Source of the DNA: Campylobacterota bacterium
GTDB taxonomy: Bacteria; Campylobacterota; Campylobacteria; Campylobacterales; Sulfurovaceae
Length of the DNA stretch: 39,258 nucleotides
Direction: 5' to 3'
Assembly: GCA_015494795.1 (NCBI GenBank)
Contig: WGAM01000004.1
Span: 1 to 39,258 of the forward strand
Position numbers and translations under genes: made by a program. Positions 1 to 39,258 of this stretch are shown one piece after another. Positions within the stretch are counted from its first letter, which is position 1. Each line of letters starts with the position of its first letter. The notes beneath the pieces are model-generated. The model did no database searches, had not been told where the DNA came from, and was given only the letters and a program-made list of their open reading frames with translations.

Positions 1-305
1 CCTTTTTGTGATGGCATAAGCCCAAATCGTTTAATCTTTTGAGGCTTACAAAGAGCCTTCTTACTACTTGGGTTCAATACATAATCTTTAATAAAAGCAA
101 CTGCATTATCTTTATCTGGATAAGCCATTTTAACATGTCTCATAACACCCATCATAGGTGGGGCAATAAGCTTACTTATATCTTGTGGACGAGTCATAGT
201 ATGACAAATTGAGCATTTACTTTTAACCAATGCCTCACCTGTTGGGGCCGCATTGGCTATGTTTAAAAGAGCTAGGGTTAGAAAAATATTTGTTTTTAGT
301 TTCAT
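1..305 (-). CDS. Monoheme c-type cytochrome (3' end outside window)
   Basis: This ORF is not in the supplied track because it runs off the left edge. Reading from the ATG at 305 on the minus strand gives a short signal peptide (MKLKTNIFLTLALLNIANA), then a CSICH haem-binding motif near residue 35 and a likely Met axial ligand in FGLMPSQKG close to the cut. A Shine-Dalgarno-like AAGGA sits about 10 bases upstream. It is a small periplasmic electron carrier of class I cytochrome c type. It lies downstream of the sox cluster on the same strand, so a role as electron acceptor for sulfur oxidation is plausible but inferred. The C-terminus is unseen. Confidence 0.8.
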   Translation of the reverse strand, partial: MKLKTNIFLTLALLNIANAAPTGEALVKSKCSICHTMTRPQDISKLIAPPMMGVMRHVKMAYPDKDNAVAFIKDYVLNPSSKKALCKPQKIKRFGLMPSQK

Positions 306-391
306 TGGAGTTGTCCTTATTTTTTTAGTTAGTTTACTCTTTTAGTGTTAACTCTGTATGAATTGTACTACTCTTAAATAAAGAAAACAGA

Positions 392-407
392 GGAGTAACC
401 TTACTCC
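392..407 (-). terminator. Hairpin at the end of the RND remnant
   Basis: GGAGTAA and TTACTCC form a 7-base inverted repeat that includes the stop codon of the 401-646 ORF. On the minus strand it is followed by TCTGTTTTCTTT. It is a plausible weak rho-independent terminator closing the sox-side transcript before the cytochrome c gene. Confidence 0.45.
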
Positions 408-646
408 CCAACCACCAATTTTTCACCCACCAACCAAACAAACCCAACAGGAATAAAAATCAGCGTCATCAAAGTCCCAATAACAAGCCCACCAATCGCC
501 ACAGCTCCAAGAGGGGCGAGTCTCTCTAGTCCAATAGCTGAACCTTCGGCAACAGGTAGCATACCAACCGAGACAGCAAACGCCGTCATAAGTACAGGTC
601 GAGTTCTGATTTTAATTGACTCTAGCATTGCATCTCTTTTACTCAT
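401..646 (-). pseudogene. C-terminal remnant of an RND efflux transporter
   Basis: The 81-residue product matches only the last transmembrane part of AcrB/CusA-type RND pumps. It has the conserved stretch ESIKIRTRPVLMTAF, a central hydrophobic helix and a last helix (GTLMTLIFIPVGFVWL). Full RND proteins exceed 1000 residues, so over 90% is missing. The ATG overlaps the end of the upstream DUF302 gene (bases 639-646) and that gene's end supplies an AAAGG ribosome site, so the fragment may still be translated. An in-frame TAA lies two codons upstream, so it is not an extension of a longer ORF. Most likely it is a deletion remnant. A functional two-helix small membrane protein cannot be excluded. 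Confidence 0.8.
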
Positions 647-1559
647 CCTTTAAAATTTTTGTCATACGAGTTTGGGCATCTTTTAAAACTTTTATATCTT
701 TTTTATCGCTAAGTGCCATTGAGCTTATCCAGTTATATACAGATGGGAAACCGATATTCATTATATTCTCACCCTTTTTCTTCTCTAAATATAGAGAACA
801 TGGAGCAAATGAACCAGCTTCAGGGTGATTTTTAGCAATAGTATATATTACAGGTAGTTTACATATTGAATAGACCTCATAGAAGTCATAAGTAGTATCA
901 TTTGCATCATCAAAATCATCACCTAAATTATTATGACCTGCAATAATAAAGCCATTGGTTGCTAAATCACCCTCAAATGCCATTTTAAAATCTTCTAACT
1001 CATCTTCCCACTCATCTTTATCCATCTCCATAGAGAATTTTGTGACAAGTTTACCTTCGGGTCTCTTTAGAGTATATGGTAGTTTATCAAATTTTCCTTT
1101 TGGCATTGCTTCTTTTAGACTCTTTATTATTAGTTTCTTTAAATTTACTAAAGTTTTATCATTAGATTTAATATTCATAATCTTTCCCATAGCTTTAGCT
1201 GATAACATTGAGACAGATATATTTTTAGAACCCTTTTTACTATATATACTCATACTCATAGGTGTAAAAAGTCCTACATTTGGATATTTTTTAGCTAACT
1301 TCAATACAATATCTTTTTTATAGAATGTAAATAGATTATATACCTGAAAATCAGACTCTTTAAACTGTTTAATAAATGGTCCATTCATATCTCTATTTGC
1401 AGATATAAAAAATCCAGCTTTTTTAAATGCCTCTTCTATAGTTTTTGGTGTAATCTTTCCATCTCTATTTTCTGATGTAAATACCTCTATATCTGTTGTT
1501 GCTATACTAACTGAAGCTAGTAAAGCTACTAATAGCAGACTCTGAATTAATTTTTTCAT
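639..1559 (-). CDS. Periplasmic double DUF302-domain protein
   Basis: The 306-residue protein has a Sec signal peptide (MKKLIQSLLLVALLASVSIA) and two similar halves. The first (about 45-150) contains FQVYNLFTFYKKDIVLKLAKKYP. The second (about 190-300) contains YDFYEVYSICKLPVIYTIAKNHP. Both repeat the pattern of the DUF302 family, a small alpha/beta fold often found near sulfur-oxidation genes. The biochemical function of DUF302 is not established. AAAGGAT precedes the ATG. It follows the DsrE-like gene by 19 bases on the same strand, so it is probably co-transcribed. A ligand- or cofactor-binding role in periplasmic sulfur metabolism is inference only. Confidence 0.7.
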   Translation of the reverse strand: MKKLIQSLLLVALLASVSIATTDIEVFTSENRDGKITPKTIEEAFKKAGFFISANRDMNGPFIKQFKESDFQVYNLFTFYKKDIVLKLAKKYPNVGLFTPMSMSIYSKKGSKNISVSMLSAKAMGKIMNIKSNDKTLVNLKKLIIKSLKEAMPKGKFDKLPYTLKRPEGKLVTKFSMEMDKDEWEDELEDFKMAFEGDLATNGFIIAGHNNLGDDFDDANDTTYDFYEVYSICKLPVIYTIAKNHPEAGSFAPCSLYLEKKKGENIMNIGFPSVYNWISSMALSDKKDIKVLKDAQTRMTKILKDE

Positions 1560-1578
1560 ATTTATCCTTTAAATTTTT

Positions 1579-2016
1579 TTATGGACGGATATATATATAT
1601 CCTCTAAGTTGTCTCTCTATAAGTTCAACAATTCCTGCTGTAACCACCTCTACACCATCAATTAAATCATCTTTTTTAATCTTAAGAGTTTTCATTGTAT
1701 TTCCACACGCTATAAACTCAACATCATAAGTCATAAGTGATTTAACCCGTTTTTTTATAAGAAGATTTCCTCTCTTTAATAGTGCTTTAATCCCTTGTGA
1801 ATATACAACAATAACAACCTCTGTATTATCGACACCATAGAATTTAATTACATTATTAGCTGAACCCAATATGTGATTTATCTCTCTTCTATCCCATCTT
1901 GTAATAGGAAATACAAATTTTCTTGGGTGTTCAAGAGATGGTTTTGGACTAGCAAACTCTGTCTCACTACTTAGAGTAGTAATAAATAGAGTCAAGATTA
2001 TTAAAAAAAATCTCAT
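1579..2016 (-). CDS. Periplasmic DsrE/DsrF-like protein
   Basis: The 145-residue product has a short signal peptide (MRFFLIILTLFITTLSS). The body has the DsrE/DsrF-like (COG1416) pattern: INHILGSANNVIKFYG, then VEVVIVVYSQGIKALLK-like strand and helix, then FIACGNTMKTLKI with a single Cys, and a closing EVVTAGIVELIERQLRGYIYI. Family members include sulfur carriers that hold sulfur on a conserved cysteine, and here C104 is the candidate. The ATG overlaps the stop of the thioredoxin-like gene by four bases, indicating translational coupling. The sox context suggests handling of sulfane sulfur in the periplasm, which is inferred. Confidence 0.75.
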   Translation of the reverse strand: MRFFLIILTLFITTLSSETEFASPKPSLEHPRKFVFPITRWDRREINHILGSANNVIKFYGVDNTEVVIVVYSQGIKALLKRGNLLIKKRVKSLMTYDVEFIACGNTMKTLKIKKDDLIDGVEVVTAGIVELIERQLRGYIYIRP

Positions 2017-2411
2017 TTTTTAAGCTCCCTTTTTAGTTTAGATTTTCTTTTAACATATTCTAAAAGTGATATAAAATCATCTCTTTTCCACGCACCGGGA
2101 ATTAGAGAAAACATCACTCCACTCTCTTTAACAAATGCAAAAGTTGGAGTCATATCTTTTTTTAATCCCAATGGCAACTCATCTCTATTGACATCTAATT
2201 TAAGTAATATAAAATCTCTATCTAATATTTTAGATACATTTTTATCTATAAGTACCTCATCTTCCATCTTTTTACAGAATTTACAATTCTCTTTTTCTAA
2301 CATTATCATTATAATCTTATGCTCTTTTTTTGCCTCTATTAGAGCATCTTCATAATTACTACTATAAAGAGCATATATAAATAATATAGTTAATATTAAT
2401 ATTTTTTTCAT
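2013..2411 (-). CDS. Periplasmic thioredoxin-like protein (SoxW-type role)
   Basis: The 132-residue protein has an N-terminal signal or anchor (MKKILILTILFIYALYSS) followed by a thioredoxin fold of the Thioredoxin_7/DUF255 type. The redox motif is CKFC (C43, C46), with a cis-proline loop MTPTFAFV about 50 residues later. Thioredoxins in sox clusters (SoxW) keep SoxY or other Sox proteins reduced, and this protein could do that, though it is not a close SoxW by length. It shares a four-base overlap with the DsrE-like gene and is separated from the porin by a strong hairpin, so this trio may have its own promoter. Confidence 0.75.
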   Translation of the reverse strand: MKKILILTILFIYALYSSNYEDALIEAKKEHKIIMIMLEKENCKFCKKMEDEVLIDKNVSKILDRDFILLKLDVNRDELPLGLKKDMTPTFAFVKESGVMFSLIPGAWKRDDFISLLEYVKRKSKLKRELKK

Positions 2412-2493
2412 CTTACCATTCCTTATTAAACTCTAGTCATAATTTATATTAATAATATTATATCAATAGAGTTTAATTTAACAAATAATTTTA

Positions 2494-2520
2494 TTGTAGA
2501 TAAGATTAACTTATCTACAA
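2494..2520 (-). terminator. Terminator-like hairpin after the porin gene
   Basis: TTGTAGATAAG and CTTATCTACAA are a perfect 11-base inverted repeat with a 5-base loop, seven bases past the porin stop. The downstream tract on the minus strand (TAAAATTATTT) is only moderately T-rich. It probably ends the sox/porin transcript. Confidence 0.65.
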
Positions 2521-2526
2521 AATTAA

Positions 2527-3687
2527 TTAGAATTTAAATTGGTATTGAGCTAATACGGCATCATCTTTATACCCTTTTAACCCATTCCACTCTTTTTTAT
2601 CTCCAGAAGCAACTACATAGTTTACTTGAATTCTATGTTGATTTCTTTTTCGTTTACTACTTCTATCCATTTTATTATTGGCTGGTTCTAAATAGTAGTT
2701 AAATCCAATATATGTATTTCCTAAATCTGTATCTGTACCACCTTTTGAGGCACTACCCTGTATATGTTTAGTAGCAAGTTCAAGTGTGTCTGTAACATAA
2801 TAAGTTCCTGTTACACTCACAGCAGACTCGTCCCAACCATCAACACCTTTAATATTTTTACTATCAAAATATTCAGCCTTAACATTTCCTCTTCCTAGAT
2901 GTGAGTCTATACCAACATTAAAAACTTCATAATCTTCTGTATCATTAAGAACTTTATCAGTTACACCTGCAATCCCCCCAGCATTATCAGATACACCATA
3001 AGATGCCTCTCCATGAAATTTTTCTGTCCAGTCAAACATTAATCTAACAGCATAAGAGTTAGCATCTCCAGCATGTGCATTTGTTACAGCTCCACTTCTA
3101 CCTGCTTGATTTCCTAACATAATATCATATCCAAAACCTTTATATGGTCTCTCATGTCCCATCTCAAGACCACTAACTTTAGCTCCATTTCCAAAACCAA
3201 TATCACGACCAGAAATCATAAGTCCCATATTTCTCTCAAATGCTAAAGCCTTATCAAAACCTCTCTCAACAACATCTAAGTTCCAACCCGGCATCGTAAA
3301 ACCCATACCAATAGGCATCTTTAATATACCAAGTTTAACAGCTAAAGCATTGTTTACTTTATAACTCGCAAAGGCATCTTTAATCATATCAGGAACTCCA
3401 ACACCTGATTTATCATTATGAGGTCTATTAAAATCTGTAAATACTTTACCTTTTACTCTCCCTGCACTATATTTCCACCCTAAACGAATTCTTTGAGCCC
3501 CAAATTTAACATCAGCATTTTGATTATCTTTAATAACTCCATCACCACCTCTAGCTTCAAGTTGAGCAAATCCAAACATCTGTAGTTTTGTCTTATTCTC
3601 CCCCGCTTTACCTTTCATATCAAATGCCATAAGTCCACTACTTAATGCCACTACTGTAACTAATGATAATACTGCTCTTTTTTTCAT
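2527..3687 (-). CDS. Outer membrane porin-like beta-barrel protein
   Basis: The 386-residue protein has a signal peptide ending near SSGLMAFD, then alternating amphipathic strands rich in Gly and aromatic residues, and ends in phenylalanine (VLAQYQFKF), the usual outer membrane insertion signal. The pattern (KLQMFGFAQLEARGG at the start of the barrel, then KAFVKLGIL-like segments) fits the general/phosphate-selective (OprP-like) porin superfamily. Its place straight after soxB suggests uptake of thiosulfate or another sulfur anion, but substrate cannot be read from sequence. A TATAAT -10 box lies about 30 bases upstream, so it may also be transcribed on its own. Confidence 0.75.
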   Translation of the reverse strand: MKKRAVLSLVTVVALSSGLMAFDMKGKAGENKTKLQMFGFAQLEARGGDGVIKDNQNADVKFGAQRIRLGWKYSAGRVKGKVFTDFNRPHNDKSGVGVPDMIKDAFASYKVNNALAVKLGILKMPIGMGFTMPGWNLDVVERGFDKALAFERNMGLMISGRDIGFGNGAKVSGLEMGHERPYKGFGYDIMLGNQAGRSGAVTNAHAGDANSYAVRLMFDWTEKFHGEASYGVSDNAGGIAGVTDKVLNDTEDYEVFNVGIDSHLGRGNVKAEYFDSKNIKGVDGWDESAVSVTGTYYVTDTLELATKHIQGSASKGGTDTDLGNTYIGFNYYLEPANNKMDRSSKRKRNQHRIQVNYVVASGDKKEWNGLKGYKDDAVLAQYQFKF

Positions 3688-3717
3688 AAAATCTCCTTTG
3701 ATATATTTACTATTTTT

Positions 3718-3723
3718 ATTATA
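3718..3723 (-). promoter_or_regulatory. -10 box candidate for the porin gene
   Basis: TATAAT on the minus strand, about 30 bases upstream of the porin ATG and embedded in AT-rich sequence, with AAGGAG just before the start codon. It would allow porin expression independent of soxXYZAB. Confidence 0.4.
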
Positions 3724-3761
3724 TTTTCTTATAAGCTTGATGAAATCTAAAGATAATCAAT

Positions 3762-5534
3762 CTAACATTTAGCACCTTTTTGAGGACAACCACAATTAAA
3801 GTCTAAAATTTTTACATTTGATTTTAGTGGAATATCAATAACCTTTTTCTTACGAATATAGTCACTAACAACATCATAAACAGCTCTAATTTTCTTTTTC
3901 TCTAAAGATGTACCAGCATTCTGTAGATTTCCACCCCATGAAGATACTTTATATGTTCTCTTTAGGTCTATTGGTTTTCCACCAATCTTAAAATCACTTA
4001 TTCTCTTACCAGCTTTTGCATCAATTTTAATACTATAACTAGCTCCAGTCAAACGACTCATATCTCCACCTTGCTGATATAGTGGATTTGAGTTAAAGAC
4101 ATTATCTGCGATATCCTCCATCAAGCTATATATTTTATCTCCTTTAAGCTTAAATGTATAAACCTCTGGATAGGTAATAGCTGTCATCTCATAAACATTA
4201 TCTTTTGTGATTTTATCATTTGGTAGTAGAGTTGTCCCCCATCTATAACCCGGTGTAAATACAATATCACTCCCCATCTCCTCTTTAATTGCCTCTCCAA
4301 TTAGTGCATCAAATGTTGAGTAGAATGTATCTCTCTTATATAGAAGATTTTTAGTTATCCCTAAAACCTCATTTAACTCTTTATTATAAGGTTTATACCA
4401 CTTTTCAATTAATTTATCCCCCTCCTTATCAGCAGGAATAAGATTAGATGCTACAGGCATAAGCTTAAAGTTATAATCTTTCACTTTACCTTTTTGAATA
4501 TCTATATCTAGTCTTCCTACATACTTACCATGACTTCCAGCAATTAAGATTACTGTATTGTTAATAATAATAGGCTCTGGACTTGGGTCATGTGTATGTC
4601 CACTTAATATAAAATCAACCCCCTTAACTTTTTTTGCTAACTCTTGGTCAACACTAAAGCCATCATGGCTAAGTACAACTACACAGTCAACTTTTTTCTT
4701 ACCTCTTAACTCATTTACATACTCTTGTAAACTCTCATGACGCAATCCAAAACTCCACCCCTCTGTAAACCGTTTTGGATTTGCTGTTGATGTGAATGGG
4801 AAAGATTGTCCAATAATTCCAATTTTTGCTCCACCTACCTCTTTTATTGTATATGGAGGAAAAACTACCTCTTCAAAATTATCGGAGAATGGGTCATTAT
4901 CTAACACATTTTGAGAGATAAATTCACCTTTGAACTTCTTAATAAGCTCCATAACTCTCTCTTTACCATAAGTAAACTCCCAATGTCCAACCATAACATC
5001 AACACCTAAATAGTTTTGAGCATCGACAATAGCTTCACCTTTACTCTTAAGTGCCACTGCTGTACCTTGCCATGTATCACCACTATCTAAAAGTAGTACA
5101 TTCTTCTCTCCTCGCTCTTTTCTAACATAATCAATTAGTGGTTTTATATGAGAAATCCCCCCCATTTTACCAAATTTTTTAGCAAGTTCAGAGAAATCAT
5201 TATATGTATCAAAATACTGCTCTAGTGTACCCGATTTTACATTATAAAACTTCTGAAATGAGTCGCCACATATAAATCCAGGAGTTCCAACTAAATTCTT
5301 TGCAGATATTAGAGTTGATGGCTCTCTCCAATATAGAGGTTTAATATGAGCATGAAGGTCACAGATATGAAGTAGAGAGACTTTTCCTTTTGCCTCAAAA
5401 TCTACTATATTTGAAAAAGATAGTTTTTTAATCTTCTCTTTTCCTGCCTCTCCTGCAAATAGATTAGCACCTGTTGCACTTAAAAGTCCTAAAGCTCCTG
5501 CAATTTGTAAAAAATCTCTTCTACTAATATCCAT
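3762..5534 (-). CDS. soxB: SoxB, thiosulfohydrolase of the Sox complex
   Basis: SoxB hydrolyses the terminal sulfone of SoxY-bound cysteine S-thiosulfonate and releases sulfate. The 590-residue protein begins with a twin-arginine signal (SRRDFLQIAGAL), as usual for this periplasmic dimanganese enzyme. The 5'-nucleotidase-like metal site is visible: D59-x-H61, SGD (D153), GHWE (H184, the SoxB version of GNHE), LSHDG (H290) and SGHTHD (H313, H315). The C-terminal 5'-nucleotidase domain covers about 390-575. The tail ends in a cysteine-bearing CGCPQKGAKC, which is worth noting. AGGGGA precedes the ATG. It follows soxA by nine bases. Confidence 0.96.
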   Translation of the reverse strand: MDISRRDFLQIAGALGLLSATGANLFAGEAGKEKIKKLSFSNIVDFEAKGKVSLLHICDLHAHIKPLYWREPSTLISAKNLVGTPGFICGDSFQKFYNVKSGTLEQYFDTYNDFSELAKKFGKMGGISHIKPLIDYVRKERGEKNVLLLDSGDTWQGTAVALKSKGEAIVDAQNYLGVDVMVGHWEFTYGKERVMELIKKFKGEFISQNVLDNDPFSDNFEEVVFPPYTIKEVGGAKIGIIGQSFPFTSTANPKRFTEGWSFGLRHESLQEYVNELRGKKKVDCVVVLSHDGFSVDQELAKKVKGVDFILSGHTHDPSPEPIIINNTVILIAGSHGKYVGRLDIDIQKGKVKDYNFKLMPVASNLIPADKEGDKLIEKWYKPYNKELNEVLGITKNLLYKRDTFYSTFDALIGEAIKEEMGSDIVFTPGYRWGTTLLPNDKITKDNVYEMTAITYPEVYTFKLKGDKIYSLMEDIADNVFNSNPLYQQGGDMSRLTGASYSIKIDAKAGKRISDFKIGGKPIDLKRTYKVSSWGGNLQNAGTSLEKKKIRAVYDVVSDYIRKKKVIDIPLKSNVKILDFNCGCPQKGAKC

Positions 5535-5543
5535 ATTTTCCCC

Positions 5544-6305
5544 TTATCTCTTTAGCCCTGGAATGGCTATCTTTTTCTTCTCTTTTTTTGCTAAATTTGT
5601 AACATAAACCTCAAGCCCTACCATCTCTTTTGAACCAATTGGAAGAACTTTTAGTAGTGCATTCTTCATACAGCCTTGAAATCTTCTCTGAAGTGTTCTA
5701 AGAGATGATTTTGTCATTCTATATGCTGGCCAAGTTGCACCAGAGCCAACTTTTCCTAAATCTGGTAGTGGTTGAGTTCTTAAAACCTGCCCCACAATAT
5801 CGCTACTATGACAACTATTACAAGATAGACCTCTACCTCCTCTTGGTGTCATAAATACCTTTTTACCTAAATTATAAGATGCTTTAATATGCTTATCAGC
5901 ATTAATATCAATATTTACAACCTCATCATTTGCTAAAGATTTTACATAAGCTAACATAGCAAACATCTTTCCACTCTTTAGCTTATATTTTTTCTTTTTC
6001 TGCTCAACCTGCATAGCTTGTAGTACTTGGTCTAATCCAACTACATTTTTTAATTTTTTAACATATCTTGGAAATCCAGCTATATATTTTGGTAAATCCT
6101 TCTCTTTAACTCCTAAAAATTTAGCTAAAGCCTTCTCATCTCCTAATTCTTCAAATAGCTCTCCCCCCTCTTCAACAAATATATCAGCAGGGTTATTCTC
6201 TAACATCTCCTTATACATAGCTCTATCTGCATCACTCATAGCAAACTGCTCTCCAGCAGTTGCCATAGTTGCCAAAAGGGCAAATGAAAATAGTACTCTC
6301 TTCAT
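5544..6305 (-). CDS. soxA: SoxA, L-cysteine S-thiosulfotransferase haem subunit
   Basis: SoxA with SoxX couples thiosulfate to the SoxY cysteine. The 253-residue protein has a Sec signal (MKRVLFSFALLATMATAG), one CNSCH haem motif (C162-C165-H166) and the active-site ligand cysteine C212 in RRFQGCM. There is only one haem motif, so this is the single-haem type with the N-terminal haem lost, as in many SoxA proteins. The C-terminal part TWPAYRMTKSSLRTLQRRFQ is typical. It sits three bases after soxZ and nine bases before soxB. Confidence 0.95.
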   Translation of the reverse strand: MKRVLFSFALLATMATAGEQFAMSDADRAMYKEMLENNPADIFVEEGGELFEELGDEKALAKFLGVKEKDLPKYIAGFPRYVKKLKNVVGLDQVLQAMQVEQKKKKYKLKSGKMFAMLAYVKSLANDEVVNIDINADKHIKASYNLGKKVFMTPRGGRGLSCNSCHSSDIVGQVLRTQPLPDLGKVGSGATWPAYRMTKSSLRTLQRRFQGCMKNALLKVLPIGSKEMVGLEVYVTNLAKKEKKKIAIPGLKR

Positions 6306-6308
6306 ATA

Positions 6309-6647
6309 TTATCCTTTTGGTTTAACTTTTTTACTTTTAGAGTTCTTCTCACCCATATTATCAGTGTAATCTACTGTTATCTTACCTTTCCCTGTAACTT
6401 TATAGTTTATAGAAAAATATGGATTTGTAGATACTGACTCCCAAACAGTCATCTTTGTAAATGGTTTACCATCAAATGAGAATGTAATACTATCAATATA
6501 GTGAGCAGGTATAATCTTTCCTGTCTTTTTATCTTTTTTCATACCTGTATCCATTGGGTGGATAACTATAAAGTCAACTTTTACAATATCTCCAACTTTA
6601 TACTTTTTAGGTTTAATTTTTATCATTGATTTTCTTTTTTCTGCCAT
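6309..6647 (-). CDS. soxZ: SoxZ, sulfur-carrier partner subunit
   Basis: SoxZ forms the SoxYZ heterodimer that presents the SoxY C-terminal cysteine to SoxAX and SoxB. The 112-residue immunoglobulin-like protein has no signal peptide, as expected because it is exported with SoxY. The start MAEKRKSMIKIKPKKYKVGDIVKVDFIVIHPMDTG is typical, with the characteristic HPMDTG. A GAGGAA ribosome site precedes the ATG. It lies 53 bases after soxY and three before soxA. Confidence 0.94.
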   Translation of the reverse strand: MAEKRKSMIKIKPKKYKVGDIVKVDFIVIHPMDTGMKKDKKTGKIIPAHYIDSITFSFDGKPFTKMTVWESVSTNPYFSINYKVTGKGKITVDYTDNMGEKNSKSKKVKPKG

Positions 6648-6700
6648 TTTTATATTCCTCTCTTATTTTTTTATTTTATCTTTTTAAACTCTACTAAATA

Positions 6701-7171
6701 TCAACCACATCCACCAATAGTTACTTTTACACTACTACTAGCTTTTATAAAAGTCCCATCACTAAGTGCAACAACTGCCACTACATCTTGAGTTTTACTA
6801 AGTTTAATTCTTGTAGAGAAATAACCCCTTCCATTAGCAGGAGTAAGCATTACATCGGCACATCTCGCATTTCCATTAGCTGTATTTAATATATGAATTG
6901 CTTTTACATAATTATTCTCTTCCATTGGGTGGTCAACTTCAACTTTAATAGGAACAACAGCACCATTTTCAGCTATCTCTGGAGCTGTAAATTTAATCTT
7001 TTTACTCTCTTTAACCTCTTTACCACCTGTTATAGCTTTTAGGGCATCTTCAAAGCTCATATCATTTACACCCTTTTTCTTCGCTTTATCTTCTTTTGCC
7101 AAAACAGTTGTTGGTGTAATTGCTACAGCCGATACTGCAAACATACCTTGTATAAATTCTCTTCTTCTCAT
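6701..7171 (-). CDS. soxY: SoxY, sulfur-carrier subunit with C-terminal swinging-arm cysteine
   Basis: SoxY carries covalent sulfur intermediates on a cysteine at the very C-terminus. The 156-residue protein has a Tat-type start (MRRREFIQGMFAVSA) and ends in KVTIGGCG. The textbook ending is GGCGG; here the last glycine is absent, but the carrier cysteine is in place. The core (EVDHPMEENNYVKAIHI) is typical for the family. It lies between soxX (18 bases) and soxZ, consistent with one operon. Confidence 0.95.
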   Translation of the reverse strand: MRRREFIQGMFAVSAVAITPTTVLAKEDKAKKKGVNDMSFEDALKAITGGKEVKESKKIKFTAPEIAENGAVVPIKVEVDHPMEENNYVKAIHILNTANGNARCADVMLTPANGRGYFSTRIKLSKTQDVVAVVALSDGTFIKASSSVKVTIGGCG

Positions 7172-7189
7172 AAATAGTTCTCCTTTAGA

Positions 7190-7756
7190 TTATTTTTTTT
7201 TGCTCTTATCTGATATGACATATGCTGTTAAGTCACAAATCTCTGATTTATTAAATAGTTTTGTAGTTAGATTAATAGTCATGTGTGTTTTAGGGTTATC
7301 AATTCTTGCATCAGCAATCTTCTGATATACAAACTTGGCATCTCTAGCTTTTGTATCTATAAATAGTTTTTTATAATTTGTTAAATCTGGCCCAATGTTT
7401 CCTGCACCTTTAGCTCCCTCTATATTGTGACAAGCAACACAGTTCCCAAACTGTTTAGGCTTTTTTTTACCATTTTTAGTAATAAACTTAACAAGCCCCT
7501 TAGGTGGTTTAGCTTTTGCTTTTTTACCATTTAGATTATGGAAAATATATTTACCTCTAGCAATAGCCTCTAAATCATCAAGATTACAACTTTTGGGCAT
7601 TTTAAATTTTGTAGGTTTAGCTAGTTTATCTTGCTTTAGTATCTTAGTAGCATCAGGCATATCATAGGCTTTACTTAAATCTGTAGCATATAGTGTTACA
7701 GAAGTAGTTAGAGCAACTGCTAAGAATTGAGTAAATCGTCTAATACTCATCTTCAT
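7190..7756 (-). CDS. soxX: SoxX, monohaem cytochrome c of SoxAX
   Basis: SoxX is the electron-transfer subunit of SoxAX. The 188-residue protein has a signal peptide (RRFTQFLAVALTTSVTLYA) and one CVACH haem motif (C106, C109, H110) followed by the class I element GAGNIGPDL. M159 in NPKTHMTIN is the likely axial ligand. It is the first gene of soxXYZAB, preceded by an AAGGAG ribosome site and a TATAAT box. The Lys-rich segments (70-100) resemble those of other Campylobacterota Sox proteins. Confidence 0.93.
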   Translation of the reverse strand: MKMSIRRFTQFLAVALTTSVTLYATDLSKAYDMPDATKILKQDKLAKPTKFKMPKSCNLDDLEAIARGKYIFHNLNGKKAKAKPPKGLVKFITKNGKKKPKQFGNCVACHNIEGAKGAGNIGPDLTNYKKLFIDTKARDAKFVYQKIADARIDNPKTHMTINLTTKLFNKSEICDLTAYVISDKSKKK

Positions 7757-7784
7757 TCAAACTCCTTTTTTATATTTCAAGATA

Positions 7785-7790
7785 ATTATA
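7785..7790 (-). promoter_or_regulatory. -10 box candidate for the sox operon
   Basis: TATAAT on the minus strand, about 29 bases upstream of the soxX ATG, flanked by AT-rich DNA and followed by AAAGGAGT near the start codon. No clear -35 box is seen, which is usual for sigma-70 promoters of Campylobacterota. Confidence 0.5.
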
Positions 7791-7857
7791 ACAAAGAAAT
7801 ATAAAAAAATCCTAAAAAACTATATTTATATATAAGTCTATATTATTTTTTTTTAAA

Positions 7858-7879
7858 AGAGTAACTAATCTGTTACTCT
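7858..7879 (-). terminator. Terminator of the polysaccharide export gene
   Basis: AGAGTAAC and GTTACTCT form a perfect 8-base stem with a 6-base loop that starts in the stop codon of the wza-like gene. On the minus strand it is followed by TTTT. This is a convincing rho-independent terminator that insulates the downstream sox operon. Confidence 0.75.
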
Positions 7880-8654
7880 ATTGTGTTAAGATACGAATTG
7901 TAAGAAATGGGGTAAGTGCATTTGATATAAGTTGAAATATTGGATTAATCTCTCCCACTTTATTATTAAAGATAGCCATATCTTTTGGTAAAACATATAC
8001 AATATCATTTGGTCTAATCATCTGATTTGCATTTCTAATTGAGTCTGTATCTGTTAAACTTATAACTTTAGTCTGAATACTATTACCATAATTTTTAAGT
8101 ATCATAACAGCATTTCTATTTGCTCTAGTTGTTAAGTCACCTGCAATAGATAGCAGTTGGAGTAGAGGGATTTGTTCATTTCTAAGCTCAATAGGTCCTG
8201 CGTGTCTAACCTCTCCTAATACAAATGCTCTTTTATTTAAAACTTCTAACTGAACACTAGGGTGTTTTAGATACTCTCTAAATAGAGACTCTATTTTTCT
8301 CTGTGCCTCTGGTTGAGTCAATCCAGCAACTCTTACTCTATTAATAAGAGGTAGATTGATATATCCATCTGAAGATACTAAAATCCCTTGACCTAAACTC
8401 CCATTTGCACCTGCTTGTCCTGTAGCACTTGTACTTAATTCTGGATGTTTATATGTTATGATAGAGAGTCTATCATGAGGTTGAATTTTATACTCAAATT
8501 TAGCAGAATCTATTCTTGTCTCTATTGGTCTATTTAAATTTTGAGGTTTTGTACCCTCTTGTATAGATGGTGTCTGATTAAACATTACATATTCATCTCT
8601 AAGACTACAACCACTAAGGGCTATTACTATAATTGTATAGATTAATATTCGCAT
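7878..8654 (-). CDS. Wza-type polysaccharide export lipoprotein
   Basis: The 258-residue protein has a lipoprotein signal with lipobox ALSGC (C16). It then has a Poly_export domain (about 52-135, YKIQPHDRLSIITYKHPEL and VSSDGYINLPLINRVRVAGLT) and an SLBB-like domain (about 140-220, RAFVLGEVRHAGPIELRN). Such proteins form the periplasmic/outer membrane channel for capsule or exopolysaccharide. The protein is shorter than E. coli Wza (about 380 aa), and the last hydrophobic stretch (NPIFQLISNALTPFLTIRIL) could be the outer membrane helix. No polymerase or chain-length regulator is adjacent; the only nearby glycan genes are at 27.5-28.6 kb. Confidence 0.85.
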   Translation of the reverse strand: MRILIYTIIVIALSGCSLRDEYVMFNQTPSIQEGTKPQNLNRPIETRIDSAKFEYKIQPHDRLSIITYKHPELSTSATGQAGANGSLGQGILVSSDGYINLPLINRVRVAGLTQPEAQRKIESLFREYLKHPSVQLEVLNKRAFVLGEVRHAGPIELRNEQIPLLQLLSIAGDLTTRANRNAVMILKNYGNSIQTKVISLTDTDSIRNANQMIRPNDIVYVLPKDMAIFNNKVGEINPIFQLISNALTPFLTIRILTQ

Positions 8655-8773
8655 ATTTTTTCCTATAATAAAATTAATTTTGCAAATCTATTTTATCATA
8701 AAAAAGATATAAGTTACATATTTTTTAATAATTTTTAATTGAATAGGTAAGTTAATCTTAATATTATTTTAAA

Positions 8774-8779
8774 TATAAT
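8774..8779 (+). promoter_or_regulatory. -10 box candidate for the PilJ-like/NIT kinase pair
   Basis: TATAAT about 41 bases upstream of the ATG at 8820 in an extremely AT-rich divergent intergenic region (8655-8819). No clear dyad operator could be picked out from the repetitive A/T runs. Confidence 0.4.
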
Positions 8780-8819
8780 ATTTAAATTAAAAAATTAATT
8801 TTAAAATAGAGAAGTTATT

Positions 8820-9581
8820 ATGATTAAAAAATTATGGAATATACTATTACTACTTATATTAATACCAATATATCTATACTCATCAACAAGAGGTGATATA
8901 AAGATTATTGAAGCATCAGAGAGTATTAGATACCTTAGTCAAAAGATTTCTAAAGAGTATCTATATTTTTATAAAAATCCTAAAAAAATATATATAAAAG
9001 AGCAACTAAATAGAGATATTAAATATTTAAAGCAATCTATTCAAGATATAGCTAATATTAATAGTAGTAGAGATAGTAATAATATATTAAATTTTCTTAG
9101 ACACAATATAGAGAATATTGAAAAACTAATTAATAAAGATGTAGATAGAAAAAAGGCACTTAATATTTTAAATTATAGTGAGAGCTTTTTAGAGGGTTCA
9201 AATAGTATTGAAAAACAACATAAGTATAAATTTTCCACTGAAGAGGAGATATTAATGTCATTTAAAAATATTGAGTATCTTTTACAAAAAATATCTAAAT
9301 ACTATATAGCATATACATTAAAAATTAATAGAAAAGATAATTTAAATAGTATGAAAATTGCTATTAACAAGATTGATAATATATTAAGTAGAATAAATAG
9401 CTATAACTATCCTAAAAGAGTCTTTAATAAAGTTAGAGAAGCTAATAGTATATGGATTAAACATAAGGAGCTATTTTATAAATTACCACAGTTAGAAATT
9501 CCTAATCTTATCTCTATATCTACTCTACTATTAGAAGATAATATAAAAAAAATAGCTTCATATTATGGGCAAAATCACTAA
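8820..9581 (+). CDS. Periplasmic protein with two PilJ/NarX-like helical sensor modules
   Basis: The 253-residue protein has a signal peptide (MIKKLWNILLLLILIPIYLYSS) and no further membrane helix, so it should be periplasmic. It is all-helical with two similar repeats: IEASESIRYLSQKISKEYL (about 29-47) and LMSFKNIEYLLQKISKYYI (about 144-162). Each is followed by a long second helix. This resembles the PilJ-type N-terminal module (PF13675) of NarX/NarQ and type IV pilus MCPs. The first repeat keeps an Arg where the NarX P-box has its nitrate-binding Arg; the second does not. It ends 12 bases before the hybrid kinase, so it is probably a co-expressed ligand-binding partner. Ligand binding is inferred. 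Confidence 0.6.
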   Translation: MIKKLWNILLLLILIPIYLYSSTRGDIKIIEASESIRYLSQKISKEYLYFYKNPKKIYIKEQLNRDIKYLKQSIQDIANINSSRDSNNILNFLRHNIENIEKLINKDVDRKKALNILNYSESFLEGSNSIEKQHKYKFSTEEEILMSFKNIEYLLQKISKYYIAYTLKINRKDNLNSMKIAINKIDNILSRINSYNYPKRVFNKVREANSIWIKHKELFYKLPQLEIPNLISISTLLLEDNIKKIASYYGQNH

Positions 9582-9593
9582 AAAGGATTTTTA

Positions 9594-12593
9594 ATGAAAT
9601 TAAACAATAGAAATAGAGTAGTATTTTTTATATCTATTATAATAATAGTTATCTCTATAATAATTACACTATTTTATTATGTAGCTATATCATATAATAA
9701 ATGCGTAAAAGATGAAGAGAGTATGCAGAGAGTTGAAATTATAGATAGATTAAATAATCTTATGAATAATATAGAAGAAGAGAAGTTATATAGTGCATTA
9801 TATTTAGCTAAAAAGGATAAAAAAGAGTTAGATAAGATAAAAAAATATAGAGACAAGGTTAATCTAAATATAGAAGATATTATCTCTTTTATAAATAAAA
9901 ATAGTAACATCTCTAAATATAGAAGTAAGATAAAAGATATTTTTAAATATTTAAACTCTACTAGAAATAGGGTAGATAGATTAAATAGTGAATATAGAGA
10001 GATTTTTTTTAAAGATTATTTTAATAAAGTTACTAAACCTATTCTTAGATTAATAGAACTTAACTCTATAGAAAAAAACAATAAATTATACTACTTTATA
10101 GAGCTTAATAGATTAAAAGAGAATTTAAATAGAGAAAAGATATTTATCTCATATATATTAAGTAAAAATATAAAAATGAGTGATAAAGATTTACTACTAT
10201 GGGATAAGTTACTAGATAATGATAGAGTTCCAAACTTCTATACCAAACTAAATAGTGTTATAATGATAGATAAGCTAAATAAGATAATTAATATAGAGAA
10301 TTTTTTAAATAGAATAGATAATTTAAGAGCTAAAATCTTTATGAACTCAATGAGTGGAAGATATAAAATATCTGTTAATGAGTGGTTAACGAGTGTTACA
10401 GATAGAGTTAATAGAGTTAAAACAGCAGAGAAACTTCTATTAAGTAGAGTTAAAAATAATATAAAAAATAGTCTCTCTAATTCAAAAGATAATACAGTTA
10501 AACTGATGTTTATCTCTCTTTCTATGTTAATCTTACTCTTTACTATTATCTATCTATTTAAAAATAGTATTAAAAATAATAGACTATTAATGAATACTTT
10601 AAAAGATATAGAGATAGACTTAGATGAAGAACAGAAAAAAGAGATTAGAAGAGTTCTTGAGAAAAATGATACTATTGAGATATATAACTTTTTAGCAAAT
10701 GCAATTAAAGAGCCAAGTCGTGCAAAGGACTATTTTCTTGCAAATATGAGTCATGAGATTAGAACTCCTCTAAATGGTATAATAGGATTTACAAATATAT
10801 TAAAAGAGACAGAGTTAAAAGATGACCAGAGAGAGTTTTTAAATATTATAGAGGAGAGTTCAAATAATCTAATTAATATTGTAAATGATATATTAGATTT
10901 TTCTAAAGTATCATCAGGAAAAGTTGAATTTGAACATATACCTTTTAATCTTATGGAGAAATTTGAAGCAACTGTTGACTCATATTCAGCTAAAGCATCA
11001 CAAAAAAATATTAATCTTGAACTATTTATAGACCCGACTATCCCTTTAGAAGTTATTGGAGACTCTACTAAAATATCACAAGTCATTATTAATCTACTAA
11101 GTAATGCTGTTAAATTTACAAATAAAGGTGGAAATATATCTACTAAAATAGAAAAAATCTCACAAAAAGATAATATAGTAACCATTAAATTTTCTGTTAA
11201 AGATAGTGGTATTGGAATATCTGCTAAACAGCATAGTAAAATATTTGATGCCTTCTCACAAGCAGATGCAAGTACTAGCAGAAGATTTGGAGGTACAGGA
11301 TTAGGGCTTAGTATATCTAGTAAATTTGTATCTCTAATGGGTGGTAAGTTAGATGTTGAGAGTCAAGAGAATAGTGGAGCTAAATTCTTTTTTACTTTAG
11401 ATATGCCTATTCCTAAAGGGGTAAAGGAGAGAGAAAAACCAAATTTTAGAGATTTAAAAGTTATATATATTGTATTAGATGATAATAGAATTGATATAAA
11501 TTTAAAAAAATATTTAGAGTATATGGGTGTAGAGTTAAGAGCATATAACTATAAAAAAATATTAGAAGATAAGTTAGAGGCAGATATTCTATTTATAGAC
11601 CATCAATATATTAAAGATGAAAAGATAATAGAAGATATTAGTAAGATTGATATAAAGAGTGTTCTATTAACAACAGCAGAGATAGAGAGTTGCAACTGTA
11701 ATATTAAAGATAATTTTATAAAGGTGATATATAAACCAATAAACTATAGTAAAACATTAAGAGCATTAGAGTTAGTAGATAATAATACATCTTTACTAAA
11801 AGAGAGAATTAGCAGAGTAGATGATAGAGAGATAAATAGAACTTTTAAAAATATAGATGCACTTGTTGTAGAAGATAATATAATTAATCAAAAATTAATT
11901 AAAAAGATTTTAAATAACTTTAACATTAAAGTAACTATTGCATCAAATGGATTAGAGGCTCTAAACCTATATAAGATTAATCATTATAATATAATATTTA
12001 TGGATATACAGATGCCAATTATGTGTGGCATAGAGGCTACAAAAAATATTTTAAAATATGAAAAAGAGAATAATCAAAAACATACTCCAATAGTTGCATT
12101 AACTGCAAATGTTATTACAGGAGATAGAGAGAAATATTTAGCTAGTGGTATGGATAGATATTTAAAAAAACCTATAGATATTAATGAGCTTACAGCTATA
12201 TTAGAGGAGTATTTTCCTATTGTTAATATTAGAAACTCTATACCGTTAGATAAAAATAGCAATAGTAAAAAAGAGAAAATTATACTATATAAAGAGACAG
12301 AGTTAAATGCAAAAATATATAGTGCTATTTTAAAAAACTTGGGATATATAGTTGATGTCTATAGCTCTAAAGATGAGTTTCTAAAAAATATAGATAGTAA
12401 TTATAAATTTGCACTATTTGATTTATCCCCTTTTAGAAAATTGGATAGTGATGATTTTATTATTAATTTAATAAAAGAGAACAAAATAGTACCTATAGCT
12501 TTTGTTGATAGTGATATTAAATCATCTTGTGAAACATTAAAAGAGAGTGGAAATATTAATGAGATTTCTAAAAAACTAAAAAAGTGTAGCTAA
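9594..12593 (+). CDS. Hybrid histidine kinase with NIT-like sensor and three receiver-like domains
   Basis: The 999-residue membrane kinase has TM1 (about 8-30), a long helical periplasmic part (31-300) resembling the NIT nitrate/nitrite-sensing domain, and TM2 (about 304-323). HisKA follows with phospho-acceptor H387 in MSHEIRTPLNG, then HATPase_c with N504 (INLLSNAVKF), DSGIGIS and GGTGLGLS. A degenerate receiver (about 622-725) lacks an evident phospho-Asp. A canonical receiver (about 755-875) has D804 (FMDIQMP) and its conserved Lys in LKKP. A third receiver-like domain closes the protein (about 897-995, FALFDLSPF). No Hpt domain and no adjacent response regulator are seen, so the output is unknown. 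ATA/AGA-rich codon use is stronger than in ffh or nasA. AAAAGGA precedes the start. Confidence 0.85.
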   Translation: MKLNNRNRVVFFISIIIIVISIIITLFYYVAISYNKCVKDEESMQRVEIIDRLNNLMNNIEEEKLYSALYLAKKDKKELDKIKKYRDKVNLNIEDIISFINKNSNISKYRSKIKDIFKYLNSTRNRVDRLNSEYREIFFKDYFNKVTKPILRLIELNSIEKNNKLYYFIELNRLKENLNREKIFISYILSKNIKMSDKDLLLWDKLLDNDRVPNFYTKLNSVIMIDKLNKIINIENFLNRIDNLRAKIFMNSMSGRYKISVNEWLTSVTDRVNRVKTAEKLLLSRVKNNIKNSLSNSKDNTVKLMFISLSMLILLFTIIYLFKNSIKNNRLLMNTLKDIEIDLDEEQKKEIRRVLEKNDTIEIYNFLANAIKEPSRAKDYFLANMSHEIRTPLNGIIGFTNILKETELKDDQREFLNIIEESSNNLINIVNDILDFSKVSSGKVEFEHIPFNLMEKFEATVDSYSAKASQKNINLELFIDPTIPLEVIGDSTKISQVIINLLSNAVKFTNKGGNISTKIEKISQKDNIVTIKFSVKDSGIGISAKQHSKIFDAFSQADASTSRRFGGTGLGLSISSKFVSLMGGKLDVESQENSGAKFFFTLDMPIPKGVKEREKPNFRDLKVIYIVLDDNRIDINLKKYLEYMGVELRAYNYKKILEDKLEADILFIDHQYIKDEKIIEDISKIDIKSVLLTTAEIESCNCNIKDNFIKVIYKPINYSKTLRALELVDNNTSLLKERISRVDDREINRTFKNIDALVVEDNIINQKLIKKILNNFNIKVTIASNGLEALNLYKINHYNIIFMDIQMPIMCGIEATKNILKYEKENNQKHTPIVALTANVITGDREKYLASGMDRYLKKPIDINELTAILEEYFPIVNIRNSIPLDKNSNSKKEKIILYKETELNAKIYSAILKNLGYIVDVYSSKDEFLKNIDSNYKFALFDLSPFRKLDSDDFIINLIKENKIVPIAFVDSDIKSSCETLKESGNINEISKKLKKCS

Positions 12594-12605
12594 TCTTTTT
12601 TATTA

Positions 12606-12648
12606 AAAAGAACTAATAATTATAGAATAAATCACTATTAGTTCTTTT
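12606..12648 (+). terminator. Terminator after the hybrid kinase
   Basis: AAAAGAACTAATA and TATTAGTTCTTTT are a perfect 13-base inverted repeat with a 17-base loop, 13 bases past the kinase stop. The symmetrical A/T flanks would let it work on either strand. Confidence 0.7.
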
Positions 12649-12949
12649 ATATTAAGTACTATTTTTTAGTGCTAAAGCCCATAAAATAATACTTTCAAAA
12701 GAGTTTTTTTTATATATATTTCACGATTAGAACACATTTTAATAATATACTTTGAACATGAAAGAGATAATTTTTTCCTTTTTTTATTATCTTTCTTTCA
12801 TAAATTTTAATTTAAAATAGCTTTTACCTCATATTAGTATTTATGCCCAAAACCGATTAGGTACAGTAAAAGCTATCTTAATCCTTCTTCTTCTATTTAA
12901 TCAAAAATTATGATACAATAAATTAATTATAGTTTTAGGAGTCTATATT
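12649..12949. other. Non-coding stretch with several inverted repeats
   Basis: No ORF of note is seen on either strand. The stretch has three further inverted repeats. AGTACT/AGTGCT lies at 12655-12673. An imperfect ATGAAAGAGATAAT/ATTATCTTTCTTTCAT hairpin lies at 12758-12801. A perfect 11-base ATAGCTTTTAC/GTAAAAGCTAT pair closes a 38-base loop at 12817-12876. Local composition is less A-only than the flanks (GCCCAAAACCGATTAGG). It could hold a small RNA, a leader or a decayed mobile element; I do not recognise a known RNA family. Confidence 0.5.
12914..12919 (+). promoter_or_regulatory. -10 box candidate for the 559-aa lipoprotein
   Basis: TACAAT about 30 bases upstream of the ATG at 12950, with TTAGGAG as ribosome binding site nine bases before the start codon. 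Confidence 0.4.
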
Positions 12950-14629
12950 ATGTATCATATTGGATTAGTTTTACTCTTTTTATTGCTTAGTGGATGTGCA
13001 GAGGAGAATAAGATTAATATAGGAGATATTATATTAAATCAAACAACAGTAGAGCAAAATTCTACCTTAGAAGATAGATATATGTCATTTACTCAAAAGT
13101 ATTATGAGAATAAAAAATATCCTGTTAGAGAGTATTGTAATGATAAGAGAGCTTTACTTACAGATGATAAGTTCTCAACAGAGATATATCTAAAGATAAA
13201 AAATGAAAGAACAAAACAGAGCCGTGTTGGTAAATACCCTATATGGTTTCTATTAAATGATGATGCTAAAGATATTCAATGTGTAAGAAAGAGTGCAAAT
13301 TTTATTAATGAAGAGCCTTTTGTTGTAAATGATAATGATAAATTGAGCTTAAAAATACTTCAAAAAAATCAAGATGAGAAGAGAGTCCCTATTAGAGAGT
13401 TAGGAGTTTTAATTGATTTTATAGGCTTAGTTGTTCCTCAAACTGCTAATTTTCTACTAAAAAGCAATAACTTAATAAAAGATCCTATTACTAAAAGCTA
13501 TTTAGATACTATAGAGAGTGCCTTTACAAATGGTGACCTTGATGGTACTAAGAGTCGTAATTTTACAACTAAGACTAAATTAATTAAGATAAAACTTATT
13601 GTTCCACAGAAAGATTTAAAAAAGAGAGATTTAGGCTATATTATCTTAAAACCAAAATATAGAACAACCCTATCTACAGTTGATATTATAAGAGGTGTTC
13701 CAAATTTTAAATATATATTTACAACTAGTGACCCTAGAATAGAAGATATTATAAACTATAGACTAAAATCAACCAATATGACAATAAAACAAGAGATTAA
13801 TAACTTTAAACATTTAGCAGATGAGTATATAATAGATGCTCTAAATAGATTAAATATTCATATATTAAACCGTTTTACAAGTTATGATAGAGGATTGATT
13901 TTAGCATTAGCTTTAAGAGAAACCTCATTATATAAGAGATTTTCACAAGCTATACGAGCAGAGAATATTCAAGAGGTATCAAGATATCTAAAGATATTAG
14001 ATAGTAAAGATAATCCTCTTAATGATTTAAGTAAAGTTTTAAACTTAACAGGTATAGAGTATTATAGATTTATGTATAGTGCAAATAGATTAATTAAAAA
14101 TAGTCAAATAGCTAATGAGGAGAGATCTAAAGAACAAGAGAGATTAAAACAAGAAGAGATAAAAAGAGAGATTGAGCTTCAAGGAATAGAAAACTTTTTA
14201 ATACCAGTTAGTAGATGGAGCTATATCCCTAGAATGTTTTCTAAAGATGCTAAAATAGTAGATACAAATGGAGAGAGTTATACTATATCAGACCTACAAA
14301 AACTATATAATAGACAGAATAATGTTTTATCCTATGGCTGTTATACAAATCTACAAAACAGAATTCATGGTATTACTATTCAAGATTATCTAATTCACCC
14401 AAACTATACAGATGGTATTAAATATAACTATATGGCTATATCAATGGATAAAAACAAGACAATTAGCACTTTTTTCTATGGATTTAAATCTAATGACTTT
14501 AATCATATTAAGATTAATCATATATTAATAGATAAAGATGGATATTTTATTATGAAGAGCAGACTTAAAGAGGTTTTAAAAAGAAGTGATGTAAAGATGT
14601 GTTATAGAGATATTTTATCAGCTATTTAA
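12950..14629 (+). CDS. Unrecognised lipoprotein with charged coiled coil
   Basis: The 559-residue protein is not recognised. It has a lipoprotein signal (MYHIGLVLLFLLLSGC, lipobox LLSGC, C16). The N-terminal half (30-300) is mixed alpha/beta and mentions no known motif. A highly charged helix (about 385-412, ANEERSKEQERLKQEEIKRE) looks like a coiled coil. It joins a C-terminal domain (about 413-559) with three cysteines (SYGCYTN near 463, KMCYRD near 550). It stands alone between a repeat-rich intergenic region and ffh. The AT-rich codon use matches the kinase pair upstream, hinting at a shared history. Location at the inner or outer membrane is open. Confidence 0.6.
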   Translation: MYHIGLVLLFLLLSGCAEENKINIGDIILNQTTVEQNSTLEDRYMSFTQKYYENKKYPVREYCNDKRALLTDDKFSTEIYLKIKNERTKQSRVGKYPIWFLLNDDAKDIQCVRKSANFINEEPFVVNDNDKLSLKILQKNQDEKRVPIRELGVLIDFIGLVVPQTANFLLKSNNLIKDPITKSYLDTIESAFTNGDLDGTKSRNFTTKTKLIKIKLIVPQKDLKKRDLGYIILKPKYRTTLSTVDIIRGVPNFKYIFTTSDPRIEDIINYRLKSTNMTIKQEINNFKHLADEYIIDALNRLNIHILNRFTSYDRGLILALALRETSLYKRFSQAIRAENIQEVSRYLKILDSKDNPLNDLSKVLNLTGIEYYRFMYSANRLIKNSQIANEERSKEQERLKQEEIKREIELQGIENFLIPVSRWSYIPRMFSKDAKIVDTNGESYTISDLQKLYNRQNNVLSYGCYTNLQNRIHGITIQDYLIHPNYTDGIKYNYMAISMDKNKTISTFFYGFKSNDFNHIKINHILIDKDGYFIMKSRLKEVLKRSDVKMCYRDILSAI

Positions 14630-14658
14630 TAGTTTATAAATTTTTATTACCAATTAGA

Positions 14659-14664
14659 TATAAT
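14659..14664 (+). promoter_or_regulatory. -10 box candidate for ffh
   Basis: TATAAT 29 bases upstream of the ffh ATG, with AAGAGGAA as ribosome binding site. Confidence 0.5.
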
Positions 14665-14692
14665 CCTCTTTAAAATAATAAGAGGAATATAT

Positions 14693-16036
14693 ATGTTTGA
14701 TACATTAACGAGTAGTTTTAAAGGTGCTATAGATAAAATCCGTTTTTATGATGATGCCAAAGCACTTAAAAAGGCTCTTACTGAACTTAAAAAATCACTT
14801 CTTAAAGCAGATGTTCACCATAGAGTGGTAAAAGAGCTTTTAACAATTGTAGAGAGAGAGACTAAAGAGAAAGGGATTGGAAAAGAGAACTTCTTACGCT
14901 CCCTACAGAATAATGTGGAGAAAATCTTAACAGCAAAGGGAAATCAAGGATTTGTATTTGCCTCAAAGCCACCAACTGTTGTATTGATGATAGGGCTTCA
15001 GGGTTCAGGTAAAACAACAACTACAGGTAAAATAGCATATTTTCTAAAAGAGCATAAGAGAAAAAAGGTAATGGTTGTAGCAGGAGACCTACAGAGGTTA
15101 GCCGCAGTTGAGCAGTTAAGACAGATAACAGAACGAATTGGCGTAACTCTTGTAGCAGATGAGAACTCAACTCCTCAAAAGGTTGTAAAAGAGGCACTAA
15201 AAAAGGCAGAAAAAGAGCTTTATGATGTAGTACTTATAGATACAGCAGGACGATTAGCTATTGATAATGAGCTTATGGAGGAGTTAGCTGATATTAAAAA
15301 AGTAGCCAATCCAGATGAGCTATTTTATGTAGCAGATGCAATGACGGGAATGGACGCTGTAAGAACTGCTCAAACATTTAAAGACAAAATAGGTATTACA
15401 GGTGTTATTTTAAGTAAATATGATGGAGACTCTAAAGGTGGGGTAGCTTTAGGAATTGCACATCAAGTTGGAGTTCCACTCCGTTTTATAGGTGCAGGTG
15501 AGAAGATGCAAGACCTTGAGCCTTTTATTCCAGATAGGATTACATCAAGATTAATGGGAGAGGGTGACCTTGAGTCTTTAGCTGAAAAGACAGCAAATAT
15601 TATTGATGAGAAGAAAGCAAAGCAGTTAACTTCAAAGATTAAAAAGGGTAAATTTAATTTTAATGACTTTTTAGAACATATGGAGTCTATGAAGAAATTA
15701 GGTAGTATGAAATCTATTCTTAGTATGATACCGGGAATGAGTGGTATGGCAAAACAGATTGGTGATATGGATTTAGAAAACTCTTCAGAGATTAAAATGA
15801 TAAAAGCAATGATAAACTCAATGACAAAAAAAGAGAGAGAAAATCCTGAACTATTAAATAATACAAGAAAACGAAGATTGGCTAAAGGTGCAGGGCTATC
15901 TCAAATGCAGGTAAATAGAGTCTTAAAACAGTTTAAAAACGCAGGTAAAATGGCAAAACAGCTATCTAAAAAGGGGGGAATGAAACAGATGCAAGAGATG
16001 ATGAAGCAGTCCCAGAGAGCTGGGATAGGAAGATAG
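14693..16036 (+). CDS. ffh: Ffh, signal recognition particle GTPase
   Basis: Ffh binds 4.5S RNA and hydrophobic signal sequences and delivers nascent membrane proteins to FtsY. The 447-residue protein has the N domain (1-90), the G domain with P-loop GLQGSGKTTTTGK (about 102-114), DTAGRL, and TKYD-type SKYDGDSKGG. The methionine-rich M domain (about 320-447) contains SMIPGMSGMAKQIGDM and the RNA-binding RKRRLAKGAGLSQMQVNR. Length and order are standard. The stop codon abuts that of the convergent kinase/phosphatase gene, leaving no room for separate terminators. Codon use is less AT-biased than upstream genes. Confidence 0.97.
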   Translation: MFDTLTSSFKGAIDKIRFYDDAKALKKALTELKKSLLKADVHHRVVKELLTIVERETKEKGIGKENFLRSLQNNVEKILTAKGNQGFVFASKPPTVVLMIGLQGSGKTTTTGKIAYFLKEHKRKKVMVVAGDLQRLAAVEQLRQITERIGVTLVADENSTPQKVVKEALKKAEKELYDVVLIDTAGRLAIDNELMEELADIKKVANPDELFYVADAMTGMDAVRTAQTFKDKIGITGVILSKYDGDSKGGVALGIAHQVGVPLRFIGAGEKMQDLEPFIPDRITSRLMGEGDLESLAEKTANIIDEKKAKQLTSKIKKGKFNFNDFLEHMESMKKLGSMKSILSMIPGMSGMAKQIGDMDLENSSEIKMIKAMINSMTKKERENPELLNNTRKRRLAKGAGLSQMQVNRVLKQFKNAGKMAKQLSKKGGMKQMQEMMKQSQRAGIGR

Positions 16037-17668
16037 TTAATGATTACTTATCAATAAAAAAATAAGCCATAAATTAACAATAAATGAGAGTGTAAAAGCA
16101 ATCCTATAGAAAAGTGAAGGGTTTCGCTCTTGTAGAGTCATATTTTTATGAAAATAGGGTTTTACCTTTTCTGGATTATTAATCTCAAAAAGCATCTCAG
16201 AGTAATTTTTATAGCGAAGTTTACTATCTCTACTTATAGAGCGTAAAATAACACTATTGAGCCATGCTGGTATCTTACTATTCTCTTTTATAGGTTGTGT
16301 TGGCTCTTTAAAGCTAGGTGTTTGAAAAGGTTCTATCTCACCATAAGGAAATCTACCTGTTAATGCTTCATAGAGAGTAACTCCAATAGCAAAAAGTTCA
16401 GTAGATTCATTAATACTACTTCCTAAAAAACGCTCAGGAGCTAAGTAAGATGGTGTTCCTGCATTTGAGGTTATGCTATAGAGTTCAGTCATTGAGCCAA
16501 AATCAATAATTTTAAAAATATGTTTTCCATGTCTCTCTAGCACCATAATATTTTCAGGTTTAATATCCCCATGTACCAAATCATATTTAAGTAGATATTG
16601 TGCCATTTTTAAAAGAGTTTTAGCTAAAGTAATAGCATCATCAACGGAGAGTCTTCTCTGTTTTAGATGAGTTTTAAGGTTAACCCCCTCTAAATACTTC
16701 ATTATATAATAGCGATGTGTTCGTTTTTTAGGAATAACGGCTTTGGGAAAAAATCCAGCTTTAAGTCTTTTAGAGTTCCATGCCTCTTTAACATAGAGGT
16801 CTAATATGGAAGAGTCATCTAATGCCTCAATAGGAGCAAACTTAAGTACATAATTTTGACCTCTTTTAGAACAGAGCCAAGTACGATTATTTTGAATAAG
16901 AGATTTTTCAAGCTTATATCCATCTATTACCATATCTTTACTAAGACTCTGTGGAATAATAAGCTTTTGTTGTTTTAGAGTATGAACAGGACAAATATCC
17001 AATACCTCTACCACTACAGCAGTGGTATCATCAGGCAGATTATCCTGCATAAGATAACTAGCTTGTTTTACAATAGCATGAGCTGTACCTATATTTAATA
17101 GAGTTGTTTTAATCTTATTATCACTCATAACAGCATTAAGACCATCACTACAAAGAAGTAGCCTATCTCCTCTATTAATCTTATTTTCAAAATAGTAAGG
17201 GAAGACCTCATCAGCAATTCCAACTGCTTGTGTCAACATATTACCTTCAGCTTGGTCATGTGAAATTTGAGTAAGTTTTTGATTTCGTAAAAGATATATT
17301 CTACTATCTCCTACATTTGCCCCATAGAGTCTATCACCTTCAATAACAGCAATGGCAAGAGTAGTTACCAATTCAGGTCGTTCATAATTAATTATTGACT
17401 CTTGATAAAGAATACTATTAATTGAACTAATAAATGTTTTGATTGATTTTTCAATGCTCCAACTCTGTGGACGATTTTTAAAGTTATTCATAAGGTATTT
17501 TGTAACTCGCCTTGCAGCCTCAGCCCCCTCATCGGCACTACCCACACCATCACATACAATAGCAATAGTAAAGTTATCTATACTCTTTACATCAAAGTAA
17601 TCATCACCAATTAACTCTTTCCCTTTTGCTAGTGAGAAGCCTGAAGTTTTTATGTTTTGTTTAGACAT
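16037..17668 (-). CDS. PP2C phosphatase-Ser/Thr kinase fusion with C-terminal membrane anchor
   Basis: The track starts at TTG 17689, but ATG 17668 (MSKQNIKTSGF) is preferred because AAAAAGGAAATTCC provides a ribosome site and the extra residues are only poly-Lys. The product is about 543 residues. A PP2C domain (1-230) shows CDGVGSADEGAEAA, GANVGDSRIYLL, CSDGLNAVMSD and DDTTAVVVEV. A protein kinase domain (about 245-510) shows VLKFAP, LVHGDIKPENIMV, IIDFGSM and GTPSYLAPE. A C-terminal helix (FTLSFIVNLWLIFLLI) anchors it, with both enzymes in the cytoplasm. It lies 75 bases after narK. This fusion recurs beside nitrate transporters in many proteobacteria, so control of nitrate uptake or reduction is likely, but targets are unknown. 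Confidence 0.85.
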   Translation of the reverse strand: MSKQNIKTSGFSLAKGKELIGDDYFDVKSIDNFTIAIVCDGVGSADEGAEAARRVTKYLMNNFKNRPQSWSIEKSIKTFISSINSILYQESIINYERPELVTTLAIAVIEGDRLYGANVGDSRIYLLRNQKLTQISHDQAEGNMLTQAVGIADEVFPYYFENKINRGDRLLLCSDGLNAVMSDNKIKTTLLNIGTAHAIVKQASYLMQDNLPDDTTAVVVEVLDICPVHTLKQQKLIIPQSLSKDMVIDGYKLEKSLIQNNRTWLCSKRGQNYVLKFAPIEALDDSSILDLYVKEAWNSKRLKAGFFPKAVIPKKRTHRYYIMKYLEGVNLKTHLKQRRLSVDDAITLAKTLLKMAQYLLKYDLVHGDIKPENIMVLERHGKHIFKIIDFGSMTELYSITSNAGTPSYLAPERFLGSSINESTELFAIGVTLYEALTGRFPYGEIEPFQTPSFKEPTQPIKENSKIPAWLNSVILRSISRDSKLRYKNYSEMLFEINNPEKVKPYFHKNMTLQERNPSLFYRIAFTLSFIVNLWLIFLLISNH

Positions 17669-17743
17669 AAGGAATTTCCTTTTTTTCAACTTACTATTCT
17701 CTCATTCCCACGCAGAACATGGAAATAAATTTGGAGATAAAAT

Positions 17744-19024
17744 TTAAATTCGTCCACCAGCTTGAAGCCCCCAAGTTGTTCTCCAACGAGTCTTAACCAT
17801 TGAGATACCAATAATAGCTACAAGAACAACACCTGCAAAAATCATAAATCCAGCAGAGTAACCATTAAATGCACCTTTACTCCAACCAAGTGTTTTAATA
17901 AGAGCTGTACCACCAAGTCCACCTGCAGCACCAATAATTCCTGTCATAATACCAATATCTTTACCAAATCGTTGTGGAACAAGTTGAAACACAGCACCAT
18001 TTGCCATTCCTAAATTTGCCATAATTAAAAATAGTACTAAAATCGCTATCCAAAATGGAAGAGTTATTAAGGCATTTAAAATAGCTAATAGTGTAACAAC
18101 TCCAAAGAAGATATATAGAGACTTAATTCCACCCATCTTATCTGCTACAGCACCCCCAACAGGTCTTAAAACTGCACCTGCAAAAATGGTTAATGCTCCA
18201 AAATATCCTGCAATTACTTTAACATTTGGCTCATTAAACCACTCTAATCCAAGTGATGACATATCTGCTTGATAACTATTCATAAGATATACTTTCATAT
18301 ATCCAGCAAAACCAACAAAACCACCAAAACTAATCGCATAAAATAGATTAAACCACCATGTATCTTTATCTCTTAGTAGTTTAGTATAATCTTTTAATTT
18401 TTTTGGTCTAGGTGTATATATCTCTTTAGGTGCATCTTTTGCCATAAATATATATGTAATAAATATTAGAGTAGATAGTGAACCTGCTACTAAAAATACT
18501 GCTTGCCAACCCCATAGTTCTGCAATTTTAGGAGCAAATAGAAAATCTATAACAACACCAATATTTCCAGCTCCTGCAATTCCTAATACAATCCCTTGAA
18601 GTTTTGGTGGATACCACTGTCCTGCTTGTGGAAGTGCTACAGCAAATGAAGCACCTGCAAAACCTAATCCTAAAGCAACAACTAAAAGTTCATTATATGA
18701 GATATGCTCTCCTCTAATATAAGCATAAAATAGAACTGAAATAACAACAGCTTGTGACATAAGTGCTGTCTTTTTTGCACCAAACTTATCAACTCCAAAT
18801 CCTAAAAGTATTCTAAGTAATGCTCCAGATAAAATAGGAATAGATAGAAGTGTAGCTTTGGCACTAGCACTCATAACAAATCCTCCATTTGATAGTGAAT
18901 CTGCTATCTCTGTAGATAGAGGTCCTAACATTGTCCATACCATAAAAGAAAAATCAAAGTATAAGAATGCTGCAAATAGTGTTTTTGCATCTCCTTGTCC
19001 TTTTAGTGCTTTAAATCCTGCCAT
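17744..19024 (-). CDS. narK: NarK-type nitrate/nitrite transporter (MFS)
   Basis: The 426-residue protein has 12 predicted membrane helices and the nitrate/nitrite porter pattern of the major facilitator superfamily. The start FSFMVWTMLGPLSTEIA, the FAVALPQAGQWYPPKLQG segment and the glycine-rich IAGAGNIGVVID and GAAGGLGGTAL nitrate-signature helices are visible. It is divergent from nirA across a 257-base promoter region and followed by the PP2C-kinase. With nirA and nasA this indicates nitrate import for assimilation. A nitrite-export role cannot be excluded. AAAGGAG precedes the ATG. Confidence 0.92.
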   Translation of the reverse strand: MAGFKALKGQGDAKTLFAAFLYFDFSFMVWTMLGPLSTEIADSLSNGGFVMSASAKATLLSIPILSGALLRILLGFGVDKFGAKKTALMSQAVVISVLFYAYIRGEHISYNELLVVALGLGFAGASFAVALPQAGQWYPPKLQGIVLGIAGAGNIGVVIDFLFAPKIAELWGWQAVFLVAGSLSTLIFITYIFMAKDAPKEIYTPRPKKLKDYTKLLRDKDTWWFNLFYAISFGGFVGFAGYMKVYLMNSYQADMSSLGLEWFNEPNVKVIAGYFGALTIFAGAVLRPVGGAVADKMGGIKSLYIFFGVVTLLAILNALITLPFWIAILVLFLIMANLGMANGAVFQLVPQRFGKDIGIMTGIIGAAGGLGGTALIKTLGWSKGAFNGYSAGFMIFAGVVLVAIIGISMVKTRWRTTWGLQAGGRI

Positions 19025-19054
19025 AAATAACTCCTTTAATTTTAAGTTATGAGA

Positions 19055-19060
19055 ATTATA
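19055..19060 (-). promoter_or_regulatory. -10 box candidate for narK
   Basis: TATAAT on the minus strand about 31 bases upstream of the narK ATG, at one end of the narK-nirA divergent region. Confidence 0.45.
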
Positions 19061-19191
19061 ATAGTTTTTTTTAATAAAATATACATTTTTATGATTAAAA
19101 TTTAAACATATTAATAATTTAGATTTTAAAACAAAATCAAATACAAAATAGCATATAGTAGAGATGAGACAAAAAGAGAAGGAGTATTAAG

Positions 19192-19207
19192 ATATTTGAG
19201 CAAATAT
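19192..19207. promoter_or_regulatory. Palindromic operator candidate in the narK-nirA region
   Basis: ATATTTGAGCAAATAT is a perfect 16-base palindrome lying about 38 bases upstream of the nirA -10 box and 132 bases from the narK -10 box. The position fits an activator site for nirA. The TTTG/CAAA arms are only loosely like CRP/FNR half-sites, so the regulator is unknown. Confidence 0.5.
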
Positions 19208-19244
19208 TATACAACTCTTTTATATTATATTGTTAATTTTTTAA

Positions 19245-19250
19245 TATAAT
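19245..19250 (+). promoter_or_regulatory. -10 box candidate for nirA
   Basis: TATAAT 32 bases upstream of the nirA ATG, preceded by T-rich periodic sequence typical of Campylobacterota promoters, with AAAGGA before the start codon. Confidence 0.5.
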
Positions 19251-19281
19251 TATCCAATAATAGAGAAGATAAAGGATAAAT

Positions 19282-21204
19282 ATGAGTACTATTCTACAGA
19301 GTGCATTTGATAAAAGGAATAGAAAGCAGAACAAAATAGAGAAGATTAAAGAGACTAAATTACCATTAGATGTATATAGTAAGCTTGAAGAGATAGCTAA
19401 AGGTGGGTATGATAATCTATCAAAAGAGGATAGTAGCTATTTTTTAAAATGTTTTGGTCTTTTCGATAAAGGCGAAGATTTTATGCTTCGTGTTCGTGTT
19501 CCTATTGGACAACTCAATAATACTCAAGCAATACGAATTGGAGAGGTTGCTAAGGAGTATGGAGATGACTATATAGATATTACTACAAGAATGCAGATAG
19601 AGCTTCGTTATATAAAAATAGAAAATATAGCAAAAGTTTTAAAATCTCTTGATGAGGTTGGAATTACTACATTTCAAACAGGTGTTGATAATCCTAGAAA
19701 TATTGTATCTGACCCACTTGATGGATTGGCATTTGATAATATTATAAATACAAAGCCGATTGTTGATGAACTCCAAAATTTAATAATTAAAAATCCTGAT
19801 TGGATATCTGTATTACCTAGAAAATTTAATACAGGTATCTTAGGTTCTCTCTCTAACTCATGTAATATATTTGGACATGACTGCTGTTTTGTTTTAGCAA
19901 ATTTAAACGGAGAGTTTGGATTTAATGTATATTTAGGTGCTAGAGTTGGTGTTCAGGCAAAAGATGCTAACCTATTTGTATCTATTAGTGAAGTTAGTAG
20001 CTTCTATATGGCACTATTAGAGACATTTAAAACTTACGGTTATAGAGATAATAGAAATAAAAATAGATTACATTTTCTACTTCAAGATGTGGGAGTAAAA
20101 GCTTTTGTTGATGAGATAAAAAGAAGAGCAGGTAAAAACTTCTCTCCTGCTGGAGCTACTCTTGTTCAATCTAAAAATATAGCTTTAGGCTCAAATAGAG
20201 TTCTACTTAAAAATGGTAAATATGCTCAAAAAGTTATTGTTCCATCTGGAATTTTTAGTGGTAGTGATATGATAGAGTTAGCAAAAAGGGCAGAGAGTTT
20301 CGGTTCTGGTGATTTAAGATTGACTTATGACCAAAATATATATGTTGTAAATCTTGATATTAATGCTTTAGATGCTTTTAACTCAACTACTATAGTTAGC
20401 AAATATAAACCTTTTAATAATATCTATTTTAACGATATGATAGCTTGTGCTGGTACAAAAACTTGTAGTTTTGGAGTTATTCCAAATAAGCCTGATGCTA
20501 TTGAGATGGCTCACTTTTTAAACTCAGAGGTAAAAATAGAGAGTGGAATGGTAAGAATGAACTGGTCGGCATGTCCTAAAGGGTGTGGAGTTCATGGAAT
20601 TGCAGATATTGGATTTGAAGGGTGTAAAGCTAAAGATGATAATGGGAAAAGAGTTGATGGTGTCCATATCTTTTTAGGTGGAAAAATAACCCGTGAAGCA
20701 AAAGAGGCACATACTTTATATAAAGCTCTACCTATTACTGAAGCAAAATATCATGTAAAATATCTTTTAGAGGTATATGCTGAATTTAAAAAGAGAGGGG
20801 AGACTTTTGAGTGTTTTGAAAATCGATATCTTTCTACAAACTACTCATATCAAGCTATTAGCTTTTATACAAAAATCAATTATATCTTAAATGAAAAATT
20901 AAATTTAGGTGTAAAATTAAAATTAGAAGAAAAACCAAAAACATATAAAAAAGAGAACTTTGAAATATTTAATTTTGGATTAAAACTATTTAAACTCCTT
21001 ACAAATGAGAAGCGTTATGTAGCTGTTGAAGATTTTGAACCAGTTTTAAATCAACCTAGAAAGATTAAAAGAGATGAGATTAGTAAAATAAATCCAAAAG
21101 TACCAAAAAAATTGAGTGAAATTATCTATACAATGACTGATAATAATAGAAAAACAAGAGCATCTGTCTTTTCTGAATTATTAATTGAACTAAAAGGAGT
21201 ATAA
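19282..21204 (+). CDS. nirA: Ferredoxin-type assimilatory nitrite reductase (siroheme, 4Fe-4S)
   Basis: The enzyme reduces nitrite to ammonium with six electrons. The 640-residue protein has two ferredoxin-like/NIR_SIR half repeats. The cluster-siroheme ligands are C389 and C395 (CAGTKTC) and C431 and C435 (CPKGC). TTRMQIELRYI in the N-terminal half is the usual substrate-side segment. NirA is more often 500-600 residues; here a Lys-rich C-terminal extension (about 530-640) follows the core. The family also contains sulfite reductases, but the setting with narK and nasA decides for nitrite. Its stop is two bases before the start of the ferredoxin/membrane subunit gene. Confidence 0.9.
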   Translation: MSTILQSAFDKRNRKQNKIEKIKETKLPLDVYSKLEEIAKGGYDNLSKEDSSYFLKCFGLFDKGEDFMLRVRVPIGQLNNTQAIRIGEVAKEYGDDYIDITTRMQIELRYIKIENIAKVLKSLDEVGITTFQTGVDNPRNIVSDPLDGLAFDNIINTKPIVDELQNLIIKNPDWISVLPRKFNTGILGSLSNSCNIFGHDCCFVLANLNGEFGFNVYLGARVGVQAKDANLFVSISEVSSFYMALLETFKTYGYRDNRNKNRLHFLLQDVGVKAFVDEIKRRAGKNFSPAGATLVQSKNIALGSNRVLLKNGKYAQKVIVPSGIFSGSDMIELAKRAESFGSGDLRLTYDQNIYVVNLDINALDAFNSTTIVSKYKPFNNIYFNDMIACAGTKTCSFGVIPNKPDAIEMAHFLNSEVKIESGMVRMNWSACPKGCGVHGIADIGFEGCKAKDDNGKRVDGVHIFLGGKITREAKEAHTLYKALPITEAKYHVKYLLEVYAEFKKRGETFECFENRYLSTNYSYQAISFYTKINYILNEKLNLGVKLKLEEKPKTYKKENFEIFNFGLKLFKLLTNEKRYVAVEDFEPVLNQPRKIKRDEISKINPKVPKKLSEIIYTMTDNNRKTRASVFSELLIELKGV

Positions 21205-21206
21205 TA

Positions 21207-22796
21207 ATGGAAAATAGAACACCTTTAGAGTCATTTATAAACCATAAAGCCAAGACAGGAATGCAATGTGGTAACTACAGCATAGATATTCCTGAGCTAA
21301 AAGAGGGTGAACAGTACCGTTTTCACTTTGATGCAACTGCTTGTGTAGGGTGTCACTGTTGTGAAGCTGCATGTAATGAGCTTCAAAATAACCCTGCTGA
21401 TGTAAAGTGGCGACGAGTTGGTGAGATGGAGGGGGGAGAGTTTCCTAATGTCTTACAGTTTTTTAACTCAATGTCATGCAACCACTGTATTGAGCCTGAA
21501 TGTCTTAAAGGTTGTCCAACTAACTCTTATATAAAATTTGAAGATAGTGGAATTGTTTGGCATGATGATGATAGCTGTATTGGGTGTCAATACTGTACAT
21601 GGAACTGCCCCTATGAAGTGCCTGTTATGAATTACGATAGAGGCATTGTTACTAAATGTGATATGTGTCATGATAAACTCGCTATTGGTGAAACTCCTGC
21701 TTGTGTTCAAGCCTGTCCTGCTGGTGCTATTGAGATTGAAGTGGTAAATAAAGAGGAGTGGATAAAGCATAATATGGAAAAAGAGGGAGTTGCACCTCAT
21801 CTTCCTGATATTGAAATTACTAAACCAACTACACGCTATACTCTTCCTGAAAATATGCCTCAATTGAGTCCTGCTGATGAGAGACTACTAAAACCTGCCC
21901 ATGCAGAGTTACCTTTAGTATTTATGACAATCTTAACTCAAGTATCATTAGGTGCATTCTTAGCTCTCTTTTTAGGTCAAGTTCTTTTCTCTTTAGGGTT
22001 TAATCTACCTGAACCATCATTAGCTATGGCAATTATAGCATTTATTCCATCTGCCATTGGGTTACCTCTCTCTGCTCTACATTTGGGTCGTCCTATTATG
22101 GCAATGACAGCTATGAAAAATTGGAAAACCTCATGGTTAAGTCGTGAAGCTATTGCTTTGGGTGCTTATACAGGCTTAGCTACAGTAGTAGCAGGAATGT
22201 ACTTTTTAGAGATAAAAGGGTTTACTCTTATTTTTGTAGAGGCTATAACCTTAATAATAGGGATTTTTGGTATCTATGCACAATCAATGATATATAGAGT
22301 AAAAGCAAGACCTGCATGGAATAGAGTATCAACCACTAAAAGATTTTTTGGTTCAGGTTATATTGGTTTTTTACTTATCTCTATACTACTTCTAATTAAT
22401 AATGGTGGAGCAGGTGCAACAGTACTTTTAGCTGTTTCTCTATTGGCTGGTATGGCACAAGTATTGATTGTCTATGAAGAGGTAATGTTTTATCGTCATT
22501 TAAATAAAAGTGACCCACTTTATTACCAATTAAATAGAACACGAATATTACTTAAAGAGCATTTTGGTCAGATTAAAAAGTTTAGACTCTATAGTTTAAT
22601 TGGATTTGCTTTAGTTTTACCACTATTGGGTGTACTCTTTACAGCAAGTGGATTAATTAATTTAGCAATTACTACACTTGTAATATCAACTGTTGGTGCA
22701 TTGCTTTCTGAATTAGCAGGACGATACTTATTTTATAGAACTGTTGTCCCTTTGGGATTAGCAGGAAACTTTTTTGCTGGAAATCAGAGAGGATAG
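21207..22796 (+). CDS. Fused four-cluster ferredoxin (DmsB-like) and DmsC-like membrane anchor
   Basis: The 529-residue protein joins two subunits that are separate in most molybdoenzymes. Residues 1-190 have four 4Fe-4S motifs (CVGCHCCEAAC, CNHCIEPECLKGC, CIGCQYCTWNC, CDMCHDKL with CVQAC). Residues 235-520 have about eight membrane helices of the DmsC/NrfD-like anchor type (LPLVFMTILTQVSLGAFLALF). It sits between nirA and nasA with two- and eight-base gaps. It probably takes electrons from menaquinol and passes them to NasA, giving membrane-bound nitrate assimilation. No Tat signal is present, so the cluster domain faces the cytoplasm. Whether it also feeds NirA is open. Confidence 0.88.
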   Translation: MENRTPLESFINHKAKTGMQCGNYSIDIPELKEGEQYRFHFDATACVGCHCCEAACNELQNNPADVKWRRVGEMEGGEFPNVLQFFNSMSCNHCIEPECLKGCPTNSYIKFEDSGIVWHDDDSCIGCQYCTWNCPYEVPVMNYDRGIVTKCDMCHDKLAIGETPACVQACPAGAIEIEVVNKEEWIKHNMEKEGVAPHLPDIEITKPTTRYTLPENMPQLSPADERLLKPAHAELPLVFMTILTQVSLGAFLALFLGQVLFSLGFNLPEPSLAMAIIAFIPSAIGLPLSALHLGRPIMAMTAMKNWKTSWLSREAIALGAYTGLATVVAGMYFLEIKGFTLIFVEAITLIIGIFGIYAQSMIYRVKARPAWNRVSTTKRFFGSGYIGFLLISILLLINNGGAGATVLLAVSLLAGMAQVLIVYEEVMFYRHLNKSDPLYYQLNRTRILLKEHFGQIKKFRLYSLIGFALVLPLLGVLFTASGLINLAITTLVISTVGALLSELAGRYLFYRTVVPLGLAGNFFAGNQRG

Positions 22797-22804
22797 GAGA
22801 TACA

Positions 22805-25117
22805 ATGTTACATAAAATAAAAGAATTTTTAGGCGTAGATATAAAAATAGATAAATATAAAAAAGCAGATGATATAAAGTTTGGTAAAATCTCTAAATTT
22901 AAAATACCAGATGAGTGGGTTCGTAGCACTTGTGGCTATTGTGGTGTAGGGTGTGGACTCTATATTGGAGTTAAAAATGGACGACCTGTTTACACTAAAG
23001 GAGACCCTTCTCACCCTGTAAGTAAAGGGACTCTTTGTCCTAAAGGGTTAACAGAACATGAGATGGTGGACTCTAATAACCGTGTAACAACTCCTATGAT
23101 ACGAAAAAATGGAGCATTACAAGCTGTAGAGTGGGACGAAGCGTTCTCTTATACGGCTAAAAAATTTCAAGATATTCAAGCCAAATATGGTAAAGGTGCA
23201 GTTGCGTGTATCTCTACTGGGCAGTTCTTAACTGAAGATTTTTATACTTTAGGTAAATTTGTTCAACTGGGACTAGAGACAAATAACTATGATGGGAATA
23301 CCACTTTGTGTATGGCTTCAGCTGTAATGGGGTATAAACAGAGTTTTGGTTCCGATGGTCCTCCTGCTTCATATGAAGATTTCTCCTATGCTGATGTTAT
23401 TATGTTGATTGGTGCAAATATTGCAGATAATCACCCTATTTTAAAGCTTCATATTGCTAGAAATAAGAAGATTAGAGGCAAAAAACCGACTATTATTGTA
23501 GTTGACCCTCGACACTCAAAAACAGCAAATATGGCAGATATATTTGTACCATTAGCTCCACGAAGTGACTTAGCGTTAATTAATGGACTTTGCTACATTA
23601 TCTTTGAGCAGGGTTGGGAAGATGAGAAGTTTATAAAAGAGAGAACAAGTGGAGCTTTAGAGTTTAAAAAACATATTATGAAAAACTACCCACCACAAGA
23701 GGTAGCAAATATTACAGGTATAGAGGTAAAAGAGCTTTATCGTTTAGCTAAAGTATATGCATCAGCAGATAGAGCTATGAGTGCATGGACAATGGGGGTA
23801 AATCAAAGCTCTATAGGGACAGATACTGTTTCTGCTATATGTAATTTAGCACTAATTACAGGAAACTTAGGAAAAGAGGGTGCTTCACCATTCTCTATTA
23901 CTGGTCAATGTAATGCTATGGGAACTCGTGAATTTGGATTTACCTCTTCTATACCAGGGTATAGAAATTATTCATCAAAACAAGATAGAGAAGAGTTTGC
24001 TAATATTATTGGAGTTCCAATAGAGCTTATTCCAACTAAAAGGGGATATGCCTATCCAGAGATAATAGAGGCTATAGATAGAGGAGAGATAAAGGCTCTT
24101 TGGGTAACAGCAACCAATCCACTAGTATCATTTCCTGACCAAAATAGATTACGAAGTGCCTTAAAAAAGCTTGATATTTTAGTTGTTCAAGATGCATTTA
24201 TGTCTGAAACAGCTCAAGAGGCAGATGTAATATTCTCTGCTGCTACTTGGAGTGAAAAAGAGGGAGTCTATACAAACTCAGAGCGACGATGTAACTATGC
24301 AAAAAAGGCTGTTGAGCCATTAGGTAAAACAATGAGTGATGCCAATATTGTTATAGAGTTCTCTAAATATTTTGAGGGTAAATATGAGTTACTCTTTAAA
24401 GATTTTAAAAGTAGTAGAGATATATTTGAAGAGATAAAGCTTGTTAGTAAAGGTCAACTATGTGACTACTCTGGAATGAGTTATGAGAAGATAGAAGAGT
24501 TAGGAGGTATTCAATGGCCATGTAATGAACAGTATCCAGAGGGTAAAAAGCGTCTCTACACAGAAGGTTTTGATTGCCCTACTGATGATGGAAAAGCAAA
24601 ACTCTTACCTGTAGATTGGAAACCTTTAAGTGAGTCATGTAACCCTAACTTTCCTCTAAATCTAAATACAGGTAGAACTGTAGAGCAGTGGCATACACGA
24701 ACTAAAACTAAAACTATTTCACTTTTAAATGATTTAGCACCAGAAGCGTGGGTTGAGCTTAATCCTAAAGATGCTAAAAAGCTAAAAGTAAAAAGTGGTG
24801 ACAGAATTAAAATAGGTTCAAGTCGTGGAAGTGTTGAAAATCTTATTGTAAAGGTTACAGAAGTTGTGCGAGAAGGGGATTGTTTTGTTCCATTTCACTT
24901 TAGTGAACAGATGATAAATAATCTTACCATTGCTGACTTTGACCCAAAATCATTTGAACCTAACTTTAAACAGTGTGCTGTTAATATATACTCTGACAAT
25001 GTTCCTGAAGGGATTAAAATGGAAGAGACTAAGATAGCAGGAGAGTTAGAGGAGCAAAATAGTGCTAAAAACTCAAACTATATAGAAGAGCTATCTTCTA
25101 AAAAGAGAGAGGTTTAA
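22805..25117 (+). CDS. nasA: Assimilatory nitrate reductase catalytic subunit (Mo-bisMGD)
   Basis: The enzyme reduces nitrate to nitrite in the cytoplasm. The 770-residue protein has an N-terminal 4Fe-4S site (C43, C46, C50, C78; CGYCGVGC ... TLCPKG). The molybdenum ligand is probably C169 in TTLCMASAVMGYKQSFG, the Nap/Nas-type pattern. Molybdopterin-binding segments (ANIADNHPILKLH, ATNPLVSFPDQNRL) and the C-terminal molydopterin-dinucleotide domain (from about 620) follow. There is no Tat signal, which separates it from NapA, and no C-terminal BFD [2Fe-2S] domain as in some NasA. It ends the nirA-BC-nasA operon. AGGAGATAC precedes the ATG. Confidence 0.92.
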   Translation: MLHKIKEFLGVDIKIDKYKKADDIKFGKISKFKIPDEWVRSTCGYCGVGCGLYIGVKNGRPVYTKGDPSHPVSKGTLCPKGLTEHEMVDSNNRVTTPMIRKNGALQAVEWDEAFSYTAKKFQDIQAKYGKGAVACISTGQFLTEDFYTLGKFVQLGLETNNYDGNTTLCMASAVMGYKQSFGSDGPPASYEDFSYADVIMLIGANIADNHPILKLHIARNKKIRGKKPTIIVVDPRHSKTANMADIFVPLAPRSDLALINGLCYIIFEQGWEDEKFIKERTSGALEFKKHIMKNYPPQEVANITGIEVKELYRLAKVYASADRAMSAWTMGVNQSSIGTDTVSAICNLALITGNLGKEGASPFSITGQCNAMGTREFGFTSSIPGYRNYSSKQDREEFANIIGVPIELIPTKRGYAYPEIIEAIDRGEIKALWVTATNPLVSFPDQNRLRSALKKLDILVVQDAFMSETAQEADVIFSAATWSEKEGVYTNSERRCNYAKKAVEPLGKTMSDANIVIEFSKYFEGKYELLFKDFKSSRDIFEEIKLVSKGQLCDYSGMSYEKIEELGGIQWPCNEQYPEGKKRLYTEGFDCPTDDGKAKLLPVDWKPLSESCNPNFPLNLNTGRTVEQWHTRTKTKTISLLNDLAPEAWVELNPKDAKKLKVKSGDRIKIGSSRGSVENLIVKVTEVVREGDCFVPFHFSEQMINNLTIADFDPKSFEPNFKQCAVNIYSDNVPEGIKMEETKIAGELEEQNSAKNSNYIEELSSKKREV

Positions 25118-25278
25118 AGAGATTAAAAGCAATTTAGTGTGGTAATTAGCAAACCGTAGCGTAAAACCACCTCTTTTAAGTGGTGGATATAAGTATTAAA
25201 ATGTTACTATATGAAATATAAATGTTAAACGCTAATAAGCGACTTAAGAGAAATATAGAGTTAGCACTTTAGGAAAAA
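25118..25278. other. nasA-ribF intergenic region with small hairpins
   Basis: No ORF. CCACC and GGTGG at 25167-25187 form a short stem, and CGCT-AATA-AGCG lies at about 25228-25239. The context (CGTAAAACCACCTCTTTTAAGTGGTGG) resembles the right-end hairpin seen beyond tnpB in IS200/IS605 elements, but there is no tnpA or tnpB. It may simply be the nasA operon terminator region. Confidence 0.35.
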
Positions 25279-26085
25279 ATGAAACTTACAAATAGTATTA
25301 AATCAATAGCAATAGGCTCTTTTGATGGTATTCACTTAGCTCATCAGAGATTAATATCTCAAGTAGAGGCTGTTGTTATAATTGAGAAAAATAGTGCTAC
25401 ATTGACTCATGGATATAAGAGAGTTGAGTATATTAAAAAACCTACATTTTTTTATCACTTCTATACAATAAAATCTCTATTGGCTAGAGAGTTTATTAAG
25501 AAATTAAATAGAGATTTTCCAAAATTAAATAAGATAGTAGTTGGATATGATTTTACCTTTGGATTTAAAAAAGAGGGAGATACAACTCTACTAAAAAAAA
25601 TTTTTAAAGGAGAGGTTGTTGTAGTTGATGAGGTTAAATATAATAATATCTCTATACACTCATGTACTATTAGAGAGTTTATATTAAGTGGTAACATATC
25701 AATGGCAAATAGACTTCTAAACCATAACTATAAAATATTTGGTAGAGTTATAAAGGGGCAAGGTCTAGGAAAAAGAAAACTATTTCCGACTATTAATATA
25801 AAAGTTCAAAATTATACTCTTCCAAAAGAGGGGGTATATATATCTAAAACGCTTATTGATAATATATGGTTCAATAGTATTACTTTCTTAGGACATAGAG
25901 TATCAACAGATGGAACTTATGCTATAGAGACACATATTATAGATAGAGATATTGAATTTACTAAAGAGGAGATAGAAATAGAGTTTATAGATTTTATTAG
26001 AGATAATAGAAAATTTAATAGTCTAAAAGAGCTAAAAGAGCAGATAAGAAGAGATATAGATTTAGCTCTCTACTATCTCTCTTAG
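25279..26085 (+). CDS. ribF: Bifunctional riboflavin kinase/FAD synthetase
   Basis: RibF makes FMN and then FAD. The 268-residue protein has the N-terminal nucleotidyltransferase domain (1-145) with [28 protein letters not shown] and the CTIREFI loop. The riboflavin kinase domain (about 150-268) has [19 protein letters not shown]. It is shorter than the usual 300 residues but in line with compact Campylobacterota RibF. The signature HxGH appears as HLAH, a substitution at the glycine. Its 3' end overlaps the convergent hemL gene by 24 bases. AGGAAAAA precedes the ATG. Confidence 0.92.
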
Positions 26086-27357
26086 TGACTCTCTAGCCAT
26101 TAAAATAGCCTCTTCTATCATATCATCTGTTGTTTGGGTTGAGACAAATCCTGTCTCATAAGATGAACATGCTAAATATATACCCCTTTTTAACATTGCA
26201 CCATGGAATTTTGCAAAGAGTTCACTATTATTTTTTAGGGCATCATCAAAATTTTTAACAGCTTTATCTGAAAAGAAGAAACCAAACATCGAGCCTCTAA
26301 CCTCTGTTACCATTGGAATATTAAACTCTCTACTTGCCTCCTTAAATCCCTCCATTAGTCGTTTTGCTCTCTTCTCTAAAGTAGAGTATATATCAGGGTT
26401 TGATATAAGTTTTTCTAAACTAGCTAAACCTGCACTCATAGCAATAGGGTTACCAGATAGTGTTCCTGCTTGATATATTGCTCCTTCTGGTGAGAGATGT
26501 GACATAATATCTCTATTTGCACCAAATGCACCAACAGGCATACCTCCACCAATCACTTTTCCAAATGTTACAATATCAGCCTTTACATCTGTAAACTCTT
26601 GTGAACCTCTAAGAGATGCTCTAAACCCACTCATAACCTCATCAAATATAAGTAATGCCCCATATCTATTACATAGCTCTCTAAGCTCAACTAAAAACTC
26701 CTCATCAGCAGGAACTAATCCCATATTACCTGCTATTGGCTCAATAATTACACAAGCTACTCCATCTCTACTATCACTAAAACACTTCTCTACACTCTCT
26801 ATATCATTATATCTAGCAAGAAGAGTATGTTTTGTTAAATCAGCAGGAACTCCCGGGCTAGATGGGCTTCCAAATGTTGCCATTCCTGAACCTGCTTGAA
26901 CTAATAGTGAGTCAGAGTGTCCATGATAGCAACCACTAAATTTAATAAAATCATCTCTTTTACTATATCCTCTTGCTAATCTAATTGCACTCATTACAGC
27001 CTCTGTTCCAGAGCTTACAAATCTAACCTTGTCAATATTTGGAAATAACTCCACTATTCTTTTAGCTAATTTAGTCTCAACAAGAGTTGGAGCTCCAAAA
27101 CTAAGCCCCTTTTTTACCCTATCTATTACAGCTTTTTCAATATCACTATCACAGTGTCCAAAAATTAGTGGTCCCCAACTCTGAACAAAATCAATATATC
27201 TATTTCCATCTATATCTATAATATATCCACCCTCTCCTCTATCTATAAATGGTGGAGTTCCCCCTACACTTGAAAATGCTCTGACTGGTGAATCAACACC
27301 ACCAGGAATTACACTAAATGCCTCTTTAAATGCCTCTTCACTCTTTTTATAACTCAT
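26062..27357 (-). CDS. hemL: Glutamate-1-semialdehyde 2,1-aminomutase
   Basis: HemL converts glutamate-1-semialdehyde to 5-aminolevulinate, the C5-pathway entry to haem and siroheme, which several proteins in this window require (SoxA, SoxX, NirA). The 431-residue class III aminotransferase shows [19 protein letters not shown] (PLP phosphate contact), [10 protein letters not shown], and the PLP lysine in [17 protein letters not shown]. Length and start ([27 protein letters not shown]) are standard. It is convergent with ribF and divergent from the sugar transferase. Confidence 0.97.
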
Positions 27358-27383
27358 ATATTAATTATCCTTATTTTTTTTCG

Positions 27384-27389
27384 ATTATA
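27384..27389 (-). promoter_or_regulatory. -10 box candidate for hemL
   Basis: TATAAT on the minus strand, about 27 bases upstream of the hemL ATG, with AAGGATAAT as ribosome binding site. Confidence 0.45.
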
Positions 27390-27486
27390 CTATCTTTCAT
27401 ATTTTAAAACTCTTGATAAAAACTTCTATAAAAGATTTTAAAATTAATATTTTTAAATATTAAATATTGTTTTATAAGAGATATAG

Positions 27487-27492
27487 TATAAT
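27487..27492 (+). promoter_or_regulatory. -10 box candidate for the sugar transferase
   Basis: TATAAT about 27 bases upstream of the ATG at 27519, with AAAAGG as ribosome binding site. Confidence 0.4.
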
Positions 27493-27518
27493 TTGTTATA
27501 TTTTTAAAAGGTAAAAAG

Positions 27519-28184
27519 ATGAACAGATTATATAGTTTGACTAAAGCAAGAAGATATACAGAATTTTTAACAAGAGAAGATAGAGAGACCAAGCAGAAAT
27601 ACTCTAAAATAGATTATATACAAAAGAGAATTGTAGATTACATTATGGCACTATCTCTATCTATATTTCTATCCCCAGTTATTTTATATACAATATATCG
27701 TATTAAAAGAGAATCTCCGGGTAAAATTCTATTTAAACAGACAAGAGTAGGATTAAATGGAGAGAAATTTACATGTTATAAATTTAGAAGTATGCATGAA
27801 AATTCTCACTTTAATCCATATACAGAGGATAATGATAGTAGAATTTTCCCTTATGGTAGATTTATGAGAAAGACACGAATTGATGAGTTGGCTCAACTTA
27901 TAAATATTATTAAAGGAGATATGCATATAGTAGGTCCTCGTGCAGAGTGGGATATTTTAGTTGACAAGTATAAAAAGGTTATTCCTGATTATAATATGAG
28001 ACACAATGTAAAACCGGGTATTACAGGTTTAGCACAAGTTAGATACCCTTATGGTAGAAATGCTTATGATGCTAGACGAAAATTAACCTATGATATGTTA
28101 TATATAAATAAGTGGTCTATATTACTAGATTTTAAAGTACTACTCCAAACTATTGGTGTAGTTTTAGGAAAAAGAGGAGTTTAA
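27519..28184 (+). CDS. Initiating sugar-1-phosphate transferase (PglC/WcaJ type)
   Basis: This family transfers a sugar-1-phosphate from a nucleotide sugar to undecaprenyl phosphate and starts a repeat unit of a surface glycan. The 221-residue protein has one hydrophobic N-terminal segment (IVDYIMALSLSIFLSPVILYTIY, about 38-60), then FKQTRVGLNGEKFTCYKFRSMH, TRIDELAQLINIIKGDMHIVGPRAE and KPGITGLAQV. The short form with a single membrane segment resembles PglC rather than the long WcaJ type. It is six bases before the GtrA-like gene. The product could feed the Wza-like exporter at 7.9 kb, which is inferred. Confidence 0.9.
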   Translation: MNRLYSLTKARRYTEFLTREDRETKQKYSKIDYIQKRIVDYIMALSLSIFLSPVILYTIYRIKRESPGKILFKQTRVGLNGEKFTCYKFRSMHENSHFNPYTEDNDSRIFPYGRFMRKTRIDELAQLINIIKGDMHIVGPRAEWDILVDKYKKVIPDYNMRHNVKPGITGLAQVRYPYGRNAYDARRKLTYDMLYINKWSILLDFKVLLQTIGVVLGKRGV

Positions 28185-28189
28185 TTTTA

Positions 28190-28561
28190 TTGATTTCAAA
28201 TAGTGCTATTAAATATATCTTTATAGGATTTATAAATACACTATTTGGATATGGGGTAATCTTTCTACTCATATATATAAATATAGAAGCTGAGATAGCA
28301 AATTTTATAGGTTATCTTTTAGGCTTTTTTCTCTCATACTACCTAAATAAAAAATATAACTTCAAAAGCAACAAGAGCCATAGAGAGGATTTTCCAAAAT
28401 TTATTATTAGTATGGCTATATCATATATATTAAATCTAACTGTTATGGTAATATCCTATAGAGTATTAAATATTGATGTATATATATCTCAAATTATAGC
28501 AGGTGTAGTATATACTATTAGTGGATATATACTCTCTAAACTTTGGGTTTTTAAGATATAA
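28190..28561 (+). CDS. GtrA-like membrane protein
   Basis: The 123-residue protein has four membrane helices and the GtrA pattern (IKYIFIGFINTLFGYGVIFLLI, IGYLLGFFLSYYLNKKYNF, ILSKLWVFKI at the end). GtrA-family proteins are thought to flip lipid-linked sugars across the inner membrane. The start is TTG at 28190, preceded by AAAGAGGAG, and is followed directly by MISNSAIKYIF. It forms an operon with the sugar transferase; a shared glycan pathway is likely. Confidence 0.85.
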   Translation: MISNSAIKYIFIGFINTLFGYGVIFLLIYINIEAEIANFIGYLLGFFLSYYLNKKYNFKSNKSHREDFPKFIISMAISYILNLTVMVISYRVLNIDVYISQIIAGVVYTISGYILSKLWVFKI

Positions 28562-28594
28562 TACAAAAAAATATCCAATAACGGAGAATATAAT

Positions 28595-29914
28595 TTGTCA
28601 AATGGAAAACTACACCTTGTAAGTTTAGGTTGCAATAAAAATCTTGTAGATAGTGAAGTTATGTTAGGACGCTTAAGAGATTATGAGATAAGTGATGATG
28701 CATCTATCTCTGATGTTATCATTGTTAATACTTGTGGCTTTATAAATTCAGCTAAAGAGGAGAGTATAAATACTATTTTAAGCCTACATGATATAAGAAA
28801 AGATAACTCTATCTTAGTAGTAAGTGGCTGTTTAAGTGAGAGATATAGAGAAGAGTTACAAAAAGAGTTACCAGAGGTTGATATATTTACAGGTGTAGGC
28901 GACTATCAACAGATAGATAGATTAATAGCTAAAAAACGAGGTGCTACTTTCTCTCCAGAGGTATATTTAGCAAATGAAAACTCAAATAGAGTAATTACAG
29001 GCTCTCTTACACATGCCTATATTAAAATATCAGAGGGGTGTAATCAAAACTGCTCATTTTGTGCAATACCAACCTTTAAAGGGAGACTACACTCAAGAAC
29101 AGTTCAATCTATAGTTAAAGAGGTAAAAGCATTAGTAGAGAAAGGGTATTATGAGTTTAGTTTTATATCTCAAGACTCATCAAGTTTTGGAAGGGATTTA
29201 GGACTAAAAGATGGTCTTATTGATATGATAGAGGCTGTTGAGAAGATTAAAGGGGTTAGAGTAGCTAGAATTTTATATCTATATCCATCAACAACATCTT
29301 TTAATCTTATAGATACTATTGCAAAATCTAAAGTTTTTCAGACATATTATGATATGCCAATTCAACATATAGATGATGAGGTTTTAAAGATAATGAAGAG
29401 AGGTTTTGGAGAGAGAAAAACTATAGAGCTGTTAGATAGAATGAAAACTAAAGATAACTCTTTTATTAGAACCTCCATAATAGTAGGACACCCCGAAGAG
29501 AATAGTAGAGCTTTTAATAGATTATGCCAATTTTTAGAAGAGTTTAAATTTGATAGAGTTAATATATTTGAGTACTCTAGTGAGGAGTCAACTCTGGCAT
29601 ATAGTATGCAACCTATCTCTCAAGAGGTTATTGAAAAGAGAGTAGCAATATTAGAAGAGATAGTAAGAAAAACAACTATAGACTCTTTAAATAAAATGTT
29701 AGGAAAAACTGTAGATGTAATATTAGAGGGAGAGAGTGATGAGCATGAGTATCTTCTATCTGCTAGACCTACTCTATGGGCTAAAGATATAGATGGAGAT
29801 ATATTAATTAATGATACCTCCGACTTACCAATTAATTTTGGCTCTATATATAGAGTAAAAATTACAGATATAGCAGGTGATAGACTTTTAGGAACTCTCA
29901 TATCTACTATATAG
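28595..29914 (+). CDS. rimO: RimO, ribosomal protein S12 methylthiotransferase
   Basis: RimO is a radical-SAM enzyme that adds a methylthio group to an aspartate of ribosomal protein S12. The 439-residue protein has the UPF0004 domain with three cluster cysteines (C13 in SLGCNKNLVDSEVM, C47 in NTCGF, C79 in SGCLS). The radical-SAM motif CNQNCSFC (C149, C153, C156) follows, with a C-terminal TRAM domain (about 370-439). The start is TTG, with CGGAGA upstream; no better ATG is in frame. It lies just before the IS4-like element, which begins 42 bases past its stop. Confidence 0.95.
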   Translation: MSNGKLHLVSLGCNKNLVDSEVMLGRLRDYEISDDASISDVIIVNTCGFINSAKEESINTILSLHDIRKDNSILVVSGCLSERYREELQKELPEVDIFTGVGDYQQIDRLIAKKRGATFSPEVYLANENSNRVITGSLTHAYIKISEGCNQNCSFCAIPTFKGRLHSRTVQSIVKEVKALVEKGYYEFSFISQDSSSFGRDLGLKDGLIDMIEAVEKIKGVRVARILYLYPSTTSFNLIDTIAKSKVFQTYYDMPIQHIDDEVLKIMKRGFGERKTIELLDRMKTKDNSFIRTSIIVGHPEENSRAFNRLCQFLEEFKFDRVNIFEYSSEESTLAYSMQPISQEVIEKRVAILEEIVRKTTIDSLNKMLGKTVDVILEGESDEHEYLLSARPTLWAKDIDGDILINDTSDLPINFGSIYRVKITDIAGDRLLGTLISTI

Positions 29915-29956
29915 TAATATCAAAAAAATTATATGTTTCAAAAATATAAAAATTTT

Positions 29957-29971
29957 CTCAGTAGTCGTCAA
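29957..29971 (+). repeat. Left terminal inverted repeat of the IS4-like element
   Basis: CTCAGTAGTCGTCAA, identical over 15 bases to the reverse complement of 31126-31140. Four T/A bases outside also match. Confidence 0.9.
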
Positions 29972-30019
29972 AAAATAAATTATAAAGAATAAGAGAGCTT
30001 GAAAAATAGTTTGATTTAG

Positions 30020-30034
30020 GGCAAAATTGCCCTT
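30020..30034 (+). promoter_or_regulatory. Hairpin in the IS4-like leader
   Basis: AGGGCAA and TTGCCCT (about 30018-30033) form a perfect 7-base stem with a 2-base spacer, just before an A9 run and the transposase reading frame. Such hairpins in IS leaders usually block translation or read-through from outside promoters. Exact role is inferred. Confidence 0.5.
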
Positions 30035-30271
30035 ATAAAAAAAAACAAACTCCAAAAGAATTGTAACAAATTAGAGCTAAAAATTAAAGAACAAACAGGT
30101 TGGAATAAAAGAAGAATATTCATAATAGTAGGATTAATCGTATCAATAATAAGATTAGGGAGGGTAAACCTAAAAAAGATAGCAACAAAGATTAATCCGA
30201 ATGAGAATATAGAGGTAAACTATAGAAGACTAAATAGATTTTTCCAAAAGTTTAGATTTGAAAAAAGAATA

Positions 30272-31123
30272 ATGGCAAAATTAATGTCAAGTTTTTTACC
30301 TGATGAGAAATGGGTATTAATAATGGATAGAACCAATTGGAAATTTGGTAAAGTACATATCAATATTCTAATGTTAGCAGTAGCATACAATGGTATGGCA
30401 ATACCGATAATATGGGTTTTACTACCAAAAGAGAGAAAGCAAGGGAACTCAAATTATAGGGATAGGATTAGAATTGTTAATAAGTTTATCAATATTTTTG
30501 GTGTAGATAAAATAGAGGTATTAGTAGCCGATAGAGAGTTTATTGGAGAGGTATGGTTTAGATGGTTAAAAAAGAGAAAAGTATCTTTTGTAATAAGAAT
30601 AAAAAATGGACATAAAGTTAAAATTGGTAGAGGAGATATAAAAGTTCAATCTCTATTTAGCTCTTTAAAAGTTAATCAACATGCTTTTTATCGAACAAGA
30701 AAAACAATCTATTCTTATCAATATCTATCACTTATTGCTTTAAGAGTTAAAAATGAATATATTATTTTGGCTACCAATATCAAACAAGAAAAAGCTCTTA
30801 GTTATTATAAGAAAAGATGGGAGATAGAGACACTATTTTCTGCTTTTAAAATTAGAGGTTTTAATCTTGAAGAGACACATATGTCTGCTAATCATAAAAT
30901 AGATTCTCTTATTGCTATTTTAAGTTTAGCATTTGTTTGGTGTTATACTATTGGTGAATGGTTAAATAGTAAAAAAGCAATCAAAACCCTAAATCATGGG
31001 CGTAAAGCTAAAAGTTTATTCCTTGCTGGATTTGAATATTTAGATGATATATTTTCTAACTATCAACTTAGAGGAAGACAATTAGCTTTTGTTATTAGAC
31101 AATTTAATATTGGAGGAGATTAA
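30272..31123 (+). CDS. IS4-family transposase (start uncertain)
   Basis: From ATG 30272 the product is 283 residues with the DDE catalytic core: D19 (MDRTNWKFG), D87 (VADREFIG) and the YREK signature (Y179, R182, E186, K193). The frame stays open back to 30020 and the translated upstream part (GWNKRRIFIIVGLIVSI...) looks like a real N-terminal domain, giving about 365 residues. No ATG, GTG or TTG is in frame there, so the true start may be ATT/ATA, or the frame is entered through the A9 run, or the gene is damaged. Codon use is like the host. Confidence 0.85.
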   Translation: MAKLMSSFLPDEKWVLIMDRTNWKFGKVHINILMLAVAYNGMAIPIIWVLLPKERKQGNSNYRDRIRIVNKFINIFGVDKIEVLVADREFIGEVWFRWLKKRKVSFVIRIKNGHKVKIGRGDIKVQSLFSSLKVNQHAFYRTRKTIYSYQYLSLIALRVKNEYIILATNIKQEKALSYYKKRWEIETLFSAFKIRGFNLEETHMSANHKIDSLIAILSLAFVWCYTIGEWLNSKKAIKTLNHGRKAKSLFLAGFEYLDDIFSNYQLRGRQLAFVIRQFNIGGD

Positions 31124-31125
31124 AA

Positions 31126-31140
31126 TTGACGACTACTGAG
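31126..31140 (-). repeat. Right terminal inverted repeat of the IS4-like element
   Basis: TTGACGACTACTGAG, the reverse complement of the left repeat over all 15 bases. Confidence 0.9.
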
Positions 31141-31152
31141 AAAAATCTTCAA

Positions 31153-31172
31153 GCCTCACCCTTTAGGGTGGG
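31153..31172. terminator. GC-rich hairpin between IS and antitoxin-like gene
   Basis: CCTCACCC and GGGTGGGG pair over eight bases (one G:T) around a TTTA loop. It is by far the most GC-rich hairpin in the region and encodes the last residues of the antitoxin-like protein. It could be a terminator, and also resembles the right-end hairpin of IS200/IS605 elements. Confidence 0.5.
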
Positions 31173-31413
31173 GTAATTGACACTCTTCAAAAGCCTCTTT
31201 TAGTTTAGAGTGTATTTTAGGTGGTCTATCAAGTGCTTCTAAAAATAGTTCAGAATCTTTAGCACTTAAACAGATTGTATTATTTGAAACAGAGGTATTA
31301 AAAGTTGGCTTATCTACTATAATATTTTCAACAATGCCATCTTTTAGATTTTGGAGCATAGAGAGTAAAAAATCTATATGGTTGCTATGAACATTTAATT
31401 GTATTGTTTGCAC
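31156..31413 (-). CDS. Orphan DUF1778-like antitoxin with altered C-terminus
   Basis: The 85-residue protein has an N-terminal segment (MQTIQLNVHSNHIDFLLSMLQNLKDG) typical of small antitoxins in this group. The C-terminal half ICLSAKDSELFLEALDRPPKIHSKLKEAF strongly recalls the DUF1778 (TacA-like) pattern, where it wraps a GNAT toxin. No toxin gene follows: the next bases downstream are the GC-rich hairpin and the IS4-like element. The last residues (QLPHPKG) are encoded by the hairpin itself and look like replaced sequence. It is likely a residual antitoxin or decayed TA module. Confidence 0.55.
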   Translation of the reverse strand: MQTIQLNVHSNHIDFLLSMLQNLKDGIVENIIVDKPTFNTSVSNNTICLSAKDSELFLEALDRPPKIHSKLKEAFEECQLPHPKG

Positions 31414-31451
31414 TATTGACTCCTTTTTTATCTTAGTATATCAAAAAAGAT

Positions 31452-31769
31452 TTAAATCCTCCATAGCAAGTACTTTTCAAATGCCTCAGTAATGCTTTCA
31501 GCCTCGACAAGCCCTTCAAAAAATATCTCTCCATCAAGTACCAGTGTTGGGTCTTTGCTAATGCCTTTTTCAACAGCTTTAAGTGTGTCATATTCAAAAG
31601 TAAATTTTAAACGCAACGGCAGATGTTTAATGGCACAACTTAAACGCTTGGAAAACTTTGCTGTATTTACTTTATCTCCATACAAAATAGCATGAAAGAG
31701 AGGACAGTCTGTTTTATTGGCATTTAAAATTTCTCCATTACTCATTGTATGACAGGCTTCATTTTGCAT
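31452..31769 (-). CDS. Thioredoxin-fold protein without CxxC, in an ABC efflux operon
   Basis: The 105-residue protein ends with DPTLVLDGEIFFEGLVEAESITEAFEKYL, the thioredoxin-like second half (cis-Pro then a strand and helix) of small Thioredoxin_3-type proteins. The first half has cysteines at 6, 22 and 45 (EACH, KTDCPLF, LSCAIK) but no CxxC at the usual place. A redox or metal/cluster-binding role is possible; function is unknown. Its first base is the last base of the ATPase gene, so the two are translationally coupled. Confidence 0.6.
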   Translation of the reverse strand: MQNEACHTMSNGEILNANKTDCPLFHAILYGDKVNTAKFSKRLSCAIKHLPLRLKFTFEYDTLKAVEKGISKDPTLVLDGEIFFEGLVEAESITEAFEKYLLWRI

Positions 31770-32479
31770 TATTCAATCTCCTTAATATTTGATTTTTGAA
31801 CTACTTTTTTATCTTCAATAATAAGAACTCTATCACACAATGGTAGCATAGCTTCATCATGTGTTACCATTATTACAGCTACATCTTGTTCAACGGCTAT
31901 TTTTTTAAGCATTTTTACAACATCTACAGAGCGTTTTGAGTCAAGTGCTGCTGTTGGTTCATCGGCTAATATTATTTCTGGATTGTTCATTAATGCTCTA
32001 GCTATGGCTACTCGTTGGTTTTGTCCTCCACTAAGTTGGCTAGGCATGGCTATCTCTTTGTCTGCTATATCAAAATATTTTAATAGCTCTTTTGCTCTTG
32101 AGTGAGATTCTTTTTCATCTATCTTATTTGCTTGTGGTAGAAGAGTTAGATTGTCTATAATATTTAAAAAAGGGATAAGATAGTGTGCTTGAAAAATAAA
32201 TCCAATCTTCTCTCTTCTGATTTTTCGTGTCTCTTTTGTAAGCCATCTGTTTTCATACACTTTTTCATCTCCTAACCATATTGTTCCAGAGTTTGGTTCA
32301 TTAACACAGCCTATCATCATAAGAAGTGTTGTTTTTCCTGCACCACTTGGAGCGATTAGTGCTACAAGCTCTCCTTTATCAACACTAAAATTGGCATTAT
32401 GAATAACATCTACAAAAGTATCACCTTTTCCAAAACTTTTATTTAGATTTTCAACTTTTATTGCCTGTTTTTTACTCAT
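31769..32479 (-). CDS. ABC transporter ATPase (LolD/MacB/DevA type)
   Basis: The 236-residue nucleotide-binding protein has Walker A APSGAGKTT (about 43-51), Q-loop FIFQAHYLIPFLNI, signature LSGGQNQR (about 143-150), Walker B IILADEP and the H-switch MVTHDEAM. This is the family that powers mechanotransmission-type exporters such as MacAB and DevBCA. It is one base after the permease gene and part of the TolC-HlyD-permease-ATPase operon. Exported substrate is unknown. Confidence 0.93.
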   Translation of the reverse strand: MSKKQAIKVENLNKSFGKGDTFVDVIHNANFSVDKGELVALIAPSGAGKTTLLMMIGCVNEPNSGTIWLGDEKVYENRWLTKETRKIRREKIGFIFQAHYLIPFLNIIDNLTLLPQANKIDEKESHSRAKELLKYFDIADKEIAMPSQLSGGQNQRVAIARALMNNPEIILADEPTAALDSKRSVDVVKMLKKIAVEQDVAVIMVTHDEAMLPLCDRVLIIEDKKVVQKSNIKEIE

Positions 32480-32480
32480 A

Positions 32481-33626
32481 TTAGCCTCCTATTGCTGATG
32501 TTGGGTCAGCACTTATCACTTTTTTTACACCAATAAAAGAGGCAAAAATTGAAGCAATAACCACAATAATAAAAAGCATAAAAGAGTCAGATGATAAAAG
32601 CACCACATTTTTTGGAAATTTATTATAGATGAGGTGAGAAAATATATTTCCAAATACAAAAGCAAGTATTCCAAGTATAAGTGTCTCTTCTACAATCATT
32701 TTTATAATAGTTATATTAGGGATTCCAATAAGTTTCATTATAGATATCTCCTTGATTTTTTCAAGTGTCATTGTGTAGATAATAAGCGAAATAATAATGG
32801 TTGCTACTACCACTAAAATAATGGTAAAAAGTCCAATCTGTTTAGAGGCTTTTTCTACAACATATTTTGTAAGTACATAAGTTTGCTGTTTTCTAGTATA
32901 GACACTTTTATGTAGCCATTTTCTAAGCTCTTTTGCTGTTTTATCTACATTATAAGTTGGATTGATTGTTGCTACAATTGTATTGACTAAATGTGCATCT
33001 CTATTGACAATACCACGAGCTTTATCTGTTTGTACTCTTTTATTTGTATAGGTAAATTGTAGTGTTTGGGCATCTTTTAATGAAAGATAGACAAGTGCAT
33101 CACCACCTGAAGCAACTGTACCATGTGTAATTCCTACAACAGTATAGATATCTCTTCCTAAATGAATTTTATTACCAAGTTTAAATCCTGTTTTATCTCC
33201 TATGACTATCTCATAGTGTTCATTTCTTAGTACTCTTCCTGCTATTAATCTCTTAGGATTAATTGGGTTTATATCACCATAGATATCATAACCAATAGCC
33301 ATAACAGAGATTTGTCTATTGCCATTTAAAATTTGCAAATTTTGAAAGGTTATGGCTTCTGCTTTATCTATTGCCTGATAGCCTTTTAGAGTATTTTTTA
33401 AATCTTCATGAACTCTTGAAGCCTCGGCAAATGGTCCAAGAGTGTTTTCTTGAACTACCCATAAATCAACATTTAAATCATCTAAAATCACATTTGCATC
33501 AGCAATCATTCCTCTATAAACACCCACCATAATAAGAACAATTCCAAGAAGCATACCAACACCCATAGCTGTTACAATAAACTTACCAAGTGTATGTTTA
33601 ATGTCCTCTTTTGCAAGATGAATCAT
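32481..33626 (-). CDS. ABC transporter permease (DevC/FtsX-like)
   Basis: The 381-residue protein has TM1 (about 14-38, FIVTAMGVGMLLGIVLIMVGVY), a periplasmic MacB_PCD-like domain (about 40-255), and three helices in the FtsX region (about 262-375). The last cytoplasmic tail (VISADPTSAIGG) is typical. The topology matches MacB/DevC permeases that work with an HlyD adaptor and TolC. Its ATG overlaps the end of the adaptor gene by four bases. Confidence 0.9.
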   Translation of the reverse strand: MIHLAKEDIKHTLGKFIVTAMGVGMLLGIVLIMVGVYRGMIADANVILDDLNVDLWVVQENTLGPFAEASRVHEDLKNTLKGYQAIDKAEAITFQNLQILNGNRQISVMAIGYDIYGDINPINPKRLIAGRVLRNEHYEIVIGDKTGFKLGNKIHLGRDIYTVVGITHGTVASGGDALVYLSLKDAQTLQFTYTNKRVQTDKARGIVNRDAHLVNTIVATINPTYNVDKTAKELRKWLHKSVYTRKQQTYVLTKYVVEKASKQIGLFTIILVVVATIIISLIIYTMTLEKIKEISIMKLIGIPNITIIKMIVEETLILGILAFVFGNIFSHLIYNKFPKNVVLLSSDSFMLFIIVVIASIFASFIGVKKVISADPTSAIGG

Positions 33627-34765
33627 ATATGAACTTTCATTCCCTCTTTAAGAGGTTTTTTTTGAGAATTTGGTACAAGAATTTCTGTTTTCTCATCTAT
33701 ATTACCCACAGCTACACTATCAGGATTTTTTGCAATAACCTTTAGTTTTATAAAGTGTGCTTTGGAGTTTTGTAAAACCCATACACCAAGATTTTCACCT
33801 TTTTGAACAATTACTTTTGCTGGAATTATAGTAGCATTTTTGTAAGTATGAACCTCTATATCTACTTGGGCTTGTTCATTTATATAAAAAGGTTTTGGAA
33901 TATTTATAAAACCTATATCTATCTCTCTTTCTAAAGTAACTAAATCACTCATTGCATCAATTCTTTTTACAACACCTTTATATGTTTTATTGGGATTTGA
34001 ACGAAGTGTAATGGTTGCTTGTTGTCCAACCTCTATTTTTGAGCTAACTCTCTCATCTACTTTTGCATCTACCCATAATGTTTTTGCATTAACTATTTTA
34101 AAAATAGGAGTAGTTGGCAAAATAGTTTGTGCTATTTGGGCATTTTTTTCTATGACATAACCATCAATAGGAGAATATACTTTTAGTTTATCTATTTTTA
34201 TTTTTATGGCATCAATATTTTTCATGGCTACTACTTTTGCACTTTTTGCTGAATTTATATGTGCTAAAGAGGCTTTTATGGACGCATCTATACTCTCTAA
34301 ATCTGCTTTTGCTTTATCATATTCAGATTGTGACGCATAGTTTTGATTTTTTAGTTTTTTATACCTTCTATAAGTTATATTTAAAAGCCTTTTTTTAGCT
34401 TTTTGACTCTCTAAATCACTCTGAATTGCTTTAATATCTGCCTTAGCTTTTGCTAGATTTGCTTTGGCAATAGCAAGTTGTGCAGGAAGGTCAACTCCAT
34501 CTATTTTAATTAAAAGCTTACCCTTTTTTACCCACTCTCCACTATCTGTATGAAGTTCTATAATTTTACCACCTGTTTGTGCAGTAATGCTATAAATATC
34601 CTTTGCACTTACATTTCCAATAGCTCTAACTTGCTCTTTAAATACCCCTTTTTTAGGAGTAATGGTTATATATGTCGTTTTAGGAATATAAACTTTGTTA
34701 TAAAATAAAAAGGCAACAATACCAACTATAACAATGGTTAGAATAGATTTAATAAAAGTTCTCAT
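33623..34765 (-). CDS. HlyD/MacA-type periplasmic adaptor
   Basis: The 380-residue protein has a single N-terminal anchor (SILTIVIVGIVAFLFYN), a lipoyl-like half (GGKIIELHTDSGEWVKKGKLLIKIDG), a long coiled-coil hairpin (about 85-185), the second lipoyl half (VYSPIDGYVIEKNAQIAQTI) and a beta-barrel domain. It would bridge the permease to the TolC-like channel. Four-base overlaps with both neighbours show a coupled operon. Confidence 0.92.
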   Translation of the reverse strand: MRTFIKSILTIVIVGIVAFLFYNKVYIPKTTYITITPKKGVFKEQVRAIGNVSAKDIYSITAQTGGKIIELHTDSGEWVKKGKLLIKIDGVDLPAQLAIAKANLAKAKADIKAIQSDLESQKAKKRLLNITYRRYKKLKNQNYASQSEYDKAKADLESIDASIKASLAHINSAKSAKVVAMKNIDAIKIKIDKLKVYSPIDGYVIEKNAQIAQTILPTTPIFKIVNAKTLWVDAKVDERVSSKIEVGQQATITLRSNPNKTYKGVVKRIDAMSDLVTLEREIDIGFINIPKPFYINEQAQVDIEVHTYKNATIIPAKVIVQKGENLGVWVLQNSKAHFIKLKVIAKNPDSVAVGNIDEKTEILVPNSQKKPLKEGMKVHI

Positions 34766-36006
34766 AGAGTTTTTCCTTGAAGATATTGAAGTTTATAGAT
34801 AGCACTGTTTAGTTGATATTTTGCATTTAAAAGTCCAAGTCTAGCATTTTGTTCTAAAGTGATAGCATCAAGTACCTCTATATATGTAGTAAGACCATTT
34901 TTATAGCGTTCTTTAATAAGGTTACTTGTCTCTTGAGATGATTGTAACTCTGCTTTTTTTGCCTCTATTGTTGTACGATACTGTTTAATATCTGAATAAC
35001 TATCAAGAATCTCTTTTTTGAGGGCTAACAGAGTAGCCTCTTTTTGCTCATTTGCTATCTGTACACCAATAGCCGATTTTTGCACTTCTGAAGATATTTT
35101 ACCACTAGTATAAAGAGGAATATTTAAACTTATTCCTACAAATTTTGAATTATAAGCATTGAGTGTATTAATGTGGCTGTAACTTGCAACAGCATCTATA
35201 GAACCATAAGATGAAGCTTTTTCAGATTTATGAAGCTTAATGTTTTTAGTAATATTTTTTGTGGAGATTTTTAGTTGATAATTTGTATCTAAAATTTCAT
35301 CTTCAGAGGGTAGGTTAGTAGGGACATCTAAAATCCTATCTTCAAGTTGAATATTATCATCTATTTTTTCACCAATATAGAGTGAAAGAGCATTTTTGGT
35401 TTTCTCATAAGCACTCTGTGCTTGGGCAAGACTCTCTTTAGCAATAGAGATTGAAGAGCGAAAACGACTTGCATCGGCATTGGTTTTTAACCCCTGTTTT
35501 ACAAAGGCAAGAGCTTGTTGATAATATGCATCTTTTACTTCAATATCTTTTTGGTTTACATCTATAGCCTCTTTTTGTACTATTAGAAGATTATAGAGTG
35601 ATTTTACCTGATAGACAAGAAGAGCTTTTTGCTCCTCTAAAGAGAGGTTAGAAATATCTCTATCAATTTTAAAAGCCTCTATCTTATTTGTAGTTTTTGA
35701 AAAATCCCAAATCTTTTGTTTAAGAAATAAACCTACATTCCAACCATTATCATTTATAGTTTTAAATTGTCCATTTGCTGGAAAAACATAGGTTTGTGAA
35801 ATATTATAATTTCCCTGAAAATTTATTTGTGGCAAGTTATCTGATTTGATATTATCTATATCACTTTTTGACTCTTGCACTTTTAGTTGAAATACTTTTA
35901 TATTTGGGTAGTTCTTTAGTGCTTTAACAATACTCTCTTTTAAAGTGAGACTATCTGCTAATAGCAATGATGAGCCAATTAGTGTTAGAGTAATAAGGTG
36001 TTTCAT
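34762..36006 (-). CDS. TolC-family outer membrane efflux protein
   Basis: The 414-residue protein has a signal peptide (MKHLITLTLIGSSLLLADS) and the two OEP repeats, with the usual start LTLKESIVKALKNYPNI and the coiled-coil heptads RYKNGLTTYIEVLDAITLEQNARL near the end. TolC trimers make the outer channel of tripartite efflux systems. It is the first gene of the four-gene exporter and follows the CDF transporter by 24 bases. Confidence 0.93.
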   Translation of the reverse strand: MKHLITLTLIGSSLLLADSLTLKESIVKALKNYPNIKVFQLKVQESKSDIDNIKSDNLPQINFQGNYNISQTYVFPANGQFKTINDNGWNVGLFLKQKIWDFSKTTNKIEAFKIDRDISNLSLEEQKALLVYQVKSLYNLLIVQKEAIDVNQKDIEVKDAYYQQALAFVKQGLKTNADASRFRSSISIAKESLAQAQSAYEKTKNALSLYIGEKIDDNIQLEDRILDVPTNLPSEDEILDTNYQLKISTKNITKNIKLHKSEKASSYGSIDAVASYSHINTLNAYNSKFVGISLNIPLYTSGKISSEVQKSAIGVQIANEQKEATLLALKKEILDSYSDIKQYRTTIEAKKAELQSSQETSNLIKERYKNGLTTYIEVLDAITLEQNARLGLLNAKYQLNSAIYKLQYLQGKTL

Positions 36007-36030
36007 TAGTCTATTTCCTTTTTATTTATG

Positions 36031-36921
36031 TTAAACAATAACTCTTTTATCATCATTTATATTATATTCACATTGTAGCGTTGTATGTTCTATCTCAAAA
36101 TTATCATGAAGTTTTTGCTCCAACAGTTTAACTACTCTATTTGACTCCGAGAGTTTAAGGTCTTCTTTAAAATCAAGATGTGCTTCAAAATGAATACGAT
36201 GGTCATCTAAACGCCATACATGAATATGATGAACACCTTCTATCTCTTCTTCCTCTTTAATAAGTGCTACAACTTTTTCTATATCTATCTCTTTTGGTGT
36301 AAACTGCATTAATATAGCACTACTTTCTTTTAATAACCCAACCGAAGCCCAAATAAGATAGAGTGCAATGAGTAGAGAGATAAGTGAGTCTATCCAAAAA
36401 AGTCCAAAATAGTACATTAACACACCACCCATTACAACTGCAACAGAGGTCATAACATCAGTCAAGAGGTGTAAGTAGGCAGCTCTAATGTTCATATTAT
36501 CATGAGCATCATCTTTTACTAAAAGTACACTAGCCGTGTTAAGAATGATACTAAGTGTTCCTAATCCTATAACCCAAATTGAGTTTATGGCTTCAGGGTG
36601 ATAAAATTTATGAAATGCCTCAATTATTAAAAATATTGCAATCCCAATAAGTACAGAAGCATTAAAAAGTGTGGCTAGTATTTCAGCTCTTTTATAACCA
36701 AAGGTTTGATTTTCACTATTTGGACGAGAGGCTAGACGGTTTGCAAAATAGGAGATAAATAGTGCAACTACATCACTAAAATTGTGCATAGCATCACTAA
36801 GTAGAGCGAGTGAGCCTGAAAAAATCCCCCCGATTATTTGTGCGATAGTAATAATAATGTTTAAAACAATAGTGATAAAAAGATTCTTACCACTTACTTC
36901 GTGGTGATGGTGTTTACTCAT
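36031..36921 (-). CDS. Cation diffusion facilitator (CzcD/ZitB-like) metal exporter
   Basis: The 296-residue inner membrane antiporter has a His-rich N-terminus (SKHHHHEVSGKN), six helices and the metal-site pairs HNFSD (about 43-47) and HLLTD (about 152-156). A C-terminal cytoplasmic metal-binding domain (about 208-296) with HHIHVWRLDDHRIHFEAHLDF follows. Zn(II), Co(II) or Cd(II) efflux is likely; specificity cannot be read. It is on the same strand ahead of the TolC-ABC operon, which may extend the metal or stress theme, but that link is inferred. Confidence 0.92.
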   Translation of the reverse strand: MSKHHHHEVSGKNLFITIVLNIIITIAQIIGGIFSGSLALLSDAMHNFSDVVALFISYFANRLASRPNSENQTFGYKRAEILATLFNASVLIGIAIFLIIEAFHKFYHPEAINSIWVIGLGTLSIILNTASVLLVKDDAHDNMNIRAAYLHLLTDVMTSVAVVMGGVLMYYFGLFWIDSLISLLIALYLIWASVGLLKESSAILMQFTPKEIDIEKVVALIKEEEEIEGVHHIHVWRLDDHRIHFEAHLDFKEDLKLSESNRVVKLLEQKLHDNFEIEHTTLQCEYNINDDKRVIV

Positions 36922-36951
36922 TGTTTTTCCTTATGGAGTGCTTTATTGCAA

Positions 36952-36974
36952 TGGTAAGAAAAAGCTTCTTACCA
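36952..36974. promoter_or_regulatory. Inverted repeat upstream of the CDF gene
   Basis: TGGTAAGAA and TTCTTACCA form a perfect 9-base inverted repeat with a 5-base loop, seven bases from the stop of the Tat-signal gene and 31 bases upstream of the CDF ATG. No T-run follows on the minus strand (TTGCAATAAAG), so an operator or attenuator is as likely as a terminator. Confidence 0.45.
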
Positions 36975-36980
36975 CTTTTA

Positions 36981-37940
36981 TTAGTTGTTATTTAAGACAA
37001 TAGTTTCATAAAACGGTTCATTTGGTCCTTGAATAATATATGGGAATATTTTCATAACATCTGCTCTAAATCTAGGGTCTATATGAGAGTTTTCATGGTC
37101 ATAAACACTCTCCCAAACACCATGGAATAGATAATGAGTTTTACCATTATCTGAAAATGCACCTTGTAAAATTTCTGTTGTCACAGCTTTTCTATAGTGC
37201 AAGTTTTGATACGACCCTGGAATTCCAACTTTAAATTTAGGGTTATAGTCAAAATCACCTTTAGCAGGACGGAAAGTATTTTGTGCCACTTTTAAGAGTG
37301 AAGTACTCTTTTTATTGAAAATATTTTTATCTTTGCTATAGATAGAGACATGATTATTGACCGTTAGATATCTATTTATTGGTTTATCTTTTTGATGTTT
37401 TAAAAAATGCTCAATTTCAGATTTAGTAGTATAGATATGTCCTCTATCTCCAGCTGAAACGGTTGTATAGACTCCTTCATGATAATTTTCACTTAATTTA
37501 CCATATTTTGAGATTAATTTACTAAACCATTTTGTTGTTTCTGATGAGGTTAAATCATGATAATTATTAAAACGAATAAAGAGTGAATAGAAGAGTGGCA
37601 AAGTACCTTCTTTACTTGCGTCAAAATAGGCACTTTTTAATACACCTTTTAGTTCTGTTGGAAAGTTTTTAACCATAGTCGAATCTCCAACCATATTTTT
37701 AAGAGATAACGATAAAAATCCTTTTTTCTTTTTTAAAACTTTTAAATATCTGTTTACCTCTTCAATTAGATTATCTTTATATTTCCCCATTATTCTAAAC
37801 TCGAAATAGAGTGTTACCATACCTCTTGGTATTTTTTCACCTTTTGATGGTTTTATCATACTCGCGTTTGCCATCATTGGAAACATTGCCATAGAGCCTG
37901 TTGTTAATGCCATACTTTTAAGAAAATTTCGTCTTTCCAT
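36981..37940 (-). CDS. Tat-exported protein of unknown function
   Basis: The 319-residue protein has a clear twin-arginine signal (ERRNFLKSMALTTGSMAMF, cleavage after MANA). The mature part shows no motif I can name. It has a repeated pattern of hydrophobic strands with aromatic endings (VTLYFEFRIMGKY, LPLFYSLFIRFNNYHDL, THYLFHGVWESVYDHE) that would fit dimeric alpha/beta-barrel (monooxygenase-like) domains, but this is weak. Conserved-looking histidines (H323-type none; H in YRKAV region, HENSHIDPRF) may bind a cofactor, as Tat export often implies. It precedes the CDF gene. Confidence 0.6.
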   Translation of the reverse strand: MERRNFLKSMALTTGSMAMFPMMANASMIKPSKGEKIPRGMVTLYFEFRIMGKYKDNLIEEVNRYLKVLKKKKGFLSLSLKNMVGDSTMVKNFPTELKGVLKSAYFDASKEGTLPLFYSLFIRFNNYHDLTSSETTKWFSKLISKYGKLSENYHEGVYTTVSAGDRGHIYTTKSEIEHFLKHQKDKPINRYLTVNNHVSIYSKDKNIFNKKSTSLLKVAQNTFRPAKGDFDYNPKFKVGIPGSYQNLHYRKAVTTEILQGAFSDNGKTHYLFHGVWESVYDHENSHIDPRFRADVMKIFPYIIQGPNEPFYETIVLNNN

Positions 37941-37965
37941 TTTTTTATCCTTATTTTTGAATTAA

Positions 37966-37989
37966 AATATATAGTTTTAACTATATATT
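37966..37989. promoter_or_regulatory. Palindrome upstream of the Tat-exported protein
   Basis: AATATATAGTT and AACTATATATT form 11-base arms separated by two T bases, 26 to 49 bases upstream of the ATG at 37940, exactly where a promoter should lie. It may be an operator for a regulator controlling this gene and the CDF/ABC genes behind it. Confidence 0.45.
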
Positions 37990-37990
37990 C

Positions 37991-38011
37991 AAAACACTCT
38001 TCAAAAGAGTG
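37991..38011 (-). terminator. Terminator of the BI-1 gene
   Basis: CACTCTT and AAGAGTG form a 7-base stem with a 3-base loop; on the minus strand TTTT follows. It lies 23 bases past the stop of the BI-1 family gene. Confidence 0.7.
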
Positions 38012-38033
38012 CTTTAAATAGATAAGTATAATT

Positions 38034-38735
38034 TTAATTTCTTCGATTTCCAAAAAACTCTAACATCATAATAAATAGATTGATAAAATCAAGATATAGA
38101 GCCAATGCTCCAACAATAGCTACTCTGTTTAAACTTTGAGTATCATTTGCTCCCATCTCTTCACCCATCTCTTTTATTTTTTGGGTATCGTAGGCTGTAA
38201 GTCCTACAAAGATAATAACACCAATAATACTAATCCACCATTCAAATGATGGACTTTTAAGAAAATAGTTAATAACCATGGCTATTATAATTCCAATAAG
38301 TCCTACAGTTAAGATATTTCCAAATGAGCTTAAATCAGTATCGGTAAAATACCCATATAGACTCATAACTCCAAAGGTCATTGAGGCTATAAAAAATGTA
38401 GTAACAATAGATGCTTCCGTATAGACTAAAAGTATAGACGCAAGGGTCATTCCATCTACTATGGAAAAGAGAATAAACAGAATTCTAGCTGTTGAAACAT
38501 CCATCTTATTAAGACCTGATGAGATAGCAATAACAAGTCCTAATTCAATTAGAAAGAGAACCCATATCATATATGGATTTCCAAAAAGCAGATGAAGTAG
38601 TGCTGTACTATGAGTAACCATAAAAGCACTTAATCCCGAAATTAAAAGTCCTATCATCATCCAATGATAGACTGAATTTAACAGAACATTTGTATCTGTT
38701 TTAGTAAAATGTGTTGCATAAGTGGTATTTTGCAT
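38034..38735 (-). CDS. Bax inhibitor-1/YccA family membrane protein
   Basis: The 233-residue protein has seven membrane helices and the BI-1/YccA pattern: VYHWMMIGLLISGLSAFM near the start, FFIASMTFGVMSLYGYFT in the middle, and FVGLTAYDTQKIKEM then ALALYLDFINLFIMMLEFFGNRR at the end with the conserved acidic residues. YccA modulates FtsH proteolysis in E. coli, while other members act as calcium channels. Its role here is unknown. It has its own terminator, so it is probably monocistronic. Confidence 0.92.
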   Translation of the reverse strand: MQNTTYATHFTKTDTNVLLNSVYHWMMIGLLISGLSAFMVTHSTALLHLLFGNPYMIWVLFLIELGLVIAISSGLNKMDVSTARILFILFSIVDGMTLASILLVYTEASIVTTFFIASMTFGVMSLYGYFTDTDLSSFGNILTVGLIGIIIAMVINYFLKSPSFEWWISIIGVIIFVGLTAYDTQKIKEMGEEMGANDTQSLNRVAIVGALALYLDFINLFIMMLEFFGNRRN

Positions 38736-38852
38736 TTTTTATCCTTTTTTACGAATTAATTAAATAATTAGTTAATTATACTTATTAAAAATAAACTATT
38801 TCTTAAAAACCTGAGTTCGACAAAAAAAGAAGCCTAAAAGGGTAGTCACCTT

Positions 38853-38886
38853 ATAATTTTAAAGCAATAAAAATAAAAAGGTGACT
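38853..38886 (+). promoter_or_regulatory. Inverted repeat covering the IS982-like ribosome site
   Basis: AGTCACCTT and AAGGTGACT are a perfect 9-base inverted repeat about 15 bases apart. The right arm contains the AAAGG ribosome site just ahead of the transposase start, so transcripts that enter from outside would hide the site. Confidence 0.55.
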
Positions 38887-38892
38887 AAAGAA

Positions 38893-39258
38893 ATGTTAAC
38901 AAAAATATTCTGTGAGATAGATGATTTTATGCAAGAGTTTGAAGAGGATTATAGAAGAAAATTGATAGAAGATAAAAATAGCCAGATAAAATATAATTCA
39001 AGATTATCATTAAGTGAAGTAATGAGTATTTTAGTCTATTATCACAGTTATGGAAATCGGACATTCAAAGATTTTTATCTGAAAACAGTATGTAGAAATT
39101 TAAAAACATGTTTTCCTAATCTGGTATCATATAATAGATTTATAGAGTTAATACCAACAGCATTGATACCACTTATAGCTTTTTTAAAACTCAAAAAAAT
39201 GGTAAAATCAGATACAATAACCTTTATAGACTCAACAAAAATAAGTGTATGTAACAAC
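38893..39258 (+). CDS. IS982-family transposase, N-terminal part
   Basis: This frame is missing from the track because it leaves the window. From ATG 38893 it gives 122 residues: MLTKIFCEIDDFMQEFEEDY, then a helical N-terminal domain (SEVMSILVYYHSYGNRTFKDFY) and the first catalytic Asp in TFIDSTKISVCNN, the pattern of IS982 transposases. A GTG at 38881 is also in frame and possible. The minus-strand ORF 39075-39257 is its shadow. Confidence 0.85.
   Translation, partial: MLTKIFCEIDDFMQEFEEDYRRKLIEDKNSQIKYNSRLSLSEVMSILVYYHSYGNRTFKDFYLKTVCRNLKTCFPNLVSYNRFIELIPTALIPLIAFLKLKKMVKSDTITFIDSTKISVCNN

Follow-up and report, generated by a model that had tools for sequence, protein, structure and literature searches.

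In TorT-TorS, AioX-AioS, and LuxP-LuxQ, a separate exported protein is considered to carry the ligand and to act on the periplasmic portion of the sensor kinase encoded beside it; TorS and LuxQ are hybrid kinases. In systems of this kind the exported partner is a periplasmic binding protein (PMC5908839). Nitrate sensors of the built-in type, by contrast, are what PilJ and NIT domains are known for. In NarQ, NarX, and McpN, helix 1 of each dimer chain carries a G-x-x-R motif that holds nitrate (PMC8199190; PMC6381276), and E175 and R176 of NasR are implicated in the nitrate pocket (PMC7496416). Proteobacterial regulators of anaerobic respiration, including NarP/NarL, are not conserved in Campylobacterota (PMC6682613), many of which reduce nitrate at vents and in sulfidic settings; a candidate sensor from this phylum is therefore useful.

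The window (the whole stretch of DNA analyzed, 39,258 nucleotides) belongs to a 1.92-Mb genome assembly of a sulfur-oxidizing member of this phylum. On its + strand, the ORF list gives a gene for a 253-aa protein (8820..9581) and, after a gap of 12 bases, a gene for a 999-aa hybrid histidine kinase (9594..12593; ORF list and Pfam), exactly where the original prediction had placed the two reading frames; a plausible ribosome-binding site precedes each. The closest named record is a MAG contig of a 'Campylobacteraceae bacterium' (L031), whose small protein is 80% identical to that of the window. Comparison of the pair with its relatives indicates that it is a reduced form of a conserved Campylobacterota receptor module. 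In such a module, exported double-PilJ proteins would work on a single hybrid kinase through its NIT domain, a reading in which our confidence, for the module and for the window pair as its reduced form, stands at about even.

A search for the small protein in 397 genomes of the phylum gave matches in 17. Two weak matches in family f7 were dropped: that in G009 lies in a flagellar hook-length-type (FliK-like) protein and was rejected, and that in G143 was set aside by analogy. The module-bearing genomes are thus the window's own, 12 others of family f1, and two of family f9. The kinase loci compared, 19 in number, comprise the relatives' neighborhoods (15–17 kb, all frames scored by profiles), the window, and L031. 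The double-PilJ-like protein of the window is of the kind found directly 5′ of the kinase (type C) in 18 of the 19 loci and in both families, with gaps of mostly 6–18 bases; the neighborhood survey thus bears out the strict linkage of the two genes. The exception is L046, where a B protein and a degenerate A-like protein precede the kinase and there is no C. Further double-PilJ proteins are encoded upstream in 16 loci, one to five in each (five in L032), so that up to six, type C included, accompany one kinase; at least one of these extra members keeps a GxxR motif in 15 of the 16. They are of two kinds, B adjoining C and A lying distal to it. C stands without any A or B protein in the operon in the window, L031, and L047, and in L048 it is accompanied by a degenerate A-like protein. 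The surroundings of the module differ between genomes and hold housekeeping genes where the genes could be identified. A profile of the NIT sensor region of these kinases has matches in 257 of the 397 genomes. None of 15 other NIT kinases whose surroundings were read (eight without and seven with an Hpt relative, the paralogue C23 of the window's own genome included) has a PilJ neighbor; in six of the 14 neighborhoods from other genomes the kinase adjoins a relative of Hpt proteins, and in several of these a CheY-like receiver is present as well.

The window's own genome lacks an A/B orthologue: its best match scores 84 bits, against 223–394 for nearly all genuine A/B proteins. With A and B lost, the pair could be a decaying remnant that does little, and its sensor parts do evolve faster (dN/dS against L031, NG86 method: type C, 0.23; sensor part of the kinase, 0.33) than the neighboring genes (0.12–0.14) or the kinase core (0.15). 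All of these values are nevertheless far below 1, which argues that type C and the kinase are under selection and are no wreck; neither the window nor L031 has a damaged copy of either gene, and the kinase motifs described below are intact too. We consider decay of this sort very improbable.

The small protein begins with a Sec-type signal or anchor, a hydrophobic signal-like stretch of about residues 1–22, beyond which it consists of two four-helix repeats. The original prediction had described these as two PilJ-like modules and the periplasmic domain of the kinase as NIT-like, and profile searches with PF13675 and PF08376 uphold the NIT domain directly and the PilJ modules by way of relatives, though the Pfam PilJ model alone misses them. 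PF13675 scores 16.7 bits on the window protein, below its cut-off of 26.6 and in repeat 1 only, and just four of 16 type C proteins match the profile even at E 0.05. Each of the 22 A/B proteins tested does match PF13675, and the A/B profile finds PilJ itself, the closest solved structure being the nitrate-receptor domain of McpN (6gcv; E=1e-5). Because profile-profile alignment (hhalign) joins the type C family to these linked A/B proteins at 99.9% probability over 245 columns, and the A/B proteins are all PilJ, both type C repeats are taken to be PilJ-like. Profile comparison gave no signal of homology between type C and the NIT domain (7% probability), and searching the PDB sequences with the type C and NIT profiles returned coincidental helical matches only. 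The AF2 model of type C, built like that of the NIT part from a two-row alignment (the window and L031 sequences) and correspondingly weak, is all-helical with 4+4 helices at low confidence (pLDDT 58.6). With this model Foldseek gave no match at E<0.001; McpN appeared at a probability of 0.97 but with an E of 0.46, which is not significant.

The periplasmic NIT domain of the kinase occupies about residues 33–303 (9690..10502, + strand), between two transmembrane segments whose limits were read from the sequence. PF08376 matches it above its cut-off of 24.9 with 31.1 bits (range 31–34 bits, residues 56–286), and at E 0.05 the same profile matches 15 of 18 aligned sensor regions. HisKA with its H-box (residues 378–442), HATPase_c (489–605), and a receiver with its Asp (REC, 757–870) follow, all by Pfam (10725..12203, + strand), as in a hybrid histidine kinase. 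REC was found once by Pfam, the stretches on either side of it look to us like degenerate receivers, and no Hpt domain was found in this kinase. In a tree of 32 kinases, those linked to Hpt proteins fall in one clade (100/99) and those linked to PilJ proteins form no single clade.

The NIT domain of the window kinase has E63-K64 in half 1 (9780..9785, + strand), where Hpt-type NIT kinases have ER, and E181-K182 in half 2 (10134..10139, + strand), at the helix-5 'ER' place that holds E175/R176 in NasR, a match made by motif and not by structure. The pocket is thus K64/K182 in place of the Arg pair, which is retained in 13 of 13 scorable Hpt-type sequences (a set that includes phylum relatives counted without operon reading), five of 19 PilJ-linked kinases, and none of eight solo kinases. 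Five of the solo kinases lie within the lineage and have no PilJ neighbor, so the pocket can evidently be lost independently of the PilJ proteins.

In type C the G-x-x-R motif of NarX/NarQ/McpN-type receptors is absent as such: repeat 1 reads E34-S-I-R37 (8919..8930, + strand) and repeat 2 K149-N-I-E152 (9264..9275, + strand), so that the Gly is gone from both. The pattern holds across the family, with E at the Gly position and R or K at the Arg position of repeat 1 (16 of 18 sequences each), and K at the Gly position (16 of 18) and E or D at the Arg position (13 of 18) of repeat 2. In A/B proteins the motif is kept in repeat 1 (G in 36 and R in 36 of 39) as in repeat 2 (G in 37 and R in 35 of 39). 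The claim that only the first repeat keeps the Arg was therefore correct, as R37 against E152 and for the whole family; the idea that the repeats have divided jobs fits less well than a single decayed pseudo-symmetric site. The replacement is systematic and charge-complementary (ExxR/KxxE). If the repeats pack as the two chains of the NarX dimer do, E34 would oppose K149 and R37 would oppose E152, and salt bridges would take the place of the ion. The AF2 models, with a pLDDT of 42.0 and unusable in the NIT part, are too poor to place E34/R37 opposite K149/E152.

The same four residues admit another account, that type C is a true receptor for something else (some other anion, an amine, or a cation) which binds as ligand at the E/R/K/E site and is read out by the kinase. 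The set is conserved and not random, the gene is under purifying selection, and in three loci C is the only PilJ-type partner of the kinase; a buried, charge-balanced set would, however, account for the conservation without any ligand, and the variable neighborhoods, of housekeeping character where identified, give no hint of what the ligand would be. We regard a receptor of this kind as unlikely.

The original prediction had drawn attention to narK, nirA, and nasA, and these genes do lie downstream of the pair (17744–25117), at distances of 5 to 6.5 kb and more from the kinase gene; three genes intervene (for an unknown lipoprotein, ffh, and a PP2C/kinase fusion). As a functional link this closeness does not stand: narK, nirA, and nasA are all missing from the relatives' 15–17 kb module neighborhoods, in G264 about 350 kb separate nirA from the module, and assimilatory NirA is absent from three of the genomes that have the module. 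A connection to nitrate assimilation by neighborhood was therefore rejected, proximity not being conserved. Each of the 15 genomes with the module has NapA above the cut-off (13 of them) and/or assimilatory NirA, which fits nitrate as a cue and is no demonstration of it; most family members without the module have NapA/NirA too, and the co-occurrence does not discriminate because most genomes lacking both belong to one genus.

These observations bear on the most direct reading, in which the pair itself senses nitrate or nitrite, the small protein binding it with NIT as co-receptor, and controls the nearby nitrate-assimilation genes. Both domain families include proven nitrate sensors, the Arg of repeat 1 is retained, the nas genes are about 5–6.5 kb away, and the means of nitrate use are present wherever the module is. 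Against this, the G-x-x-R motif is replaced in both repeats, with the Gly gone from each and the Arg from one, the NIT pocket is K/K, and no relative examined has the nas genes linked to the module, so that the pair itself finds no support as a nitrate sensor; moreover, a NIT domain of P. aeruginosa binds no nitrate (PMC6381276). Direct sensing by the window pair is accordingly unlikely, and the full reading, with control of the nas genes, is decidedly doubtful. The division of sensing between a periplasmic protein and a kinase, which the original prediction also proposed, keeps the support of the linkage and of the PilJ and NIT profiles, and the likely arrangement is a sensor split between the kinase and an exported partner.

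As we picture the module, the two repeats of an A or B protein would form a single-chain pseudo-dimer, like the dimer of NarX or McpN, and would bind nitrate or a similar small oxyanion. In type C the ligand would be replaced by the internal salt bridges R37-E152 and E34-K149, giving the protein a fixed shape, and type C would then serve as an adaptor that docks on the NIT domain. Type C is probably a decayed receptor in the service of the kinase, and the window pair a relay and not a nitrate detector; ligand binding, plausibly of nitrate, would reside in A and B, both absent from this genome. The kinase, which has its own receiver, would feed a phosphorelay by way of a separately encoded Hpt protein. 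The search of the genome turned up just three Hpt domains, one of them in the protein that the gene of the paralogous NIT kinase C23 follows, so the partner may be shared. In this organism, type C could tune the kinase alone or could relay the state of another free PilJ protein, of which the genome has several with intact motifs (one of 283 aa with two domains, two of 570 and 554 aa with four each, and one of 302 aa with two weaker domains).

Some loci sit uneasily with the adaptor model. The window, L031, and L047 have no A or B and L048 has a degenerate extra only, so that A/B are not strictly required in cis; L046 has a kinase without C, and the five solo kinases nested in the lineage lack any linked PilJ protein. 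A tentative extension, which we would put forward as possible and not as our expectation, is that of multi-receptor input: several exported tandem-PilJ proteins, each a single-chain counterpart of the NarX nitrate dimer, would report through a ligand-free paralogue, locked by salt bridges in imitation of the bound ion, to one kinase with a decayed NIT pocket, the whole serving as a nitrate-sensing system of free-living Campylobacterota.

A different role for the exported protein has a precedent in CpxP, an accessory that sets the activity of the CpxA kinase by direct contact. The small protein could be an inhibitor or stress-type accessory of this sort, with no small ligand involved and its PilJ origin irrelevant. 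Other kinase accessories that act by contact are known (QseG-QseE; PMC12691602), but the near-strict GxxR in the neighboring A/B paralogues suggests strongly that the module overall depends on ligand binding, and we think this role improbable.

Among known systems, the gene pair would belong with the binding-protein-plus-kinase kind, as a variant of it. It shares with TorT-TorS and its like a conserved gene pair for an exported protein and a kinase (18 of 19 loci); unlike them, its exported partners are tandem four-helix PilJ proteins by profile relationship and not of the periplasmic-binding-protein fold, are often several per kinase, and include a kinase-proximal member without the motif. 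QseG, compared here by description only, is, as type C would be, an exported accessory that acts on its kinase by contact, in its case as an activator, but it is an outer-membrane lipoprotein, unlike type C. No module of this make-up is described in the titles, abstracts, and passages of the open-access literature searched, a body outside which subscription journals mostly fall; the novelty would lie in the array, in the replaced motif of the member next to the kinase, and in the decayed NIT pocket. The module offers a specific example, open to experiment, of how a receptor may pass its ligand site on to separate proteins, for here the receptor is detached, multiplied in tandem, and motif-less beside the kinase. 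With NarX, NarQ, and McpN it has in common the GxxR nitrate motif of A/B and their match to the solved McpN domain; in those proteins, however, the domain is built into a membrane receptor and the site lies between two chains, whereas here a single free chain contains two copies, and a NIT domain takes their place in the kinase. With NasR and the NIT-domain kinases it has in common a NIT domain by profile, in which the pocket Arg is mostly lost in this lineage and kept by the Hpt-type kinases of the same phylum.

Beyond the kinase, the window encodes a 559-aa protein (12950-14629), a probable lipoprotein for which no Pfam match was found and whose gene occupies the same place, downstream of the kinase, in another fetched locus, L031. 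Farther on, flanked by ffh on one side and the nitrate transporter gene on the other, a gene encodes a protein that combines a PP2C phosphatase part with a Ser/Thr kinase part (16037-17689). Between nirA and nasA lies a gene whose product joins a 4Fe-4S protein to a DmsC-like membrane anchor (21207-22796), an odd member for a nitrate-assimilation cluster.

In a single array of tandem double-PilJ genes in the relative genome G316, two type B genes (the type next to the kinase-proximal type C) are nearly identical (L032:10287-11075 and L032:11912-12703) and represent a recent duplication. Two array members in G285 flank a gene for a CCP_MauG di-haem cytochrome c peroxidase (L037:10611-11603). 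G234 carries, in addition to two kinase-linked modules, an A+B double-PilJ gene pair (L045:7349-8894) with no NIT kinase in the 16 kb fetched. In G249 and G047, genomes of another family (f9), the protein following the array (L043:8863-10494 and L049:5750-7288) retains a NIT-like part and a HATPase-like end with no recognisable HisKA phospho-acceptor domain, and is an apparent pseudokinase.

The window's own genome also encodes proteins of 570 and 554 aa (L063:6896-8608 and L064:1514-3178), each with four PilJ domains and no kinase domain, that are apparently exported. An operon of an Hpt-domain protein and a NIT hybrid kinase, often with a CheY-like receiver (L065:4506-8909; L105-L110), is widespread. 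Among NIT kinases, this one, which retains the conserved ER motif in both NIT halves, is a good candidate for direct sensing.

Follow-up and report, generated by a model that had tools for sequence, protein, structure and literature searches.

What does a protein that carries a phosphatase, a Ser/Thr kinase and a membrane helix on one chain do directly behind the gene for a nitrate transporter? The question is raised by a 39,258-nucleotide stretch of DNA (hereafter the window) from a Campylobacterota bacterium of the Sulfurovaceae, whose genome assembly consists of 154 contigs. On balance, we favour the view that this kinase/phosphatase (KP) would be a dedicated membrane-anchored regulator which reversibly phosphorylates the transporter encoded just upstream, a reading that comes from comparing genes and proteins across genomes.

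The KP gene and its two catalytic domains

Positions 16037-19024 hold two genes on the minus strand, narK and, 55 bp downstream of it, KP (Table 1), so that the claim of an earlier note on this DNA, namely a kinase and a phosphatase on one chain directly after narK, stands with small corrections. The KP frame has 550 codons, yet translation probably starts at the ATG at 17668 (543 aa) and leaves the TTG at 17689 unused, because an AAGGAA site precedes this ATG and MSKQNIKTSGFS is also where close homologues start. Residue numbers of KP are counted below from ATG 17668, domain limits from the 550-aa frame. The narK product matches TIGR00886 over the full model (E=9.8e-68) with 228.9 bits, which is below the curated cut-off of 311.7, and with the reductase genes beyond it the window locus is an assimilatory nitrate locus. 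Scans for sigma-54 (NtrC-type) and sigma-70 promoters gave nothing above chance. The nearest KP relatives are found in the organism's own genus and, among named records, in Sulfurovum and Arcobacteraceae. One genome (L106 in G309) has two narK copies in tandem, whose products show 69% and 78% identity to that of the window, and a search of long open frames for a NarK-KP gene fusion found none.

Table 1. Features of the nitrate locus in the window
Feature	Positions	Strand	Basis
KP: PP2C domain, Ser/Thr kinase domain and single C-terminal transmembrane helix	16037..17689	-	Pfam, alignment, predicted structure
NarK-family nitrate/nitrite MFS transporter; C-terminal tail KTRWRTTWGLQAGGRI	17744..19024	-	TIGR00886, alignment
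C-terminal codons of narK, encoding the tail with RWRTTWG	17744..17797	-	TT invariant in KP-bearing NarKs of this branch
Ferredoxin-type nitrite reductase (NirA-like), divergent from narK	19282..21204	+	profile matches
Fused DmsB-like Fe-S / DmsC-like membrane anchor subunit	21207..22796	+	profile matches
Molybdopterin nitrate reductase catalytic subunit (NasA/NasC-like)	22805..25117	+	profile matches, genome survey

Two Pfam domains account for most of KP: PP2C_2 (PF13672, E=4e-17) covers residues 28-230, and Pkinase (PF00069, E=2e-25), which matches from profile position 69 only, covers about residues 256-500. Across 80 KP relatives the phosphatase residues Asp23, Asp40, Asp121, Asp168, Asp175 and Asp213, among them the metal-binding aspartates, are invariant, and so are Lys276, Glu295, His366, Asp368, Asn373 and Asp389 of the kinase; since these catalytic residues never vary, both active sites are under selection. 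The PP2C site is thus complete, as had been claimed. To speak of a complete Ser/Thr kinase was an overstatement, in that Lys276, Glu295, Asp368, Asn373 and Asp389 are kept while the Gly-rich loop (GxGxxG) is absent in the alignment from KP and from all its aligned relatives, for which reason kinase activity cannot be assumed. The HGD in place of HRD was read correctly: the RD motif is missing, with Gly standing for Arg, and among the 80 relatives the middle residue is Gly in 41, Gln in 33, Ala in 3 and Arg in 3. As the family is thus mostly non-RD, it is plausible that activation-loop phosphorylation may be dispensable for this kinase.

A kinase can be active even though its glycine loop is atypical. 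The loop's absence from every aligned relative would also fit a kinase half that is a nucleotide-binding pseudokinase, regulating the phosphatase while another kinase phosphorylates the target. We regard this as very unlikely given that Lys, Glu, the HxD Asp, Asn and the DFG Asp are kept in 80/80 relatives and that a search of the window genome returned a single other kinase/PP2C locus.

An AlphaFold2 model built with 80 relatives (mean pLDDT 94.3) consists of two folded domains and a C-terminal helix. In Foldseek the first domain matches PppA, tPphA, PstP and Stp1 and the second the kinases Stk1, PknB and PknA, and a PP2C-kinase fusion is not found among the 50 best matches listed. The C-terminal helix proposed earlier is confidently predicted (26 residues, 517-542) and hydrophobic in all aligned relatives; a charged stretch before it and a very short end after it would fit a tail-anchored protein whose two enzymes face the cytosol. 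The PppA, PstP, Stp1 and tPphA phosphatases and the PASTA kinases (PknB/Stk1), whose folds match single KP domains, are separate polypeptides, whereas KP has both activities' domains on one chain. KP further differs from these systems by its lack of PASTA domains (111.6 bits against the NCBIfam PASTA kinase model NF033483, whose cut-off of 450 is not reached) and of a kinase Gly loop, by the absence of adjoining T6SS genes and by its C-terminal tail anchor.

Elsewhere in the window genome (contig C20; L332:2164-7523) an unfused PP2C (457 aa) and a Ser/Thr kinase (609 aa) adjoin a 712-aa FtsW/RodA-like protein, a phosphorylation system distinct from that of KP. In a gammaproteobacterium (L278:427-1815) a separate kinase of 462 aa without a PP2C match is encoded immediately upstream of KP.

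Inheritance of KP with its transporter

With KP counted at E<1e-140, 42 of 298 Campylobacterota genomes contain it; the window-type NarK is likewise present in 42/298, the two sets of genomes are identical and the other 256 have neither. Linkage with narK in other genomes, the absence of which the earlier note had named as grounds for refutation, was therefore found in 42/42 against 0/256. Fisher's test gives p about 4e-52, a value that is descriptive only because the genomes are related and hence not independent. In 31 of the 42 genomes no more than 300 bp separate narK from a KP that follows it downstream on the same strand, and in 8 more the distance stays within 4 kb, while in the remaining three the genes are about 6-9 kb apart (two genomes) or on separate contigs (one). 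Within the window's genus most genomes agree on KP and NarK, and the misses are incomplete or fragmented assemblies. An apparent NarK without KP in G300 was discounted, KP being present there and cut by a contig end.

The reductase behaves otherwise. Its window-type form occurs in 32/298 genomes, a set that differs from the one shared by NarK and KP, and in one genome (G249) it is present without either; it follows that KP goes with the transporter and not with the reductase.

Of 143 gammaproteobacterial genomes, 40 carry the local NarK type, and KP is present in 38 of these, the two exceptions being a contig that ends 0.4 kb after narK (G463) and a divergent NarK with 48% identity (G410). The recurrence of the pairing that had been asserted earlier is borne out in Verrucomicrobiota and in Alpha-, Beta- and Gammaproteobacteria, with a wider scan placing KP behind NarK in Verrucomicrobiota and Beta-, Gamma- and Zetaproteobacteria. 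Plasmid records add a nirB-nirD-NarK-KP row in Catenovulum and nirBD, nitrate reductase, MFS and KP genes in Methylocystis. For some KPs of Gammaproteobacteria the stretch examined contains no transporter gene, and on a Shewanella plasmid neither a NarK nor an FNT (formate/nitrite family) gene is annotated next to KP. Cases of this kind in GC-rich loci were mostly an artefact of the ORF filter, as tblastn recovered the transporter at many of them.

A second transporter family and other candidate targets

A second group of KPs (type B), 24-26% identical to the window subfamily (type A), follows an FNT transporter, often together with cyanase or with NirB or NirA. In the KP tree all FNT-linked proteins form one clade, sister to the NarK-linked ones, with 100% SH-aLRT, and a genome with both transporters usually has two KPs. 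Where two KPs are present, one mostly follows NarK and the other FNT (as in Neptuniibacter, Methylobacter, Dechloromonas and further genomes). In a Rhodocyclales MAG (L168:5633-11458) NarK, a type-A-like KP, FNT and a type-B KP stand in one row; a KP of this locus that seemed to be NarK-linked yet fell inside the FNT clade was rejected as a counterexample, the FNT gene being directly before it. FNT-KP pairs are also carried by plasmids of Azospirillum lipoferum, Cupriavidus and Pseudoalteromonas and, with cyanase, of Acinetobacter (L223) and Psychrobacter. The Psychrobacter plasmid pA17P2 (L228) is a 17-kb mobilizable plasmid with FNT transporter, KP and cyanase among its cargo.

These loci help to choose between the targets proposed in the earlier note, which were NarK, the DmsC-like anchor and a nitrogen regulator. 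Reductase genes do adjoin KP in the window and in many relatives, as one would expect if KP acted on a reductase (for nitrate or nitrite) or on the DmsC-like anchor. The reductase type varies, though, and in many KP genomes is absent or encoded elsewhere, and the plasmid records show no reductase genes near the FNT-KP pairs, which makes a reductase or anchor target most improbable. Because linkage tracks the transporter rather than reductase or anchor, and because of the FNT-KP plasmids, NarK is favoured and the anchor disfavoured.

The nitrogen regulator survives as a rival in the form of PII (GlnK). KP might phosphorylate PII, or another soluble nitrogen regulator, and so control the transporter indirectly, as a counterpart of PII phosphorylation in cyanobacteria. 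What keeps this alternative alive is that KP adjoins amt-glnK in several Sulfurovum relatives. In at least six Campylobacterota relatives, near the window genome (L077, L079, L107, L108, L109, L111), amt and glnK are directly beside KP instead of narK, which is elsewhere or not found there; overall, PII lies within 6 kb of KP in 17 of 92 loci, 6 of them without narK. Moreover, tPphA, one of the best fold matches of the KP phosphatase domain, has a relative, PphA, that is a PII phosphatase, and in cyanobacteria PII gates nitrate uptake by binding NrtABCD (PMC6603209). Since PppA, PstP and Stp1 match this fold as well as tPphA does, the fold says little about PII. In most loci it is NarK or FNT, and not PII, that is near KP, and one KP per transporter type, in clades sorted by transporter, would be unexpected for a shared soluble target. 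To our minds a PII target is therefore rather unlikely. The same amt-glnK neighbourhoods suggest, under the favoured view of a transporter target, that ammonium is a likely signal for KP.

A candidate phosphosite and a proposed reversible switch

If the transporter is the substrate, its cytosolic Ser/Thr residues deserve attention. The C-terminal tail of 103 of the 104 KP-linked NarKs in the window branch carries RWRTTWG, and the remaining one has KWRTTW; in the window NarK the Thr pair corresponds to Thr416/Thr417 of the cytosolic tail. Ten related plasmid-borne NarKs with no KP nearby, ~40-44% identical to the window NarK and judged for KP from their gene surroundings in plasmid records, have no Thr pair, although their tryptophans are mostly kept (RRSW, RSRW, RADF, RATW, KKTW, KRTW and others). 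In a more distant branch, RTW takes the place of the motif in two NarKs that are linked to KP. On a tree built without the tail columns there are 2-4 independent contrasts, with which the correlation between RWRTTWG and KP is not significant, so that the motif is a lead and not proof. Thr416/Thr417 would be the best candidate site in this branch.

Among the cytosolic Ser/Thr segments of the gammaproteobacterial NarK type, PKGSTYFKP..MEVTS is the most conserved, and the single KP-less relative lacks the GST. Gammaproteobacterial KP-linked NarKs such as L185:5299-6765 and its relatives have ~60 aa more and show an additional hydrophobic stretch that follows this segment, between the two halves of the protein. 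For the FNT branch no phosphosite could be put forward with confidence.

The strict pairing and the membrane anchoring would be accommodated equally well by a sensor-effector pair. In that case the transporter would be the sensor (transceptor), its transport state would govern KP, and a regulator further down the pathway would be phosphorylated by KP. Two-component-type genes adjoin KP in some genomes, as this arrangement might lead one to expect. Yet no conserved second partner of a regulatory kind was found in the KP neighbourhoods examined, the plasmid FNT-KP cassettes have no regulator beside the pair, and a transceptor alone leaves the NarK tail's Thr pair unaccounted for; we consider such an arrangement unlikely.

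We infer instead that KP acts on the transporter itself; the phosphosite, the direction of the effect and the signal that KP receives are likewise inferred in the following scheme. The C-terminal helix would keep both catalytic domains at the inner membrane face beside NarK, where the kinase domain would phosphorylate a cytosolic Ser/Thr of the transporter (with Thr416/Thr417 in the RWRTTWG tail as candidates) and the PP2C domain would take the phosphate off again. Uptake could in this way be stopped and restarted quickly and without new protein synthesis, for example when ammonium arrives or nitrite builds up.

NRT2 and NarK both belong to the NNP branch of the MFS. In Arabidopsis a PP2C dephosphorylates and activates the nitrate transporter NRT2.1 (Ohkubo 2021, cited in PMC12742734), so that there, as proposed for KP, a PP2C acts on a high-affinity nitrate transporter. 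In Arabidopsis phosphatase and kinase are encoded by different genes and do not share a chain, which makes this an analogy to KP and not a homology of the regulatory pair. Plant ammonium transporters, too, are acted on by a kinase and a PP2C (PMC9516733). AmtB-GlnK and NrtABCD-PII are further cases in which a partner protein controls a nitrogen transporter rapidly and post-translationally, although PII acts by binding and without covalent modification of the transporter, whereas the control proposed for KP is covalent (PMC6603209).

Plasmid proteins with the same PP2C-kinase architecture and the same position behind NarK or FNT already bear an automatic NCBI name, 'bifunctional protein-serine/threonine kinase/phosphatase', and the window KP is 25-28% identical to them over 89-99% of the query (E about 1e-34 to 1e-60). 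PA1782 of Pseudomonas aeruginosa probably lies between nasA and nirB, in an arrangement like that of KP. It is listed among at least three Ser/Thr kinases of that species, and no function is given for it there (PMC8560001). Neither a function of KP nor its link to transporters was found in the literature searched, outside which lie many subscription papers, and an earlier description is possible.

Joint inheritance of KP with nitrate/nitrite transporters across phyla suggests that uptake may be switched by phosphorylation, much as in plants. Whether this holds generally, so that every transporter of inorganic-nitrogen anions (NarK in the case of nitrate/nitrite, FNT in that of nitrite or cyanate) is toggled through covalent phosphorylation by its own tethered KP as a mobile regulator-transporter unit and bacterial counterpart of PP2C-NRT2.1 control, seems to us evenly balanced. 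To our knowledge, the arrest of uptake within minutes of ammonium addition is, for MFS-type nitrate transporters, unexplained at the protein level. PII binding explains such arrest for the cyanobacterial ABC transporter, and KP offers a testable candidate for the MFS type, with likely residues named. If true, this would be a bacterial case of a phosphorylation-controlled nitrate transporter, converging with plants, and would give a functional assignment to a widespread family that has carried an automatic name only.
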